Shown here: positions 1 through 64,000 of the stretch, in pieces
Position numbering within the stretch: the first letter of the stretch is position 1
Layout: each line of letters starts with the position of its first letter
Assembly (NCBI GenBank): GCA_016841265.1
Contig: JAENZL010000016.1
Coordinates: forward strand, 8,051-72,050
Source: Methanobacteriota archaeon
GTDB lineage: Archaea; Halobacteriota; Methanosarcinia; Methanosarcinales; Methanosarcinaceae
DNA: 64,000 nt
Direction of reading: 5' to 3'
The notes under the pieces: generated by a model
Seen by the model: only the letters and a program-made list of their open reading frames with translations
Told to the model about the DNA's origin: nothing
Databases searched by the model: none
Position numbers and translations under genes: made by a program

Positions 1-65
1 CTTAGATTCCACACTTAGATTCCACACTTAGATTCCACACTTAGATTCCACACTTAGATTCCACA
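1..65. repeat. 13-bp tandem repeat, five copies
   Basis: Five perfect head-to-tail copies of cttagattccaca start at the first base of the window, so the array may extend further left. Seen directly. It lies in non-coding DNA; no function is apparent. Confidence 0.95.
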
Positions 66-454
66 CTTCCGAACTACGCCACTTTGCCATTTTTTAATTT
101 TTTTTAGTCACATGAAATGCCCTGGATCCGGCACTATATTTTAGCCGGATTCAAACACTTACCAGTATTTCAGCAAGGGAAATGTCAACCGGACTGAATT
201 GGACAAACCCGACACGGCAAAAACATATGTATTTTTATTTAAATGTGTGTAAAGAAACACTTTAAGCTCAGGGGTCAAAGCATCTCAAGAAATCTGCCGG
301 AAGTCCGGGCTTTCGGTCACTGTTATCAACTTCCCTATGTAAATATACGTTTTGAAACTATATACAGTTATTCATTTTAGTCAAAATTTGGTGAATAATA
401 ACATAAATAATAATTATAAATCAAACCCGGTAGGACACTCTGAAGAAAATACAC
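66..454. other. AT-rich intergenic stretch without a gene
   Basis: I see no convincing coding frame here. A T-run near position 90-107 could act as an oligo-U terminator for a gene to the left of the window, and TATA-like stretches occur around 340-365, but nothing can be assigned. Confidence 0.5.
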
Positions 455-632
455 CCAGAAAATAAACAAAAAACAATTCACAAAATAAACAAAAAATAGC
501 CCAGAAAATAAACAAAAAAAGCTGACAAAATAAACAAAAAATAGCCCAGAAAATAAACAAAAAAAGCTGACAAAATTAAACAAAAAATAGCCCAGAAAAT
601 AAACAAAAAACGGTTCACAAAATAAAACAAAA
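455..632. repeat. degenerate 22-24-bp A-rich repeat
   Basis: About seven imperfect copies of a unit whose core is aaaataaacaaaaaa, separated by alternating short spacers (tagcccag, gctgac, cggttcac). A minus-strand open frame of 68 codons over it is only the repeat read as Phe/Val/Ser and is not a gene. Confidence 0.85.
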
Positions 633-807
633 ACGAGAAACGAGATAAATGAGACAAAGAATTTTATCGTTCCTTGTTCAATAGATAAAGGGGGAGAAAA
701 GCACGGTTCCTTGCTTCAAAAAATTCAGGCGGGACTTCTCCTGGAAAAACTTCTCTTAATTGTTATCAGAATTTAGAAAATACGTATCACTCAACAGGAC
801 TGAAAAA

Positions 808-1530
808 ATGCTCAAGCAAAGATTTGTGCTGGACACCACCGCACTGACTGACCTGCAGACCCGAGAGGTTATGGGTTATGCTGCCCTTTGCGAAGGGATG
901 AAGGCAATCCTTGACCTGATAGCCGAAGCCCGTCTGCAGTTCGGGATAAGCTGTTATGTGCCTTACCCTTCGGTCTACAAGGAGATGCATGAATTTGCCA
1001 GCCGAAACGGCTGCGACCGGGAAGTCATGGCAAAAATCGACACCTGGCTTGTGAAAAAATCTCCTGACAGGTACCAGGTAGACGTAACATCCCAGATCTT
1101 CCACGAATATGTGGCTTACATGCGGGAGAGGATCAACCGGGGGATGGGGGTAGCAGAAGATGCGATATGGGAAGCTGCAACTGAATGCCTCTTTATGGAA
1201 AACCCACAGAACAAGAAGAAGGAATACAGGGAAGAAGTAGAAAGAGAGGTAATAGGCGGGATTATCGGGAAATTCCGAAACAAGTACCGTGCAGCACTAC
1301 GCTACGGAATTCTGGACAGTGCCCCCGATATCGATGTCCTGATCCTGGCCAAGGAACTGGACGCTGCTGTGGTCGCAAGTGATTACGGAATTGAAAAGTG
1401 GGCGGAACAACTTGGAGTCCGTTTCGTGCCCGCAAACACATTTCCGATGATGATAAAGGAATACCTCAGGCACGGCCCTGAAAGTGGAAAAGGGACAGGG
1501 CAGGTATACGAAAACAACAAAGAAGAGTGA
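808..1530 (+). CDS. HARP-type PIN ribonuclease (RNA-free RNase P homologue; 'RNA ligase partner' family)
   Basis: The 240-residue product is a PIN-domain protein of the family long annotated as 'RNA ligase partner protein' and now known as HARP (homologue of Aquifex RNase P), which removes the 5' leader of pre-tRNA without an RNA subunit. Visible support: an N-terminal strand ending in a catalytic-type Asp ([10 protein letters not shown], residues 7-16), an internal helical insertion, and a C-terminal acidic cluster ([11 protein letters not shown] and ASDYGIEKW). The ATG at 808 is preferred over an upstream TTG at 760 because the family starts at MLKQRF. Archaea also have RNA-based RNase P, so the cellular role is likely accessory. 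It precedes the methionine adenosyltransferase gene on the same strand. Family assignment is firm; in vivo role is inferred. Confidence 0.88.
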
Positions 1531-1697
1531 AAGGGCTGGAAAGACAGGATTCACGCGAATCATTTCATTTTGAGTACCATGTTTCACATCTGCAGCACAT
1601 AACCGGGAAGATAAGTTCCAACGGTTCATTGGAAATTATTCGGTTTACTGAAAATATTGTATATTTTGTATACAGGGGAATTAGAGGGGGAAAAAAT

Positions 1698-2930
1698 TTG
1701 AGAAACATCGTCATTGAAGAGTTGAAAGCTTCTGAAGTCTATCGACAAAGGGTAGAAGTCGTCGAGAGAAAAGGGCTCGGACATCCGGATTATATCTGTG
1801 ACTCGATCATGGAACAGGTCTCGGTCCGCCTGTCGGCGGAGTACCTGAAAAACTTCGGGGCCATCCTCCACCACAACATTGACAAGGGCCTGCTCGTTGC
1901 AGGAGAAGTCGAGGGAAAATTCGGGGGAGGTAAAGTCAAAAGCCCGATGCGGCTCATCTTTGGGGACCGCGCGACCTTTGAAGCAGGGGGGGTGGAAATC
2001 GATGTGCCGGGCATTGCTGTAGATACGGCAAAGCAGTGGCTTTCCGAAAACCTCCGTTTCGTGGACCCTGAAAGCCTCTTTTACCAGGTGGAACTGAAAA
2101 AAGGCTCTGCAGAGCTCACGGACATTTTCAGCAGGGGAGGGGAAATCCTGGGGGCAAATGACACATCTGCTGCCGTGGGTTACGCCCCCCTCAGCCCCAC
2201 GGAAAGGCTGGTACTCGAATGTGAACACCACCTGAACTCCGGGAAGTTCAAGAAAGAACGCCCGGAATCCGGGGAAGATATCAAGGTAATGGGGCTCAGG
2301 CATGATAGGGACATCCACCTGACCGTGGCCATGCCCCTCATGGACCGCTTTGTGGAATCAGAAGCCGATTATTTCAAAAAGAGAGGGGAACTGAAAGGCA
2401 GAATTGAGGAATTTGCCGCGAACTTTGCGGAAAAGGAAGATGCAGAATCGGAAACTTCCATTGCCCTGAAGCCCTCGGTTTCCCTGAACACCCTGGACGT
2501 CCCCGGAAGAGGCCTGGAAGGAGTCTATACCACAGTTACGGGCACTTCTGCCGAAGATGCAGACTGCGGGCAGGTAGGGCGCGGAAACCGGGTAAACGGC
2601 GTCATACCCCTGAACCGGCCGGTAAGCAGTGAAGCCGCCGCCGGGAAAAACCCGGTGAGCCATACAGGAAAGATCTACAACCTGCTCTCCCACAGGATAG
2701 CGGACAGGATCTACCGGCAGGTCCCCGACATAGCAGAAGTTTATGTATGGCTCCTTAGCGAAATCGGGACCCCGATCGACAGGCCGCAGATTGCAACCGC
2801 CCAGCTTATCATGAAAAAAGGCTTTGCCGGGGATGTGGAAGAAGAAGCCGCAGAGGTCATAGAAAAAGAGCTAGAAAACATCCAGGCGTTCTGCATGGAA
2901 CTTGCGGCAGGAAAGATTCCGGTCTGCTGA
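1698..2930 (+). CDS. mat: archaeal S-adenosylmethionine synthetase
   Basis: Makes S-adenosylmethionine from methionine and ATP; archaeal-type enzyme (COG1812), distinct in sequence from bacterial MetK. The 410-residue length matches the family (about 400). Recognisable segments include VERKGLGHPDYICDSIME near the N-terminus, GGGKVKSPMRLIFGDRA in the middle and the C-terminal EVYVWLLSEIGTPIDRPQ. The frame is open back to 1527, but a TTG at 1698 sits 7 bases after a strong GAGGGGG Shine-Dalgarno site and gives the family-typical N-terminus, so I take that start. The 167-base gap after the HARP gene contains a TATA-like stretch around 1650-1672, so it may have its own promoter. Confidence 0.95.
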   Translation: MRNIVIEELKASEVYRQRVEVVERKGLGHPDYICDSIMEQVSVRLSAEYLKNFGAILHHNIDKGLLVAGEVEGKFGGGKVKSPMRLIFGDRATFEAGGVEIDVPGIAVDTAKQWLSENLRFVDPESLFYQVELKKGSAELTDIFSRGGEILGANDTSAAVGYAPLSPTERLVLECEHHLNSGKFKKERPESGEDIKVMGLRHDRDIHLTVAMPLMDRFVESEADYFKKRGELKGRIEEFAANFAEKEDAESETSIALKPSVSLNTLDVPGRGLEGVYTTVTGTSAEDADCGQVGRGNRVNGVIPLNRPVSSEAAAGKNPVSHTGKIYNLLSHRIADRIYRQVPDIAEVYVWLLSEIGTPIDRPQIATAQLIMKKGFAGDVEEEAAEVIEKELENIQAFCMELAAGKIPVC

Positions 2931-2991
2931 GAATGCCAGCCTCGAAAACCGAACCTGAGGCAGGACTCTCTTATTGTCAGGACCGCAGAGC

Positions 2992-3861
2992 TCATGCCCC
3001 GGCAACAAAAGCGATCAGGGCAAAGAGCATGGCAATCTTGAACATTTTAGAGGATTTGGTGGGGGAGTCCTTTATAAGGAGCTGATAGATGGCCAGCAGG
3101 AAGCCCAGGTCAGCCAGTAAGACAAGGTAGAGATATTGCAGGCCAAGGATTGACATAAAGTAGGGAAAAGGGCTTAATAATACGGCCAGAAACCCGATAA
3201 GTACCGCAAGGTGCCCCGCTTTTTTTGCTCCGATCCTGAGAGGCAGGGTGTCGGCGCCTTCCTGCCTGTCCCCTTCCATGTCTTCAATGTCCTTTACGAT
3301 TTCCCGGGCCGTAATGGCAAGGGCAGCGAGCAGGAAAAGGACAAAAAGCACTTCAAGCCCCCTAACCCCGAAAACCGAAGCCCCGAATAGAAAGGTAGAA
3401 CCGGTAAGGTAACCTATGCTCAAATTTCCGAATAAGGGAGTGCTTTTCAGGGTTTTCGCGTAAAAGATAAGGAGCAGGGAATTGAAAAGGGCAATGGAAC
3501 CGCAGGCAGGGTTGATCGAAAAAGCAAGGGCCGTACCCAGAGCAAAGAGAAAATAAGAAAAATAAAGGGCTTCCTTTGCACCTACCCTCCCGGAGGGAAT
3601 CGGACGTTCAGGGCGATTGATGGAATCGATTTTGATGTCAAAAAAATCATTGATGGCGTTTCCTGCCCCTGAAACGAAAAACACAACAAGGAATACGAGA
3701 GCAACATCAAGGAAAGGAAAAGCCCCGGGCTGATACGAATTAAGGGGGGATGAAGTAAGGATATTGAAAGCGATCAGCGTCCCGATAACAGCAGCAAACC
3801 CTGCCATAAGACAATTTCCATACCTCATCAGTTCCAGATATGTGCGTATTCCGGCAGACAT
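2992..3861 (-). CDS. ubiA: UbiA-family prenyltransferase, probable digeranylgeranylglyceryl phosphate synthase
   Basis: Integral-membrane prenyltransferase of about 289 residues with eight or nine hydrophobic segments. It carries the first UbiA aspartate motif ([21 protein letters not shown] region, around residue 72-92) and a second ([18 protein letters not shown] region, around 188-206), which bind prenyl diphosphate through Mg2+. In archaea this branch adds the second geranylgeranyl chain to geranylgeranylglyceryl phosphate in membrane ether-lipid synthesis. A GTG immediately precedes the chosen ATG and cannot be excluded. It converges on the mat gene. The family is certain; the exact substrate is inferred from being the archaeal form. 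Confidence 0.88.
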
Positions 3862-4054
3862 CACAAGAAAGCAGCATTATAAAGTATTAAAAGTATCGGA
3901 AATGTTCGCCTGGAATCCCGTATGCCCAAAGGTTAAAAGTCTAAAAAAAGAAAAAAGCGAGCTGAAATTCCAAAAAAAAGGAAAAAACAACTGAAATTCT
4001 AAAAAAAGAAAAAAAGAAAGTAAAATTCCAAAAAAGGAAGAAAGAGGAGTAAAA

Positions 4055-4972
4055 TTACCGGTTGATTTTTACCGCAAGCATCCTGTCAAGAGCTTCTTTT
4101 GCCCTTCCTCTGACGTCATCGGGAACGGTTACCACACTCTGCATGTTCTCAAGGGAAGCAAGGAGATTTTCGAGGTTAACCATCTTCATGCTGGGGCAGC
4201 AAGCGTATTTGGAGATGCAGTAAAATTTCTTATCAGGAACCTCCTTTAAAAGCGCATGTATCAGCCCGCATTCGGTCCCAACGATGAATTCCCCGACATT
4301 TGATTCTTTTGCATACATGATCATGCCTCTGGTGCTTGCCACCTTTTCGGCAAGTTTGAGGACCTCGGGCCGGCACTCGGGGTGAGCAATGAAATCGGCT
4401 TCGGGATGTACCTCTTTCATCCGCAGGACATCCTCCCTGAGAACCTGGTGATGTGTCGGGCAGTGCCCTTCCCAGGGAATGATTTTCTTATCCGTGTGAG
4501 CCGCAACATAAGCTGCAAGGTTTTTATCCGGCACAAAGATAACTTCATTGGCATCAAGGGAATTTACCACTTCCACGGCGTTTGCCGAGGTGCAGCAGAT
4601 GTAGGACTCCGCTTTGATCACTGCCGAACTATTCACATAGCAGACCACGAGGGCATCAGGATGCATTTCTTTAAGCTTCCTGAGCCCAGGCACATCCACC
4701 ATGTCAGCCATGGCGCAACCTGCATCTATTTCTGGCAACAGCACGGTTTTGTCCGGGCAGAGGATCGCGGCACTTTCCCCCATGAAATGGACGCCGCAAA
4801 ACACGATTACATCCGCACCCTGGCGGACAGCTTCCTGACTCAAAGCCAGAGAATCACCCACAAAATCCGCAACGTCCTGGACTTCAGGGCGGGAATAGTA
4901 ATGAGCAAGAATCACTGCATTTCGTTTTTTCTTCAACTCTTTGATCCGTTCTATAAGCTCTGCTTGCTGCAT
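4055..4972 (-). CDS. nadA: quinolinate synthase
   Basis: Condenses iminoaspartate with dihydroxyacetone phosphate to quinolinate in NAD synthesis, using an oxygen-sensitive [4Fe-4S] cluster. The 305-residue length and the motifs [20 protein letters not shown] and [12 protein letters not shown] are typical NadA. The three cluster cysteines map to Cys86 (DAGCAMADM), Cys171 (GHCPTHH) and Cys258 or 259 (YACCPSMKM). It is read on the same strand as nadX, 425 bases downstream of it, with a repeat-bearing spacer between, so a separate promoter is likely; a TATA-like AT stretch lies around 5000-5030. Confidence 0.97.
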
Positions 4973-5396
4973 GGGACCACCGAAAATTTTTGAAAGGTAT
5001 ATGATTTGAAAATATAATATACGATTTCGTTACAATTCATGAGATCAATTCTGAAGGTCAATTCTGAAGGTCAATTCTGAAGGTCAATTTATGAGGTTTC
5101 GATTTCATCAAATTCATGCTAACGTAAAAGTAAATTTAATCAATCAGGCGCTAAAAACGCACATACTATCAATTCAGTTGAGCGTACCTGCTTAACTCTT
5201 CCGAACTATATAATCATTTTGAGCACCACATCTGGTAGCAGAATGCAATTATCGAAGAGATTCTACATAAATATACAACACGTGCCATAAAATTTTAATG
5301 AAGGATGAAAAAGGTAAAAAAGAAAAAATATAAAAAAGATATTTCTGCGAAGAAGGTTTCAATAATTTTAAAGCAACCTTTTTAAGGCAACATTAT
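4973..5396. other. nadX-nadA spacer with 13-bp repeat
   Basis: No gene found. The stretch near 5000-5030 (aaatataatatacg read from the plus strand) could be the TATA region of nadA on the minus strand. A three-copy 13-bp repeat is at 5046-5084. The last 100 bases are A/T-rich and lie just past the nadX stop, where an oligo-U terminator would be expected. Confidence 0.5.
5046..5084. repeat. 13-bp tandem repeat, three copies
   Basis: Three perfect copies of caattctgaaggt head to tail, followed by a broken fourth. Located upstream of nadA (which reads leftward), about 75-110 bases before its start. Confidence 0.95.
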
Positions 5397-6212
5397 TCAG
5401 GTCCCGATCTGAAGAGGATTCACAATCTTTTTTAAAGTGGAAATCGCAGAAAGAGCAGCGAGATAGCTGGTACGGGGGTTCTCCGGCGAGGGAAGATTTT
5501 CGACTCTGGTAGAAAAACTGCCAAAATCCCCTTCCACCCTGACCTCGTGAACGTTCCGTGAAAGAGCAGGGTCAGCAATGACCTTAACTTTCGTTCGATC
5601 AAAACCAATTCCAGCGAGGCTGATAGTTGCTGAGACATTAACATTTGCAGGGAAAGCCTTCACGGCTTCGGAAGCCGGACCTTCAAATATCACGGTTTCG
5701 CAGTCTATTTTTTTAAGGTCTATGCCCTTCTCCACAACAAAAGGAGCCCCTTCAAGCCCTGAAGGAGGTTTCCTGGTGGTAAGGGTTACAGAGGAGATAT
5801 CCGCAGCAGACGCGGAGATCAGCCCATCTATTCCGACCACTGCACCTGAAGGGAAGTAGAGTTTGCGGTTGAACTTCCTGGCAAGCCCGAAGACTTTCTC
5901 CCTGAGTTCCCGGTCCGCAAAAGCGCCTACACTCATAACGATCACGTCACATCCTGCTTCAAGGGCTTGGGGGACGATTTCCCTAACTGCCCCATGGGAA
6001 GCGCATTCAACTAGCAGGTCCACATTTTTTACAAGTTTTTCAAGCTCCATATGCTTAGGCTTACATGTATTCAACGAAGCCGCAAGATCCAGAACTTTGC
6101 TTTTCGTAGAGTCGCAGAGCCCGTACATTTCAACATCTATTGCTCCTTCATCAATAGCCCTGCAAATCTGCCCACCAATAAATCCACAGCCAACAATTCC
6201 GACTTTCAGCAT
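5397..6212 (-). CDS. nadX: L-aspartate dehydrogenase
   Basis: Oxidises L-aspartate to iminoaspartate with NAD(P), feeding NadA; used in archaea and Thermotoga instead of L-aspartate oxidase NadB. The 271-residue protein begins with a Rossmann fingerprint (VGIVGCGFIGGQICRAI, residues 4-20), has SGAVVGIDGL around residues 126-135 and the C-terminal NVHEVRVEG block of the AspDH family. It is divergent from nadC with a 281-base spacer, and nadA follows downstream, so the three steps from aspartate to nicotinate mononucleotide are encoded together. A TATA-like gctttttataaag lies about 40 bases upstream on the minus strand. Confidence 0.94.
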   Translation of the reverse strand: MLKVGIVGCGFIGGQICRAIDEGAIDVEMYGLCDSTKSKVLDLAASLNTCKPKHMELEKLVKNVDLLVECASHGAVREIVPQALEAGCDVIVMSVGAFADRELREKVFGLARKFNRKLYFPSGAVVGIDGLISASAADISSVTLTTRKPPSGLEGAPFVVEKGIDLKKIDCETVIFEGPASEAVKAFPANVNVSATISLAGIGFDRTKVKVIADPALSRNVHEVRVEGDFGSFSTRVENLPSPENPRTSYLAALSAISTLKKIVNPLQIGT

Positions 6213-6493
6213 AGAAACTCCTGAAAAAATAATGAATAGATTCGTGATGATCTTTATAAAAAGCTCTCTGAAGCCCTGAGAAGAGGGAGAACTGAGGGGT
6301 ACTGTATATACTCCCCCTCCTTAAACCTTCTGTTGTCGGGTTTGCCTTATGTACCCCCCATTTATTCTCACTGATACACAAAACAGAAAATCAACTAAAC
6401 AAAAAATCAACTAAACAGAACATCGAAACTTGATGAAAACTCCCATGCCCCTTATAAATCCCGGGAAACATAGAGTAGCATGGGTAAAATATC
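6213..6493. promoter_or_regulatory. divergent nadX / nadC promoter region
   Basis: Shared upstream region. For nadX (minus strand) a TATA-like sequence lies at 6249-6262. For nadC (plus strand) cttataaat at 6451-6459 lies about 35 bases before the ATG at 6494, which implies a very short 5' leader. A short direct repeat (aaaatcaactaaaca, twice) is at 6388-6418. Promoter calls are by eye. Confidence 0.5.
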
Positions 6494-7342
6494 ATGTATA
6501 TAAAAGATATCGAACGCTTTATAGAGGAAGATCTGGGATATGATGATGTTTCATGCACCATCGTACCTGATGAACCCTCAGAAGCGGTTATATTCACAAA
6601 AGAAGATTGCACTGTTGCCGGAATAAGGGAAGCTTCGGCAATCTTTTCTTACCTCGGGGTCCGGGCCAAAACCGAACTGAAAGACGGAGACAGGCTCCGG
6701 GCGGGAGACGTTATTTTCCGATTGAGTGGGGGAGCGGTTTCCATTCTACAAGGAGAACGGCTGGCTCTGAACTTTCTAGGGCACCTGAGCGGGATTGCAA
6801 CGCTTACCCGGGCCTGCGTAGACATTACCAGGAAGCATTCGGAGCACACCAGGGTAGCATGCACGAGAAAGACCACGCCCGGGATCCGGAAATTTGAGAA
6901 GAGAGCCGTTGTTGCCGGAGGAGGGGACCCGCACAGGTTCAACCTCTCGGACTCTGTCATGATAAAAGATAACCATATCAAAATCATGGGAATCGAAGCC
7001 GCAATAAAGGCAGCCAGAAAGACGAGCTTTACCCGGAAAATAGAAGTAGAGGTCGAGTCCGCAGAAGACGCAGTTCTGGCTGCAGGGATGGGTGCGGACA
7101 TAATCATGCTAGACAATATGCAGCCGGAAGAAATCCGAAACACCCTGAAAGTACTGGAAGAAAAAGGGCTGAAAGGTAACGTTCTGGTCGAAGCCTCGGG
7201 CGGAATTTCCAGAGATAACCTTGAAGAGTACACAAAAACCGGGGTAGATGTCATATCAATGGGTTCCCTAATCCACCGGGCCAGATGGATAGACATCAGC
7301 CTTGAAATGGTTAATTCGGAGGGTACGGGAAATCCGGAATAA
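6494..7342 (+). CDS. nadC: nicotinate-nucleotide pyrophosphorylase (quinolinate phosphoribosyltransferase)
   Basis: Converts quinolinate and PRPP to nicotinate mononucleotide, CO2 and pyrophosphate. The 282-residue protein has the type II PRTase signature: ERLALNFLGHLSGIAT, the basic TRKTTPGIRKFEKRAVVAGGG segment, HRFNLSDSVMIKDNH, and the C-terminal EASGGISRDN phosphate loop. It is the last step of the local NAD branch (nadX, nadA, nadC). No clear Shine-Dalgarno site precedes the ATG, which fits the short leader implied by the TATA position. Confidence 0.97.
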   Translation: MYIKDIERFIEEDLGYDDVSCTIVPDEPSEAVIFTKEDCTVAGIREASAIFSYLGVRAKTELKDGDRLRAGDVIFRLSGGAVSILQGERLALNFLGHLSGIATLTRACVDITRKHSEHTRVACTRKTTPGIRKFEKRAVVAGGGDPHRFNLSDSVMIKDNHIKIMGIEAAIKAARKTSFTRKIEVEVESAEDAVLAAGMGADIIMLDNMQPEEIRNTLKVLEEKGLKGNVLVEASGGISRDNLEEYTKTGVDVISMGSLIHRARWIDISLEMVNSEGTGNPE

Positions 7343-7631
7343 GCTACCTTAATTGACACTTTAAAACATTATTTATCACTTATTATTTCATCCCCCCAGG
7401 AGTTCTTGCCATTTTTCCCGCCCGGCCCTTTATTTCCACCAGGATATTAAAAGAAAAAAATAAAATAACCAGATAAAATTTTAAATGAGAAGAATAAAAA
7501 TGAAAAGAGGAAAAGATCATAAGCTTTATATCTGGTTTTGCTGAAGATAAATAAGCGTAAATCAAAAAAATTGAGAAGGAAAATGACCCCATAAAAAAAA
7601 TCTTTTTTTATAAAAACCTGAGGTAGCAGAA

Positions 7632-8891
7632 TTGAAACTAAAAAGGATCCATATACCTGTTCTATGTGCATTTTTCATCCTGCTGATGCTCGGCGGCGCA
7701 GCATCGGCCAGAGCGGACGTATATGAAGGGGATATCGAAGAAGGAGACGGATACCAGCTGAACAACTACGTGATTGAAATCACGGATGTCTTTGTGGAAG
7801 CAAATACCGCCTCTTATTATGTGTACGAAAGGGAAAAGACGGTTGAGGACGGGCTGCTGGACATAAATGAGAGTTTCGAGTTTGATTTCGACGATGGCGG
7901 AGAAGTCCAGATGCGCCTGAAGTCCGTACACTCAGGAGTCGTACCCAGAGCCACGGTAGAGATTACGATATCCAACTATAACATAGGAGACCTCTACATA
8001 AATGATCTCGTCGACGGAGGTCATTCCGCGGCAGACTTTGCAGGAGACCCTGAAATTGAAATAACAAAGAAAATCGACAGGTCCGAAATCGGGATAGGGG
8101 AAACCATAACCGTAACGGTTAATGCAAAAAATACCGGAGACGATGCCGCACAAAACGTGTTATTTACGGACCCAAAGCAGGAACACTTCGTTCTGGAAAA
8201 GACAACGTACGAAGTCACGGGTTCGGTCCCTGAAATCGACGTGGGGGAATCAATACCGGTATACATATATGAATTAAAGGCAACAGAAGCAGGGGCCTAT
8301 GACCTCAAACCGGTCACTGCAAGTTACACTAACAGTGCATCTCAGGCTTACCAGTCAAGTTCAAATACTCCCACGATAACAATAAGCGAGGGGAATAAAA
8401 AGAGCGCCCAGGTCGAAGTTTCAATGGACGTAGACCTGAAGTCAGTAGAAAGAAACGGAAAAATGATCTCAACCATCATCCTCAGGAATAACGGTGATGC
8501 TGCTGCAGAGGCTGTCCGGCTGGACATCTCGCTCCCCCAGGGTATCGAATATGAAGGAGGAGATGAGGACATTGAGCTCATAGGCGGGAACCCCAGGATC
8601 TATATCGATACTCTCCAGGCAAACAACGATAAGGAGTACAGCTACGTTTTAAAAGCAAACGAAGTGGGTACCTACACCATTGCAGGAGAGCTTTCGTACG
8701 AGTATAACAACGAAGTGGATGCCGAAAATATAAAAGAAAGTGCAGAGGTCAAAACCTCCAGCATTTACGTGACAAAAGGCAAACTTGATTACCTCTTTGA
8801 ACAACCTGTATACGTATACATAATACCCATCCTGATCCTTGGAGCAATCGGCGTGCACCTCTACAGAAAGCACAAAGAATACAAATACTAA
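7632..8891 (+). CDS. secreted, C-terminally anchored COG1361-type (CARDB/DUF11-like) protein
   Basis: The 419-residue product has an N-terminal signal peptide (basic start, hydrophobic core at residues 8-27 ending ...GGAASARA), a large acidic extracellular part with at least two immunoglobulin-like repeats (IGETITVTVNAKNTGDDAAQNV and ISTIILRNNGDAAAEAVRL regions), and a single C-terminal membrane helix (YVYIIPILILGAIGV) followed by a short basic tail. This matches archaeal COG1361 surface proteins with S-layer-like repeats. The start is a TTG after a GAGGT ribosome site. Function is not known; it probably sits in the pseudoperiplasm. The CetZ-like gene follows on the same strand. Confidence 0.82.
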   Translation: MKLKRIHIPVLCAFFILLMLGGAASARADVYEGDIEEGDGYQLNNYVIEITDVFVEANTASYYVYEREKTVEDGLLDINESFEFDFDDGGEVQMRLKSVHSGVVPRATVEITISNYNIGDLYINDLVDGGHSAADFAGDPEIEITKKIDRSEIGIGETITVTVNAKNTGDDAAQNVLFTDPKQEHFVLEKTTYEVTGSVPEIDVGESIPVYIYELKATEAGAYDLKPVTASYTNSASQAYQSSSNTPTITISEGNKKSAQVEVSMDVDLKSVERNGKMISTIILRNNGDAAAEAVRLDISLPQGIEYEGGDEDIELIGGNPRIYIDTLQANNDKEYSYVLKANEVGTYTIAGELSYEYNNEVDAENIKESAEVKTSSIYVTKGKLDYLFEQPVYVYIIPILILGAIGVHLYRKHKEYKY

Positions 8892-9042
8892 GAGATTCTT
8901 TATTGTGGATAATTATCAACTCCATAATATTTAATGGAAGTATTCGAGGATTGTCTCAGGCAACGCAGGCTTTTCGCGGAAAAAAAGCGTGAATAACCCC
9001 GGACAGGAAAAATGCAAACATACCCTAAAATGGAGGAGTTTC

Positions 9043-10155
9043 TTGCTCAACATACTGGTGATAGGAAACGGGCAGTGTGGAAACAGAATCCTTGATTCTG
9101 TCAACAAACATGCATTCGGCGGGGGTAAAAGCGGCAAGCTTGTCAAATTTTACTCCAAGCAAAAGTTTAAGAGCAACGTTCAAACCATCGCCTTCAACAC
9201 TGCTGTCAATGACTTAAAAGAAATGAAATTTACAAAAGCAAAGGACAGAGTTCATATCCCCCACCTGCACGGTGTCGGTGCAAACCGGAACATAGGAAAG
9301 AAGGTGTTTGAAGAGAAAAGAGAGATGATCATGCGCCAGATCGAAGAGAAGGGCAATTTTGATATCGCCTTTGTGATAACTTCGGCTTCCGGCGGCACAG
9401 GTTCTTCTTTTACCCCCCTCCTTGTAAAGGAGATGAAAGAGCGCTATGATTATCCTATTTACTGCATCGTGGTCCTGCCTTTCAGGGAAGAAGGCACACT
9501 CTACCTCCAGAACGCTGCATTTTCTCTCCGGGAACTCCGCCAGAGCGGAGCTGACGGGGTCATCCTTGCGGACAACCAGTACCTTAAAAACATTGGCGGT
9601 AGCATCCAGGAAGCCTACAATGGGATCAACGACATGATCGCCGAGCGCCTCCTCTTCCTCCTCGACGCCCTGGACAGCGAAATGATGATGGTAACAGACC
9701 TCGGGGACTTTAAGACGGTCATGAGCGGAGGTGCGGGCTTAGCGACAATCGGCTTTTATAGGGCTGAAAAAGAAATGCCGATCAAAACAGCCATCCAGAA
9801 TGCCCTTTCCCCCACAGGCTTGCTCTTTTCCACAGACGTCTATGATGAAGCCAGCAGGGCAATGGTCATCATCAAGGGCGACCGGAAATACCTGAGCATC
9901 GATGACATATCAAGTGAAATAGAAAAGCTGTCAGGAGCTGTAGGACACGTCTTCAAAGGCATAGTAGTGCGCAACGGCGAATTCCCCCAGGTCCTTTCTG
10001 TCCTCACTCTGGAAGCTGCCCACGAGCTTGAAGAACTCTACAATGTAGCCGTCCAGGCCATCCACCATGAAAAAGCGAAAAAGCAGAGGGTGGAGGAAGG
10101 AGCCGAATTGGACAAAACTTTTTCCCAGCTCGAAGGCCTTGAACCTGAATATTGA
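9043..10155 (+). CDS. CetZ/FtsZ-like tubulin-superfamily GTPase
   Basis: Tubulin/FtsZ-superfamily protein of 370 residues. The GTP-binding N-terminus NILVIGNGQCGNRI, the tubulin signature SASGGTGSSFTPLL (SGGTGS glycine loop) and the helix NGINDMIAERLL, equivalent to the region before the T7 loop, are visible. It differs from canonical archaeal FtsZ1/FtsZ2, which begin with a charged tail and read GAGGAGCN/GGGTGTG, and is closer to the CetZ type known from haloarchaea for cell-shape control. The frame is open to 8989, but a TTG at 9043 follows GGAGGAG and leads straight into the first beta strand, so I take that start. A 7-bp hairpin lies just after the stop. Membership is firm; CetZ subgroup is inferred. 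Confidence 0.87.
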   Translation: MLNILVIGNGQCGNRILDSVNKHAFGGGKSGKLVKFYSKQKFKSNVQTIAFNTAVNDLKEMKFTKAKDRVHIPHLHGVGANRNIGKKVFEEKREMIMRQIEEKGNFDIAFVITSASGGTGSSFTPLLVKEMKERYDYPIYCIVVLPFREEGTLYLQNAAFSLRELRQSGADGVILADNQYLKNIGGSIQEAYNGINDMIAERLLFLLDALDSEMMMVTDLGDFKTVMSGGAGLATIGFYRAEKEMPIKTAIQNALSPTGLLFSTDVYDEASRAMVIIKGDRKYLSIDDISSEIEKLSGAVGHVFKGIVVRNGEFPQVLSVLTLEAAHELEELYNVAVQAIHHEKAKKQRVEEGAELDKTFSQLEGLEPEY

Positions 10156-10168
10156 AAGAAAAAACTGC

Positions 10169-10190
10169 GGAAAGCCTTTTCAAGCTTTCC
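10169..10190 (+). terminator. hairpin just downstream of the CetZ-like gene
   Basis: Perfect inverted repeat GGAAAGC / GCTTTCC with an 8-base loop beginning 14 bases after the stop codon. T-rich runs follow at 10230-10270. Could be a terminator or a 3'-end stabiliser. Confidence 0.5.
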
Positions 10191-10301
10191 TATCCCCAGT
10201 TTCGTATTTGAAACTTCGGTCCTGCTTTTGCAACCTTTCTTTAAAAATTTTTTAAAAAACGGTTTTTTTAAAAACTGCCCGCTACCTTTTTTGAAAAGTT
10301 C

Positions 10302-10421
10302 ACTTTGTTGAGCTTACTTTGTTGAGCTTACTTTGTTGAGCTTACTTTGTTGAGCTTCTGTTGAGCTTAATTTGTTGAGCTTAATTTGTTGAGCTTAATT
10401 TGTTGAGCTTCTGTTGAGCTT
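10302..10421. repeat. 14-bp tandem repeat (actttgttgagctt / aatttgttgagctt)
   Basis: Four copies of actttgttgagctt, a shortened ctgttgagctt, three copies of aatttgttgagctt and again the shortened form. The regular 4+1+3+1 order indicates a two-stage expansion. It lies between two convergent genes. Confidence 0.95.
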
Positions 10422-10475
10422 CTAGTTAGCTTACCAGGGTGTTACCGGGCTTGCGGAGATCATGTACCTGATTTT

Positions 10476-11231
10476 TTAACTTATCGGGATTACAAGCCTG
10501 AAACCGTTAAAGGACTCCACCATGACCGGTAGGCCATACACTGTTTCGATAACTTCGGGGGTGATAATTTCAGGGCCTCCCCTGGCATAGATTCCCCCGT
10601 TCCTGATTATCAGAAAACTGTCAGCGTAGCGGAGAGCCATGTTGATGTCGTGCATGGTCAGGACCACGGAGATGCCCTGGGCTTTTGCGATCCCCCGGAT
10701 GGTATCCAGGATATCTACCTGGTTTTTGAGGTCCAGGTTGCTGGTGGGTTCGTCAAGGAGGATGAGTTCGGGCTCCTGGACAAGGGCTCTTGCAATTGCC
10801 ACCTTTTGAAGTTCACCCCCGCTCAACTGGTCGATGTAGCGAAGAGCCAGGTCTTCGAGACCCAGTGCGTTTACCGTTTCCTCAACGATTTCCCGGTCCC
10901 GGGCTTTCACGCTCCAGCCAATCCGGGGCTTGCGGCCCAGAAGAATCGCATCAAAGGCAGTAAGCCTTCCCGTTTCCGAGCGCTGGGCAACATAGCCGAG
11001 CCGCTTTGCGACCTCATCCCTGGCAAGGGTATGCAGGTTTTCCCCCTGCACCATAACAAGCCCCCTCTTCGGCTTCAGGATCGAATTTATGCAGCGGAGA
11101 AGCGTGGACTTCCCGACCCCATTAGGGCCAAGCACGACCATTACTTCTCCGGGCAGGACTCCGAAATCAATACCTCTCAAAATTTCCCTTGTACCGTAAT
11201 CAAACCCAAGATTTTGAACTTCAAGCATCAA
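10476..11231 (-). CDS. ABC transporter ATPase of the FecE/BtuD type
   Basis: Nucleotide-binding subunit of a metal-chelate/cobamide importer, 251 residues. Walker A is GPNGVGKST, the signature is QLSGGELQKVAIARALVQEP, Walker B is LILLDEPTSNLD, and the switch histidine is in LTMHDINMALRYAD. This is the FepC/BtuD family rather than an exporter. It is the last gene of a minus-strand operon: its ATG overlaps the permease stop by four bases. The substrate could be an iron-siderophore, haem or corrinoid; sequence alone does not decide. Confidence 0.92.
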   Translation of the reverse strand: MMLEVQNLGFDYGTREILRGIDFGVLPGEVMVVLGPNGVGKSTLLRCINSILKPKRGLVMVQGENLHTLARDEVAKRLGYVAQRSETGRLTAFDAILLGRKPRIGWSVKARDREIVEETVNALGLEDLALRYIDQLSGGELQKVAIARALVQEPELILLDEPTSNLDLKNQVDILDTIRGIAKAQGISVVLTMHDINMALRYADSFLIIRNGGIYARGGPEIITPEVIETVYGLPVMVESFNGFRLVIPIS

Positions 11232-12433
11232 TGTCTATACCCCCTGACAAGCAGGTAAAGGAAAAGGGGCGCTCCCATGAACGCAGTCAGTATGGCGACG
11301 GGAAGCACATGAGGCGCCATCATCATCCGGGCTGCGGTGTCCGACGCGAGCAGCAAAATCCCGCCCACAAGGCAGGAAGCCGGGAGCAGGAAGCGCTGGT
11401 CATCCCCCACAAAACGGCGGGAGATGTGCGGACAGACAAGCCCCACAAAACCAATAACACCAAGAAAAGCAACAATAAACGCAGTCACCAGGGAAGCTGC
11501 GAGCATACCCCAGAGCCGGATTTTTTCCACATCCACTCCAAGCCCTTTGGCAGTCTCGTCCCCTGCGTCAATAGCGTTGTAATTCCAGCAGTTCAGGTAG
11601 AAATACAACAGGGAAGGAATTACCACTGCCGAGATGATAGCAAGGTCCCCCCAATCAGCCCGCCCTACGTCTCCGAAAGTCCAGAAAACAACCGCTGCAA
11701 GCTGGACATCATCCGCAAAATACTGCAGAAACATCGTCCCTGCCGTAAAGAGGGAAGAAAGAGCAACCCCGGTCAGAATCATCACTTCAGGAGAGGCCCC
11801 CTTATACTTTGCAATAGCCAGCAGTATGAAGGTCGTAAGCATGGAAAAAAGGAAGGCAACGGCGGTGGTGAGATACGGGTTGTTCAGCATTATCGCATCC
11901 GCCCCGGTGCTCCGCATGGTGCCCGAACCGAGTACGATTACGGAAAAAGCCGCTCCGAAAGCAGCGGCATGCGAAATCCCCAGGGTGTAAGGAGAACCCA
12001 GAGGGTTCCTGAGAATGGACTGCAGGGAAACCCCGGCAACCGAAAGCCCTACCCCTGCCACAATCGCAGTGAGAGCTCTTGGCAGCCGGATCTGCCAGAT
12101 AATCGTGTTCGAATTGCCCAGGTCTTCTCCTAGAAGCACTCTTGCGACATCCGTAATGGAGACATTTGCAGCCCCCACAGCTATTGAATGAAGAAAGAGC
12201 AGGATCAGCAGGAGAATTGAGAGGAAAATAAATGTAAATTTCCTCCCTATATACCTGGAGTAGGCGGAAGAAACCGTATCTCCCCCTAATTTTGCCCCGG
12301 ATTCGTTCGCCTTATTCATTCCAGCAGTCTTGGTCAGGTCCATTTTAGCAGCCTTTTTTGAGTCAGTTAAAATAAAGGAGAATTGAAGAAAAGAGTTGCC
12401 GGGGGGGTTTAAGCCCTTATCCGGATCAATCAA
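11228..12433 (-). CDS. FecCD/BtuC-type ABC transporter permease
   Basis: Polytopic permease with about ten hydrophobic segments; family marks include RLPRALTAIVAGVGLSVAGV, QSILRNPLGSPYTLGISHAA and GVIGFVGLVCPHISRRFVG, which contacts the ATPase. It overlaps both partners (8 bases with the binding protein, 4 with the ATPase), so translation is probably coupled. The longest frame starts with TTG at 12433 and gives a roughly 60-residue hydrophilic N-terminal extension before the first helix; ATG codons at 12343 or 12319 are possible starts, and the family's usual length of 330-360 residues favours one of them. Confidence 0.9.
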   Translation of the reverse strand: MIDPDKGLNPPGNSFLQFSFILTDSKKAAKMDLTKTAGMNKANESGAKLGGDTVSSAYSRYIGRKFTFIFLSILLLILLFLHSIAVGAANVSITDVARVLLGEDLGNSNTIIWQIRLPRALTAIVAGVGLSVAGVSLQSILRNPLGSPYTLGISHAAAFGAAFSVIVLGSGTMRSTGADAIMLNNPYLTTAVAFLFSMLTTFILLAIAKYKGASPEVMILTGVALSSLFTAGTMFLQYFADDVQLAAVVFWTFGDVGRADWGDLAIISAVVIPSLLYFYLNCWNYNAIDAGDETAKGLGVDVEKIRLWGMLAASLVTAFIVAFLGVIGFVGLVCPHISRRFVGDDQRFLLPASCLVGGILLLASDTAARMMMAPHVLPVAILTAFMGAPLFLYLLVRGYRH

Positions 12434-13637
12434 GGGAAAGTTTTCCGAACCCTCCGTCGAAACCGATTTCCATCATTTCGTGCACATCTTCCCCATTCTC
12501 TTCAAAGAGGAAAGTATAGATTTCATCGGTCTTTGCGTCAATATCAATATCAGCAAACTTGTCCGGGTACACAATAGTCCCTGCATAGTAGGCATCCGCA
12601 AGTACGGAACCATGGTTAGAACTGTACCAGTTGTAAGGCAGGATGCCGTAGACCTCCCCCTCCTTCACTGCAGTCAGGCTCAGGTAGGCAGGGTCTTCTT
12701 TAAGCTCGTCAAGAGCCGAGGGTGTGGTCTGGTAGGTGGACAGGTCAACGAAAAGAATGTCAGGATCCCATTCCATAATGGCTTCCTTTGAGGCATCGGC
12801 GTGGTCCGTACCCATCTCACCCGCAACATTCTTTGCATTTATGAGCATGAAAGGTGGATAGGTAGGTTCGGTGGACTGGAAACCATGGGGGCCGCTATAG
12901 GCAATTCCGCCCACGTAAACGCTCTTTTTTTCCTCGTCAGGGATATCCGCAGTCCGGGACCCCAGGTCAGCAATAGCAGCATCAAAGAAATCGATGATTT
13001 CTTCTGCCCTTTCCTCCCTGTCCATGACCTCTCCCATGATCCTGAGAGAACTGTACATGTCTTCACGGTAGACTCCAAGGTTCCCGTAATTAAGTGCAAC
13101 CACCGGAATGCCGGTCTTGGCCGAAAACTCATCAGCATCGGCAGAGGAAAGCACATAGGTCCAGAAAATCACATCAGGACCGGCTGCAACGACCTTTTCG
13201 GGATCGGTGTTTCCGCGGAATTCCCCGATAAGGGGCATTTCCTGAAGCCAGGGATTTGCGATTGCATAGGGTCGGCGGTTTTCGTCTATCCGGAGTTCGA
13301 TATCTTCTACCCCCACAACAGCATCCTGAGCTCCCAGATAGCAGAGATAGCGAAGGGCTCCTGATCCCTGGCAAACGACTTTTTCAGGGTTTTTCGGGAC
13401 GGTTACCGTCCGCCCAAGCCCATCCGTAATAGTTATCATTTCCGTGCCCGAACTGGCATCGGAACTTTTGACAGCTTTGTGCCCACTTTCATCCCCGGCA
13501 TCCGACTCAGAAGAGGAGCCAACACACCCGGCTGACACACATGCCGCCACCAGCACAAGTACGAGGAGAACACACAGATATTTTTTATGAACCACACAAA
13601 CCAACTCCATATGCCATGAACACAACATACTTTTCAT
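12426..13637 (-). CDS. metal-chelate ABC transporter substrate-binding lipoprotein
   Basis: Extracytoplasmic binding protein of the TroA/FepB/BtuF class. It has a hydrophobic leader ending in a lipobox-like Cys (AACVSAGC), then a low-complexity Ser/Asp linker, then ITDGLGRTVTVPKNPEKVVC, the usual opening of iron-complex binding proteins. The first ATG (13637) gives an unusually long leader; a GTG preceded by GGAG (reading VVHKKYLCVLL) about 45 bases downstream is an attractive alternative. First gene of a three-gene operon with permease and ATPase. The ligand is not determined by sequence; iron chelate or corrinoid are the leading options. Confidence 0.88.
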   Translation of the reverse strand: MKSMLCSWHMELVCVVHKKYLCVLLVLVLVAACVSAGCVGSSSESDAGDESGHKAVKSSDASSGTEMITITDGLGRTVTVPKNPEKVVCQGSGALRYLCYLGAQDAVVGVEDIELRIDENRRPYAIANPWLQEMPLIGEFRGNTDPEKVVAAGPDVIFWTYVLSSADADEFSAKTGIPVVALNYGNLGVYREDMYSSLRIMGEVMDREERAEEIIDFFDAAIADLGSRTADIPDEEKKSVYVGGIAYSGPHGFQSTEPTYPPFMLINAKNVAGEMGTDHADASKEAIMEWDPDILFVDLSTYQTTPSALDELKEDPAYLSLTAVKEGEVYGILPYNWYSSNHGSVLADAYYAGTIVYPDKFADIDIDAKTDEIYTFLFEENGEDVHEMMEIGFDGGFGKLSLD

Positions 13638-14112
13638 GACCGTAAGAACTTTCAGACCGGATTTAGTCCAAAACCTGCAACAATCATATGTAGATAAAAA
13701 TTCTTATGTTTCTGCAATATAAGAATCTAAATTTTAGTAATACCAAGTTATATGGATATTTGTATTGATGTATAAAACTTACGATTTAGACATGGATTAA
13801 TGAGATCAAATCATCAATAAATGAGGGGCAGTAATAAACACTGTTAAGGTAAAAATAATAATTATTAAAACAGAATATATAAAGAGAAGCAAAAAGGTGA
13901 CAGCTTTAGTTCCGCATTTCCAAGTACATAAGTGTCACATGATATCGAACAATGTACTCAAAAATAAGTAGGCATTATATAGGGCCAAATTTCAACATCG
14001 CAATCAATTAACCATTTAGAGCTGGATAAAAACATATCCGCACCTAAGAAGACGGAAGTTCGCTTACAGGGACAAATGTTGCCGAAGCAAAAAGTGCAGT
14101 GCCAAAAGCATA
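13638..14112. other. upstream region of the metal-chelate importer
   Basis: No gene. The 13680-13900 part is very AT-rich with several TATA-like stretches (for example aatatataaagag near 13872-13884, and ataagaatctaaattttag near 13716-13735), suitable for a promoter on the minus strand, but I cannot single one out. I see no metal-regulator palindrome I would defend. Confidence 0.4.
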
Positions 14113-14225
14113 GAAACAGAAAAATACACAAAAGAAACAGAAAAATACACAAAAGAAACAGAAAAACACAAAAGAAACAGAAAAACACAAAAGAAACAGA
14201 AAAACACAAAGGAAACAGAAAAAAA
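14113..14225. repeat. 21/19-bp A-rich tandem repeat
   Basis: Two copies of gaaacagaaaaatacacaaaa (21 bp) followed by three copies of the two-base-shorter gaaacagaaaaacacaaaa (19 bp) and a partial sixth. Lies downstream of rps15 (minus strand), so on the rps15 strand it presents repeated T-rich tracts. Confidence 0.93.
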
Positions 14226-14315
14226 TATCAGCAACTTTTTCCTGGAAAAAGGATCAAAAAGGCCGCCTGCCGGAAAAGCAAGACGACCCTTAAAAATTCG
14301 AATAATGTTTCGAAA

Positions 14316-14774
14316 TTACCTGGTAATCATCATTTCAGCTGTCTCAGGCTTGTAAAGCCATTCCTTGGGGAGTACCTTTTCCTGGTGGTAGTACTTAACA
14401 AGTCTGCGGATCTTGGATTCGGTCAGCTGGAGAGAACGCTTGTTGTGGACGTCCTTCTTGTTGATTGCAAGGTGCTTCCTGAGTCCAAGGGCCTTAACGA
14501 TCAGGTTGTAGAGGTCTTCGGGGACACTTGGAGCAACATTGTTTTCCTTGAGGATAGCTGTGATCTTCCTGCCTGTGAGAAGTTTCACATCAGGAACTCC
14601 GTAGCGATCCCTCAGGATCATTCCGATTTCTGAGGTTGCAACACCCTGTTTCCAGAGGTCAAGCACTACTCCGGTAGCCTCTTCCGCACTAACCTTGCAC
14701 CACTCGGGTACTTCGGTCCTGTTGGGTCTGGTAGATGAAGACTTACCTTTACTTCTGGTATGCATTTTAGCCAT
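14316..14774 (-). CDS. rps15: 30S ribosomal protein S15 (archaeal/S13e type)
   Basis: Small-subunit protein binding 16S rRNA. The 152-residue length is that of the archaeal/eukaryotic form, with an N-terminal extension ([17 protein letters not shown]) before the bacterial-like core. Characteristic segments: [18 protein letters not shown] and the C-terminal [20 protein letters not shown]. It is monocistronic here. A TATA-like region is upstream of 14820 on the minus strand. Confidence 0.97.
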
Positions 14775-15016
14775 ATGTCATTCTCCTGATATCGATTGAT
14801 CAGCACCCGGAGGTCCATGTTCCGGGCTGAAGTTATATCTTTACCGATTATAACGGACCAATTACACCGATCGGGAGATTTTTATCCGTCACAGCAACTA
14901 CTGCCGTATGACTTTTTACAGGATAAATATTCCTGAATAAAGCGGAAGTTTTTCGGTAAAAGCGACTTTAGTAAGCTCAGCATGTGATATATACTTTGTG
15001 TTGAGGGAGAAGGCAG
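14775..15016. promoter_or_regulatory. rps15 upstream region
   Basis: Contains ctgatcaatcgatatcagg-like partial dyad at 14788-14810 just before the rps15 start on the minus strand, and a plus-strand TATA-like gatatata at 14986-14993. No gene longer than the small frame at 15017 is visible. Confidence 0.4.
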
Positions 15017-15133
15017 ATGAAGCGGCGACAGAACCTCTTTTCAGGGCTGAAAATTTTATTCTTGCAGCACTCTTCAAGATTACCACCCTTAACTGAGGAA
15101 GGAGAGAAAATGAAGAAGAAAAAGAAAAAATGA
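15017..15133 (+). CDS. possible 38-residue small protein
   Basis: An ATG at 15017 opens a 38-codon frame (starting MKRRQNLFSGLK and ending in a lysine run) that closes with TGA. Upstream, GAGGGAG lies 8 bases before the ATG and a TATA-like gatatata at 14986 would place transcription start near 15010-15015, so the transcript would be almost leaderless. The basic, lysine-rich composition and A-rich 3' end could equally be chance. Kept as a weak candidate only. Confidence 0.2.
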   Translation: MKRRQNLFSGLKILFLQHSSRLPPLTEEGEKMKKKKKK

Positions 15134-15159
15134 AGAAAGACAGAATCTTTCCCCTGAGC

Positions 15160-16404
15160 TCAGGAAGGTCCCCAGAGGCTCAGGACTATTCGAGCCCCTC
15201 CCGGATTAACCTGCCTGTAAATAGATTCCACCTGAGCATCCCTGAGGGCCTGTACCTCAGAGAAATCTTCAGCCCCTACCATACCCGAAACGGTCCGGTT
15301 GATTTCTCCGGAAAACTCAGCTTCAAGCTCGATCCTTATTTCCTCCTCAAGAACGGCAAGCAGGAGATCCTGAAGTACCGGGAGATCGGAAGCTGAGACA
15401 TTTTCGGGACTGATTCCGGATTCAAATTTAAAATCGGCTTCAAGCAGTTCCGCGAAGAAAACCAGGAACGCTTCTTCCGGGCTTTCGGAACTCCCGGCGC
15501 CGGGACTTTCCGGAACCCCATAGAGCAGCGTCTGCATGGACTCATCTGCGTCCTCTCCGAAAACCGAACCAAAATATTCCGAGGGGAAAAGAAGTTCCGA
15601 TACCGCCCTGGCCCCTTCAAGAGCAGCGGCATCAAGGACGGAATCAAAAGCTACAGAAAGGTTTTCTGCGGTCTCCCCCTCGGAAGCATTGAGGAAACTT
15701 ACAAGGGCGGCATCACTCACAGGACTGTAGATATCTTCCCTTGAAGGGGCATAGGTGCCAGGAGGCATGGAAAGCTTTGCACTCTGCCGGATCGCATTGG
15801 CAGGCGCTTCATCCCCTATAATAAGTTCACTCCCGAGAGGGAAGGCTTTCACAGGATACCAGTATGCTTCAAAACGATAGGAGAACCTTCCTGCAAGTTC
15901 CCGGTCCAGGTAAGCCGTGACAACATCCGAAACCTGTGCATTATAATCGGCAGCCAGGGGATTGAGAGGAACTGAAGAGCCACTGTCCGAAAGCATAAGG
16001 GAAAGGGCAAGGCATTCTGCAGTCAGGTCGGCAAAAGTCCGGTGCTTCTGCTCTTTTCCAAAAAGAGTGCTCACAGGACTTTCAACCACGGAATTTTCGG
16101 GCAGGTCAAGCCCCAACACCGAAAAAGGAGAAATTTCATAATCGAAATCTTCAAACTTGCAGGAAAGGAGCGTCTCCAGCAGGTGGGAATCCATTTCGGA
16201 GCCTGCCGTGTAATAAGCTGCTTCATACTGCCCCCCTGCATGCAGGGAAGGCATAAGCAAGACTCCCGCAAGCGAGATAAGCACAAGCAAAAAAAGGGCA
16301 TCAAAGACCGTGGAATAAGCGGACGAATCCCACGCCCGGAGTTTTCTGCCTTCCGGAATTTCCCCTGGCTTCCAGCCCAGAAACGTCCATTTCCTGTCTG
16401 TCAA
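15160..16404 (-). CDS. pilin-like membrane-anchored protein, fourth gene of cluster
   Basis: I recognise no characterised homologue. The 414-residue product has a short basic cytoplasmic-type start, the motif WDSSAYSTVFDALFLLVLI (residues 25-43) where an acidic/serine quartet precedes a single long hydrophobic segment (about 33-54), then an entirely hydrophilic, acidic domain to the C-terminus. That layout, shared with the three genes upstream, is of an archaeal type IV pilin-like protein exposed outside the cell. It is unusually large for a pilin, so it might be a tip or minor component. It is separated by 167 bases (with a 26-bp repeat) from the preceding gene. Function inferred only. Confidence 0.7.
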   Translation of the reverse strand: MTDRKWTFLGWKPGEIPEGRKLRAWDSSAYSTVFDALFLLVLISLAGVLLMPSLHAGGQYEAAYYTAGSEMDSHLLETLLSCKFEDFDYEISPFSVLGLDLPENSVVESPVSTLFGKEQKHRTFADLTAECLALSLMLSDSGSSVPLNPLAADYNAQVSDVVTAYLDRELAGRFSYRFEAYWYPVKAFPLGSELIIGDEAPANAIRQSAKLSMPPGTYAPSREDIYSPVSDAALVSFLNASEGETAENLSVAFDSVLDAAALEGARAVSELLFPSEYFGSVFGEDADESMQTLLYGVPESPGAGSSESPEEAFLVFFAELLEADFKFESGISPENVSASDLPVLQDLLLAVLEEEIRIELEAEFSGEINRTVSGMVGAEDFSEVQALRDAQVESIYRQVNPGGARIVLSLWGPS

Positions 16405-16474
16405 TTATTCCAACCCTCCAATAATCTTATACAATGCTCTCCGACTCCTCACCACTCATTTATTTTAGTCAGAT

Positions 16475-16544
16475 CCGGAAATTAAATTCGAAAAGTAAAT
16501 CCGGAAACCATAACCGGAAATTAAATCCGGAAACCATAACCGGA
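16475..16544. repeat. 26-bp repeat (ccggaaaccataaccggaaattaaat)
   Basis: One full copy at 16501-16526, a second truncated copy to 16544, and a divergent one at 16475-16500. Lies between the third and fourth genes of the pilin-like cluster and contains several TCCGGA palindromes. Confidence 0.88.
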
Positions 16545-16571
16545 TTATTTCATTTACCCCGAACCCCCTTT

Positions 16572-17189
16572 TCAGACCCACCCCGATTGATAGAGTACAA
16601 CTGTTAGAGTCCCAGGGACCGATTCTGCGGGGTTCAATTCGATAACCACCGGTACGGAGGCAGCTATACGGTCCGTTTCTTCAAGGAAAAAAACAGGGTC
16701 CCGGTCATTGGGCATTATCTCCCACTTCCATTCTCCATCCAGAGTCCTAACCTCAATAAGGAAAACATAATTTCCCGAAAAAGCCACAAAAAGCCGTTCC
16801 CTTTCCACCTTCCCCCCGAAACCTGAAAGTTCGTCGAGGACCTCGGCAGAAAGGAGTTCAGGGTTTCCAGCCCTCAAGACAGGGGCTCCGGCAAGGGACT
16901 CGGCCAGGAGAGAAGCGCTTTCGTAGTGTTCAAGGGCAAAGGAACGGTCCTCGTAGCCCAGATAGCCCTGGGATAGCAGGGCGGCAAAGACAACAAAACC
17001 GATTACAGCAAGGGCTGTGGAAAGGAGATCTGCCTGAGGCTCGAGCACTCCGCTTTCGTCCCGGAACAGCCCCCCAAAGGGTTTTCCTGAAAACTTGCCC
17101 GGAAATTTTCCTGAAACATTACCTGAAATATTTCCAGGAACCTTCCCGCTAACAAGGGAAAAATCATTGATAAATGAGGATACACGCAA
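16572..17189 (-). CDS. pilin-like membrane-anchored protein, third gene of cluster
   Basis: No known homologue recognised. A TTG at 17189 preceded at 8 bases by AGGAGGT is preferred over an ATG at 17219; both overlap the preceding gene. After the start comes a Gly/Pro/Ser-rich repeat (units such as VPGN, VSGK, FPGK) of about 28 residues, then FRDESGVLEPQADLLS leading into a hydrophobic helix (VIGFVVFAALL) and a 130-residue extracellular-type domain. The D-E-S-G motif before the helix is shared with the neighbouring genes. The repetitive stretch in front of the motif is odd for a pilin leader, which is normally short; it looks like an expanded 12-15-bp DNA repeat. Confidence 0.7.
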   Translation of the reverse strand: MRVSSFINDFSLVSGKVPGNISGNVSGKFPGKFSGKPFGGLFRDESGVLEPQADLLSTALAVIGFVVFAALLSQGYLGYEDRSFALEHYESASLLAESLAGAPVLRAGNPELLSAEVLDELSGFGGKVERERLFVAFSGNYVFLIEVRTLDGEWKWEIMPNDRDPVFFLEETDRIAASVPVVIELNPAESVPGTLTVVLYQSGWV

Positions 17190-17796
17190 AACCCGATACC
17201 TCCTCCCCTTCCTTAACATAAATGAATTCCTTCTTTATCGAGACAGCTTTAGCAACATCCAGCTCCTTTTCCCCGGCACCGGCAGCCGAAAGATACTTTG
17301 TTATTTCCGAATAGTCCGCAGGCAGAGGATCTTCCCCGCTCCCTTCTGCCCCGAACCTGTCCAGGAGCTTTTCCCGCAGAGCAGTTTCATTAAAAGGCAA
17401 AACCCTGAAAGCAAAAGGTTTTATTGCCCTGACCGTTTTTCCGTCAATTTCGGTTTCCAGCCAGAAATATTCCCCGGAGACGTATGCATCGACTTCCCGC
17501 TCGAAAGGAGAAGCCTGAAACCTGTCAAATCCTTCAAAATGGTAGAGGGCCTCAGGGGACTCCCCCTGGAAACTTCCGGCTCCGACCTCATCCACGGCAG
17601 CTTTGAAGTCCCTGGCAACGGCATCAAGCCCTTCTCCGGCTTCAAGGCTCCCGAAACCGGCCCCCAGCTGAAAAAGGGCTGCAAAAAGGACGGCACTTGC
17701 AAGAATAAGGGCCGCTTTCGAAATCAGGAAATCAGCCCATGCGGATTCATCCTCCAGAATTTCCCTCAGCAAATGCCCCCTGACCCTGAAAATCAT
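17164..17796 (-). CDS. pilin-like membrane-anchored protein, second gene of cluster
   Basis: No characterised homologue recognised. The 210-residue protein begins with a basic leader (MIFRVRGHLLREIL), then EDESAWADFL and a hydrophobic helix (ISKAALILASAVLFAALF, about residues 26-43), then a hydrophilic domain with predicted mixed structure. The ATG overlaps the preceding stop by four bases (ATGA), typical of coupled translation, and the 3' end overlaps the next gene's start. The shared D-E-S-A motif plus one N-terminal helix point to a class III signal (prepilin-like) protein. Partners are likely the adjacent products. Confidence 0.72.
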   Translation of the reverse strand: MIFRVRGHLLREILEDESAWADFLISKAALILASAVLFAALFQLGAGFGSLEAGEGLDAVARDFKAAVDEVGAGSFQGESPEALYHFEGFDRFQASPFEREVDAYVSGEYFWLETEIDGKTVRAIKPFAFRVLPFNETALREKLLDRFGAEGSGEDPLPADYSEITKYLSAAGAGEKELDVAKAVSIKKEFIYVKEGEEVSGFACILIYQ

Positions 17797-18350
17797 ACCC
17801 CGCCTACCGCTTCGTCATATGATTCTTCATATGTTCCCTGCAAACCTTCACTTTCGTTTCCGGAAACCAGCACGAATAACCTCCCCGTCTCAGGTTCAAT
17901 GACAGTTTCAAGAACCAGCCTGTGACGTCCGGAACCCAAAATTGCAGGCCCTTCCATAGACGGACCCGAAAAGCTTGCGGATGAGGCGTAAAAACCTTCC
18001 CTCCTTCCCATGCTTAGATAATAATTGTGCGCATCTGCCGGCCATTCTCCTTCCCTTCCGGGAAGGGCTCCTAAACCGACTTTTACATCTTCTGGAACTC
18101 TAAGCTCCAGGGTAACCTCACTACCAGCTCCACGAAGCGAGAGCTGTTCGGCCGCAACTGTGAGTTTCGAAACTTCAACCACAGCTTCCCGTTCCTTTTC
18201 GTCTTCAAGAAACCCGGAGAGGGAAATAGAGGAAAGCACCAGAAGAGCGGCAAAAAGCAAAGCTCCCACCGAAAGCCTGAAAGGCAGTCCGAAGACTGCA
18301 GACTCGTCACCCGAAATTGAGACGCCTACAACCGAAACCTGGCCAGCCGT
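17793..18350 (-). CDS. pilin-like membrane-anchored protein, first gene of cluster; start codon uncertain
   Basis: The frame is open from an in-frame TAA at 18383-18381 and codes for GQVSVVGVSISGDESAVFGL, then PFRLSVGALLFAALLVLSSI and an outer domain. GDESA plus the helix is the motif shared with the neighbours, so translation should begin before it, yet no ATG, GTG or TTG exists between the TAA and the motif. The first canonical codon is GTG at 18269, which would remove the motif and half the helix. An ACG at 18350, shortly after GGGGTAGAG, would give a normal 13-residue leader; ATT at 18317 is another option. A minus-strand TATA box at 18414-18424 fits a start near 18350. A frameshift or sequencing error is the main alternative. 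Confidence 0.6.
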   Translation of the reverse strand, partial: TAGQVSVVGVSISGDESAVFGLPFRLSVGALLFAALLVLSSISLSGFLEDEKEREAVVEVSKLTVAAEQLSLRGAGSEVTLELRVPEDVKVGLGALPGREGEWPADAHNYYLSMGRREGFYASSASFSGPSMEGPAILGSGRHRLVLETVIEPETGRLFVLVSGNESEGLQGTYEESYDEAVGGV

Positions 18351-18413
18351 AACTCTACCCCACTCTTTGAATCCCTGAAATTACGGAATAAGAATATACA
18401 AAGTTTGCAATGA

Positions 18414-18424
18414 GTATATAAAAA
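18414..18424 (-). promoter_or_regulatory. TATA box of the pilin-like operon
   Basis: On the minus strand the sequence TTTTTATATAC matches the archaeal TATA consensus. Transcription would start about 25 bases downstream, near 18390, just before the open frame of the first pilin-like gene. Confidence 0.55.
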
Positions 18425-18479
18425 TTTTTACAGCCGAAAAAGATTTAATAATTAAAATGAGGTTGGGAGAAAAAAAGAA

Positions 18480-18672
18480 AGGGTAGAAAATTAAAAGAAA
18501 ATCAAAAGCAGAGAAAGCGGAGAAAATAAAGAAGACAAAAAACAAAGAAAATCGAAAGAAAATCGAAAGAAAACAAAGAAAACGGAGAAAACAAAGAAAA
18601 CAAAGAAAACGAAGAAAACGAAGAAAACGAAGAAAACGAAGAAAACGAAGAAAACGAAGAAAATCAAAAGAA
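18480..18672. repeat. A-rich 9-bp repeat (gaaaacgaa) array
   Basis: Low-complexity A/G/C tract that resolves into about six perfect copies of gaaaacgaa near 18607-18660, preceded by degenerate gaaaacaaa and gaaaatcgaaa copies. It lies directly downstream of hisS (minus strand), so the hisS transcript would run into repeated U-rich tracts, which may serve termination. Confidence 0.88.
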
Positions 18673-18700
18673 AATGTTAAAGGTAAAAAGTCCTGCGGAT

Positions 18701-19936
18701 TTACTGCCGCGAGACCTTTCCAATAACTTCTTCCACCGTAAGAAGTTCCTGTTCTCCGGATTTCATGTCTTTCAGGGTGAGCTTCCCGACTTCGAGTTCC
18801 TTTTCTCCCACAATTACCACATAGTCGGCACCGATGTTGTTTGCAAAAGTGAGCTGGGTCTTGAAATTGCGCTCCATCAGGTCTATGTGCACGGGCACGT
18901 ATTCCCTGAGCTTGTTTGCGAGTTTGACTGCTTCCAGGTGGGTTACGGGCTTTGAGACCAGGACCAGTTTCTTCGGCTCTTCAGGAACGAGTTCACAGAT
19001 TTCCATGATCCTGTCAAAGCCTATCCCGAAACCTGTCGAAGGCACATCACCACCTCCAAAAAGCTGGATCAACTGGTAGGAGCCACCACCGCAGACCTGC
19101 TTTTGGGCACCCAGACCTTCGCCGTAGACCTCAAAGACCATTCCGGTGTAATAATCAAGCCCTCGAGCAATCCCGAAGTCCAGGGAATACTCAACACCGT
19201 ATGCGTCAAGGAGCTCCAGAGTCTTTTCGAAACTTTCGATTTCCGGGATATTTCCTACGATTTCTTTTACCTTTGGGAGAATACCTTTTCCTTCCAGTTT
19301 GATCAGCCTGAAAAGGTTTGATTTCAGGGCTTCACTGGCATCGATCTCTTCGAGCAGGGATTCGAGCCCTTCATACTCTTTCTTGTCCACAAGCCGCATT
19401 ATCTTGCTCACGGTCTCGGAGTCAAGTTCCTGCAAAATAGTGCGGATCACGGCCAGATTTCCGATTTTCAGGTCACCTTTGATCCCTGCAGCCTTTAACA
19501 TTGCATTTGCCAGGGCAATGACCTCAGCATCTGAATCAGGCTTTTTGGTCCCGATAAGTTCCACTCCGAACTGCCAGAATTCTCTAAACCTTCCCTTTTG
19601 AGGACGTTCATAGCGGAAGCAGTTTTCAAAATAGAACAGCTTCAGGGGTTTTGGGAGGGCCTGCAGTTCATTTACATACATGCGCATGACAGGAGCCGTG
19701 AGTTCGGGCCTGAGGGTCATGGCTCTACCGCCCTTGTCCATAAAGTTGTAGAGTTCTCCTACGACCCCTTCCCCTGACTTCAGGGTGAAGAGATCCAGAT
19801 GTTCGAACGTGGGAGTAATGACCTCGCTGTAGCCCCAGTTGCGGGCAACATCCCTCATTATGCTTTCCACGTACCTTCGCCGGGAAGTATTGGCAGGTAA
19901 AAAATCCCGGGTCCCTCTTGGCCTATTGACTGTCAT
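18701..19936 (-). CDS. hisS: histidyl-tRNA synthetase
   Basis: Class II aminoacyl-tRNA synthetase charging tRNA-His, 411 residues. Class II motif 2 is visible as [22 protein letters not shown], histidine-specific motifs as [16 protein letters not shown] and SGFGIGFDR-type ([14 protein letters not shown], motif 3), and a C-terminal anticodon-binding domain from about residue 320. An upstream GTG gives four more residues, but the ATG at 19936 has an AGGTG site at the proper distance and gives the family-typical [14 protein letters not shown]. Single gene with its own upstream region. Confidence 0.97.
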
Positions 19937-20474
19937 TTTTAAAAGCACCTGAATTCGATCGAATTAAACGAAATTATCGGTAAATGAAACAACCGGTAAA
20001 TAGATTTTATCTTTGATAAATAATCGGTAAATGAAATTATGTGAATCAAATATTATGTGAACCAAATATTATGTAAACCAAATATTATGTGAACCAAATA
20101 TTATGTGAACCAGATATTATGTGAACCAAATATTATGTGAACCAGATATTATGTGAACCAAATATTATGTGAACCAGATAATATATAAATGGAATAACGT
20201 GCAGATGGATTTCGAATGGTAGTAGTTAAAAACAAGCTATTTTACCTTTTCGATGTTTGCCCCAAACCCGTAAACAGAGGGATATCGAATACTCATGAAA
20301 ACGAGATATAAACACAGAAATAGTATATTAATTTTGTAAAATAAAGTAGAATGGATTCCAACAGGCACATTTTTCGAGATCAAACAATCCCAAAGCAAAT
20401 AAAGGCAAGTTTAAACTGACTAATATAATAAACAACTTAATATACCTGATTCACTGTAAATATTTGCGATTAAC
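19937..20474. other. divergent hisS / cobD upstream region
   Basis: No gene. It contains the nine-copy 16-bp repeat (20036-20179). On the cobD side, ttaatata at 20437-20444 lies about 31-38 bases before the GTG start, consistent with an almost leaderless cobD transcript; no Shine-Dalgarno site precedes that GTG. I see no cobalamin riboswitch-like structure. Confidence 0.5.
20036..20179. repeat. 16-bp tandem repeat, nine copies
   Basis: Nine head-to-tail copies of attatgtgaaccaaat, of which several read ...ccagat in an alternating pattern (copies 5, 7 and 9), plus single changes in copies 1 and 3. It sits between divergent hisS and cobD, so it may influence either promoter. Confidence 0.96.
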
Positions 20475-21965
20475 GTGTCAGAGCAAAGAAGTGTACCTGT
20501 AAGGGAGCATCTACTGAATCTGGAACCCTGCCGACATGGAGGGCTTATCCAGGAAACTTCGGAGAAATACGGGATTCCCGAAAGTGAAATTCTTGATTTT
20601 AGTGCAAACTTTAACCCGTTGGGAAGCCCCTTTGAATATCCAGGAAGTGGACTGGACTTTGATGAGATTATAAAAAATAGTCTCGGAAAAATTCTGGAAT
20701 ACCCTGACAACCGATATCTGGAGTTCCGGGAAGCCGCAGCCAAATTCGTGGGGCTTGGAGTGTCCCCCGAGAATATCATCCCGGGAAACGGCTCGACAGA
20801 AATCATCCGGCTCCTCGTTGAATGTGTGATTGAGAAGGGAGACAAAGTCCTCATCCCGTGGCCCACGTTCGGAGAATACGAAATGCAGTGCCGGATAATG
20901 GGAGCTGAGATCGAATACCCTTCCCAGGAAGAAATCGAAACCCTTCCGGACGAAGTTCTGGAAAAGGCAAAAATCCTGTTTATATGTAACCCCAATAATC
21001 CAACCGGAAAACTGCGCACAAGAAACCAGCTGAAAGCCCTTGCCGAGCGTTGCAGAGCCCACAAAACCTTACTTTATGTTGATGAGGCCTTTATCGACCT
21101 ATCTGACCCCGCTCAGAGTGTGGCAGACCTCACGGCTTCCAACGACTATATCTTTGTAATGCGTTCGCTTACCAAAGCCTTTGCGATTCCTGGTGTCAGG
21201 ATGGGCTTTGGAATTGCTTCTCCAGGAATGGCTGGAATCCTGAACAAGACCCGACTTTCCTGGAACCTGGGGACAATCGCAAATGCGATCGGAATCGCCC
21301 TCCTGAACATGGACGGCGGCGCCTGCAGCCAGTACCTTGAAGAATCAAGAGTCGCAATCAGGGAAGAAGGAAAGCTTTTAAAAGCAAAACTTGACAGGAT
21401 CAGGGGTTTTGAGGTCGGCGAGGTAAACGTCAATTATATCTTTGTCGACATCAGCGGGTTCATGCTTGACTCAGGGGAACTGAGCAAGCGCCTGGCAGCC
21501 CGTGGGGTCCTGGTCAGGGACTGTGCTAACTTCAAGTGCCTGGGAAAGGATTTCATAAGAGTTGCAGTCCGGCCCGCAGAAGAAAATGAGAAGCTCATAT
21601 CTGCAATCGGAGAATTAATTACCGAGTGGGGCAGGGAACAGGCGAAGCAGGAACTCCAGCATGTGATAGAAAAAGCGGCTGAGGAAGGAATAGGCGGCCG
21701 AAAGACCTGCGAATACTACCCCTGTCACTTCCAAGGCCAGAACTGCACCTTCTGCTTCTGTCCATTCTATCCCTGTGAGGACGAAAGGACAGGCGGAAAA
21801 TGGATCACAAGTTCCAGAGGCGGAAAAATCTGGAGTTGCGTAGACTGCCACCTTGTCCACAAAACAGAAATCGCCCAGCAGATCCTGGACTGTCTCATGC
21901 ATGAAGGCGATACCGAGGAACTCGTGAAAGTTGCCTGGAAAAAGGTGATGGAGCCCATTTTATGA
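20475..21965 (+). CDS. cobD: L-threonine-O-3-phosphate decarboxylase with cysteine-rich C-terminal domain
   Basis: PLP enzyme making (R)-1-aminopropan-2-ol phosphate, the linker of the cobamide nucleotide loop. Residues 1-385 are a class I/II aminotransferase fold with NPNNPTG (172-178), DEAF (203-206) and the PLP lysine in SLTKAFAIPGVRMG (Lys234). Residues 410-460 add a cysteine-rich module (Cys412, 417, 424, 427, 429, 434, 455, 458). The Methanosarcina mazei homologue is published as a bifunctional L-Thr kinase/decarboxylase whose extra domain holds metal centres, so this is the same architecture. GTG start, no visible Shine-Dalgarno site. The next gene, cbiB, starts within its stop (ATGA). 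Confidence 0.95.
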   Translation: MSEQRSVPVREHLLNLEPCRHGGLIQETSEKYGIPESEILDFSANFNPLGSPFEYPGSGLDFDEIIKNSLGKILEYPDNRYLEFREAAAKFVGLGVSPENIIPGNGSTEIIRLLVECVIEKGDKVLIPWPTFGEYEMQCRIMGAEIEYPSQEEIETLPDEVLEKAKILFICNPNNPTGKLRTRNQLKALAERCRAHKTLLYVDEAFIDLSDPAQSVADLTASNDYIFVMRSLTKAFAIPGVRMGFGIASPGMAGILNKTRLSWNLGTIANAIGIALLNMDGGACSQYLEESRVAIREEGKLLKAKLDRIRGFEVGEVNVNYIFVDISGFMLDSGELSKRLAARGVLVRDCANFKCLGKDFIRVAVRPAEENEKLISAIGELITEWGREQAKQELQHVIEKAAEEGIGGRKTCEYYPCHFQGQNCTFCFCPFYPCEDERTGGKWITSSRGGKIWSCVDCHLVHKTEIAQQILDCLMHEGDTEELVKVAWKKVMEPIL

Positions 21966-22960
21966 TCATTCCGGACAGCGGACATCTAGCACTGGTACTC
22001 TTGCTAGCCGCGGCTCTCGACGTTGTGTTTGGAGAGCCACCGGCAGCTGTACATCCCGTAGTCTGGATAGGGAAGCTTATAGGCATCCTGAAAAAAGCGG
22101 CCCCAAGAATTCACAGGAAGCTATACGGGGTTGGAATGGCGCTTTCATGCGTCCTGTTTGCAGCCCTGGTGGGTTATTCGGCGATCTACATTGCCGCCCT
22201 TCCCTGGATGCCAGGAATTCTCGGGCTTCTGATCGAAGCTTACTTCCTGAAAGCAACCTTTGCGATCCGCTGTCTTCTCACCCCGGCCCGGGACATATAC
22301 AAAAACCTGGAGAAAGGAAAGCTGGAAGCAGTCAGAGAACTGCTCCCTATCTACGTGAGCCGGGACCCTGAAAAGCTGAACAGAACCCAGATGTCATCGG
22401 CAGTTGTAGAGTCAGTTTCCGAGAATTTCGTGGACGGCATCCTGAGCCCGATATTCTATTACGCCCTTTTCGGGGAGCTCGGGTTAGTAGCCGCATACGC
22501 ATACAAAGCAATAAATACCCTTGACTCTATGGTAGGCTACAAAACCGAACCATACAGGGAACTCGGATACTTTTCGGCAAAGTCCGACGATGTACTTAAC
22601 TGGATCCCTGCTCGTATTTCCGTGTTTTTTATCCTTATTGCAGCCTTTTTTATTGCTCTGATCCCGAGAAACGAAGGAAAAGTAAACCCTCTGGAAAGCA
22701 TAAAAAGCGCTATAAAAGACGGAGCAAAGACCCCCTCTCCGAATTCAGGATATCCCATGGCAGCCACTGCCGGGGCTCTTGGGGTGAAGCTAGAAAAACC
22801 CGACAATTATGTGCTTGGGGCCGCGTATTCTCCCACGGAAATAAAAGATATAAAAAGGGTATCCCAATTGATAGCAATCGCATCAGGAGTCTCACTTGCC
22901 GTCTTTGCGGCAATGATCCAGATCATGGGAGTCCAGCTATCAGCGATTCTGTATCTGTGA
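21962..22960 (+). CDS. cbiB: adenosylcobinamide-phosphate synthase
   Basis: Membrane enzyme joining aminopropanol phosphate to adenosylcobyric acid. The 332-residue protein has the family's opening (LDVVFGEPPAAVHPVVWIGKLI), the middle block SSAVVESVSENFVDGILSP with YKAINTLDSMVGYK, and the C-terminal PNSGYPMAATAGALGVKLEKP. Several hydrophobic segments are present. It overlaps cobD by four bases, so the linker-making and linker-attaching enzymes are translationally coupled. Confidence 0.96.
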   Translation: MIIPDSGHLALVLLLAAALDVVFGEPPAAVHPVVWIGKLIGILKKAAPRIHRKLYGVGMALSCVLFAALVGYSAIYIAALPWMPGILGLLIEAYFLKATFAIRCLLTPARDIYKNLEKGKLEAVRELLPIYVSRDPEKLNRTQMSSAVVESVSENFVDGILSPIFYYALFGELGLVAAYAYKAINTLDSMVGYKTEPYRELGYFSAKSDDVLNWIPARISVFFILIAAFFIALIPRNEGKVNPLESIKSAIKDGAKTPSPNSGYPMAATAGALGVKLEKPDNYVLGAAYSPTEIKDIKRVSQLIAIASGVSLAVFAAMIQIMGVQLSAILYL

Positions 22961-23000
22961 CCTGCAGAAACCGGATAGTATTTACCAGGATTAATAGTAT

Positions 23001-23090
23001 CTGAAGATTATTTACCTGAAGATTGTTTACCTGAAGATTGTTTACCTGAAGATTGTTTACCTGAAGATTGTTTACCTGAAGATTATTTAC
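23001..23090. repeat. 15-bp tandem repeat, six copies
   Basis: Six copies of ctgaagattgtttac; the first and last read ...ttatttac. Located 40 bases after the cbiB stop. Confidence 0.95.
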
Positions 23091-23281
23091 CAGGATATCA
23101 TAACACTGTGAATAATTGGGACGGAAACCCTCAGAATTTTTGCAGAATTTGCAGAAGAATCGGGATTTCAATTGATTCAGGATATTCGGATCATGTTCCC
23201 CCAAAAGAAATTCCTGACAATAATTGATATTGCAGGATCCATGTATTTAGACCTGAGATGTCAACTGGCAAATCAGCCAGG

Positions 23282-23406
23282 ATAAACATTAAAACTTATA
23301 TCAACCGTTTTGATATATCACCCGGAATAAACATTAAAACTGATACCAACCGTTTTGATATATCACCCGGAATGAACATTAGAACTTATATCAACCGTTT
23401 TGAGAA
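23282..23406 (+). repeat. 45-bp repeat with internal dyad upstream of cobZ
   Basis: Two full 45-bp units (23282-23326, 23327-23371) and a third truncated one to 23406. The first unit contains the perfect dyad TATATCAA-ccgtt-TTGATATA; in unit two the left arm has two changes and in unit three the right arm is cut off. Each unit also brings a TATA-like tgatatatc. The array ends directly in front of cobZ, so it may be both promoter and operator. Confidence 0.85.
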
Positions 23407-23423
23407 CTCTCGAAGTGATCATT

Positions 23424-23966
23424 ATGAAGTTATCCGATATTGAGGAGAGGGACCTGAAAAAAGGGCAGCCTGAACAGATAGAGGAAAAAGCTACCATTGA
23501 CATCCTCGACGTTCTGGCAGAAGAAGGCATCAGCGTACAGGACCTTGCAGACACGGCTCTCGAAATGTACGTCCCGCACCCGGGGCTCGAGACCAGGGAA
23601 AAAGCCGAGGCGTTGTTTAAAAGGGAACTCAAATTCGCCCTTTCAGACCCTAACCTCTGCCTCCTGATCTACTCGGGGATTTTGCTGGAAAGAGAAGGCA
23701 TGGCGGGAACCCTTCCGAACCTTAGTAAAAAGTCCTATGAAAAAGACCTGTCTTTTATCATCGCAGACGAGGTGCTGGGCAACAGCATCGCTAACTACAT
23801 TAGCGGGTCCAAAGGAACTTTTGAATTCGTGAGGTTCGATAAGCAAAAACCGGGAATCCTTGCAACGCTCGGACCTTTCATGGATGACGTGATCGGAGGG
23901 TTGATAGGTGGGGTATCTTCCAACATGTATTCACGAGGTATGGTAGACTGTAAGAGCAGTGACTGA
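23424..23966 (+). CDS. cobZ: alpha-ribazole-5'-phosphate phosphatase, archaeal type
   Basis: Removes the phosphate from alpha-ribazole phosphate in lower-ligand activation; the archaeal enzyme was identified in Methanosarcina mazei and replaces bacterial CobC. The 180-residue product has the PgpA-like fold: [20 protein letters not shown] near the N-terminus, then [20 protein letters not shown] and the C-terminal [18 protein letters not shown]. The ATG at 23424 is chosen over a GTG or similar eight codons upstream because the family begins close to this position. It is followed within 25 bases by cobS. Confidence 0.92.
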
Positions 23967-23986
23967 AAAAACGGACGGTGAAGCAG

Positions 23987-24829
23987 ATGAATTCTTATCT
24001 ACTTGCTTTTAAGTCGGGCTTTGGTTTCCTTTCCACGATTCCAGTGGGAATCAGCATGGAAGGGATCGACGAGCTTATGAAAAAGATCTATTTTTACCCC
24101 GTTGTGGGAGCCATACTCGGATTGCTTATCGGGGCAGCCGCATATATCGGGCAGGCAGTTTTACCGGATACGGTTATCGCCGCCCTGATTATGGTATTAA
24201 CATATTATCTAACAGGCTTCAATCACCTTGACGGGGTCACGGATATCGGGGACGGTTTCATGGCCCACGGGTCCCCTGAAAAGAAAATAAAAGCTTTGAA
24301 AGACACAAACCTCGGGACCGGAGGGGTATCTTCCTGTATTCTTTTGTTGTTAATGTTCTACGCTTCAATAAGGGCTGTGCAGGCAGAAGGAATAGTTACT
24401 TTCGGGCCCGGTTTGCCCTTGTTAATGTTTTTAACCCTGTTTATAGCAGAGGTCAGCGCCAAACAGTCCATGCTCACCATTGCAGCATTCGGAAAGCCCA
24501 TACCTCCCCAGGGAGACCAGGCATATCCCGGCCTTGGAAGCATGACCATAGACGGCGCAACTAAAAAGAATTTCATTATAGGCTTTGTCTTCGGAGCGGT
24601 TGTATGTTTCCTGGCCATGGGGTTCATCGGACTGCTTCCGTACCTTGCAGCCTGCGGCTCAGCCCTCGTGCTCCTGAACCGAAGCTATGCCCACTTCGGG
24701 GGCCTGAACGGCGACGGGATAGGTATGGCAAACGAAATTGGCAGGGTAGTTGCCCTGGTTACTATCGCAGTTATTCTAAAACTATCTATAAACGGAAACC
24801 CGGGAGGATTTGAATGGACGCTATTGTAA
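23987..24829 (+). CDS. cobS: adenosylcobinamide-GDP ribazoletransferase (cobalamin synthase)
   Basis: Membrane enzyme that joins AdoCbi-GDP and alpha-ribazole. The 280-residue protein has six or seven hydrophobic segments and the conserved [20 protein letters not shown] block (around residues 82-101), whose acidic residues bind metal, and [16 protein letters not shown] near the C-terminus. A GTG three codons earlier is possible, but the ATG at 23987 is placed correctly behind GGTGA. Its 3' end overlaps cobY by 16 bases. Confidence 0.95.
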
Positions 24830-25425
24830 TGGCAGGGGGACTGGGCCAGAGGCTCGGAATGGGGGAAAAACCCTGTATTGAACTACTTGGAAAACCACTT
24901 ATCTCTTACGTAATCGATACCTTGAGAGCCGCAAAGAATATAGACAAGATCTTCGTAGCAGTCTCACCGGTCACTCCCAGGACCGAGATCATGCTCCAGG
25001 AACGCTATAAAGGCGAAGTAGGGGTAATCCGGACCTTTGGTGGAAATTATGTGGGAGACATGATCCATGCCGTGGAAACCTCCGGAGCAAAGGGCTCCGT
25101 AATGATTATTATGTCAGACCTGCCCCTCCTTGATTCAGGAATGATAGACTCGGTCATAGAAAAGTATGAGGAAGCTGGGACTCCTGCACTTTCGGTTTAT
25201 GTTCCGATCAACGTCTGCAAGGAAGCAGGCATCAGACCGGACACCGTCTTTAACAAAGAAGGAAAACTTATCGTGCCAACGGGAGTAAACATTCTGGACA
25301 GTTCGAATATCAGACAAGAACAGGAAGACTTTAATCTGATACTGAATAATCCCAAACTAGCAATGAATGTGAATACGGTTAAGGACCTGCAGCGCTGCAA
25401 GGAACTGCTGCAATGTGTAAATTAA
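24814..25425 (+). CDS. cobY: adenosylcobinamide-phosphate guanylyltransferase, archaeal type
   Basis: Transfers GMP from GTP to adenosylcobinamide phosphate; archaea use CobY instead of the bacterial kinase/guanylyltransferase CobU. The 203-residue protein has the nucleotidyltransferase opening [26 protein letters not shown] and the acidic [13 protein letters not shown] block that binds the metal. It starts inside cobS and lies 7-25 bases before sufC, so B12 and Fe-S assembly genes appear to be cotranscribed. Confidence 0.95.
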
Positions 25426-25432
25426 AAAAAAA

Positions 25433-26182
25433 TTGCTAGAGGTGTCATATATTCTAACCTTAAAAAAACTGGAATTATGCCGTGATGGAAAAAAAATCCT
25501 GCGCGGGGTCAACCTGGAAATTGGAAATCAGGAGATCCACAGCATCATTGGTGCAAACGGTGCGGGAAAAAGTACACTTGCCTATACCCTGATGGGACTT
25601 CAGGGCTATGAACAAAATGAAGGCAGCATTATTTTTGACGGGGAAGACATCGCGGAACTTTCAATCACGGAACGTGCAAAAAAAGGCATAACCCTTGCCT
25701 GGCAGGAACCAGCCCGCTTCGAAGGACTCAAAGTAAGGGACTACCTTGCAATAGGAGCAAGAGATAACGGTGGCATCACGGAAGAAGAGCTAAAAGATGC
25801 CCTCTGCAAAGTAGACCTGAACCCCGAAAAGTATCTTGACAGGGAAGTAGGGGAAGCCCTCAGCGGAGGCGAAAGGAAGAGGATAGAACTTGCCTCCATT
25901 ATCACCATGAAGCCGAAACTTGCCATCCTCGACGAACCTGACTCAGGAATCGACGTGGTCTCCCTGAAGGAAATTGTAAACCTGATCAGGGCACTCAAGG
26001 AAAACGGCTCTTCGGTGCTTGTGATCACACACCGGGAAGAAATCGCAGCTGCCTCTGACAAAGCATCCCTCATGTGTGAAGGGGTGATCCTGAGGAGCGG
26101 AGACCCCCTGGAGATCAGCGAATTTTTCAAAAACAGGTGTATCCCCTGTGACAATAGGATATATCCCCTGACGGAGAACTAA
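25433..26182 (+). CDS. sufC: Fe-S cluster assembly ATPase SufC
   Basis: Soluble ABC-type ATPase driving SufB scaffolds in iron-sulfur assembly. Walker A is GANGAGKST, signature ALSGGERKRIELASI, Walker B LAILDEPDSGID, and H-loop VITHREE; LAWQEPARFEGLKVRDYLA is typical SufC. The frame allows TTG at 25433 or GTG at 25442, neither with a ribosome site. The only Shine-Dalgarno-like sequence, AGAGGTG, is spaced for an ATT at 25451, which would give the family-like start ILTLKKLEL. I list the full open frame and flag the start as unresolved. SufB follows after two bases. Confidence 0.93.
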   Translation: MLEVSYILTLKKLELCRDGKKILRGVNLEIGNQEIHSIIGANGAGKSTLAYTLMGLQGYEQNEGSIIFDGEDIAELSITERAKKGITLAWQEPARFEGLKVRDYLAIGARDNGGITEEELKDALCKVDLNPEKYLDREVGEALSGGERKRIELASIITMKPKLAILDEPDSGIDVVSLKEIVNLIRALKENGSSVLVITHREEIAAASDKASLMCEGVILRSGDPLEISEFFKNRCIPCDNRIYPLTEN

Positions 26183-26184
26183 CG

Positions 26185-27147
26185 ATGACCCTTACAAAAC
26201 TGGACATGCTTTCCAAAGATACGGAAGATATGAACTCAGCCTATGATGCGGCCGGGGGAAACTCTGAAGTTCTGCACAATCACGAAATGTCCAGCCTCGT
26301 AGTTAGCGGGAACAAAGTGCTCAGCGCAAACGGGACCGAAGGGATTGTGCTTGAAAAAAAGGAAACCGAAAACGGCGTAGATATCAAAATGACCATCCAG
26401 AAGGGGTACAAAATCCCCCTCCCCGTCCACCTCTGCTTCGGTTTGATCCCGAAAGATGGAATCCAGGAAATTAAGATGGACTTCGTAGCCGAAGAGGATT
26501 CCGAAGTAGAGCTTATTGCCCACTGCACCTTCCCAAATGCTGTAAAGGTCGTCCACAAAATGGACGCTAAGATGGTCATCGGAAAGAACGCTTCCCTAAA
26601 ATACACCGAAACCCACTTTCATGGCCCCCACGGAGGCATCGAGGTGCTCCCGAAAGCCTACGTAAAAATAGAGGAAGGAGGCAAGTACTATACGAATTTC
26701 GCCCTCATTTCCGGGAGAGTCGGCTTCCTTGAATTTGACTATAGTGTGGACGCGGAAAAGGATTCCATCTGCGAAATGGTCACAAAGGTCTACGGAAAAG
26801 CCGACGATAAAATAAGGATCCTAGAGAAAATCGCCCTGAACGGGGAAAACGCCCGGAGCGTTATCAAAAGCAGGATTGCCATCACCGACAACGCGATATC
26901 CGAATTCAGGGGAATCACCGAAGGCCATGCCCCCAGGGCCCGCGGGCATGTGGACTGCATGGAAGTCATCCAGGGCAACGCAAAAGCCGAAGCCATACCC
27001 ATCGTCCGTGTCGACAACCCCCTTGCAAAGGTCACTCACGAAGCCGCCATCGGCTGCGTGGACAAAAAGGAAGTCGAGACCCTCATGGCTCGCGGCCTCG
27101 AAGAAGATGATGCAATAGATATAATCGTGAAAGGAATGCTTGCCTGA
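26185..27147 (+). CDS. sufB: Fe-S cluster assembly scaffold SufB/SufD
   Basis: Scaffold partner of SufC; with it forms the minimal SufBC system common in methanogens. The 320-residue protein is short compared with bacterial SufB (about 480) but contains the beta-helical core and the conserved C-terminal region RGHVDCMEVIQGNAKAEAIP, VTHEAAIGCVDKKEVETLMARG, including the Cys and His-Glu-Ala residues used in cluster assembly. The ATG follows the sufC stop by two bases. Archaeal SufBC supplies the many Fe-S enzymes of methanogenesis. Confidence 0.93.
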   Translation: MTLTKLDMLSKDTEDMNSAYDAAGGNSEVLHNHEMSSLVVSGNKVLSANGTEGIVLEKKETENGVDIKMTIQKGYKIPLPVHLCFGLIPKDGIQEIKMDFVAEEDSEVELIAHCTFPNAVKVVHKMDAKMVIGKNASLKYTETHFHGPHGGIEVLPKAYVKIEEGGKYYTNFALISGRVGFLEFDYSVDAEKDSICEMVTKVYGKADDKIRILEKIALNGENARSVIKSRIAITDNAISEFRGITEGHAPRARGHVDCMEVIQGNAKAEAIPIVRVDNPLAKVTHEAAIGCVDKKEVETLMARGLEEDDAIDIIVKGMLA

Positions 27148-27221
27148 GGGCAGTATTCTCCTTTTTCACCCCCTCAAGAATTCGAATTCCAAACCGCCGG
27201 CCGGAAAAGATTCGATTTAAA

Positions 27222-27617
27222 TTGAAGGGATTCAAAACAGGAGTTGAGAACATAAACAGCTATATTACTATCCTTGGAAAAAAGTATTCCGAGAAAAACC
27301 TCCGGCTTATCACAGGCAAAAGGGACGTTAGTTGCCACACGGAAAACATCCCTGAAGAAATGCTCCTTTTATGCGAAACCATCGAAGAGCCCCTGCGACT
27401 CCCTTACATGCTAGAAACCTTTTACACCATGCAGATTAAAAACGAAAAAGCCTTTCATTTTTCCCTGCTCCGGGTTCAGGTTGATTCGGACCTCAGGATG
27501 CATGAGGACATCCAGAAGTGCCAGCAAAGGAAATATGTGGCAGAAACCCTTGAGAAATTGCTCTACGGGGAACTGATGCTCGGAGGAGAAGTCCCGGAAA
27601 TCGAAGATGCTTATTAA
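27222..27617 (+). CDS. small conserved-looking protein of unknown function
   Basis: I do not recognise this 131-residue product. It is soluble, mildly acidic, with two Cys in the first half (CHTENIPEEMLLLC) and one in the second half (IQKCQQRKY), and a helical C-terminus. The start is a TTG without a clear ribosome site. Codon use resembles the neighbours, and it follows sufB by 74 bases on the same strand, so it could be part of the cob-suf transcription unit. Poly-T repeats follow immediately. It could also be an unrelated small gene; no function is claimed. Confidence 0.6.
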   Translation: MKGFKTGVENINSYITILGKKYSEKNLRLITGKRDVSCHTENIPEEMLLLCETIEEPLRLPYMLETFYTMQIKNEKAFHFSLLRVQVDSDLRMHEDIQKCQQRKYVAETLEKLLYGELMLGGEVPEIEDAY

Positions 27618-27622
27618 ACTAT

Positions 27623-27728
27623 CTTTTTTAACTACCTTTTTTAACTACCTTTTTTAACTACCTTTTTTAACTACCTTTTTTAACTACCTTTTTTACTACC
27701 TTTTTTACTACCTTTTTTACTACCTTTT
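27623..27728 (+). terminator. 13/12-bp poly-T repeat array, probable multi-site terminator
   Basis: Five copies of cttttttaactac (13 bp) then three copies of cttttttactac (12 bp) and a partial. Each brings a run of six T on the plus strand, beginning 6 bases after the stop of the unknown gene that ends the cob-suf unit. Archaeal RNA polymerase stops at oligo-U, so the array would act as up to nine serial stop sites. Repeat seen directly; terminator role inferred. Confidence 0.65.
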
Positions 27729-28502
27729 TAAAGATACCCCTCTTAAATTCAAGAATTTCCATAATCCGGAATTCAGTTCAACCATCCGTTCAGGCACATT
27801 TTCATCCTCTTTTTACAGCTTCATATTTAAAAGAACTCTATTTTTTCAGCCCTTTTTCAAAAGCTCCTCTTTCTTCAGCTCACATTTCAAACCCCAAAAT
27901 TATCGGTTCCGCAGACTAAATCAAATTGCGGGCGGCCACCCCTCCTTAAACAGGCTGTCTGATAATTACGGATAGTAATAATTGAAATCCTTTTTTTTCG
28001 ATTTAAAGGTTCTAAAGACCTTATTTTTCACATGTTTTTGCCCTGGAATTGAATTGTCGGACAGCCTCTGAAGATCGGGGCATTCGTGACCCTCCGCACT
28101 CCCGTAGTAATAAATTCATAAAGAATATAAATAAATACATTGATCCTAAAGATATTAAGCAGGGGAAATTAAAGCCCGGAAAAACGGAACTTTCCGGCAC
28201 AACCTTTTTACAGAAAGCCATCAAGGGACATAAGGAAAACGAACCTGAAGACCCACAATATATTAAGAAAATATACATAAAACCCCGGTTCGTAAAAAGA
28301 ATTCGCCGGCAATCAGACATTACAGATGGAGAGGGGGATGATACCGGACCAGAGATTAGCCAGCGCATATCTTAGTGGGAACTGTAGAGCCGTATTGGAA
28401 AACCGGACTGGAAAACCAGATAATGGCAAAAACACTGAAAAACGGGAAGGCAGGAAGATCCTCACGACTTTAAAGGCACTCATACGAGCCAGTCATACTA
28501 AT
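27729..28502. other. long leader/promoter region of the methylamine cluster
   Basis: No gene; short frames at 28049-28541 lack coding character. T-rich to about 28030, then a TATA-like aatataaataaatac at 28124-28138 on the plus strand. If that is the mtbC promoter, the 5' leader would be about 480 bases. Long untranslated leaders are established for Methanosarcina methanol methyltransferase operons (mtaCB), so this is plausible. Confidence 0.45.
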
Positions 28503-28596
28503 CCAGTAAGACATCTAAATGAGGCGCCACTGAGCCAGTAAGATATCTGAGTGAGGATCAATGAGCCAGTAAGGCATCTAAGTGAGGCATACTGAA
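28503..28596 (+). repeat. 31-32-bp direct repeat, three copies, in mtbC leader
   Basis: Three imperfect copies beginning ccagtaag (28503, 28535, 28566), each containing atctaaatgagg or atctgagtgagg and ending in ctgag/atgag. A further ccagtcat lies just before. The array ends 50 bases before the mtbC ATG. Confidence 0.85.
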
Positions 28597-28647
28597 CCAT
28601 TGAGGCATTCCTGCCCGAATGATATCAGCCTGAAAGGGGGGTTTAAA

Positions 28648-29298
28648 ATGGCAAGCAAAGAAGAACTAATTCAGGAACTTACAGATGCAATCATATCCTG
28701 CAAAAAAGACAGGGTACTTGAGGCCGTAGAAAAGGCAAAAGGGGTGATGGAACCGTCCGAGATTATCGAAAAAGGGCTTGCAGCCGGAATGAACGAGGTA
28801 GGTACCCTTTTTGAGAGGGGAAAACTCTTTTTGCCACACGTTATGATGGCCGCAGATGCCATGACAGCAGGAGTTCAGGTCCTTGAGGCCGAAATGCCGG
28901 CAGGGGAACAGAAAAAGAAAATGGGGGTCATCGTGAACGGGACTGTGGAAGGAGACGTACACGACATAGGGAAATCGATTGTTTCAACGATGCTCCAATC
29001 CGCAGGTTTCGAAGTGCATGACATCGGTCGGGATGTCCCGATCCGGGATTTTGTGAACAAAGCAAAAGAAGTGAATGCTGACATGATAGGACTTTCTGCC
29101 CTTATGACCACTACCCTGCCGGGACAGAAAGAAGTTATAGAGCTCCTCAAGGAAGAAGGAATGAGAGACAGGGTAAAAGTCATGGTAGGGGGGGCCCCTG
29201 CAACCCAGGCCTGGGCTGACAAAATAAGCGCAGACTGTTATGCAGAAAACGCAAGTGAAGCCGTTGCAAAAGCAAAGGAGCTCATAGTCAAGAAGTAA
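28648..29298 (+). CDS. mtbC: dimethylamine corrinoid protein
   Basis: Carries the methyl group from dimethylamine on a Co(I)/Co(III) cobamide to the methylcobamide:CoM methyltransferase. The 216-residue protein has a helical cap (residues 1-90) and a Rossmann-like B12 domain with the cobalt-ligand motif EGDVHDIGK (His105), then GLSALM and VMVGGAP. It lies directly before mtbB, which marks it as the dimethylamine form. The ATG follows a purine-rich GGGGGG site. It resembles mttC 3 kb away throughout, indicating an old duplication. Confidence 0.96.
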   Translation: MASKEELIQELTDAIISCKKDRVLEAVEKAKGVMEPSEIIEKGLAAGMNEVGTLFERGKLFLPHVMMAADAMTAGVQVLEAEMPAGEQKKKMGVIVNGTVEGDVHDIGKSIVSTMLQSAGFEVHDIGRDVPIRDFVNKAKEVNADMIGLSALMTTTLPGQKEVIELLKEEGMRDRVKVMVGGAPATQAWADKISADCYAENASEAVAKAKELIVKK

Positions 29299-29331
29299 TG
29301 AACCTTATTTTTAAAAAGGAGGTGAAAGAAA

Positions 29332-30735
29332 ATGGCAACGGAATATGCTTTGAGAATGGGAGACGGAAAGAGGATCTTCCTGAGTAAAGAAAAGATTCTG
29401 GAGGAGCTTGAAGCTGGGTCTGCTGATGCTGCAGATCTGGGAGAAATTCCCACCCTTTCCGGGAATGAAATCGACAAGGTCGCAGAAATCCTGATGATGC
29501 CAGGAAAAACCGTAAGTGTGGAACAGGGGATGGAAGTGCCTGTTACCCATGACATCGGGACCCTCAGGATCGACGGGGACCAGGGCAACAGCGGCGTGGG
29601 TATTCCCTCCAGTCGCCTGGTGGGCTGCATGATGCACGAGAGGGCTTTTGGGGCCGACACCATGGAACTGGGGCACATCGACTACAGTTACAAGCCGGTA
29701 AAGCCTGTTATCTCAAACGAGTGCCAGGCAATGGAAGTCTGCCAGCAGAACATGATCGTGCCGCTCTTCTACGGAGCAATGCCGAACATGGGGCTCTACT
29801 ACACTCCTGACGGCCCATTCGAAAACCCCGGAGACCTCATGAAGGCTTTCAAGATTCAGGAAGCCTGGGATTCCATGGAACATTCCGCGGAGCACCTCAC
29901 CAGGGACACCATCTGGATCATGCAGAAGCTCATGGCAAGCGGGTCCGACGGTGTGAACTTCGATACCATCGGGGCAGCAGGAGACGGAGACTTCTTCGGG
30001 TCCCTTCACGCAATCGAAGCTCTCCGGAAGGAATTCCCGAACATCTACATCGAAGCAGGAATGGCAGGAGAATGCGTTCTCGGGATGCATGGGGAACTTA
30101 AGTATGACGGCACAACCCTTGCAGGGCTCTGGCCGCACCAGCAGGCACCTCTTGCCGCAAAGGCGGGAGCAAGCGTCTTCGGGCCTGTATGCAACACCAA
30201 TACCAGCAAGACATCTCCCTGGAATCTGGGCCGCGCAGTCACCTTCATGAAGGCAGCTGTGAAAGCTTCCACAATCCCCTGCCACGTGGACATGGGTATG
30301 GGTGTGGGTGGAATCCCGATGCTCGAAACTCCCCCCATCGATGCGGTTACCAGGGCCAGCAAGGCAATGGTCGAGATTGCCGGCGTAGACGGCATATAGA
30401 TCGGAGTCGGCGACCCGATGGGTATGCCGATTTCCCACATCATGGCTTCCGGGATGACCGGGATCAGAGCAGCAGGAGACCTTGTAGCAAGGATGGAGTT
30501 CTCAAAGAAGATGAGAATCGGCGAAGCCAAGGAATACGTCGCAAAGAAGCTTGGCGTTGAATCCATGGACCTGTCGGACGAGCACGTCATGCGAGAACTC
30601 CGTGAAGAACTTGACATCGGCGTAATCACCTCCGTGGCAGGCGCAGCAAAAGGCATCGCCGCAAAAATGAACATCGAGAAACTGCTCGATACAAAGATAA
30701 ACTCCTGTGATCTCTTCAGAAAACAGATCGCATAA
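29332..30735 (+). CDS. mtbB: dimethylamine:corrinoid methyltransferase, pyrrolysine-containing
   Basis: Transfers a methyl group from dimethylamine to MtbC. The reading frame is interrupted only by TAG at 30397-30399 (codon 356) and continues in frame to TAA at 30735, giving 467 residues, the known MtbB length with pyrrolysine at 356. Flanking residues (VEIAGVDGI before, [15 protein letters not shown] after) are conserved MtbB sequence, so TAG is a sense codon here. A good AGGAGGTG site precedes the ATG. It follows mtbC by 33 bases. Confidence 0.98.
30397..30399 (+). other. in-frame amber codon (pyrrolysine 356 of MtbB)
   Basis: TAG in the mtbB frame with conserved coding sequence on both sides. 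In Methanosarcina UAG is decoded by tRNA-Pyl and PylS; the pyl genes are not in this window. Confidence 0.97.
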
Positions 30736-31099
30736 ATAGAAAAACTGAGAATTGTTTCCGGAAATAAATTCAAGAAAAAAATATAAGGAAAACATATATA
30801 CACGAATAGATAAAATAAAAATAGAGCAAGTATTATAAAAATTCCCGATGAAATTCGGGAAAAAGGGGCAAATCCGTAAAGGGAAGTGGGATTCCGTTGA
30901 AAAGCTCCACAGGTTCTCCTGTACAATAACGTAAGTGGGGACCGAAGGAACTTTTTGAAAAATATAATTGATGCAAGTAGCTTAGGCTATACAATCCATG
31001 GCTATACAATCCATGGCCATACAATCCAGAGACTTGCCCTATAGCAGATGAGAACCGAATGGAAATAAGAAGAAAATCCGATGAAAAAGGAGAGAGAAA
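30736..31099 (+). promoter_or_regulatory. mtbB-mttB intergenic region with hairpin and triplicated 15-mer
   Basis: Contains a perfect hairpin TTCCCGA-tgaaat-TCGGGAA (30842-30861) and three copies of a 15-mer: ctatacaatccatgg at 30987-31001 and 31002-31016, and the variant ccatacaatccagag at 31017-31031. A TATA-like aacatatatacacg lies at 30788-30801. This suggests that mttB has its own promoter or a processing site, so the two halves of the cluster may be separable units. mttB is preceded by AAAGGAGAGAG. Confidence 0.55.
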
Positions 31100-32587
31100 A
31101 TGGCACAATGTAACGCATTTGCAGGATTCGATTATCTTGAGGGCGTAGAACTGAACCTCTTTACCACAGACGAGCTCAAGGCAATCCACTACGCCACAAT
31201 GGAAGTCTTAATGAATCCGGGTATTCAGGTCTCGGACCCGGAAGCCAGGAAGCTATTCAAGGAAAACGGCTGTGAGGTCAATGAGAAGACCCAGGTCGTT
31301 AAAATTCCGGAATACCTGGTAAGAAGGGCACTTCAGCTCGCACCGTCAAGGTTCGTGCTCTGGGGGCGCAACAAGAAGTACAACACTGTCCAGGAAGCAG
31401 GAGGAAAGGTACACTGGACCTGCTTTGGGACAGGGGTCAAGATGTGCCGGTACCAGGACGGGAAATACGTAACCGTGGACTCCGTGGAACAGGACATTGC
31501 AGATATCGCAAAACTCTGTGACTGGGCAGAAAACATCGACTACTACTCCCTGCCGGTTTCGGCGAGGGACTGGGCAGGCAAAGGAGCCCAGGACGTCCAC
31601 GAGACATTCACCCCGCTGACCAACACCCAGAAACACTTCCACCACATCGACCCCGTGGGAGAGAACGTGGAGTACTACTGGGACATTGCAAAAGCCTTCT
31701 ACGGCGGGGACGAAGAGGAAGCCAGGAGAAAACCGATCTTCTCCATGCTACTTTGCCCGACTAGCCCGCTTGAACTCAGCGTCAACGCCTGCCAGGTCAT
31801 CATCAAGGGTGCCCGTCTGGGAATCCCGGTAAACGTCCTGAGTATGGCAATGTCCGGAGGGTCATCTCCTGTCTACCTTGCAGGGACACTTGTGACCCAC
31901 AACGCCGAAGTCCTTTCCGGAATCGTGCTTGCCCAGCTCACAGTGCCCGGGTCAGCCGTCTGGTACGGAAGTTCCACCACAACCTTCGACCTGAAGAAAG
32001 GTACTGCACCTGTCGGATCTCCCGAACTTGGCCTGATCAGTGGAGCTGTCGCAAAACTCGCACAGTTCTACGGTCTTCCTGCATTCGTGGCAGGCACCTA
32101 GTCTGACGCCAAGGTCCCGGACGACCAGGCAGGGCACGAAAAGACCATGACATGTCTCCTCCCAGCCCTTGCAGGTGCAAACACCCTCTACGGTGCCGGG
32201 ATGCTTGAACTCGGTATGACATTCTCCATGGAACAGCTGGTAATTGACAACGACATCATCAAGATGACAAAGAAAGCAATGCAGGGAATCCCTGTCAACA
32301 CCGAGACCCTTGCAGTCGAGTCCATCCAGAAGGTAGGCATCGGAAACAACTTCCTGGCCCTCAAGCAGACAAGAATACTTGTGGACTACCCGTCCGACCC
32401 GATGATCATTGACAGGCAGATGTTTGGGGACTGGGAACACGCAGGTTCCAAGGACCTGGCAGCCGTGGCAAACGAGAAGGTGATGGATGTCATGAAACAC
32501 CACGAGGTCCCGCCAATCGACGCCGACATCCTCAAGGACATGAAGGCAGTCGTGGACAGAGCTGACAAGGCTTTCAGGGAGGGATAA
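31100..32587 (+). CDS. mttB: trimethylamine:corrinoid methyltransferase, pyrrolysine-containing
   Basis: Transfers a methyl group from trimethylamine to MttC. The frame is broken only by TAG at 32099-32101 (codon 334) and runs on to TAA at 32587, giving 495 residues, the known MttB length with pyrrolysine at 334. Sequence on both sides ([11 protein letters not shown] before, [16 protein letters not shown] after) is typical MttB. Strong AAAGGAG ribosome site. mttC begins two bases after its stop. Confidence 0.98.
32099..32101 (+). other. in-frame amber codon (pyrrolysine 334 of MttB)
   Basis: TAG within the conserved active-site region of MttB, read as pyrrolysine; coding continues for 161 more residues. 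Confidence 0.97.
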
Positions 32588-32589
32588 AA

Positions 32590-33243
32590 ATGGCAAGCAA
32601 AGAAGAAATCATCGCCAAAGCAAAAGAAGCAATTACCGAATATGACGAGGAAATGGCAGAAGAAGCCGCAAACGAAGCCCTTAAAGAAGGAATAGACCCT
32701 GTGGAAATCATCGAGCACGGCTTTACGGAAGGCATGCAGGAAGTAGGAGAGCAGTTCGAACAGGGGACAGTTTTCCTTCCCCACGTGCTTGCTGCAGCCG
32801 AGGCAATGAAAGCAGGAATCGAGGTTATGAAGCCGGAAATGGAGCGCCGGAAATCCAAAACCGAAAAGAAAGGAACAATCGTCATCGGAACCATCGAAGG
32901 GGACATCCACTCAATAGGAAAGGACATCGTTGCTTCCATGCTCAACATTGCAGGCTTTGAAGTGGTCGATCTCGGAAGAGACGTGCCCATCAAGACCTTC
33001 ATTGAAAAGGCAAAGGAACTCAAACCTGAATTCGTTGCGAGCTCTGCCCTCATGACCACAACCATGGTTAACCAGATCCAGATCGAGGAACAGCTCAAAG
33101 AAGCAGGCATCCGCGACCAGGTAAGGACAATGGTAGGGGGGGCTCCGGTTACCCAGGATTGGGCTGACAAGATAGGGTCCAACATCTATGGGGAAAATGC
33201 CACTGATGCGGTAAACAAAATAAAAGCAGCACTTGGAGTCTAA
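32590..33243 (+). CDS. mttC: trimethylamine corrinoid protein
   Basis: Corrinoid partner of MttB, 217 residues. The B12-binding signature is EGDIHSIGK (His107 as lower cobalt ligand), with SSALM and MVGGAP downstream, after an N-terminal helical bundle. It starts two bases after mttB, so the pair is coupled. It is paralogous to mtbC. The following 164-base gap to mttP holds a nested inverted repeat. Confidence 0.97.
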   Translation: MASKEEIIAKAKEAITEYDEEMAEEAANEALKEGIDPVEIIEHGFTEGMQEVGEQFEQGTVFLPHVLAAAEAMKAGIEVMKPEMERRKSKTEKKGTIVIGTIEGDIHSIGKDIVASMLNIAGFEVVDLGRDVPIKTFIEKAKELKPEFVASSALMTTTMVNQIQIEEQLKEAGIRDQVRTMVGGAPVTQDWADKIGSNIYGENATDAVNKIKAALGV

Positions 33244-33277
33244 AAGGTTAAAGAGCGGAAAGTTCCGGGAAAATTCA

Positions 33278-33321
33278 GGGCAATTCAAGGCTGGCTCCGG
33301 TGGAGCATTCGGGAATTGCCC
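33278..33321 (+). promoter_or_regulatory. nested hairpin between mttC and mttP
   Basis: Outer arms GGGCAATTC (33278-33286) and GAATTGCCC (33313-33321) are perfectly complementary, and inside them GCTCC (33294-33298) pairs with GGAGC (33302-33306) around a 3-base loop. The downstream sequence repeats cccggggcat twice (33320-33330 and 33363-33372). No T tract follows directly, so an RNA processing or stabilising element is more likely than a terminator. Confidence 0.65.
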
Positions 33322-33407
33322 CCGGGGCATCCTGCCCTGAAAGAATCAGGTCATGAAAACGGCCCGGGGCATAAAAATAAATAAGGTCATAAAAGGGAGG
33401 AGTTGGA

Positions 33408-34454
33408 GTGGATCTGAAAGCTTTGAAAAAGCAGGAAAGCAAACGAAAAATCAGTAAAGGGTATATGTGGGCCCTTTTCTGTGCCGTATTCTGGGGAATC
33501 TGGTATCTGCCGGGCACTGTTGTCTGGGTGCTGAACCCCTTTGACGAAATGTACGGAGTCATTGCAGAGACAAACGGAGACGCAGTATCCCTGGTTGTAA
33601 CTGCAGTCCTGATTACCGCATTTAATGCGCTTACGGTTATGCTTGCCCTCATGGTCTGGAATGGGGTGCTGCAAAAATTCGGGGAACTGGGCCGTACACT
33701 AAAAGAGTTCAATCCCTGTTCCAAGTGGTTTTTCCTTGCCTCGATCTTCGGGGGACCGGTTGCGATTCTCGGGTCCTTTATGGCAATGGGATTTATCGGC
33801 GGCGCATTTGCCGCGGTTGCTGCCCTTCTCTATCCTGTGATCGGGTCCGTGCTTGCATATTACTGGTACGGGGAAAAAATTACAAAGAGAGCTGCAATCG
33901 GGATTTTAGTTATTATTCTTGGAGGAATTACCATCTTTGGCGGCGGGCTCATTACCGAGCTTGGTGCAGGAGAAGTGCCCTGGATCGGATACCTCGGCGG
34001 ACTGATGGCAGCTGCCGGCTGGGGAATTGAAGGCGCAATCGCAGGTAAGGGACTTGACATTGCCGAGCCTGATGTGGGACTGACCCTAAGGTTTGTTGGA
34101 GAAAACATTATCTGGTGGATCCTTATCGTGCCGATTCTGGCAATAGTTGGCTTCCCGATGTATTCCTTTGCATTCCAGGCCTTTGAGCCTCTGACCCTGC
34201 TGGTCCTTATCTTTGCAGGGATTACCTTTGGTTTCTGTTATGTCTGCTGGTACAAGTCATTCCCCCTGATAGGGGTAGGAAGAGGGCAGGGGATAGGAAA
34301 CCTCTACGGACTCTGTGCTATTATCTTCATCTTCCTCTTCTTCGGGGATGTGCCCCAGTGGACAATCCTGCTTGGAGGTGCGCTCTGTGTTGCCGGGAGT
34401 TTTATCATGTTCACGGAAGAAGCCGGAGAACTCGAAACCCTGAGAGGTGAGTGA
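33408..34454 (+). CDS. mttP: trimethylamine permease
   Basis: Integral-membrane protein of 348 residues with about ten hydrophobic segments, in the drug/metabolite-transporter-like (EamA-related) fold; placed after mttBC it corresponds to MttP of Methanosarcina, the proposed trimethylamine importer. It starts with GTG behind GGGAGGAG. The stop is followed one base later by the ATG of the next gene, so the downstream small gene is tightly linked. Transport activity is inferred from context. Confidence 0.9.
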   Translation: MDLKALKKQESKRKISKGYMWALFCAVFWGIWYLPGTVVWVLNPFDEMYGVIAETNGDAVSLVVTAVLITAFNALTVMLALMVWNGVLQKFGELGRTLKEFNPCSKWFFLASIFGGPVAILGSFMAMGFIGGAFAAVAALLYPVIGSVLAYYWYGEKITKRAAIGILVIILGGITIFGGGLITELGAGEVPWIGYLGGLMAAAGWGIEGAIAGKGLDIAEPDVGLTLRFVGENIIWWILIVPILAIVGFPMYSFAFQAFEPLTLLVLIFAGITFGFCYVCWYKSFPLIGVGRGQGIGNLYGLCAIIFIFLFFGDVPQWTILLGGALCVAGSFIMFTEEAGELETLRGE

Positions 34455-34455
34455 G

Positions 34456-34749
34456 ATGGGAAACCGGCCGTTAAAATTCAGGATTCTGGAACTTTACCTG
34501 GACGAAAAAGAACACTGGAACTATGAGATAGTTTCAAAGATAATGGAAGAGTACGGGATGAAGGGAGATTACCACAGGGACAGCATCAACTTCGATATCA
34601 TCGAGCTGGCTTCCGGCGGAATGTTGAAAGACGTCGAACAAAAAGTGGATGAAGAGGGGATCTACAAGAAAGGTTTCCTTCTGCACAAATACGTAATCAC
34701 GGATTTCGGGAAAGTCCGGGGTTCGGACGCATGTCTGAGATATGTGTAA
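34456..34749 (+). CDS. small winged-helix-like protein linked to mttP
   Basis: The 97-residue product is predicted to be a small basic/acidic helix-turn-helix-like protein: RILELYLDEKEHWNYEIVSK reads as the first helices, then a segment with hydrophobic periodicity (HRDSINFDIIELASGGMLKDV) and a beta wing (GFLLHKYVITDFGK). The ATG at 34456 has GAGGTGA five bases upstream, within the mttP end; a GTG at 34447 is less likely. Its link to the methylamine transporter suggests a regulator or accessory factor, but I do not know a characterised homologue and give no symbol. Confidence 0.75.
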   Translation: MGNRPLKFRILELYLDEKEHWNYEIVSKIMEEYGMKGDYHRDSINFDIIELASGGMLKDVEQKVDEEGIYKKGFLLHKYVITDFGKVRGSDACLRYV

Positions 34750-34770
34750 AAGTGAAACAGAGGAGTTAAT

Positions 34771-34920
34771 ATGGTACAAACAGAAGCCGCAATGGAAGCC
34801 TACAATGCCTACTGGGCAAATTCCTTCATACCTGCAGGGGACATCATGTGGATGGTCCTGATCCTGATCCTGGCAGTGGTTGCGCTCTGGCAGGCCAGGA
34901 CCTTTGTGTCCCAGTTCTGA
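34771..34920 (+). CDS. 49-residue single-helix membrane protein at the end of the methylamine cluster
   Basis: A small gene with an excellent AGGAG ribosome site six bases before its ATG. The product begins MVQTEAAMEAYNAYWANSF, then has one membrane helix (IMWMVLILILAVVALW, about residues 26-41) and a short basic end. It follows the winged-helix-like gene by 21 bases on the same strand. A one-helix protein beside a permease may be a small transporter subunit or stabiliser. No homologue recalled; existence is well supported by signal and position, function is inferred. Confidence 0.8.
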   Translation: MVQTEAAMEAYNAYWANSFIPAGDIMWMVLILILAVVALWQARTFVSQF

Positions 34921-35233
34921 GCATTCGACAAAGTTCCGGGCTTCCGGTAAAGGACTAAGCCTTAGGGGAAGTTCGGAGCTTTCGGGAAAGTTCTAAGCCT
35001 TAGGGAAAGTTCGGAGCTTTCGGGGAATTTTTGAGCTTTCGGATAAAAATAAAAAAGTATTGAAGGCACTTCCGCCCACTCCTTAAGAAAAATACCGCAG
35101 GGAAGAGTACTCTCAAGAATGAAGAGCCTGTTGTTCCCCCACCCCTGGCAAAGCGGAGTTTATGCCCTAAAGGAAATGCGGACAGAGGGAGGCACGGGCT
35201 GCATATGAAAAATGCATACAATTTGCAGAAAAT
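34921..35233. other. spacer after the methylamine cluster with 38-bp repeat
   Basis: Contains two 38-bp direct copies (34955-34992, 34993-35030) of ctaagccttaggg followed by aagttcggagctttcggg, with partial copies on each side. Each copy holds the dyad ctaagcCTTAG. The rest (35045-35233) shows no gene. Likely the 3' end of the methylamine transcript and the end of the convergent ArcS-like gene. Confidence 0.7.
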
Positions 35234-35917
35234 TCACAGGAGATACCAGTCCGTATCGTCAACCGAGAGGTCTTCCCGGAGACCGACCTTTCTTTCGGGA
35301 AGCTTTAAAGCTTCTGCAATTGCATCGGAAAAATCCTGGAGGTACTCTTTGCAGGAGAGACTGTTGTAGATGAAGGATTTTTCGGGCTGGAGCATACTCC
35401 GGATTGTGGATTCTCTGGGGACCAGGGAAACTTCCACATCCACCATTTCCAGGGCTTTTTCCATGGCAGTCCGGAAATCCCCGATACAGTAAGCAATCCT
35501 GTGTCCGTAATTACTCCGGGTTTTTTCGAGATAACAGGCAAGCCTTTCACTTTCGAGTTTTATAAAATCCCTTTTGATCTGCGTCACGTTGCATTTTCCC
35601 ATCATGAATTTGTAGTGCATGAAAGGGTACTGCGTGTCAAGTTCCCTCGGGGCAACCCCGCAGGTCCCGAAAGTCACAATGTGCACATCCTCGGGTTTTG
35701 CAAGCCCGAAGATAATCCGGTCGAATTTTTTATGGGAGGGGCTTTCATGGTAAGGTTTCCTCTTTGCACAGGGAACAAAAATACAGATTTCCCTAAAAGG
35801 GGCTTCGTATTCGTTCAAAATCCACTCATTGGCCCTTACCATATCCGGATGGTAAATAATCCTCTCGTTATCAAGAGGCTCGGAAGAGCGTTCATCTTCA
35901 GGAATAATCGGCTTCAT
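35234..35917 (-). CDS. ArcS/TgtA-core-like (DUF5591-type) protein
   Basis: A 227-residue soluble protein containing FVPCAKRKPYHESPSHKKF, closely matching the PCS-x-KPY-x-SH motif of the core domain of archaeosine synthase ArcS and its relatives. Unlike full ArcS it has no visible PUA or TGT-like domain, so it is a stand-alone core. Conserved TFGTCGVAPRELDTQYPF also appears in this family. Role in tRNA modification is a family-based inference. The gene is divergent from a TrmB-like regulator; a perfect TATA-rich palindrome lies about 25-40 bases upstream. Confidence 0.78.
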   Translation of the reverse strand: MKPIIPEDERSSEPLDNERIIYHPDMVRANEWILNEYEAPFREICIFVPCAKRKPYHESPSHKKFDRIIFGLAKPEDVHIVTFGTCGVAPRELDTQYPFMHYKFMMGKCNVTQIKRDFIKLESERLACYLEKTRSNYGHRIAYCIGDFRTAMEKALEMVDVEVSLVPRESTIRSMLQPEKSFIYNSLSCKEYLQDFSDAIAEALKLPERKVGLREDLSVDDTDWYLL

Positions 35918-35940
35918 AACTTCCAGGGCTATTGATCAAA

Positions 35941-35959
35941 GAAATTATATATATAATTT
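35941..35959 (-). promoter_or_regulatory. TATA-rich palindromic promoter element of the ArcS-like gene
   Basis: The sequence aaattatatatataattt is a perfect 18-base palindrome. At this distance from the start (24-42 bases upstream of 35917 on the minus strand) it should contain the TATA box and imply a very short leader. Confidence 0.6.
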
Positions 35960-36190
35960 TGTGATTAGATGAAGATAGAGAATGTGAGCTTTTGTGCAAA
36001 CAGCGCAAAACAATAATATAATAAAAGAGCCTAAAAATGTTAACATAAATAAGTAAATAAATATATTCATCGCTAATGGTAATATAGCAATAAAATCAAT
36101 GCTTAAACAGATTCCTGAGCACAATATTAAATCAGTACCGGGGATGAAAACACAGAAAAAACTAAAAAAGGCAAACTTCTAAGTGGTCTT

Positions 36191-36592
36191 ATGGTAAATT
36201 CAATTCATGAGATGATAAGAGCAAGCTTCAGATGCGAGGACATGGTAAAATGTGTACTTGGTTTGAAGTCCCTTGACATCGATGCATACAAAGCCCTGCT
36301 CTCTTCCGGCCCCCTGACAGCCGAAAGCCTGGGTGAAATCCTTAACAGAGAAAGAAGCACTGCATACCGTTCCCTTCAAAACCTGATAGCCTGCGGTGTC
36401 GTTTACCGGGAAACCAGATCCATCGAAAGCGGAGGATACTATTACGAATACGTAGCAATCGAGCCCCAGGAAATGAAAACGATGGTCAAGAAAAACGTGG
36501 AGGAATGGTATGAACAGATGAACGATTTAATCGAAAAAATGGATGACAAAATGAACGTCCTCATCATGAGAATGGATGATGAGGAAGACTGA
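36191..36592 (+). CDS. TrmB-family transcriptional regulator, short form
   Basis: The 133-residue protein is a TrmB-type winged helix: LDIDAYKALLSSGPLTAESLGEIL, NRERSTAYRSLQNLIACGVVYRETR as recognition helix, then a C-terminal coiled-coil-like helix (EWYEQMNDLIEKMDDKMNVL) for dimerisation. It lacks the sugar-binding domain of long TrmB proteins. The upstream 270 bases are AT-rich, with the divergent ArcS-like gene on the other side. Targets unknown. Confidence 0.85.
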   Translation: MVNSIHEMIRASFRCEDMVKCVLGLKSLDIDAYKALLSSGPLTAESLGEILNRERSTAYRSLQNLIACGVVYRETRSIESGGYYYEYVAIEPQEMKTMVKKNVEEWYEQMNDLIEKMDDKMNVLIMRMDDEED

Positions 36593-36761
36593 TCCCGAAA
36601 ACTCCAACGAGGCATTTCAGGATACGCAGCCCGCAACAGTTTAAAGATATAATTATTCATAAACAGAAAGAAAAAAGGAATTTCAAGAAAGGAAAAAGAA
36701 AGGAAAGCCGCCAGAAAATAATTTTGGCAAGCCTGAAAAAGAATTCAGCTTCCTTTCACTG

Positions 36762-37937
36762 TTATAATCCGCCTACAAATTCATCCATTCTATCAATAGC
36801 TTTTTTGAGGTCATCCATGGACGCTGCATAAGCGCAGCGGAGGAAACCTTCTCCTGCTTCTCCGAATACGTCTCCCGGGATTGCGACAACTCTCTTTTCG
36901 TTCAGAAGCCTTTCAGAAAATTCACTGGATGAAAGGCCCGTAGCCCCCACGTATGGGAAGGCGTAGAAAGCCCCTTTGGGAGTAAAGCAGTCAAGACCTA
37001 TCCTGTTAAAGCCCCTGACGATGAAGTGCCTGCGACGGTCGTATTCCCTGACCATTCGTTCCATTTCGTCATTCCCGTTCCGAAGAGCTTCAAGGGCTCC
37101 TATCTGGGCGGTTATGGGGGCACAAAGCATGGAGTACTGATGGATCATCATCATGGAACGGATGATCTCGGGAGCGGCCATTGCAAAACCGAGTCTCATG
37201 CCTGTCATTGCATATGCCTTGGAAAAGCCATTCAGCATGACGGTCCGCTCTTTCATACCCTCAAGGGAAGAGAAGGGGATATGCTTGCCTTCATAGGTAA
37301 GGCATTCGTAAACCTCATCCGAGATCACTAAGAGGTCATGCTCCGCCACAAGGTCAGCAATGTCCTCAAGGTCTTCCCGGGTCATGATAGCCCCTGTGGG
37401 ATTGTTCGGGAAATTGAGCACAATTGCCCTGGTCTTGCTGGTGATAGCAGGTTTAAGGACTTCTGCAGTGAGACGGAATTCATCGTCCCTGTGGGTGGAA
37501 ACGATCACAGGCTTGCCGCCTGCCAGGACTACCGCAGGGACGTATGCCACATAGGCAGGCTGGACCACAATGACTTCGTCTCCGGGGTTTACCACTGCCC
37601 TGAGTGCAATGTCAATAGCTTCGCTAACCCCGGTGGTAACCAGGATCTCGGATGCCGGGTCATAGTCCAGGCCATAGCGCCTGTAATAAGTCCTTGAAAG
37701 TTCATCCCTGAGTTCCGGAAGTCCGTAATTGGAAGTGTAGGAAGTCTGCCCTTTTTCGAGAGAGTGGATGCACATTTCCCTGATGTGCCAGGGAGTAATG
37801 AAATCCGGCTCCCCCACACCAAGGGAGATAACATCCTCAAGTCCGGAAACCAGATCAAAAAAACGGCGTATACCCGAAGGGGGAACATTTTTAACTATTT
37901 CCGCAACAAATTTTGAAGGATCACATGGAGGTCTCAA
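36762..37937 (-). CDS. class I/II PLP aminotransferase (aspartate-aminotransferase-like)
   Basis: Fold type I aminotransferase of 391 residues. Signature parts: SLGVGEPDFITP, NFPNNPTGAIM, SDEVYECLTYEG and the PLP lysine in NGFSKAYAMTGMRLGF. The open frame runs to 38009, but those extra residues are hydrophobic noise; TTG at 37937 behind GGGGTG gives a normal N-terminus. The Lrp-type regulator gene upstream (same strand, 82 bases before) suggests regulation by amino-acid state. Amino-donor specificity is not decided; aspartate, aromatic amino acids or alanine are possible. Confidence 0.9.
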   Translation of the reverse strand: MRPPCDPSKFVAEIVKNVPPSGIRRFFDLVSGLEDVISLGVGEPDFITPWHIREMCIHSLEKGQTSYTSNYGLPELRDELSRTYYRRYGLDYDPASEILVTTGVSEAIDIALRAVVNPGDEVIVVQPAYVAYVPAVVLAGGKPVIVSTHRDDEFRLTAEVLKPAITSKTRAIVLNFPNNPTGAIMTREDLEDIADLVAEHDLLVISDEVYECLTYEGKHIPFSSLEGMKERTVMLNGFSKAYAMTGMRLGFAMAAPEIIRSMMMIHQYSMLCAPITAQIGALEALRNGNDEMERMVREYDRRRHFIVRGFNRIGLDCFTPKGAFYAFPYVGATGLSSSEFSERLLNEKRVVAIPGDVFGEAGEGFLRCAYAASMDDLKKAIDRMDEFVGGL

Positions 37938-38019
37938 GAAAACACCCCGATCAAAAATTACATGAGTAAAACAAATTATGAAAAGGAATAGAGGGATCAG
38001 GCTTATCAAAATCCTCTAA

Positions 38020-38511
38020 TCAGAGAGAGACCGGGAGCCGCTTAATTGCTTCCGGTTCGTGGAGAATTACCCCATCTTCCTTATAGGTCTTCAACACGAA
38101 ATGCGTTGCCGTGTTCTGTACCTGGTCAAGGGTCGCTATTTTTTCTGCCACAAAAAAAGCCACGTCCTTCATGGACTTACCCCTAACAGTAAGGGATATA
38201 TCGTAGTCCCCGGACAAAAGCCGAACAGAGCGGACCTCTGGGAATTTATAGATCCTTTCTGCAATTACCTGGTATCCCTGGTTGCGCTCCAGCGTGACCT
38301 TCAGTTCGATCACGGCGTAGACGTAGTTTTCTCCGACCAGGTCCCAGTCAATGATGGTTTTGTAGTGCCGGATAACTCCTGTCTCCTCGAGTTTTGCAAT
38401 TGCCTGAGAAACTTCCTGTGCAGTCATATCCGTAAGTGCTGCAATTTCATCGGGGCTTGCTCTCGCATCGTTTTCAAGAATTTCCAGAATGTGTCTTATC
38501 TTTTCATCCAT
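38020..38511 (-). CDS. Lrp/AsnC-family transcriptional regulator
   Basis: The 163-residue protein has an N-terminal HTH (ILENDARASPDEIAALTDMT, then QEVSQAIAKLEETGVI) and the RAM effector domain with the glycine-containing LLSGDYDISLTVRG loop. The aminotransferase gene follows, so local control of that gene and possibly autoregulation is plausible. ATG start; convergent or spaced from rps8e by 73 bases upstream. Confidence 0.93.
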   Translation of the reverse strand: MDEKIRHILEILENDARASPDEIAALTDMTAQEVSQAIAKLEETGVIRHYKTIIDWDLVGENYVYAVIELKVTLERNQGYQVIAERIYKFPEVRSVRLLSGDYDISLTVRGKSMKDVAFFVAEKIATLDQVQNTATHFVLKTYKEDGVILHEPEAIKRLPVSL

Positions 38512-38584
38512 TGATAGTCACCGGCACGAAATTTTTTCAAAAATTTAGGGTTGATCCCGGAGGGGGACCAGATCCTGAAAAGAA

Positions 38585-38962
38585 TTACTCTATCAGGACA
38601 GCGTTTACGACTCCTTCCTGTCCCGGTCTGCTTGTTACCCTTGCAGTACCGAGAGGGGTCTTAATGACAGAGCCCTTGGTCAGGATGTTACGCCTGATGT
38701 AGTGTTTGTTTGCTGTGTTGTCTACAACGGTTTCGATAGTTGTAACCGCTGTTTTGCCGTCGTTAGGGTTCGTTACGTTTGCCACATTGGACTGAAGGAG
38801 TCTTACCTTCCTGTTGCCTCCCATAGTGGAGACATTCTTCCGCTTCACATCGCTGATACGGGTATCCGCTGATTCACGGCCCATCTCAAACTTACGCTTC
38901 CCGCGGGCAGCTGTAACCTTCCCACCAGTCGCCCTCCTTCTGGAACTGCCTTGCCATCTCAT
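38585..38962 (-). CDS. rps8e: 30S ribosomal protein S8e
   Basis: Archaeal/eukaryotic-specific small-subunit protein, 125 residues. It begins [30 protein letters not shown] and has the [14 protein letters not shown] segment conserved in the family. It is a monocistronic gene reading leftward, preceded by a 450-base spacer. Confidence 0.97.
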
Positions 38963-39413
38963 ATTATCGCCTCATGAATGTATTAAAATTCTGTTCAGGT
39001 TTCATATAATGCATTTAATGCCTTAACTCTTACAAATATGCCTTATGCGATTATTTTAGGTTATGCCGATAGTAAATATCCTGTAATCTGGTGATCCCGA
39101 TCAGGGTAGATGTATGCCGTTAAGTAGCTTAATTGCCCTGATAATATATTAATTGTATGAACAGGAGTATTTAATTAGCGTATTTGCTACGGACATATCA
39201 TTACAAATAGAATCGTATAAGAACTTTGCGATCAGGCATCCGAATAATTCCCGGATTTGCCCCCGGACCCGGGCACGACCTGCCTTCAAATAGCAAAGTG
39301 CCTGAAGAGTAGTAAAGTACAAGTATAAAAATCAATGCATAAATAAGTTGTTAACGCCGAAAGTCCATAAAAACAAACGAATTCAAAAAACAGCGGATTA
39401 AGGAGAGAATATA
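38963..39413. other. spacer between rps8e and a small orphan gene
   Basis: No gene. On the minus strand, promoter-like AT sequence for rps8e lies around 38990-39050 (acctaaaataatcgcataagg). On the plus side, an AGGAGAG ribosome site lies right before 39414. I see no strong structure. Confidence 0.4.
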
Positions 39414-39740
39414 ATGGTCACGGAAATTTCAATAGACAATATATGCGGACACACGACAAAGATTATTGCCACAAAGGAAGGCAAAAAAACTCATGTGCAT
39501 ATCAAAACTACCTGTGAAAAGCTCAGGAACTGGGGGACCAAATTTGACTTTGAGATGAATGATCTCATGGGGGGGCAGGATAGTATCCTTTCCAAAAAGT
39601 CCGCTGAGAACCCGATTACTCCCACCTGCCTTGTCCCTGCGGCCGTTATGAATGCCTGCTGGCTGGAAAACGGGATGATCTCGAAGAATCTTGCCAGGGA
39701 AAAGGGAAAGATGCAGATCATTTTTGACAAACTGGAGTAA
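39414..39740 (+). CDS. small four-cysteine protein of unknown function (DUF6951-like)
   Basis: The 108-residue product has cysteines at 11, 34, 72 and 82 (NICGHTT, TTCEKL, PTCLVP, NACWLE) and alternating beta-strand-like sequence, which could form a metal site. I believe it belongs to a small family of anaerobe proteins known only as a domain of unknown function (DUF6951), but I am not certain. Clear AAGGAGAG ribosome site before the ATG; it stands alone. Confidence 0.75.
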   Translation: MVTEISIDNICGHTTKIIATKEGKKTHVHIKTTCEKLRNWGTKFDFEMNDLMGGQDSILSKKSAENPITPTCLVPAAVMNACWLENGMISKNLAREKGKMQIIFDKLE

Positions 39741-40002
39741 GGTTTTAACAAGCAGGAGTGGGCATTCATCCGAACAAACTTTTTTTATAAGAAGATATGA
39801 ACCTGGTCCGGAGCTAAAAAATACTTCAGGACCAGTGCTTCCTTTGAAAATTTATCAAGGTAAGGCTGTGAAAAAAATAAATATCGAAATATTTATATTT
39901 GAAACGGTTGTGTATAGTTTATCCAAAACGGAACAATGATCGATATAAAAATACACATTATAATAGTTGCAGTTCAACAAATTTGAAACCCGAGTGAGAA
40001 AC

Positions 40003-40692
40003 ATGGATATCAAGGAAATCAACAATTACGGCCAGGAACTGATTGCCCGTCTGAACCTCAAGACCTCCCCGGTGGCAGTAAGATTGATACCTGCAGGCGG
40101 AGAAATCCCCACAGAAGTCAAAAAGGTAGAAGAAACCATGCGCCACTGCCAGATGATCGACAGGGTTAGGAAAACAGGGGAAGAGTTTTACTCCCTGGTC
40201 GAAGACCAGATGTGCAAGGGAGGAGCCGCTTCCATGGGACTCGGTACGATGCCAGGAAAGGTGGGAAGCGGAGAGTTCTACTACAAAGGCCTGAACCACT
40301 TCAGCAACATCAATGCCGCCCGCCGCACTGTTGAAAACGCCCCAATGCTCCCCCCCAAAAGCACCGAAGCGATCCTGTACGGAGCCCTTGATAAAGTTAG
40401 CTTCGAACCAGACGTCGCAATGGTCATCTGCAACCCCAAACAGATCATGCTGCTCACCCAGGCAATCATGTACAAGCGCGGAGGCCGCCTGGAAGTCGGT
40501 TTTGCCGGGAAGCAGAGCATCTGTTCCGACGGAGTAGTGCAGGCCTACAGAGACGGCCAGGTAGGGATCACAGTAGGCTGCAGCGGAAGCCGTGCCTATA
40601 CGGAAATTGCCGATGAGGAAATGACAATCGGCATCCCCGTGGAACTCCTGCCAGATATCACTGAAGCCCTGGAAAAAATTTGTCCGAATTAA
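40003..40692 (+). CDS. DUF169-family protein
   Basis: The 229-residue protein is of the DUF169 family, frequent in methanogens and other anaerobes, function unknown. Conserved features: LKTSPVAVRLIP near the N-terminus, cysteines in MRHCQMI, EDQMCKGG, MVICNPKQ, SICSDGVV and TVGCSGSR, and the C-terminal EEMTIGIPVEL. The many Cys suggest metal or Fe-S binding, but this is inference. The ATG at 40003 behind GAGTGAG is preferred over an ATG 12 codons earlier. The next gene is 295 bases away. Confidence 0.85.
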   Translation: MDIKEINNYGQELIARLNLKTSPVAVRLIPAGGEIPTEVKKVEETMRHCQMIDRVRKTGEEFYSLVEDQMCKGGAASMGLGTMPGKVGSGEFYYKGLNHFSNINAARRTVENAPMLPPKSTEAILYGALDKVSFEPDVAMVICNPKQIMLLTQAIMYKRGGRLEVGFAGKQSICSDGVVQAYRDGQVGITVGCSGSRAYTEIADEEMTIGIPVELLPDITEALEKICPN

Positions 40693-40987
40693 ATGTAGGG
40701 GGGCTACCCCCTTAATCCCTTCATTACTACTGATCATTTTAAAAACCAGTTTCTGACTATTTTTATCTGGATCATATTTCCGATAAACCTATTTTTGAAC
40801 AATTTTCCCCACCCCTACTTCCAAAAAGCATATATTCGAACTATTTTTTACGTTCCTTTTTCTGAGAAACCTACACATTATTCACCCCTAAACAGGAAAT
40901 GCTTGAAGAACCTGATATTCAGGGCAGGAAGCAAATGAATTGAGGAAGCCAATGAATTATTATACTAAAAGAGAAAATTTGAGGCAA
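40693..40987. other. intergenic, T-rich, no gene seen
   Basis: T-rich runs on the plus strand after the DUF169 gene (atttttatctgg, caattttcccc, actattttttacg) could terminate its transcript. No repeats or coding sequence found. Confidence 0.4.
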
Positions 40988-41470
40988 ATGACCAATTACA
41001 TAGCAGACTCGGCAGTTTTCATAATGGGCAACTGCGACGTGGACAGTTCCCTCCTTATCACCGTCCCATCGGTTGAGGATGAGTTGAAGAGCAGGGATGC
41101 CATCCTCCGCTTTGACCTGGCAAAGGAAGGAGGGCTAAGAGTTGAATGGCCCGAGCCCGAAATGGTAAAAGCTGTCAGGGAGAAGGCAGAGCATACCAGG
41201 GATTCGGAAGAGCTTTCAAAAACCGATCTGGAAGTCCTTGCAAAAGCCCTGGAACACAAAGAAAAAGCGGTCCTTTTGACGGATGACTACGCCGTGCAGA
41301 ACGTTGCCGTGCAACTCGGAATTGAGGTAAAGCCAATAGCCCAGAAAAAAATAAGGGACATCATAATCTGGCAAAAGCAGTGTATAGGCTGCAAACAGAC
41401 GTTTGAAAGAGGAGATGTCTGCCCGGTTTGCGGATCACCCCTCAAGAAGAAAAGAAAGACAAAGCTCTGA
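40988..41470 (+). CDS. nob1: rRNA maturation endonuclease Nob1
   Basis: PIN-domain endonuclease that matures the 3' end of 16S rRNA. The 160-residue protein has the PIN strand IADSAVFIMG with its Asp, the second acidic pair in KTDLEVLAKAL, the third in LLTDDYAVQNVA, and a C-terminal zinc ribbon with CIGC and CPVC (about residues 134-152), the usual PIN plus zinc-ribbon layout. The frame opens at 40940, but the shorter start gives the family-like N-terminus. Confidence 0.93.
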   Translation: MTNYIADSAVFIMGNCDVDSSLLITVPSVEDELKSRDAILRFDLAKEGGLRVEWPEPEMVKAVREKAEHTRDSEELSKTDLEVLAKALEHKEKAVLLTDDYAVQNVAVQLGIEVKPIAQKKIRDIIIWQKQCIGCKQTFERGDVCPVCGSPLKKKRKTKL

Positions 41471-41655
41471 TGAAAAGGGGAAGAAAAAGATATAACGCTT
41501 GGTAGTGTAATAATGCTTGTAGCTGAGTATTAAAATACCAGGATTACATTTTTCAGGCAGTATTTGTAAGACAAGCCGGAAATAAGCCGGAAGAAAGAGC
41601 TGAAAAAATACTGCAAACCAAAACAAAAAAACAATATTCAGGTGGGAATGGAGGA

Positions 41656-42270
41656 ATGAAGAACATAGAAGATTTGATCCAGAAAGCTGTTGAACTTCAG
41701 AACAACGGGCTTGTAAGCGGCCAGATTGCCGACGAACTCAATGTTTCCAGGGAAACAGTGACCTGGCTTTTGACCCGCTCGAAAAAAGACGTTACAGCTC
41801 CCGCACCGAAGGACATTTCCGTAAACTGGAGCAGCATAGGGAAAAGTGCTACAAGACTCCACTACATCTCCCTTGCCCTCTGCGACATGGTGCTTGAGAC
41901 CCTGGAAAAAACAAACACGGAAGTGGATGTGGTCGTAGGAGTTGCTGCCAGCGGAGTCCCCCTTGCAAGCATGATGGCGAACGAACTGGGAGCAGACTTT
42001 GCCCTCTACCATTCCCGTAAAGCACAGGACGTTATCCAGCCCGGCAATAAAGGAACCATCAGCCGCAACTTCGGAAGCGTTGCAGGCAAGAACTGCGTGA
42101 TCGTTGATGATGTGATCACGACGGGCTCCACCACCACGGAAGTGGTAGAACACCTGCGGGAAATGGACGCAAAACCGAGAGTCGTAGTAGTTCTCGTAGA
42201 CAAAAAAGGCTCGGATACCATAGCCAACGTACCCATACAGTCCCTGGTGAGGATTGTGAGGGTGGACTGA
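41656..42270 (+). CDS. gfcR: PRTase-like transcriptional regulator (GfcR / PyrE-like family)
   Basis: Fusion of an N-terminal HTH ([22 protein letters not shown]) with a type I phosphoribosyltransferase domain whose PRPP loop is [16 protein letters not shown]. Such archaeal proteins used to be annotated orotate phosphoribosyltransferase-like but the haloarchaeal member GfcR is a regulator of sugar and central metabolism. The 204-residue length fits. It may bind a phosphorylated sugar or nucleotide ligand; the target genes here are unknown. Confidence 0.87.
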
Positions 42271-42481
42271 AAGCGTAAAAACGAGTATAATAAAAGAAAC
42301 TTTACTTCCCTTTTTTTATTTCTTTTACATTTTTTCGGGATTTTGCCTGTATTCTTTTATTTCCCGAACATTTACTAATTTTTAGAGGTTTTTTACAGGT
42401 ATAGGGGACCCTCTAAAGAAAAAAAATGAGAAAAAAGAAAAAAATAGACTGAAGAAAAAAAAGGAAAATAGAAGTCGATAA

Positions 42482-44614
42482 TCAGTATTCGACTTCCGTG
42501 GACCCAATTTTTTCCGCAAGCCTTGAGAGAACCTCGGTCCGCATCCCTTCCACGAACTTGATGCTCCCCACGACCAGGTGGCCGCCTCCGTTCACACCAG
42601 CACCTTTCATTTCCTCACGAAGTTCCCGGACGATCTGCGGGATGTTCATGAGTACTCCCTTTGAACGGATAACCGCAAAGTCCGGGCCAAAGCCCAGGGT
42701 TACCATGGGTTTTTCAGGGTTCTTTTTGCAGAGTACGTCATGCACTTCTCCCGAAGTCTTCCCCGGGGGTGGGAAAGTGAATTTGTGGGCATAGTTTTCC
42801 ACATCAAGCACGTTCATGATAGCCCCGTTTGCAAGCTTCTGGGACTTTATGTTGAAAAGGCAGGTATCGAGCTGTTCCTGGATCATGGTATTTGCCTGCT
42901 CGCAGAGCAGAGAGACCAGCCCCCTGTGGGTCTTGTGATCGCCCAGGTCAAGGATGTCATCAATAACACCTTTACCACTGCTGAATTTGAGCCAGAACTG
43001 TTCGTAATCCAGGGCAAGAGCCATTTCCTTCAGTTCCTCAAGGGTGTAGCGGTCCGAGGCAAGGGAAATATACCTCCCGGCTTCCGGAGCCTCCGAACGA
43101 TCCCCAACCGCCGAAACTGCAGGCAGATGCCTGATAGTCTCACTGATATCCGGGTTGATCATGCGGGCTACTTCGGCACAGAGCATACCTGCCGTAACCC
43201 CGAAATCGCCGCCCACGTGGGCAGGGTTTACGTGCCCGATAAGGTACTGGTCGACAATTTCGTCCGGGTGGTGGTGATCGATCACCAGGAGGTCCATATC
43301 ATAGACCCTGGCCTGCCTCATAGCGGGTACGTCTTCTTCCGTGGAGCCGTTGTCCACAAGGATTACCAGCGGCATTTTCTGCCCGTGCCGAGAGGCATCC
43401 TCAAGAGCATAGGAAATGTCCCGGGTAACGTCGGGAAGCTCATAGAAAGGAGCCTTGGAAGGAGCCCGCTTATAGAAGTAATACTCGGCATCCGAACCCC
43501 CGATTTCCTTGATAAGGGGCAAGATTGCTCTTTCAATGGCAATGGCCGAGGTAATCCCGTCGGCGTCGGCGTGGTGCCTGAGGATGATGGGTTTTGAGTG
43601 GAGAATCGCTTTTTTGATTTCCCTGGCCACGTGAAGCATCTTAGGCTTCAGCTTATCCATTATTTCACTTTCGATCAGGAAGGGAATATCGGCAGGAGCC
43701 GCCTTTTCCTCAATTACCCTCTCGACCCTGGCCCTGACGGCAGCTTCCCTTTCCGCGGTAAGCCGCTTCATGCTCATGACCTCGATCTGGACCTGGTCAT
43801 CACGCAGGGTAACTTCTCCGGTGATGGACACAACCATTTCCGCATCAATATGAGGGTAAGCTCTTTTCCCGGCACTCTCGAAAGCCGCACAGGGAACGAA
43901 GCCCCCTTCATCACTGATCGTGAAGATGGTAGGTCCACTGGTCTGCTTTACCTGAATGATCTCTCCCTCGATCCGGACCAGCCTGCCCTTCATGCTGGTA
44001 TCGATAGTATCGGAGCTTTTGACAGGAAGTTCCTTTTCAAGCTCGATAGTTTCATACTTCTGGAGGGTTTTGGGGATCAGGTCCAGTTTTCCTCCGGCCT
44101 TGATACTTTTTACGAGCACGATAACGACTGCCCCGACTGCCGGAGGGACTTCTACATTGCTTGAGTGCATTAGCCCCCTTACGTGGGAGTTAAGATCCAC
44201 GAAAACCCCGAAGGAAGCCGCACTGCTCACCTTTCCGTGGTAAAGATTCCCGGCCTCCACATCCTTGAGGTCGCATGAGTCGTCCAGGTCATAAACATAC
44301 TGGGATTTGGAGCAAGAAACGCAGGTCTCGTCTTCAACCTCATCAGGATTATAAATCGGTGCCCCACAAACCTTGCAGGAGTAGATCTTTCCCAACCCCC
44401 GGCAGGTTTCGCAGGGTTCCGTGACCTCAATATGCCCTACTCCCTTACATTTTTCACATTCCGCACCGTTTTTAAGAAAACTGTCAATATCTTTTTGTGA
44501 GATTTTCATTAAATCAACGGATTTCGCCTTGCCTTTCCCCTTACACTGGGGACAGACCTCGGTTGAAATTACTCTATAACCACGCCCGTGGCAATCTGGA
44601 CATTCCTTACTCAT
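42482..44614 (-). CDS. RecJ/GAN-like DHH nuclease with zinc-finger, S1 and OB domains
   Basis: Large (710-residue) archaeal DHH phosphoesterase. N-terminal DnaJ-like zinc fingers (CPDCHGRGY, CPQCKGKGK, CEKCKGVGH, CETCRGLGK) and a CxxC ribbon occupy residues 1-110, then an S1-type RNA-binding segment (GNLYHGKVSSAASFGVFVDL), an OB fold (MKGRLVRIEGEIIQVKQ), and the DHH/DHHA1 catalytic part with HHADADG, VDNGSTEED and VIDHHHPDE. Archaeal RecJ-like GAN associates with the GINS-MCM helicase; this longer multi-domain form may act on RNA or DNA. ATG at 44614 chosen over a TTG four codons earlier. Confidence 0.88.
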   Translation of the reverse strand: MSKECPDCHGRGYRVISTEVCPQCKGKGKAKSVDLMKISQKDIDSFLKNGAECEKCKGVGHIEVTEPCETCRGLGKIYSCKVCGAPIYNPDEVEDETCVSCSKSQYVYDLDDSCDLKDVEAGNLYHGKVSSAASFGVFVDLNSHVRGLMHSSNVEVPPAVGAVVIVLVKSIKAGGKLDLIPKTLQKYETIELEKELPVKSSDTIDTSMKGRLVRIEGEIIQVKQTSGPTIFTISDEGGFVPCAAFESAGKRAYPHIDAEMVVSITGEVTLRDDQVQIEVMSMKRLTAEREAAVRARVERVIEEKAAPADIPFLIESEIMDKLKPKMLHVAREIKKAILHSKPIILRHHADADGITSAIAIERAILPLIKEIGGSDAEYYFYKRAPSKAPFYELPDVTRDISYALEDASRHGQKMPLVILVDNGSTEEDVPAMRQARVYDMDLLVIDHHHPDEIVDQYLIGHVNPAHVGGDFGVTAGMLCAEVARMINPDISETIRHLPAVSAVGDRSEAPEAGRYISLASDRYTLEELKEMALALDYEQFWLKFSSGKGVIDDILDLGDHKTHRGLVSLLCEQANTMIQEQLDTCLFNIKSQKLANGAIMNVLDVENYAHKFTFPPPGKTSGEVHDVLCKKNPEKPMVTLGFGPDFAVIRSKGVLMNIPQIVRELREEMKGAGVNGGGHLVVGSIKFVEGMRTEVLSRLAEKIGSTEVEY

Positions 44615-45039
44615 GAATATCAACACCGGGGTTTCTTCTGAATCTGCGTTTTAACGCACTCATTTTGCTCTTCAAAATCGTAATTCAAGTTCTAATCGCT
44701 TCCTAAAATCGCTTCCTGAGCGTGTACTCTCGCATCGCTGTCTGCGCTTAGTATCACTTTATGCATTTATTAATTTATTGTTTGTGGGGTCGATCTCAAT
44801 CAAATAGGGTCTTTCAACTCCTCCTTATGGTTCCAATAAAAAATTTCCAAAGAAATAAGGAGCCAGGAAGAGTCCTTATATGGATTTGCCTGTTTTAAAA
44901 GGATTAATCCATGATAAAAAACCTGTAAACCCGGAAATGCTCTCGGAGCAGGAATTTTCAGGCATAATTCCCCGGATAGAGAATAATTATTTAATGATGA
45001 GCCCAATTTAAATATAATGAATAGGAGGGGCATTTTACT
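44615..45039. other. divergent region between the DHH nuclease and the stomatin operon
   Basis: No gene. Short direct repeat of atcgcttcct (44695-44718). A TATA-like aatttaaatataatg (45004-45018) lies 22 bases before the stomatin ATG and AGGAGGGG sits at 45023-45030; the two are too close for both to work as promoter and ribosome site in one transcript, so a promoter farther upstream (ttatttaatgatg, 44987-44999) is more likely. Confidence 0.4.
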
Positions 45040-45822
45040 ATGAACGGTTTTACCAGTCCATTATTAGTTCCTGTATTAATAGTTGTATTATTAATACTCT
45101 CACAGGCAATAAAAATGGTAAATGAGTATGAGCGCGTCGTAATTTTCAGGTTAGGACGCCTCAGTGGAGTGAAAGGGCCGGGGATTTTTTTGATCATCCC
45201 CTTTATCGATAGGGCCGTAAAAATCGACCTGAGAGTTGTCACAATCGACGTTCCAAAACAGGCCGTAATTACAAAGGACAACGTGACAGTTGAAGTTGAC
45301 GCCGTTGTATATTACAAGGTCGTGGAACCCGGGGCCGCCATCACCCAGGTCGAGAACTACATGTTCGCAACTTCCACCCTCTCCCAGACCACCCTAAGAG
45401 ACGTGCTGGGTCAGATGGAACTTGACCAGGTGCTCTCAGAGCGGGAAAACATCAATATGGAAATCCAGGAACTCCTCGACGCCTCCACCGACCCGTGGGG
45501 TATCAAAGTTACCGGAGTCACTATCCGGGACGTGCTCCTGCCCGAGACCATGAGGAGGGCAATCGCAAAGCAGGCGGAAGCCGAAAGGGAAAAGAGGGCC
45601 AGGATTATCCTCGCGGAGGGGGAGTATCAGGCTGCACAAAGAATGAAAGATGCGGCATTCCTCTACCAGGATACCCCAACAGCCATCAAACTCAGGGAAC
45701 TGCAGACCCTCGCAGAGATTGCCAGGGAAAAGAACCTTATCGTTGTCACGCCGGCCGGAGCCGTGGAAACCGGCAACATAGCCGCCCTTTCCAAAGCAGT
45801 TACTACAAAGACAGAGGGATGA
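45040..45822 (+). CDS. SPFH (stomatin/prohibitin) membrane protein
   Basis: The 260-residue slipin-type protein has an N-terminal membrane segment (residues 5-25), the SPFH core beginning YERVVIFRLGRLSGVKGPG, and a helical C-terminus rich in Glu/Arg (KQAEAEREKRARIILAEGE). It is followed 36 bases later by an NfeD-type protease gene, the partner that in Pyrococcus cleaves the stomatin C-terminus. Strong AGGAGGGG site before the ATG. Likely a membrane-microdomain scaffold. Confidence 0.95.
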   Translation: MNGFTSPLLVPVLIVVLLILSQAIKMVNEYERVVIFRLGRLSGVKGPGIFLIIPFIDRAVKIDLRVVTIDVPKQAVITKDNVTVEVDAVVYYKVVEPGAAITQVENYMFATSTLSQTTLRDVLGQMELDQVLSERENINMEIQELLDASTDPWGIKVTGVTIRDVLLPETMRRAIAKQAEAEREKRARIILAEGEYQAAQRMKDAAFLYQDTPTAIKLRELQTLAEIAREKNLIVVTPAGAVETGNIAALSKAVTTKTEG

Positions 45823-45858
45823 AAAAAAGAAAAAATAGAGAGGAAAAGGGGGATGGAA

Positions 45859-47160
45859 ATGCGCTGGAAGAAGGCATCCGGTATATTTTTCATTTTATTC
45901 CTGTGCTGCTTTCTCACAGCGGCCCTGGCATTCCCTGTGGGAGCCCAGGAAGAAAAGGTACTCGTACTCGAAATTGCCGGAGCCATCACTCCGGCATCCG
46001 ATAACGTCATAGTTGATGCAATCGAAAAGGCTGAAAACGAGGACTTTGAAGCCCTGGTGATCAGCCTGGACACGCCGGGTGGCGGTCTTGAAGAGACCCA
46101 GGTGATCATAAAAGAGATAGAGAACACAAGCGTGCCGGTTATCGGCTACGTCCCCGAAAGTGGGAAAGCCTGGTCTGCGGGGACCCTGATCCTGATGGGA
46201 ACCGATATCGCAGCCATGGCCCCTTTCACCGTCATTGGCTCTGCCCAGCCCGTACAGATGTCTGCCGAGGGCACCGAGCCTATAGAAGACGAAAAGATAA
46301 TCAACGCCCTGGTTAAGTTCTCGGTTTCTACCGCAAAAAAGCATGGGAGAAACGAGACCTTTGCAGAAGAAGTCATCACCAAAAACAAGAACCTTGATGC
46401 TGAAGAAGCCTTGGCTTCGGGCGTGATCGAATATGTCTCTCCTTCAATCCCCGACCTCCTCAACCAGGTAGACGGAGAGGAAGCTAAGGGAAAGACCCTG
46501 AAAACCGAAAATGCAAGGACCGAAACCTACGAACCCCCCTTCCCCCTGGCATTTATCGAGCTGATCTCAAACCCGGTCATCTCGTCCCTCCTCCTGACCA
46601 TAGGGCTCTACGGGATAATTTTCGGGATATCGAATCCCGGAGCAGGGGCTGAGATTTTCGGGGTCATCGCAATCGTGCTCGGACTGATAGGAACGGGCTT
46701 TGACGTCAACATCGGCGCCATTTTCCTCATTATCGTGGGAGTAGGACTCATGCTTCTGGAAATCCAGTCCCCGGGTTTCGGGGTCTTCGGGATTGCAGGC
46801 CTGGTAAGCCTTGTGATAGGGAGTATCTTCCTCGTACCCATGGGGGCTGAAAACATCTATACCCCTGAATTCCGGAGGACGCTAACCCTTACCATAGTCA
46901 CCCCGACAATCGTTTTCGGGCTTTTCCTGGTCTTTGCGGTCTACAAAGTAGCCGAGTCCCGGAAGAAAAAACCAGTTATAGGAGCCATAATCGGAGACAG
47001 CGCGAGGACAATAGAAGCAATAAGCCCGGATAAGCCGGGTTTTATCCGCTACAGCGGGGAGTACTGGCAGGCCAGGTCCGAAGAAGAAATAGGGAAAGGA
47101 GAAAAGGTGGAGATTATCGGAAAAGAGCAGGAAGTGCTTGTTGTGAAGCGTAAATCCTGA
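45859..47160 (+). CDS. nfeD: NfeD-type membrane serine protease (ClpP-like) with C-terminal OB domain
   Basis: Membrane-bound serine protease partner of stomatin. N-terminal signal/anchor (residues 7-25), a ClpP-class protease domain with SLDTPGGGLEETQ and the catalytic Ser in ESGKAWSAGTL (about Ser106), general-base Lys in the KFSVSTAKKHGRN helix, then four to five C-terminal membrane helices and a NfeD OB-fold tail (PGFIRYSGEYWQARSEEEI). The second of two ATGs is chosen because AAGGGGG is six bases upstream of it. It forms an operon with the SPFH gene. Confidence 0.94.
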   Translation: MRWKKASGIFFILFLCCFLTAALAFPVGAQEEKVLVLEIAGAITPASDNVIVDAIEKAENEDFEALVISLDTPGGGLEETQVIIKEIENTSVPVIGYVPESGKAWSAGTLILMGTDIAAMAPFTVIGSAQPVQMSAEGTEPIEDEKIINALVKFSVSTAKKHGRNETFAEEVITKNKNLDAEEALASGVIEYVSPSIPDLLNQVDGEEAKGKTLKTENARTETYEPPFPLAFIELISNPVISSLLLTIGLYGIIFGISNPGAGAEIFGVIAIVLGLIGTGFDVNIGAIFLIIVGVGLMLLEIQSPGFGVFGIAGLVSLVIGSIFLVPMGAENIYTPEFRRTLTLTIVTPTIVFGLFLVFAVYKVAESRKKKPVIGAIIGDSARTIEAISPDKPGFIRYSGEYWQARSEEEIGKGEKVEIIGKEQEVLVVKRKS

Positions 47161-47198
47161 TTTTATTATTAAGTATTATTATCAGGATTTACTCTTTT
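47151..47198 (+). terminator. terminator hairpin overlapping the nfeD stop codon
   Basis: Perfect 10-base inverted repeat TAAATCCTGA (47151-47160, including the TGA stop) and TCAGGATTTA (47182-47191), followed by ctcttttta. Likely terminates the SPFH-nfeD transcript. Confidence 0.7.
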
Positions 47199-47262
47199 TA
47201 CACATCATTTCTTTTTCAAGATTTTATCCTTATAATGTATCCTTATAAAAAATATTCTCATT

Positions 47263-48597
47263 TTAGTTTTTCTTTTCTTCCCTTATTTTCTCCAGAACCT
47301 TCTGCTTTTTCCCGATAGCTTCGGCTGCGGCCCTGTCGATTGCCGCCCTCATCTCCTCAAAGCCCCTGGGATTTTCTTCCCCGTGGACTTTTTTAACCGG
47401 GGTGTAGGCGGATTCCCTGAAGCGCGGGGCAAAGTCCCTGCGTTCCCCGTCAATAATTACTTCGGCTCCGGTGCCTTCTTCCACATGGCCTATGATGTCG
47501 ATCGCAACGCCTGCGGCCCGGACAGTCTCAAGGATCCGGTCTGCGTATTCCGGGGGAGCGATGACCAGCAGGGCGTCCAGGGACACGCCGAGGTAGTCTA
47601 TTTTCAGGGTTTCGAGCATTGAGAGGACCTTCGGATTCACAAGAGCCCGCATTTTTGCTTCTTCAAAGACCAGTTTTACTCCTGCGGTTTTTGAGATTTC
47701 CCGGGCATCCCCGCGGATCCCACCGTTGGTTACGTCGGTCATGGAATGGACATTTACATGGAGCCCGGACTCAAGAACGGCTTCGCAGGCTTCCAGGAAA
47801 CGGATGTTGATGGTTTCGTCCACAACATCGTGCATGCCGTAGTAAAGTGCAGTTGTGGAAATCGTTCCGCCACCTGCCCCTTCGGTCATCAGGATCAGGT
47901 CACCCACTTCGGTCTGGTTCCGCGATGTGAGGGAAGAGGTCACACCAACTGCCCCGACGCCTCCGGTCATGCGGTCCCCTATGACCATGTCCCCGCCAAT
48001 CCGGAGAGTGCTTCCAGTGATCAGGGGGATTCCGGTAAGTTCCGAGACCGTAGTAATCCCTGCGATATGGTCGAAGATCTTTGCAACGTCCCCGTCGTCT
48101 GCGACATGGATATCAGAGAGCATCGCAAGGGGGCGGGACCCCATGGAATAAATGTCCCGGAGGGCAGCCCTGGCTACGTGGAAACCGGAAAGGAAGGGGA
48201 AGTCGCTTAAGCGGGAATGGATACCGTCGATGGTCAAGACCAGGTATTCATTACCGATCCTTACAACCCCGGAATCATCAAGCTGAGAACTGTCCACCAC
48301 AGCCCCTGTCTGGCCTATGACTTCCCCGAGCTTGGAGTGCACGTAGAAGTCTCCGGTCCCTCTCGAACCTACCCCGAATTCTCCCATGGAAACCCCCGAG
48401 ACAGTGGAGTTTAAAATCTCCCCCTTCACGTTTAGAGTCGCCCTGGCTTCGGAAATCACCGCCGACGCAATCTCCCGGGCGCCTTCCGGGCTTAGCTTCT
48501 TTATCTCGAGAATTCTTTCAACAAGCTGTGCCTTAAGCCCGTTTTCATTTTCAGGATCCTGCCTGAGTGACCGTTTTGCGTAGCCTTCTATGTCCAT
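47263..48597 (-). CDS. PurM/HypE-superfamily AIR-synthase-related protein
   Basis: Protein of the AIR-synthase/PurM superfamily (ATP-binding enzymes such as PurM, ThiL, HypE, SelD), about 444 residues. Visible: GTGDFYVHSKLGEVIG and LDDSGVVRIGNEYLVLTIDG (the metal-ATP loop), DIYSMGSRPLAMLSDIHV, and DVTNGGIRGDAREISK. It has an extra N-terminal helical stretch of about 60 residues. This archaeal subgroup is widely distributed in methanogens and lacks a demonstrated substrate. ATG at 48597 preferred over TTG at 48615. Divergent from nothing obvious; hisH lies 105 bases upstream on the same strand. Confidence 0.83.
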   Translation of the reverse strand: MDIEGYAKRSLRQDPENENGLKAQLVERILEIKKLSPEGAREIASAVISEARATLNVKGEILNSTVSGVSMGEFGVGSRGTGDFYVHSKLGEVIGQTGAVVDSSQLDDSGVVRIGNEYLVLTIDGIHSRLSDFPFLSGFHVARAALRDIYSMGSRPLAMLSDIHVADDGDVAKIFDHIAGITTVSELTGIPLITGSTLRIGGDMVIGDRMTGGVGAVGVTSSLTSRNQTEVGDLILMTEGAGGGTISTTALYYGMHDVVDETINIRFLEACEAVLESGLHVNVHSMTDVTNGGIRGDAREISKTAGVKLVFEEAKMRALVNPKVLSMLETLKIDYLGVSLDALLVIAPPEYADRILETVRAAGVAIDIIGHVEEGTGAEVIIDGERRDFAPRFRESAYTPVKKVHGEENPRGFEEMRAAIDRAAAEAIGKKQKVLEKIREEKKN

Positions 48598-48701
48598 AAT
48601 ATCATCTTCTCGCAAAATTAACTCTTAGAAACTTCAAAACATTTCTTACCATTTAACCACTGGAAAAAAGGAAAAAATGAAAGCCATAAATGAAAAAGCT
48701 T

Positions 48702-49310
48702 TCAACACATACTGACAAAGTTTTTCAGGATCTGCAGCCCAACATCCCCACTTTTTTCAGGATGGAACTGCGTCCCCATGACGTTGCCTTCCGAGTTTAC
48801 GACCGAAGCTGCAAACTCCAGCCCGTACTCACATGCCGCAAGGGTATGCTCCGGGTCAGTGTCCACGTAATAGGAGTGGACGAAATACACGAAAGCCCTG
48901 TCAGGGATTCCCTTGAAAAGGGGATGGTCCTGTGTGATCTTTATATTGTTCCAGCCAATATGGGGCACTTTAAGCTCGGATTTTGGAAAGCGAACGACCT
49001 TCCCGGGGACCAGGGCGAGCCCGTCGGTCAGCTTCCCTTCCTCGGATGTGCTCATAAGAAGCTGTTGTCCGAGGCAGATCCCTAGCATCGGTTTCCCGGA
49101 TTTTGCATACTCGTAAACGGTCTCTTTGAGGGGGAGCAGGCAGCTCATTGCGTCCACAAAAGCGCCAACACCCGGAAGAATCACTCCGTCAGCGGCAAGA
49201 ATCTCTTCAGGTTCCCCCGAAATTACGGGACTCGCTCCTGCGTGTTCGAGCCCCTTTTGAACACTCCGGAGATTTCCGATCCCATAATCGAGAATCACGA
49301 TTCTCTTCAT
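48702..49310 (-). CDS. hisH: imidazole glycerol phosphate synthase glutaminase subunit
   Basis: Class I glutamine amidotransferase subunit supplying ammonia to HisF in histidine synthesis. The 202-residue protein has the oxyanion/nucleophile motif GICLGQQLLM (catalytic Cys) and the His-Glu pair in GTQFHPEKSG, plus LPGVGAF near residue 50. hisI lies in the same window but 6 kb away, so the his genes are dispersed. No hisF is present in the window. Confidence 0.96.
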   Translation of the reverse strand: MKRIVILDYGIGNLRSVQKGLEHAGASPVISGEPEEILAADGVILPGVGAFVDAMSCLLPLKETVYEYAKSGKPMLGICLGQQLLMSTSEEGKLTDGLALVPGKVVRFPKSELKVPHIGWNNIKITQDHPLFKGIPDRAFVYFVHSYYVDTDPEHTLAACEYGLEFAASVVNSEGNVMGTQFHPEKSGDVGLQILKNFVSMC

Positions 49311-49402
49311 AGCTCTAACAAATAAAGTTAAAATAGATTAAGTTTACGAGCAAATATATAAAGATTGAAAAAAAGTATAAAGGTTGAAAAAATTAAGAAC
49401 TC

Positions 49403-49512
49403 TATCCCTTACTGCCCTGTTCTTTAACGGTTCTTTACTGCTCTGTCCCTTACTGCCCTGTTCTTTAACGGTTCTTTACTGCTATGTCCCTAACTGTCCT
49501 GCTCTTTAACGA
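49403..49512. repeat. 41-bp direct repeat, 2.7 copies, entering a gene
   Basis: Copies at 49403-49443 and 49444-49484 differ at three positions; a third partial copy runs to 49512 with more changes. The array begins downstream of the small zinc-ribbon gene and continues into its 3' end, so the last 16 codons and the stop of that gene lie within repeat sequence. Confidence 0.9.
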
Positions 49513-49704
49513 TTTGCTTTCCGTGGTTTTTTCAAAAGTCACCCTGGACTTACCGCAATGTACACATTCATAGCGCTTTTCAACCACTTTTGGCAAATAG
49601 GAAAGCGCACCGCTTTTTCGTTTCCATTTATGCAATCCCAAAAAACACAAAAAACTATGCGGACCCGTTTTTTCTGATGATTCTTCAGAGCCACTATCGT
49701 TCAA
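49465..49704 (-). CDS. 79-residue zinc-ribbon-like protein
   Basis: A very small protein with one Cys and His in LCFLGLHKWKR and a CxxC in YECVHCGKSR, spaced about 22 residues apart, which would bind one zinc ion; similar small Cys-His/CxxC proteins of unknown function occur in phages and prokaryotes. TTG start; AAAGGG lies a few bases upstream. The C-terminus (RTVRDIAVKNR) is encoded by part of a tandem repeat. Likely real because of the intact motif, but function is unknown. Confidence 0.6.
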   Translation of the reverse strand: MNDSGSEESSEKTGPHSFLCFLGLHKWKRKSGALSYLPKVVEKRYECVHCGKSRVTFEKTTESKSLKSRTVRDIAVKNR

Positions 49705-49855
49705 AAAGCCCTTTCTCCTCGTGCATATTTGATATGATTAATCATGAAGTATTCAATTTCACAATGGTCAAGAAGATATATAAGCGTATAGTTATGACCT
49801 GAAATATTAAGAAACTTTGATTATTAAAAAATAAACCGGTCTAAAAATCAAATAA

Positions 49856-49864
49856 TTTTATATA
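49856..49864 (+). promoter_or_regulatory. TATA box of a pilin-like gene
   Basis: ttttatata with AT-rich flank; transcription would start near 49890, giving a leader of about 50 bases that contains GTGGGGG before the ATG at 49941. Confidence 0.55.
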
Positions 49865-49940
49865 CAGTGATCGAGTACAGATAAAATGTAAAATAATTTA
49901 CATTAAATCATCTGGAAAATATCAAAGAGTGGGGGAACTC

Positions 49941-50429
49941 ATGAGACAAATCCGGTTTTTAAGAAATGACGAAAGAGCTATGGAACTCCCGATCAATATT
50001 GTGGTGATGCTGGTCGTGGGGATGGTTGCCCTTGCAACACTTATTTCGATCATACCGACTCCGACAAAAGAGATGTCAGTTTTTGTGGTGGAGACGACTC
50101 TGGAAGGAGGGAGTCCTCAAGCAGGAAATTCGATAATAGTAACCGCCGAAAATGCAACAGATCCTTTCGGCGTAACTGTAAAGATCGAGGTGACAGATCA
50201 GGACGGTAACCCCGTAAGAGACGCAAACGTGGTGCTTACAGGTCTCGGTGGTGCGGCATCGAATAACACAATCATCGATGGGACCACTGTCCTGATCACT
50301 GATGAGGCAATGCCCAGGCTTGATCCGAACCAGAATGAAGGAACTATGGACCTGAAGATCCTGGCAGATGGTTTCTATGACTACGAGAAACAGGACGCCA
50401 TTATGATCATAAAGACCCGGGGGACCTGA
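49941..50429 (+). CDS. archaeal type IV pilin-like protein
   Basis: The 162-residue product has a short basic leader (MRQIRFLR), an acidic motif NDERAMELP, one hydrophobic helix (INIVVMLVVGMVALATLIS, about residues 18-36), and an outer beta-rich domain with DQDGNPVRDANVVLTGLGG, a carboxypeptidase-regulatory/Ig-like segment. This is the layout of archaeal pilins processed after the charged leader. The ATG at 49941 is six bases after GGGGG; a GTG four codons earlier is less likely. A second gene of the same type follows 112 bases downstream. Confidence 0.75.
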   Translation: MRQIRFLRNDERAMELPINIVVMLVVGMVALATLISIIPTPTKEMSVFVVETTLEGGSPQAGNSIIVTAENATDPFGVTVKIEVTDQDGNPVRDANVVLTGLGGAASNNTIIDGTTVLITDEAMPRLDPNQNEGTMDLKILADGFYDYEKQDAIMIIKTRGT

Positions 50430-50541
50430 AAAAAGAAGTACTGAAAAAGGAATTTCTTAAAAAACAAGTACTGAAAAAAATTAAATGAGCGGGAAGGGAA
50501 AAAGAAGCAAAAACTGACGACATTCGGTTAGGAGGTCGTAT

Positions 50542-51000
50542 ATGCTACCCCGGAAATTCACTGAGAATGAAGAAGGGACCGTCGGGCTCCCGATAAGAAT
50601 TGTGGTTCTTTCGATCGTGGGCTTCATAGGGTTTTATGCGATCCTCTCAGCCATCTCAAGCGCTCCCTCGCCGCCCGAACCCCTGTATGCGGAAGCAAAC
50701 GTGAGCGCTGTTTTCCTCCCAGCGGAAGAAGAAAACAACACGGAAACAAATCTGACCCTCCTTGTCACGGCACTTGACGGGGAGAGCCAGAGGGTAGGGG
50801 GAGCTAATGTTATTCTCTGGAGCCCCGACCGTAACCGGGCATACTCCGGCGTCACGGACGCGGAAGGAAAAGTTTTAATAGAGCTCAAAAATCCGGAGTT
50901 GCCCCGGGGAAAAGCCGAAGGGTACATCTCCCTGAAAGCTATGAAAACAGGATACCGGGATTACGTAAACGACTATTTTGTAAAAATTACCCGGATTTGA
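50542..51000 (+). CDS. archaeal type IV pilin-like protein, second copy
   Basis: The 152-residue product mirrors the preceding gene: short leader MLPRKFT, acidic motif ENEEGTVGLP, one hydrophobic helix (IRIVVLSIVGFIGFYAILS) and an Ig-like outer domain (VGGANVILWSPD, YSGVTDAEGKVLIELK). Strong AGGAGGTCG site before the ATG. With its neighbour it forms a two-gene unit; the pair differ enough to be distinct subunits. No peptidase or secretion ATPase gene is next to them. Confidence 0.75.
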   Translation: MLPRKFTENEEGTVGLPIRIVVLSIVGFIGFYAILSAISSAPSPPEPLYAEANVSAVFLPAEEENNTETNLTLLVTALDGESQRVGGANVILWSPDRNRAYSGVTDAEGKVLIELKNPELPRGKAEGYISLKAMKTGYRDYVNDYFVKITRI

Positions 51001-51048
51001 GCTGTTTCAAAAGCCAGGTCAACCCCGAAAAAACAATAATTCACCGGT

Positions 51049-51708
51049 TCAGACCATGGCAAAAATATTTTTGTAATTGAGCAGGAAGAACAGGCCAAAA
51101 AGCGCCATAAACCCTCCGCAGAGGTATAGCACCTTTTCATGTGTACGCTGTGAAATCAGCTCCTTTCCCCTGGAAAAAGATGATGCTACAGCCACAAGAA
51201 AGCCGAGGTCCGCCAGCCAGTGCCCGATGACGAACGCAATTACTGCAAAGATGCCTGCAAGGTACTGCTGAAGGACAATTACACTGCCTGCTGTCAACCA
51301 CCAGCCCAGAAACATAGGGTTCAATGCAGAGGTTACAATCCCTGCAGGCAAAGGCCCAACCGACAGGTCCAATTTACTGGCTGAGGCAGAGATATCTTTT
51401 CTAGAGGTCTCTTTTGCACTTTTAACCATAAAAAGCCCGAAAAGTACCATTACCAAACCGCCAATTACAGCCATATAGGAGATTACATCTACCCCGATAA
51501 AAGAGGATGCTCCGGCCACGATGAGCATGAATAATGTTGATTCTGTCATCGCATGCCCAATAAATACCGAAGGTCCCGCCTTCCAACCGACTTTAAAAGA
51601 CGTCACGATTGTTGCGAACATCATGGGGCCAGGGACAAGGGCAGCAGATATGCCTACTGTAAACCCCAGAATAAGAGCTTTTATCAATTCTATAATGAAT
51701 ATCACCAC
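51049..51708 (-). CDS. LysE-family exporter
   Basis: Membrane protein of 219 residues with six hydrophobic segments and the LysE/RhtB opening GFTVGISAALVPGPMMFATI followed by SFKVGWKAG. The family exports amino acids or related small molecules; specificity unknown. GTG start; converges with the second pilin-like gene. Confidence 0.87.
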   Translation of the reverse strand: MVIFIIELIKALILGFTVGISAALVPGPMMFATIVTSFKVGWKAGPSVFIGHAMTESTLFMLIVAGASSFIGVDVISYMAVIGGLVMVLFGLFMVKSAKETSRKDISASASKLDLSVGPLPAGIVTSALNPMFLGWWLTAGSVIVLQQYLAGIFAVIAFVIGHWLADLGFLVAVASSFSRGKELISQRTHEKVLYLCGGFMALFGLFFLLNYKNIFAMV

Positions 51709-51795
51709 AGGAGAAAGTGGATATTCAAAATAGATGGAAGTTATGATATATATTAATGATGTGCTAAGCTCCCAGGACTTATTATCTCTTTGTTT

Positions 51796-52659
51796 TTATT
51801 CCAGACACGTCATCGATTTTTGTTTCCGGTTCATCATATAAAACTTCAAAAGCACGGCTGCGGCCATCAGCGCTGCAAGCCCCATGGAGAAAAATGGAGA
51901 CCTTATTATATCCCAGCGCCCTGACCAGACCAGAAAACCTGTAAGGAAAAGGACCGATGAACCCGTGATTCCGGAGATCTCCACCGGCACCTTGATCGAG
52001 CCCAGGGTGAATCGGTTCTGGTTCTCAACAGCCTCAAGGCGCTGTTCAAGCCTTTCTACAGACTCTCTTGCCGCAACTTCCCTTTCGGATGCCCCCTTTA
52101 TTTCCCGGTCCACAGCCTCGAGTTCGGCACCCAGTTCCCCATGCACAAAATCCGAAAGCCCGATTATTGCCTCCTGAAGAGAGCGCAAGCTTTCGGAAAA
52201 CCCGGTAAAAAGGGCATTAATCTCCTTCACTTTATCGGAACCAGAGGAGACTTCGGAAGAGGTATTCACAAAAATAAAAGGACCTTCCGAAACATCGGCA
52301 GAGGAAAGCACAGCGCTGAAGGAAAGATTCGAAACTCCTGTTTCCGAAAGTGAAGAGACCTCGTCGGAAGGCAAAGAACCCCCGGGCAGTGTTAAAGAAT
52401 CCTCAGGAGAAACCGAAGGGCACTCAGGAGAAACCGAAGAGCCGGCGATAGAAGTTCCCGGGTTTCCTTCCTGAAAAGAATCGGAAAAAGGATTAGAGAA
52501 GGAACCACCGGGCTGCAACTTCCCGGGCGTTTCCATGGACAAGCGGCGTTCTACTGCCCTAAGCCGTTTTTCAAAACTCCGGATGCTCTGGTCAAAAACC
52601 TCAATTCTCCCGTGCAGGTCTTCCCTGATATCGGGACCTACTTCACGTACCTTACCCAA
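51796..52659 (-). CDS. serine-rich coiled-coil protein with C-terminal membrane helices
   Basis: Unrecognised. The 287-residue product has an N-terminal charged helix (DLHGRIEVFDQSIRSFEKRL, then VERRL), a long low-complexity Ser/Pro/Glu region (about residues 46-130), a coiled coil (FSESLRSLQEAII, then ELEAVDREIKGASEREVAAR and RLEQRLEAVENQN), and two hydrophobic helices at the end. Topology suggests a membrane protein with a long cytoplasmic or external stalk. It lies upstream of nothing obviously related; the PINA-type gene is read in the same direction 191 bases before it. Function unknown. Confidence 0.65.
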   Translation of the reverse strand: MGKVREVGPDIREDLHGRIEVFDQSIRSFEKRLRAVERRLSMETPGKLQPGGSFSNPFSDSFQEGNPGTSIAGSSVSPECPSVSPEDSLTLPGGSLPSDEVSSLSETGVSNLSFSAVLSSADVSEGPFIFVNTSSEVSSGSDKVKEINALFTGFSESLRSLQEAIIGLSDFVHGELGAELEAVDREIKGASEREVAARESVERLEQRLEAVENQNRFTLGSIKVPVEISGITGSSVLFLTGFLVWSGRWDIIRSPFFSMGLAALMAAAVLLKFYMMNRKQKSMTCLE

Positions 52660-52850
52660 TTAAACCATACCCCCACTTAAATTTCTAATATGAATTGAAG
52701 CAAGGACATAATATAAATTTTTGGATGAATGACTTGAATATTAAAAAAGAGAAGTAAAATCAAAAGATGAAAAAGGAAAACAGGACATATAAAAGAAAAG
52801 GAAAAAAGAAAAGGAAAAGGAAAAGGAAAAAAGAAAATAGCCTGAGCAGA

Positions 52851-54773
52851 TCAAATCTTCCGGATTTCGATTAGTTCCCCGCGGTCCATAGCTTCCATTA
52901 TTTCCTGGGAAAGGTCCGAATTAATCCTGATTTTCACGTCTCCATGCCTGCCTACGGTTGCGCTGAAGAGATATTCATCTTCGATATAGACTTCAACGTC
53001 CCCACCTGCCAGTTCCGGGACACTAAGAATCAGGTGTTTTTTTGTTTTTTCCAGGAGTGGATGGGCTGAAACGGGAAGGTCGGCTTCCGGAAAACCGGTC
53101 ATTCCGGCAGTTTTCATGTAGGCTTCGGATTTCTCGGCGTACTTCATTTCTTTTGCGGGTCTGGAGGGTTCGGACTCGAATTCCCGGACGTCAATATGGA
53201 TTCCCAGCGTCTTTTCTATCCGGTCGATTACGCTCCCGCCTTTCCCGATAACTTTTCGCATTTCCGTGCTCCGGACTTTCACTGTGGCACTGTTGTCCGA
53301 AGTCACTTCAACTTCGACAGGACCACTGGCATACTTCCGGATAACGTTTCGGATCTCTTCTTCCGCAAGTTTCCAGGCAGGTTTTCGTTCCTCTTTCCTG
53401 GTCCCGATAGGCATGACCACAACCTGCTCGCCGTAGGTGTAGATCTCGTACTCAACTTTTCCGGTCTCGAAGTCCTCAATTGTGATGACAGGCCTGGCAA
53501 GGTCCTGCTCGACCATCCCGTGAGGCACCTTGACTGTGAAAGCCAGCACCATGACCTTTGCAACCTCTCCTTTGTCAATAAAAATGACCGTGTCCACTAC
53601 CTGAGGGATTACCCCCAGTTCCACCCTTCCGATCAGGCGCTGGATTGCGTCCACAGCCCGGGTTGCGTGCACGACTCCGATCATCCCGACCCCGGCCAGG
53701 CGCATGTCCGCAAAAATAAGGAAATCATTGGTCTTCCGGACCTCATCGTAAACCGTATAATCCGGTCTCACCAGGAGCAAGAGGTCTGCAGTATCTTCCA
53801 TCCGCCCGTTCAGGGGAGAATACTGGGTAATCTCAGGCGGCACCTGCAGGTCCCTGGGGGATTCCATAGTCTTGACCACCTGCTCGTGATCATTCAGGTA
53901 GCGTGCAACCCCGGCTGCAAAAGTAGACTTACCGGCTCCCGGGGGCCCGGCGATGAGAATACCCCGCTGACTTTCGATGCGTTCTTTCAATTTATCGCTC
54001 AGGCGGTAATGTTCAAGGTCCACGATAACCGTAGGGCGGACCACGGTAATCTCCATGTCATCGGAAAAAGGCGGATGGGCGATTGCAATCCGCATGTTCC
54101 GGATCTGCAGGACAGTTGCCCCGGCAGAAGACATTTCAATAAAGGATTCGGGGTCGACTCTTGCCCTTTCGATAAGCTCTTTGGAAATGCTTTGAAGTTC
54201 CGCCATTGAAACAGGCTCATCCCGGATTCGGAGATAGCGCACTCTCCCCACAGGCCCCTTCTTTGCCATAGGAGAAACCCTATTTTTGAGGTGGACGGAC
54301 ATGGTGTCGTCAGTGAAAAAATGCTCGACCCTGAGAGGCCCCAGTTCCGAAGGGTCCACGACCTTCGGGGGCACGTAATCCACATCAATCCCCCTGGCTT
54401 CCGCAATAAGGGACTGGACCCGGTCCTCACTCACAAAAAGCCCGCCTACCTCAAGAGCCGTGCTGCGGATCAGGGCATCCACCCGACCTTCTTTCGAAAG
54501 CTTGATTTCCTCCAGGGTGGGCCGGACCCCGCTGAACTTCAAGGTAATGTCGCCTTTCTCAGCAAGCCTGCGCAGTTCCAAAAGTTCATCTAGCCCTTTG
54601 TAACCGATTTCCCTACCCTTGTTTGCCTGAGCTTCCAGTTCCGACACCACGGCTTCAGGGACGATGATCTCAGCTCCCCGGTACTCACCGCTCCTGACCC
54701 TGGCAGAGATTCTCCCGTCAATAATCACACTGGTATCCGGAACAATCCTACATATCCGCGTCTCTTCAGCCAT
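52851..54773 (-). CDS. PIN-ATPase-KH protein (PINA type)
   Basis: The 640-residue protein has an N-terminal PIN domain (VPDTSVIIDGRISARV and ALIRSTALEVGGLFVSEDR), a VirB11/PilT-type ATPase with Walker A GPPGAGKSTFAAGV and Walker-B-like LLLVRPDYTVYDE, and a C-terminal KH domain (RKVIGKGGSVIDRIEKTLG). This exact layout is COG1855. The Sulfolobus member, PINA, is a Holliday-junction branch-migration ATPase working with Hjc and Hjm; for methanogens this role is inferred. It is not the pilus motor despite the PilT-like core. ATG start. Confidence 0.92.
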   Translation of the reverse strand: MAEETRICRIVPDTSVIIDGRISARVRSGEYRGAEIIVPEAVVSELEAQANKGREIGYKGLDELLELRRLAEKGDITLKFSGVRPTLEEIKLSKEGRVDALIRSTALEVGGLFVSEDRVQSLIAEARGIDVDYVPPKVVDPSELGPLRVEHFFTDDTMSVHLKNRVSPMAKKGPVGRVRYLRIRDEPVSMAELQSISKELIERARVDPESFIEMSSAGATVLQIRNMRIAIAHPPFSDDMEITVVRPTVIVDLEHYRLSDKLKERIESQRGILIAGPPGAGKSTFAAGVARYLNDHEQVVKTMESPRDLQVPPEITQYSPLNGRMEDTADLLLLVRPDYTVYDEVRKTNDFLIFADMRLAGVGMIGVVHATRAVDAIQRLIGRVELGVIPQVVDTVIFIDKGEVAKVMVLAFTVKVPHGMVEQDLARPVITIEDFETGKVEYEIYTYGEQVVVMPIGTRKEERKPAWKLAEEEIRNVIRKYASGPVEVEVTSDNSATVKVRSTEMRKVIGKGGSVIDRIEKTLGIHIDVREFESEPSRPAKEMKYAEKSEAYMKTAGMTGFPEADLPVSAHPLLEKTKKHLILSVPELAGGDVEVYIEDEYLFSATVGRHGDVKIRINSDLSQEIMEAMDRGELIEIRKI

Positions 54774-55035
54774 ATAAGGGGATAGACCCGAGAAGTATAT
54801 AATAAAACTTCTGGGGCTTTCTTTGCGATGAAAAAAAGTTGAAACGTAAATTTGAAGGAAATTAAGGCACCCAAAGACCTGAAATAAGTTGAAAAGCCCT
54901 TAAAACTTCGCCTTAGAAAAACTTCAGCATACTTCCTAAATTCAGTAAATCTCATACCCAACAAATCTAATATTCATAGGACTTACGCAGTTGAACCAAA
55001 AACCAGTGGCATTTCTCAAGTGCGTAACTTCTAAT

Positions 55036-55398
55036 TCAGTACACGTCATTCGGCTCAAAAACCTTCTCTCCGACAACCTCTCCCTCAAGGTTCCTGTAGA
55101 AACAGGAACGATATCCCATGTGGCATGCTCCGCCCACCTGTTCCACTAACAGAAGCACGGAATCCAGGTCACAGTCGATCCTGATCTCTTTTACCTTCTG
55201 TACATGCCCCGAAGTCTCTCCTTTCTTCCACAAACTCTTCCGGCTCCGGCTCCAGAAATGGGCAATTCCGGTCTCCACAGTTTTTTCAAGGGCTTCCCGG
55301 TTCATGTAGGCGCACATCAGCACTTCTTTGCTCGTAAAGTCCTGGACAATCGCCTGGATCAGGCCGTTTTCGTATTTCAGGGTGTCGAAGTCGATCAT
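55036..55398 (-). CDS. hisI: phosphoribosyl-AMP cyclohydrolase
   Basis: Third step of histidine synthesis. The 120-residue protein is the single-domain archaeal form, with [29 protein letters not shown], and the zinc-binding DCDLDSVLL and [14 protein letters not shown] motifs. It lies on its own between the PINA-type gene and the protease island. Confidence 0.97.
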
Positions 55399-55684
55399 GC
55401 GCGTATTGATAGTTTACATGGTATAAAAATTGACTCAATTGGAAAAATTTCCAGCCGGAAAATCAAAGGCAAAGGGCCTGCGAATATGCCGCGGATATAC
55501 CAATGAATAAAGGTTAGGCGAATAAACTACAGACTATACGAACAAACCCATAAAAGTTAGAAAGTTAATACCAGATACTGTAGCAAAAATAATACTGAGT
55601 GGGGACAGTATTTCAATTGCTTCATTTCTGAAAAAAATACGAACCACTTTAAAACAGTTATAAAAATCGTATGAGGAGATGAAT

Positions 55685-57661
55685 ATGAAGCTGAATTTAA
55701 AAACTAAAATTTTGCCTGTATTGGTTTTATGCGCAGTAATTCTGGGAGCTGTTTTACCGGCATCTGCGTTTGTGCAGGCAGAACCCTATAACATCTATGA
55801 AGAAATTACATTATACGATTCGTATATCCAGATCAAGGACGATTCACTGGCCCAGATGCTGGATGATACCCAGGACCTGAAATATGTCCCAGGGGAGATC
55901 ATAGTTAAGTTTGAGCCCGGAGTTTCCGGGGAAAAAATAGCAAGCATTAACTCCGGGCACGGGACAGAAGAAATATACACAAGTTCCTATGCAGGATTCA
56001 AGTTGCTGAAAATCCCAAAAAGCAAAACCGTCGAAGAGATGGTAGAGATATACAGCAAAAACCCTAATGTCGAATATGCGCTGCCCAATGCGATCGCACA
56101 TGCCTCCATGGTACCCAATGACCCGTTATACAGCTACCAGTGGAATTTCAAGAACGGAATAGGAGGAATAAATGTCGAGCCCGCATGGGACATTTCCACA
56201 GGGCAGGGAGTCGTAGTCGCAGTGCTTGATACAGGAGTAGCATACGAAAATTACGGCTCTTATATTGTATCCCCGGACCTTTCAAACACCAATTTTGTCC
56301 CGGGTTACGACTTTGTCAACAACGATGACCATCCGAATGATGACCACTACCACGGAACCCATGTGGCCGGAACCTTAGCCCAGAACACAAATGACGGGTA
56401 CGGTGTAGCCGGAGTTGCATACGGATGTTCCATAATGCCAGTGAAAGTCATGGCCGGAAGCGGAAACGGGACCCTCCAGCAGCTTATAGACGGAATTTAT
56501 TTCGCCACCGACAACGGCGCAGACATCATAAGCATGAGCCTCACTTTTGACCCAGGATACTATCCGGGCCAGGCACTCGACGATTCACTCGAATATGCAT
56601 ACAATAACGGTGTCACCATCGTTGCCGCCGCCGGGAATGACCAGACCGGCTCGGTGAGTTATCCAGCAGCTTATTACAGGTGCATTGCAGTCGGGGCGAC
56701 CAATTATAACGGTGTGAAGGCAGACTACTCGAACTACGGGACAGAACTTGACGTGGTAGCTCCCGGAGGAGACTCTCAGGACCTGAACGGCGACGGATAC
56801 ATGGATGGGGTCCTCCAGAATACCTTTAACATCCAGACAAAAGACCCCACAGACTTCAACTGGTGGTTCCTTACAGGAACATCCATGGCAACCCCGCATG
56901 TCTCAGGAATCGCAGCCTTGATGCTTGAAGCAAACAGTGAAGCTACCCCCTATGATATTAGGGAAGCACTCGAAAATACGGCAAGGGATATGGGAGACCA
57001 GGGCTGGGACCAGTATTACGGACACGGCCTGGTAAATGCAACCGCAGCCCTTGAATACATAACCCAGCCTCAAGCCCCTAATAACCCCCCGGTAGCCGAT
57101 GCCGGAGGCCCTTATAGTAGTGAAATAGGACAAACAGTGACCTTTGACGGATCAGGTTCATACGACAGTGACGGATATATTACCTCCTATGAGTGGGACT
57201 TTGGAGACGGAAGCACAGGATCGGGAATTGCTCCGAACCACGCCTATTCAAGCGCAGGAACCTATAATGTAACCCTCACAGTATGGGACAACAAAGACGC
57301 TACGGGTACTGACACAGCTACTCTGGTTGCGGAAAATGTCATACACATTGATGGGGTAAGTGTGACAACAACAGGCACCAAAATTGGCGGAACAACTTAC
57401 GTTACCGCAACTGCTGTTGTGACCATCCTTGACAAAAACAATAATCCGGTCGAAGGGGCTACAGTTTCCGGCTGCTGGAGCGGTGCAGCCAGTGATACGG
57501 ATTCTGCTGTGACTGGTGCAACAGGAACAATGACGGTTAACTCAGATGAGGCCATCTACCCCAAAAAGAGCACAATAACGTTCACCTTTACCGTGAACGG
57601 TGTGAGCAATACTATGATGTGGGACGGAAATCCCGCGTCCGGAACTGCAGTCTATCCTTAA
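55685..57661 (+). CDS. secreted subtilisin-like protease with I9-like propeptide, PKD and C-terminal domain
   Basis: Secreted S8 protease of 658 residues. Order: signal peptide (about residues 1-28), propeptide with YVPGEIIVKFEPGV (66-140), catalytic domain with Asp182 (AVLDTGVAY), His223 (HGTHVAGT), Asn318 (AAAGND) and Ser400 (GTSMATPHVSG), PKD domain (PPVADAGGPYSSEIGQTV region), and a C-terminal Ig-like domain (VTILDKNNNPVEGATVSG). The second ATG is used because GAGGAG lies six bases before it. A near-identical paralogue follows 0.7 kb downstream. All catalytic residues are present, so it should be active outside the cell. Confidence 0.95.
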   Translation: MKLNLKTKILPVLVLCAVILGAVLPASAFVQAEPYNIYEEITLYDSYIQIKDDSLAQMLDDTQDLKYVPGEIIVKFEPGVSGEKIASINSGHGTEEIYTSSYAGFKLLKIPKSKTVEEMVEIYSKNPNVEYALPNAIAHASMVPNDPLYSYQWNFKNGIGGINVEPAWDISTGQGVVVAVLDTGVAYENYGSYIVSPDLSNTNFVPGYDFVNNDDHPNDDHYHGTHVAGTLAQNTNDGYGVAGVAYGCSIMPVKVMAGSGNGTLQQLIDGIYFATDNGADIISMSLTFDPGYYPGQALDDSLEYAYNNGVTIVAAAGNDQTGSVSYPAAYYRCIAVGATNYNGVKADYSNYGTELDVVAPGGDSQDLNGDGYMDGVLQNTFNIQTKDPTDFNWWFLTGTSMATPHVSGIAALMLEANSEATPYDIREALENTARDMGDQGWDQYYGHGLVNATAALEYITQPQAPNNPPVADAGGPYSSEIGQTVTFDGSGSYDSDGYITSYEWDFGDGSTGSGIAPNHAYSSAGTYNVTLTVWDNKDATGTDTATLVAENVIHIDGVSVTTTGTKIGGTTYVTATAVVTILDKNNNPVEGATVSGCWSGAASDTDSAVTGATGTMTVNSDEAIYPKKSTITFTFTVNGVSNTMMWDGNPASGTAVYP

Positions 57662-58347
57662 ACTCAAAAATAAAGGATAAAATAATTTAAGGTCCCTCAA
57701 AAAGGGGCTTTTAATTTTCTTTTTTGGAAAAAAACAGGTAAGGTTCACAGATCAAAAAGCTGAGAACCTGAGTTATGGGCCTAAGCCTTGAGCATGAGCC
57801 ATTAACTTAAGCAGGTAATTTAACCGGGCAACTTAAGCCAGTGGCCTGAGCCAGGGACCCGAGGAGATCTTGAGATAGCACAGAAACTCCAATAATAAAA
57901 TGTATAAGTGGACGCGGAGTTCGATACCTGAATGGGATAGTGTTAGAATTTTTTCAAGCATAATTAACTACAATTTAGTATAATTTATCCGCCTTACATA
58001 AAGAAAAAATATTTAATTTATTGGATAATAAATTCAGATTAACCGATTTAAAGAAACCATATCTTTCAGTTATTTTTTGCCTTGGATAACTGTTTTTTTA
58101 AAAAATTTTCATCACTGGGCATTGGGGATAAAATGAAAAAAACACCATCATGAGTTGAAATTCAAAATACATTGAAAAACAAACATGAAGAATCAAAACC
58201 ACATACAAAAGTAATAAAATTTAGTAAGATATGTATTAAATTCTATAGAAAGAATACCTGTAAGAGAATAAAAAATTTAGAATTAATTGTAGGAAGAAAA
58301 CTGAGAATGAGAGCCAATATATTAGAAAAATTGTGAGGATGAAGAGG
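57662..58347. other. spacer between the two paralogous subtilase genes
   Basis: No gene. The first 65 bases contain the terminator of the upstream protease (57689-57725). Then a stretch with short repeats (ttaagcaggtaattt, cttaagccagtggcctgagccaggg) near 57806-57856. The last 400 bases are very AT-rich with several TATA-like elements, so the second protease may have its own promoter. Confidence 0.45.
57689..57725 (+). terminator. terminator of the first subtilase gene
   Basis: Hairpin AGGTCCCT-caaaa-AGGGGCTT (wobble pairs included) followed by a T-rich tract. The same element occurs after the second subtilase gene. Confidence 0.75.
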
Positions 58348-60303
58348 ATGGAGTTCAGATTAAAAAACAAAATAATCCCCCTGTTAATACTGTGTATCTT
58401 ACTTACAGGGATAATCCTGCCGGCCTCTGCACTGGCAGCGGGGGATAACAGGCCCTATGACATATTTGAGAAACTGACGATCAAAATGCCCGGGGAACAG
58501 GAGTATGTCCCGGGGGAAATCCTCGTGAAGTTCAAGCCAGGTATCTCTGAAGAAAAGATAGCAATGATCAATGCCGGGAACGAGACTCAAGCTGTATACG
58601 CAAGCCCCCATGCAGGGTTCAAAAAGCTGAAGATCCCAAAAACAAAAACCGTCGAAGAGATGGTGGAAATCTACAGCAAAAACCCGAATGTAGAATATGC
58701 AGTGCCCAACGCTATTGCGCATGCAGCCGGGGCACCGAATGACCCTTACTATTACCTACAGTGGAATTTCAAAGATGGAATAGGCGGGATTAATGTCGAG
58801 CCCGCATGGGAGATATCTACTGGTGAAGGAGTTACTGTTGCAGTACTGGACAGTGGAGTTGCATACGAGAATTACGGCCAGTATATTGTAGCCCCGGACC
58901 TTACAAACACCGGTTTTGCCCCAGGTTATGACTTTGTAAACAATGACGCTCATCCCAATGATGACAACCAGCACGGGACCCATGTCGCCGGAACCATAGC
59001 CCAGAGTACCAATAACGGATACGGAGTGGCTGGGGTGGCATATGACTGTACGATAATGCCCGTGAAAGTCCTTGACGCGGAAGGAAGCGGGACCCTCCAG
59101 CAGCTCATCGACGGCATTTATTTCGCAACCGATAACGGAGCACAGGTCATCAGCATGAGCCTGGGATTCACTCCAGGATACTACCCTGGCCCGGCCCTTG
59201 ACACAGCACTCGAATATGCATACGATAATGGAGTCACCATCGTTGCTGCTGCAGGAAATGACGGGATAGGCACTGTCGGTTATCCTGCAGCCTATGATAA
59301 ATGCATTGCAGTCGGTGCTACAAAGTACGACGGTACGCTTGCCTACTACTCCAATTACGGGAGCACCCTTGACATAACCGCCCCCGGAGGAGACTCAACC
59401 GTCGACCAGAGCGGCGATGGATACGGGGACGGAATCCTGCAGAACACTTTTGATGGCGACCCGACAAAATTCAACTTCTGGTTCTTCCAGGGTACATCCA
59501 TGGCAACCCCGCACGTCTCAGGTGTTGCAGCTCTCCTGATAGCAAACGGAGCATCCAGTCCTGAAGAAGTCCGAACCGCAATCGAACAAAGCGCAAAGGA
59601 TAAAGGGGAACCGGGATGGGACCAGTACTACGGATACGGCATTGTGGATGCAAAAGCAGCACTGGACTATTCGGGAAAGGTACAGCAGCCTCCAGCCCCG
59701 AATACCCCACCTGTAGCCGATGCCGGAGGCCCTTACAGCGCTGAAGTGGGACAGACCGTAACATTTGATGGATCGGGTTCATATGACCCGGACCAGGACG
59801 AAAGCATTGTTTCTTATGAGTGGGACTTAGGAGACGGCAGTTCAGGCACGGGAGTTGCACCCACCCACAGCTATACAGGCGCAGGGACCTATAATGTAAT
59901 CCTTACGGTAACTGACGGCAAAGGTGTGACAGATACCGACACAACTATTGTGGATGTTACAACAGCAACAGACAGTGGAGCCAGTCTCTACATTGACAGC
60001 ATGGAAGTAACTCCGAACCTCAGGTACGCCGGAAGAAATACGTTCGTTTCCGGAAAGGCAGTTGTCACTATTCTGGACGATAACGGCAACCCGGTTGAAG
60101 GTGCTACGGTTTCCGGAGACTGGAGCGGTTCGGTAAATGACGCGGATTCTGCCGTGACGAGCTCAAAAGGGACTGTAACGGTTTCCTCGGATGAAGTCAA
60201 GTACAAAGAAGGTATATTGACTTTCACCTTTACCGTGGACGGTGTTAGCCACACGATTCCCTGGGACGGAAATCCCGCATCCGGAACGGCATTATATCCC
60301 TAA
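58348..60303 (+). CDS. secreted subtilisin-like protease, paralogue of the preceding one
   Basis: Second S8 protease, 651 residues, with the same domain order as its neighbour: signal peptide, propeptide (YVPGEILVKFKPGI), catalytic domain with DSGVAY, HGTHVAGT, AAAGND and GTSMATPHVSG, PKD domain (PPVADAGGPYSAEVGQTV), and the C-terminal Ig-like domain ending WDGNPASGTALYP. The ATG at 58348 aligns with the start of the paralogue; GTG at 58333 and ATG at 58339 are in frame. Differences concentrate in the propeptide and between catalytic blocks. A tandem duplication in which both copies remain intact. Confidence 0.95.
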   Translation: MEFRLKNKIIPLLILCILLTGIILPASALAAGDNRPYDIFEKLTIKMPGEQEYVPGEILVKFKPGISEEKIAMINAGNETQAVYASPHAGFKKLKIPKTKTVEEMVEIYSKNPNVEYAVPNAIAHAAGAPNDPYYYLQWNFKDGIGGINVEPAWEISTGEGVTVAVLDSGVAYENYGQYIVAPDLTNTGFAPGYDFVNNDAHPNDDNQHGTHVAGTIAQSTNNGYGVAGVAYDCTIMPVKVLDAEGSGTLQQLIDGIYFATDNGAQVISMSLGFTPGYYPGPALDTALEYAYDNGVTIVAAAGNDGIGTVGYPAAYDKCIAVGATKYDGTLAYYSNYGSTLDITAPGGDSTVDQSGDGYGDGILQNTFDGDPTKFNFWFFQGTSMATPHVSGVAALLIANGASSPEEVRTAIEQSAKDKGEPGWDQYYGYGIVDAKAALDYSGKVQQPPAPNTPPVADAGGPYSAEVGQTVTFDGSGSYDPDQDESIVSYEWDLGDGSSGTGVAPTHSYTGAGTYNVILTVTDGKGVTDTDTTIVDVTTATDSGASLYIDSMEVTPNLRYAGRNTFVSGKAVVTILDDNGNPVEGATVSGDWSGSVNDADSAVTSSKGTVTVSSDEVKYKEGILTFTFTVDGVSHTIPWDGNPASGTALYP

Positions 60304-60331
60304 GCCAGAAAATAACGGACAAAAGACTTTC

Positions 60332-60367
60332 AGGTCCCTGAAAGGGGGCTTTTCATTTTCTTTTTTT
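60332..60367 (+). terminator. terminator of the second subtilase gene
   Basis: Hairpin AGGTCCCT-gaaag-GGGGCTT-type stem followed by a T tract of seven; nearly the same sequence as that after the first protease. Confidence 0.75.
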
Positions 60368-60478
60368 GAATAGATTCAGTAAATTAAATGTTTTTTTAAG
60401 AGCTTTGCTGTTAAGAAGGAAATTTCAGTCAATAAACAGATACTTGATAGTACTGAAATAAAATATTCATCCCTTAAC

Positions 60479-60509
60479 AAAAAAGAAAAAACTTGAGCCT
60501 GGAAAGGCT
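60479..60509 (-). terminator. terminator of the papain-like protease gene
   Basis: On the minus strand GAGCCT-ttcc-AGGCTC (60509-60494) is a perfect 6-bp stem followed by a T-rich run (60493-60479), 24 bases past the stop of the protease gene. Confidence 0.75.
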
Positions 60510-60532
60510 CTATCCTGAAAATGAAATTTTAT

Positions 60533-63091
60533 TTATTGTAGATAATTAGCAGGGTTATTTACATCCAGAGTGTCGTTCCATCCATAGGTATCATGGGTTA
60601 AGCTAGTTACCTCACCCGTCCCAGCCGTGCCTGATGCACGTTTAATAAGGAATTCCACTGCCCCACTGGAATCGGTAATACCATAGGATGTGCCAAAATT
60701 TGTATAGGTGAAACCAACTGTGGCCCCGCTTACAAGTGCATCCATTGAATCAGCTACACCATTTTCATTGGAATCAGCGCGGATAGTAACTTTGGCTTTC
60801 AGGTGAGGTCCTGCCGTACTGAAGCTTATGTCCCATACATACATTTCAGGTGTAGACGATTGGTCGCTTACCGTAACAGAAGTTTTCCTGGAATTATCCG
60901 AAGTATCGAATTCCCCATCAACAGGTCCTGCTGTCGCGTTAAGGGTGTAAACTCCTGAATTTGAACTTTCGGTGTCCCAGGTGTAGATAAAGGTTGTAGA
61001 ATTACCTGCTCCAAGCGTAATGCTCTGATTTCCAATTTCAATGTCATCGGTAGTGTCCGGTGTTGCATTATCAGAAACAAGTGGAACATAGAAAGTTTCC
61101 ACCCGGTTACCTTCATTTTTAACAGTTATATCCACACTTACCCCTTCCCCAACTGTAACCGAGCTGGGAGCGGTGACTGACATAACCGCAACATCATGTT
61201 TTATCTCTTCAATTGAAACCGTTGTTGTCATAGAATTATCCTGCAGGTCGGACTCATCTGCTACTCCTTGAACAGTCGCATTCAGGGAATGGATGGCTAC
61301 TTCCACACCTGCTGTATCCCATTCAAACATATAAGTATCGGATGCTCCTGCTGCGAGACTTACGGGTTCACTTCCCACTACCCATGTGTCATATTCATCC
61401 GTGAGAATCAAGGTTGAACTTTCAAGAGAACTTCCCTGATTCTTTACTGTAACCTGAATAGTTGCTATATCTCCTTTAACAACAAAGTCAGGAGCAGTTA
61501 TTCCTGTAACAGCGACATCATGTGCCTCTGTAGGATTTTCTACTGTAAATGCCTTTATACAAACGTTTGTTTCCTTATTCGTCCTAATACTTGTGACATC
61601 GGTCCAGCTTTCACCATTAGAACTTATGTAACTTTCCCCAGGATTCGCAACTGCATTGCTGCTATACCCTGAAAAAGGCTTTTCCAGTGCAATCGGATAC
61701 TTATACGCCGGGTTTGAGAGTTTTACAACCACTGAGAATTTTTGACCTTCAGATATTGAAACAGGCACATCAAGAACAGCAGTGTGATACCCCGATGTAG
61801 AAATCGGGCCATTCTGTTCACATACCAGATCCCCTAAAGTTGGCCCTCCTGCCACACCGGTATAAATATTCAAATTATAAATGGTGTCAGAATCAGTTGT
61901 GTAGAAGCTAACTGCCTTGATTTGCTCATAACCTGTAGCTGTAAACACGTTGGCAGCCCATGCTGTAGTAGTCCCGTATCCTATGGAAGTTACCCACCCT
62001 AACGGGTCGTACTGGTACACAAAGTCATAGTTATCAGTCCCTTCAGCCGTGAATACTGCATTGGAAGTTCCTATCTGTGAATCGTAATAAGAGATATAGA
62101 AATATCCGTTATTACCCCAACCTGTGCCCCAGCTGTTCTTAACGATGAAGGCTCCGTCTCCGGGAGGAGTATTCAGGAAATTACTTGAAGGGAAGGAATC
62201 ATCCCAACCAACGATCGTTATTGCATGATTCGAAGAACTGCTACCTTCGTAATAGTAGGCATTTGTCGCACTATTAAAACGCGAATAAAAATCAGAAGTA
62301 TCCACATACATTGTCGAATAAACGGCGCCCTTCTCCATAATTGCCTGCTTGATATACTCATCAGCCGAAGGTCCCTGTGCCCCGGGGATGAACTCCACTT
62401 CCTGAACGTGTTTCATTTCAGAGAATGCTGGATATCCCTCGGAGTATGAAGAAGATGCATCATAAGGATCGTCACTTTCATCAATGGGCCCACTCCACCG
62501 CGCCAGATAAGCAGTTGACATGAACTGGTTGCCGCCATCAGGAAAGTCAAAGCCTTCGGGGGCGGCATTGGAAAGCAAATTTTTCATGTTGTTTTCAGAA
62601 AAGTTCCATTCATCCGGCATAAGATAAGACTCAAGCGAGCCATAGGTAGCAAAAGCCCAGCAAGTGCCTGCATTACCCTGGTCTTTAACAGGAGTTACCC
62701 CGTTAAAATTACGCAGGTCATAAGAAGTGGGCAGATCACCTTCTAAATTTAAAATTAGAGGAGACACCGTAGTCTCTAATGAGCCAGAACCAGGACCACT
62801 GCTAGAAGCCCCGACATGAGATAAGTCCACCGGCGAAGGCGCCAGACCCAATCCGCGACCGTTAGGAGCTTTTTGACGGGCAATATCGAGACCCCTATTT
62901 TTCATCAGCTGGTATTCAACAAATTTTGGATTCAGAGGTGCCTGGCTAATTTTAGCATCAGCATCCCCGGTCGGTACACTTACACTATTTGAACCTTCAA
63001 GGGGAGAAGTTTTTGCCGCTGTTATGCCGACAACTATCAGCATTAGTACAAAAACTGCCCCTAAAAATCTGATATTTCGATATTTGTTCAT
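60533..63091 (-). CDS. secreted papain-family cysteine protease with CARDB repeats
   Basis: Secreted C1A peptidase, 852 residues. Order: signal peptide (about 8-26), propeptide-like part to about 115, catalytic domain with Gln138, Cys144 (GTCWAFATYGSLES), His289 (SSNHAITIVGWDD) and Asn319 (FIVKNSWGTGWGNNGY), a lectin-like segment (about 360-510), then two CARDB repeats (HDVAVTGITAPDFVVKGD, HDVAVMSVTAPSSVTVGEG) and a C-terminal Ig-like domain (GATVGFTYTNFGTSYG). All catalytic residues are intact. It is convergent with the subtilase pair, forming a block of secreted proteases. Confidence 0.94.
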   Translation of the reverse strand: MNKYRNIRFLGAVFVLMLIVVGITAAKTSPLEGSNSVSVPTGDADAKISQAPLNPKFVEYQLMKNRGLDIARQKAPNGRGLGLAPSPVDLSHVGASSSGPGSGSLETTVSPLILNLEGDLPTSYDLRNFNGVTPVKDQGNAGTCWAFATYGSLESYLMPDEWNFSENNMKNLLSNAAPEGFDFPDGGNQFMSTAYLARWSGPIDESDDPYDASSSYSEGYPAFSEMKHVQEVEFIPGAQGPSADEYIKQAIMEKGAVYSTMYVDTSDFYSRFNSATNAYYYEGSSSSNHAITIVGWDDSFPSSNFLNTPPGDGAFIVKNSWGTGWGNNGYFYISYYDSQIGTSNAVFTAEGTDNYDFVYQYDPLGWVTSIGYGTTTAWAANVFTATGYEQIKAVSFYTTDSDTIYNLNIYTGVAGGPTLGDLVCEQNGPISTSGYHTAVLDVPVSISEGQKFSVVVKLSNPAYKYPIALEKPFSGYSSNAVANPGESYISSNGESWTDVTSIRTNKETNVCIKAFTVENPTEAHDVAVTGITAPDFVVKGDIATIQVTVKNQGSSLESSTLILTDEYDTWVVGSEPVSLAAGASDTYMFEWDTAGVEVAIHSLNATVQGVADESDLQDNSMTTTVSIEEIKHDVAVMSVTAPSSVTVGEGVSVDITVKNEGNRVETFYVPLVSDNATPDTTDDIEIGNQSITLGAGNSTTFIYTWDTESSNSGVYTLNATAGPVDGEFDTSDNSRKTSVTVSDQSSTPEMYVWDISFSTAGPHLKAKVTIRADSNENGVADSMDALVSGATVGFTYTNFGTSYGITDSSGAVEFLIKRASGTAGTGEVTSLTHDTYGWNDTLDVNNPANYLQ

Positions 63092-63299
63092 CTCGTATCC
63101 CCTTGTGAAAAAAATGAAAAATAAAAACTAATTATATTATACTACAAACATATTATGGATAAGTTCACATAAAAACATTGGGGAAGTAAGATTTAAAACT
63201 TTACAGATTTATTATAAAAAACGAGTTAGAAAAGAAATTCAAACCAAAAAAATAAAAAGAAAAACGAGACAATAAAAACACACATAATTCCACAATCGT

Positions 63300-64000
63300 T
63301 CAAGGTTTTGTCCCGAGCACATCTTCCACATAAGCCCGCAAAATCTCCGCGACACTCCAGGCCTGGGCAGGGCAGCCGCCGGGAGTGTATGGGAAATCCC
63401 CGTCCAGGACTTCGGAGATACTGCCTATGCCTGCATCTTCAAGCTGTTTGTCAAAGCCCAGGAGGAGAGAGCGCATGTCTTCCAGGCTTTCTTTTGAATT
63501 ATTGTGAACTTTCCGATAGGCTTTGACGTAGGCGCCAAGGAGCCAGGGCCAGACCGTGCCATTGTGGTAGGCGAAGTCCCTGGTTTTGGGGTCCCCCCGG
63601 TAGTGGCCGGTATAGTCAGGGTGGTCCCTTGAAAGGGTGCGGAGGCCGAAAGGTGTGAGCAGGTCCTGCTCGACCCGGTCCACAATGGCTTTTTCTTTGT
63701 AAGGAGTGAGCATGGTGTAGGGGAGGGCGACTGCAAGGATCTGGTTGGGGCGAATAGCAGGGTCTTTTAGAGGGTTTCCGGCTTTGTCGGTTGTATCCGT
63801 GGAGACGGTATCGAAGAGGCAATTATATTCGGGGTTCCAGAAAAGGGCTTCAAAGTTTGAAGCTGCCCCTTCTGCAAGAGACTCATAGATTGTGGTGTCC
63901 AGGTCCAGCAATTCCCCGAATTCGGAGGTGATTTTCAGGGCATTGTACCAGAGGGCGTTGATCTCGCATGCTTTGCCTGCTCTCGGAGTCACTGCGTGGG
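63300..64000 (-). CDS. amylo-alpha-1,6-glucosidase / glycogen debranching enzyme, C-terminal part (runs off the window)
   Basis: The 3' end of a larger gene; the frame is open to the window edge (reading HAVTPRAGKACEINALWYNAL at the edge side). It is the (alpha/alpha)6-barrel domain of GDE_C/GH133-type debranching enzymes: TPRAGKACEINALWYN, RPNQILAVALPYTML, FAYHNGTVWPWLLG and GGCPAQAWSVAEILR are typical and include substrate-cleft residues. In methanogens it debranches stored glycogen. The start lies outside the window. Confidence 0.9.
   Translation of the reverse strand, partial: HAVTPRAGKACEINALWYNALKITSEFGELLDLDTTIYESLAEGAASNFEALFWNPEYNCLFDTVSTDTTDKAGNPLKDPAIRPNQILAVALPYTMLTPYKEKAIVDRVEQDLLTPFGLRTLSRDHPDYTGHYRGDPKTRDFAYHNGTVWPWLLGAYVKAYRKVHNNSKESLEDMRSLLLGFDKQLEDAGIGSISEVLDGDFPYTPGGCPAQAWSVAEILRAYVEDVLGTKP

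Follow-up and report, generated by a model that had tools for sequence, protein, structure and literature searches.

The window analysed here is a 64,000-nucleotide stretch of contig JAENZL010000016.1 (assembly GCA_016841265.1) from a Methanobacteriota archaeon of the family Methanosarcinaceae. It contains four adjacent minus-strand genes, g1 to g4, extending from position 15160 to about 18332 (Table 1), and the family as a whole retains the arrangement hisS-g1-g2-g3-g4-uS15. A first-pass annotation had placed the end of the operon at 18383, but this position is an upstream stop codon. The g1 reading frame has no in-frame ATG, GTG or TTG before the motif described below, and the ATG that serves g1 in the close relative G002 is AAG here, with an adjoining G-run of different length; the 5' end of g1 is therefore only approximate. 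The TATA-like element upstream of g1, a putative promoter, is conserved in four close Methanosarcina loci. Overlaps of 4 nt (g1/g2) and up to 56 nt (g2/g3) agree with the coupled starts originally proposed for the whole set, but 167 nt lie between g3 and g4, which starts from a conserved GGAGG-spacer-TTG of its own. The order of the four genes in relatives, suggested earlier as a check, is retained across Methanosarcinales and in the genomes of family f14.

Table 1. Coordinates of the pilin-like genes and associated features in the window.
Feature	Position	Strand	Description
TATA-like promoter element	18413..18424	-	TTTTTATATAC; upstream of g1, putative promoter
g1	17793..18332 (about; frame open to 18380)	-	pilin-like, distant relative of haloarchaeal DUF7311 (PF23993)
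g1 motif DESA	18297..18308	-	
g2	17164..17796	-	pilin-like; no Pfam match; W+1, D/E+3 and K/R+8 conserved past motif
g2 motif DESA	17740..17751	-	
g3	16572..17219	-	pilin-like, distant relative of DUF7285 (PF23956); E+3, P+4 and D+7 invariant
g3 motif DESG	17049..17060	-	
g4	15160..16404	-	large, pilin-like, DUF7284 (PF23955); S+2 and D+6 conserved
g4 motif DSSA	16318..16329	-	
n1	49929..50429	+	pilin-like, NDERA|MELPINIVV..., Ig-like head, weak DUF7382
n2	50542..51000	+	pilin-like partner of n1, NEEG|TVGLPIRIVV...

Each of the four proteins carries a (D/N/E)-x-x-(A/G) motif immediately N-terminal to a single hydrophobic helix (SGDESA-VFGLPF in g1, LEDESA-WADFLI in g2, FRDESG-VLEPQ in g3 and AWDSSA-YSTVF in g4), at the place where the first-pass annotation had seen it. 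When the four genes of the window were aligned with 78 orthologues, all 82 rows had D, N or E at position -4 and A or G at position -1. The same pre-helix motif occurs in the pilins and the archaellin of this genome, and a short polar or charged leader followed by A or G before the helix, which characterises archaeal type IV pilins (class III signal), is present in g1-g4. In a rough control, 44 open frames of the genome were found to have an N-terminal hydrophobic stretch; the motif was present in 15 of them, namely the four operon genes, two further pilin-like frames, six known pilins or archaellin and three others. Judged from these sequences, the occurrence of the motif in g1-g4 is beyond chance, and the initial description of the products as pilin-like members of one conserved operon holds. 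Charged residues are conserved within the helices, namely R+7 in g1, D+3 and K+8 in g2, E+3 and D+7 in g3, and D+6 in g4.

Profile-profile comparison of g1, g2, g3 and g4 with one another detected no relation, in line with the view that they are otherwise unrelated proteins. Three of them have distant haloarchaeal homologues: g1 aligns with the DUF7311 family (hhalign 94%, E 1e-7), g3 with DUF7285 (96%, E 4e-9) and g4 with DUF7284 (98%, E 5e-13; Pfam match E 3.6e-6, over the cut-off). The hhalign comparison of g2 with haloarchaeal DUF7283 was not significant, and the two are counterparts by position only. Two of the four proteins were folded, and both models comprise a long N-terminal helix and a beta-rich head, as in type IV pilins. 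The AF2 model of g1 (pLDDT 88) has a 53-residue helix (residues 15-67) followed by a beta head of seven strands. The model of g4 (pLDDT 75) has a long helix and a mixed head, in which helices 206-383, partly of low confidence, are inserted between strand 189-195 and strand 388-395, the last of the beta head. Foldseek comparison of the two models with solved structures gave no match at E <= 0.001, PDB sequence searches with the g3 and g4 profiles found no match, the GspH-I-J-K pseudopilins included, and the Pilin_N family has no match anywhere in the operon. Many archaeal minor pilins match neither Pilin_N nor a solved fold, and such a match is supporting rather than required. A tblastn search of g2 against plasmids, a literature search for papers naming the DUFs and a search of the distant collection with A1 returned nothing useful.

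The haloarchaeal operon reads DUF7310-DUF7311-ATPase-TadC-DUF7283-DUF7285-DUF7284 in 14 of the examined loci and in L138. It shares with the methanogens the homologues of g1, g3 and g4 in identical order and an ATPase and TadC of like type. The coiled-coil protein DUF7310, which we infer to be arCOG07564, heads this operon, and the operon ATPases have four invariant cysteines in their N-terminal part and are distant from the C61, C63 and archaellum ATPases of the present genome. In the methanogen loci examined, by contrast, ATPase-TadC lies apart from the operon, the search beside the pair turned up no DUF7310 gene, g2 is not demonstrably DUF7283, and the leader motif is kept in all four genes. 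In the haloarchaeon G242, the counterparts of g1-g4 are also unlinked from ATPase-TadC.

The first-pass annotation had regarded homologues lacking the motif as evidence against its reading. This applies in part: the haloarchaeal counterparts of g1 and g2 (h1 and h2, the latter by position only) begin at the helix without a leader, and prepilin-type processing is therefore not universal. The leader motif is retained in h3 and in about half of the h4 sequences, in which, with start codons checked, STVxD is preceded by a charged residue and A/G. The leaderless h1 and h2, together with the charges conserved in the helices, would suit a membrane-resident stator or S-layer-linked platform for ATPase-TadC, comparable to ArlF/ArlG for the archaellum, rather than filament subunits. 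We regard such an anchored complex as unlikely, because the prepilin-type motif occurs in four out of four methanogen genes as well as in h3 and part of h4, and we know of no stator with four prepilin-type signals.

No prepilin peptidase, ATPase or TadC gene adjoins the operon, as was already noted in the first-pass annotation, and all are encoded elsewhere in the genome. The peptidases, for which a search had been recommended, are two A24 prepilin peptidases on contigs C15 and C51, both unlinked to the operon. The closest relative of the haloarchaeal ATPase-TadC pair lies on another contig, C29, where an ATPase frame with 10 cysteines within its first 200 residues is followed by a TadC that matches the haloarchaeal TadC (E 1e-102). 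Among 60 related genomes, the ATPase profile (A5) scored 264-392 bits in 28 and at most 124 in the remainder, and intact g4 was found in exactly the same 28; in G010, g4 is decayed and the A5-type ATPase is absent. The Fisher p of this co-occurrence is 3e-16 in a test that treats related species as independent, and shared ancestry could be a partial source of the signal. Five genera (labelled, as genera, g2, g5, g7, g8 and g19) each hold genomes with both genes and genomes with neither, i.e. joint losses. A phylum-wide sample gave 59 genomes with both, one with g4 only, four with the ATPase only and 183 with neither; after follow-up of the mismatches the counts were 62, 1, 1 and 183. In family f2 (L116-L119), no TadC was found beside the C29-type ATPase.

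The orphan PilB-TadC pair on C61, which has no neighbouring pilin gene, was the first candidate partner. Since archaeal ATPases can work with pilins in trans (PMC4858521), the operon might be served by this pair or by the C63 pilus machinery. This appears very improbable, because the C61-type TadC does not track g4, being missing in G023, which has intact g4, and present in G008, G021 and G017, which have no g4, whereas the C29-type ATPase follows g4 exactly in the 60 relatives. Other Methanosarcinales have split-TadC loci, which were likewise rejected, as their ATPases group with C61/C63, far from the haloarchaeal operon ATPase, and an ATPase-like gene at 52851-54773 of the window, considered as a local motor, encodes a PINA-type ATPase. 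The operon, initially put forward as a candidate for an undescribed surface system, is not an isolated, stand-alone one, because motor and peptidases exist in trans, and its haloarchaeal relatives lie in one operon with such an ATPase-TadC.

The window contains a second pair of pilin-like genes, n1 and n2, whose products are 24% identical. In other methanogens (L131-L134, L136 and L114), homologues of n1/n2 follow the C29-type PilB-TadC immediately or lie a few kb away from it; in L114 they form an n1-n2 pair behind PilB-TadC, and in the f14 genomes ATPase-TadC is followed by an n1-like pilin. This suggests that n1 and n2 are probably part of the same pilus as g1-g4. A pair of PilA-like pilins on C38 was also considered as the major pilin; their family is too general to discriminate.

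The four linked pilin-like genes, the last and largest with an inserted domain in its model, recall gspH-I-J-K of type II secretion, in which the tip is capped by GspK with its large insertion (PMC7248040). By analogy only, g1-g4 would prime and cap a filament; neither the g1 and g4 models nor the g3 and g4 profiles gave a match to GspH-I-J-K. The resemblance in gene number and size order and the helical insertion before the last strand of g4 could also mean that g1-g4 form a short pseudopilus, a piston that expels a substrate, with no long surface pilus. We consider this quite unlikely: no substrate gene is linked to the operon, the g1 and g4 models match no pseudopilin structure, and the ATPase-adjacent homologues of n1/n2 resemble ordinary Ig-headed pilins. 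To our knowledge, archaea also have no outer membrane to cross, which further counts against a piston.

It is likely that g1-g4 supply the minor pilins of a type IV pilus with genes scattered over the genome. This reading is based on the motif, the conserved operon, the homology of three of the four genes to pilin genes that haloarchaea keep in one operon with ATPase-TadC, the near-perfect co-inheritance with the ATPase, the linkage of n1/n2 homologues to the ATPase and the helix-plus-beta-head model of g1. The four proteins probably form one complex, as initially proposed.

The pilus probably belongs to the class called subclade 4F by Makarova et al. 2016 (PMC4858521). For this subclade they describe an ATPase with a Cys-rich N-terminal domain, an intracellular protein with a coiled coil at the halobacterial locus and, in Methanocella, a PilA-like pilin beside ATPase-TadC. 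Correspondingly, the N-termini of the haloarchaeal and C29 ATPases are Cys-rich, and DUF7310 is a coiled-coil protein of the halobacterial locus. A pilin adjoins ATPase-TadC in some methanogens, an arrangement that may correspond to the one in Methanocella. A separate four-gene pilin operon is unmentioned in the text of that paper. Methanococcus maripaludis, too, has more than one kind of minor pilin (EpdA, EpdB and EpdC), and part of its pilin genes lie away from the main locus (PMC3875500), a likeness by description. Unlike the pilus proposed here, the Epd pilins are processed by EppA and belong to a different pilus clade (PMC4858521).

In the proposed pilus, each g protein would be inserted into the membrane via its N-terminal helix and cut after the A/G of the motif by an A24 prepilin peptidase, of which the genome has two. 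The four helices, with their conserved charges, would form one complex, which may prime the pilus or sit at its tip, with g4 as the cap through its large helical insertion. The Cys-rich PilB ATPase and TadC of C29 would pull this complex out and polymerise below it the bulk pilins, probably n1/n2 (49929-51000). Tentatively, these four subunits may prime and cap the archaeal pilus in the manner of GspH-I-J-K but with unrelated folds, held together by charge pairs between helices and with the g4 insertion as the cap. If true, one class of archaeal pili would share a conserved tip module whose gene layout is either linked, as in haloarchaea, or scattered, as in methanogens.

Many archaeal pilin-like genes lie far from any motor, leaving their partners unknown. 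Because g1-g4 are inherited with motor genes almost without exception, this orphan set gains a testable partner and function, and co-inheritance assembles a scattered pilus from the C29 ATPase-TadC, g1-g4 and n1/n2. The families DUF7284, DUF7285 and DUF7311, all three of unknown function, would also gain a pilus role. The DUF7284 family is present in the genome of Methanosarcina acetivorans. This methanogen is genetically tractable (PMC8546582), and the proposed pilus role is directly testable in it. The four genes may also reveal how archaea begin a pilus.

Four pilin-like genes, g1-g4, lie between hisS and uS15 in the window, which is C11:8051-72050 of a Methanosarcina-type genome (G000, 67 contigs). 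In each of them the motif [DNE]-x-x-[AG] stands immediately N-terminal to a single hydrophobic helix. The first-pass annotation had noticed such an acidic/serine motif, and it is present in every one of the 82 sequences aligned, 78 of which are orthologues of the four window genes that make up the rest. In the alignments, fixed positions follow the motif at L+4 and R+7 in g1, W+1, D/E+3 and K/R+8 in g2, E+3, P+4 and D+7 in g3, and D+6 in g4. Pilins and the archaellin of G000 carry a like motif (KDDA-VSPVIG, NDRA-VSETMG, DCRA-VSEIIG, DKKA-IFPVVG and DERA-FTGLE), which identifies the motif of g1-g4 as the prepilin-type signal used in this lineage and upholds the proposed pilin-like identity. In a rough control, 15 N-terminal helices bore the motif, and only 3 of these were not pilin-like. 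No relation among the four proteins was detectable, in agreement with their earlier description as otherwise unrelated.

Features of the pilin loci in the window and of the ATPase-TadC pair on contig C29
Feature	Position	Strand	Remarks
hisS	18701-19948	minus	flanks g1-g4
g1	17793 to about 18332	minus	between hisS and uS15
g2	17164-17796	minus	between hisS and uS15
g3	16572-17219	minus	between hisS and uS15
g4	15160-16404	minus	between hisS and uS15
uS15	14316-14774	minus	flanks g1-g4
n1	49929-50429	plus	prepilin-type signal, Ig-like head
n2	50542-51000	plus	prepilin-type signal, Ig-like head
ATPase	C29:79934-82711		A5-type, G000
TadC	C29:82743-84680		after ATPase; E 1e-102 to haloarchaeal TadC

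The g4 gene starts with TTG (16404), preceded by a conserved GGAGG. No usual start codon was found in the g1 frame ahead of the motif (18269-18383, minus), while the frame downstream is conserved and a conserved TATA-like element lies upstream. The g1 ATG of genome G002 is AAG in the window, and the adjoining G-run varies in length between close species, shifting the frame. The g3 leader is short in most other genera; in Methanosarcina it has about 50 residues, including a repetitive SGKFPGKFSGK stretch (17061-17189, minus). The g4 leader of the close relative G002 (L050, near 8422, minus) contains an in-frame TAG directly before the motif, possibly a pyrrolysine codon or a broken allele, where the window has TGG.

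Across the Methanosarcinales loci read, the order g1-g2-g3-g4 was conserved, usually with hisS and uS15 on either side, and family f14 genomes also have the four genes together (L071, L072, L075). In Pfam, g4 matched DUF7284 over the cut-off (3.6e-6), g3 matched DUF7285 weakly and g1 matched DUF7311 very weakly. Profile-profile comparison related g1 to DUF7311 (94%, 1e-7), g3 to DUF7285 (96%, 4e-9) and g4 to DUF7284 (98%, 5e-13); g2 had no match there, and is the counterpart of DUF7283 by position only. These haloarchaeal families belong to an operon ordered DUF7310 (coiled coil), DUF7311, T2SSE ATPase, TadC, DUF7283, DUF7285, DUF7284 (L066, 14 loci, and L138). In the haloarchaeon G242 the four pilin genes lie 0.28 Mb from its own ATPase-TadC, the same split as in the methanogens, and the ATPase-TadC locus retains DUF7310 and a DUF7283 paralogue (L137, L065).

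The ATPase of the haloarchaeal operon has four invariant N-terminal Cys. Of 60 related genomes searched with its profile (A5), 28 gave scores of 264-392 bits, and the others did not exceed 124 bits. Intact g4 occurred in exactly the same 28 genomes, counting a few drafts in which contig or frame breaks cut the gene (Fisher p 3e-16, not corrected for phylogeny); a 29th, G010, has only decayed g4 fragments and lacks the ATPase. Both states occur inside genera g2, g5, g7, g8 and g19, with g4 and the ATPase always together, which requires several joint losses. The raw phylum sample of 247 genomes comprised 59 with both, 1 with g4 only, 4 with the ATPase only and 183 with neither. Among the mismatches followed up, G207 carries g1-g4, G129 the full haloarchaeal operon, G260 a partial g4 and G189 a g4 remnant only, and the genome of G201 is 84% complete. 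The g4 and ATPase proteins diverge in parallel (r 0.95, 15 genomes), which shared ancestry alone could yield. TadC was not found next to the ATPase in family f2. As first noted, no peptidase gene adjoins g1-g4; two A24 peptidases are encoded elsewhere in G000 (C15 and C51). Another PilB-TadC pair of G000, on contig C61 (L020, 4825-9413), is an orphan that lacks an adjoining pilin gene and whose N-terminal region is very long and charged, and many Methanosarcinales relatives have a PilB locus with TadC split in two, of about 311 and 336 codons (L080-L092 and similar).

Homologues of n1 (30-37% identity, E 1e-17 to 1e-28) follow C29-type ATPase-TadC genes, or are no more than about 2 kb away from them, in f14 genomes (L131-L134) and G260 (L136). 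Two n-type pilins directly follow ATPase-TadC in G050 (L114), and one lies near the haloarchaeal operon (L066). Judged from this linkage, n1 and n2 are probably the bulk pilins of the g1-g4 system. The VirB11-like ATPase near them (52851-54773, minus) is of the PINA (Holliday junction) type and not a pilus motor.

According to Makarova et al. (2016; PMC4858521), subclade 4F ATPases carry a Cys-rich domain at the N-terminus, a trait strongest in methanomicrobia, the halobacterial locus includes a coiled-coil protein, and the PilA-type pilin is mostly stand-alone, lying within the locus in Methanocella arvoryzae. Archaeal ATPase-TadC pairs, the paper adds, can also use pilins encoded in trans. 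Since the ATPase domain and the coiled-coil protein have counterparts here, and the PilA-type pilin a probable one, the g1-g4 system would belong to subclade 4F, as assigned by traits and not by tree. The pilin reading of the first-pass annotation stands, but not its isolated, undescribed system, as an ATPase-TadC pair is co-inherited in trans and the class is already described. The available running text of Makarova et al. makes no mention of a separate four-gene methanogen operon, the Haloferax volcanii study concerns other ATPases (PMC6491452), and a literature search found no paper naming the DUF families considered here.

In the g1 model (pLDDT 88), a helix of 53 residues leads into a head of seven strands. 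The g4 model (pLDDT 75) combines a long helix with a beta sheet and, ahead of the last strand, a large helical region at 206-383 that is partly of low confidence. Neither matched a solved structure at E <= 0.001; the weak g1 matches included several OB-like folds, and none was used as a basis. In GspH-I-J-K the largest subunit comes last and its insertion caps the tip (PMC7248040); g1-g4 are alike in both the last, largest subunit and its insertion, by analogy only.

Most likely, g1-g4 are minor pilins. They would be processed by an A24 peptidase, join via their charged helices and be extruded as a complex by the C29 ATPase-TadC, with n1/n2 polymerised beneath them, in a role that may resemble that of GspH-I-J-K. 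Counting against this mechanism, the haloarchaeal counterparts of g1 and g2 have no leader, so that at least these two may be membrane-anchored instead of processed. The pilus class to which the system would belong is already known; what is new is the motor partner, the scattered arrangement of the genes and a probable role for three families whose function was unknown.
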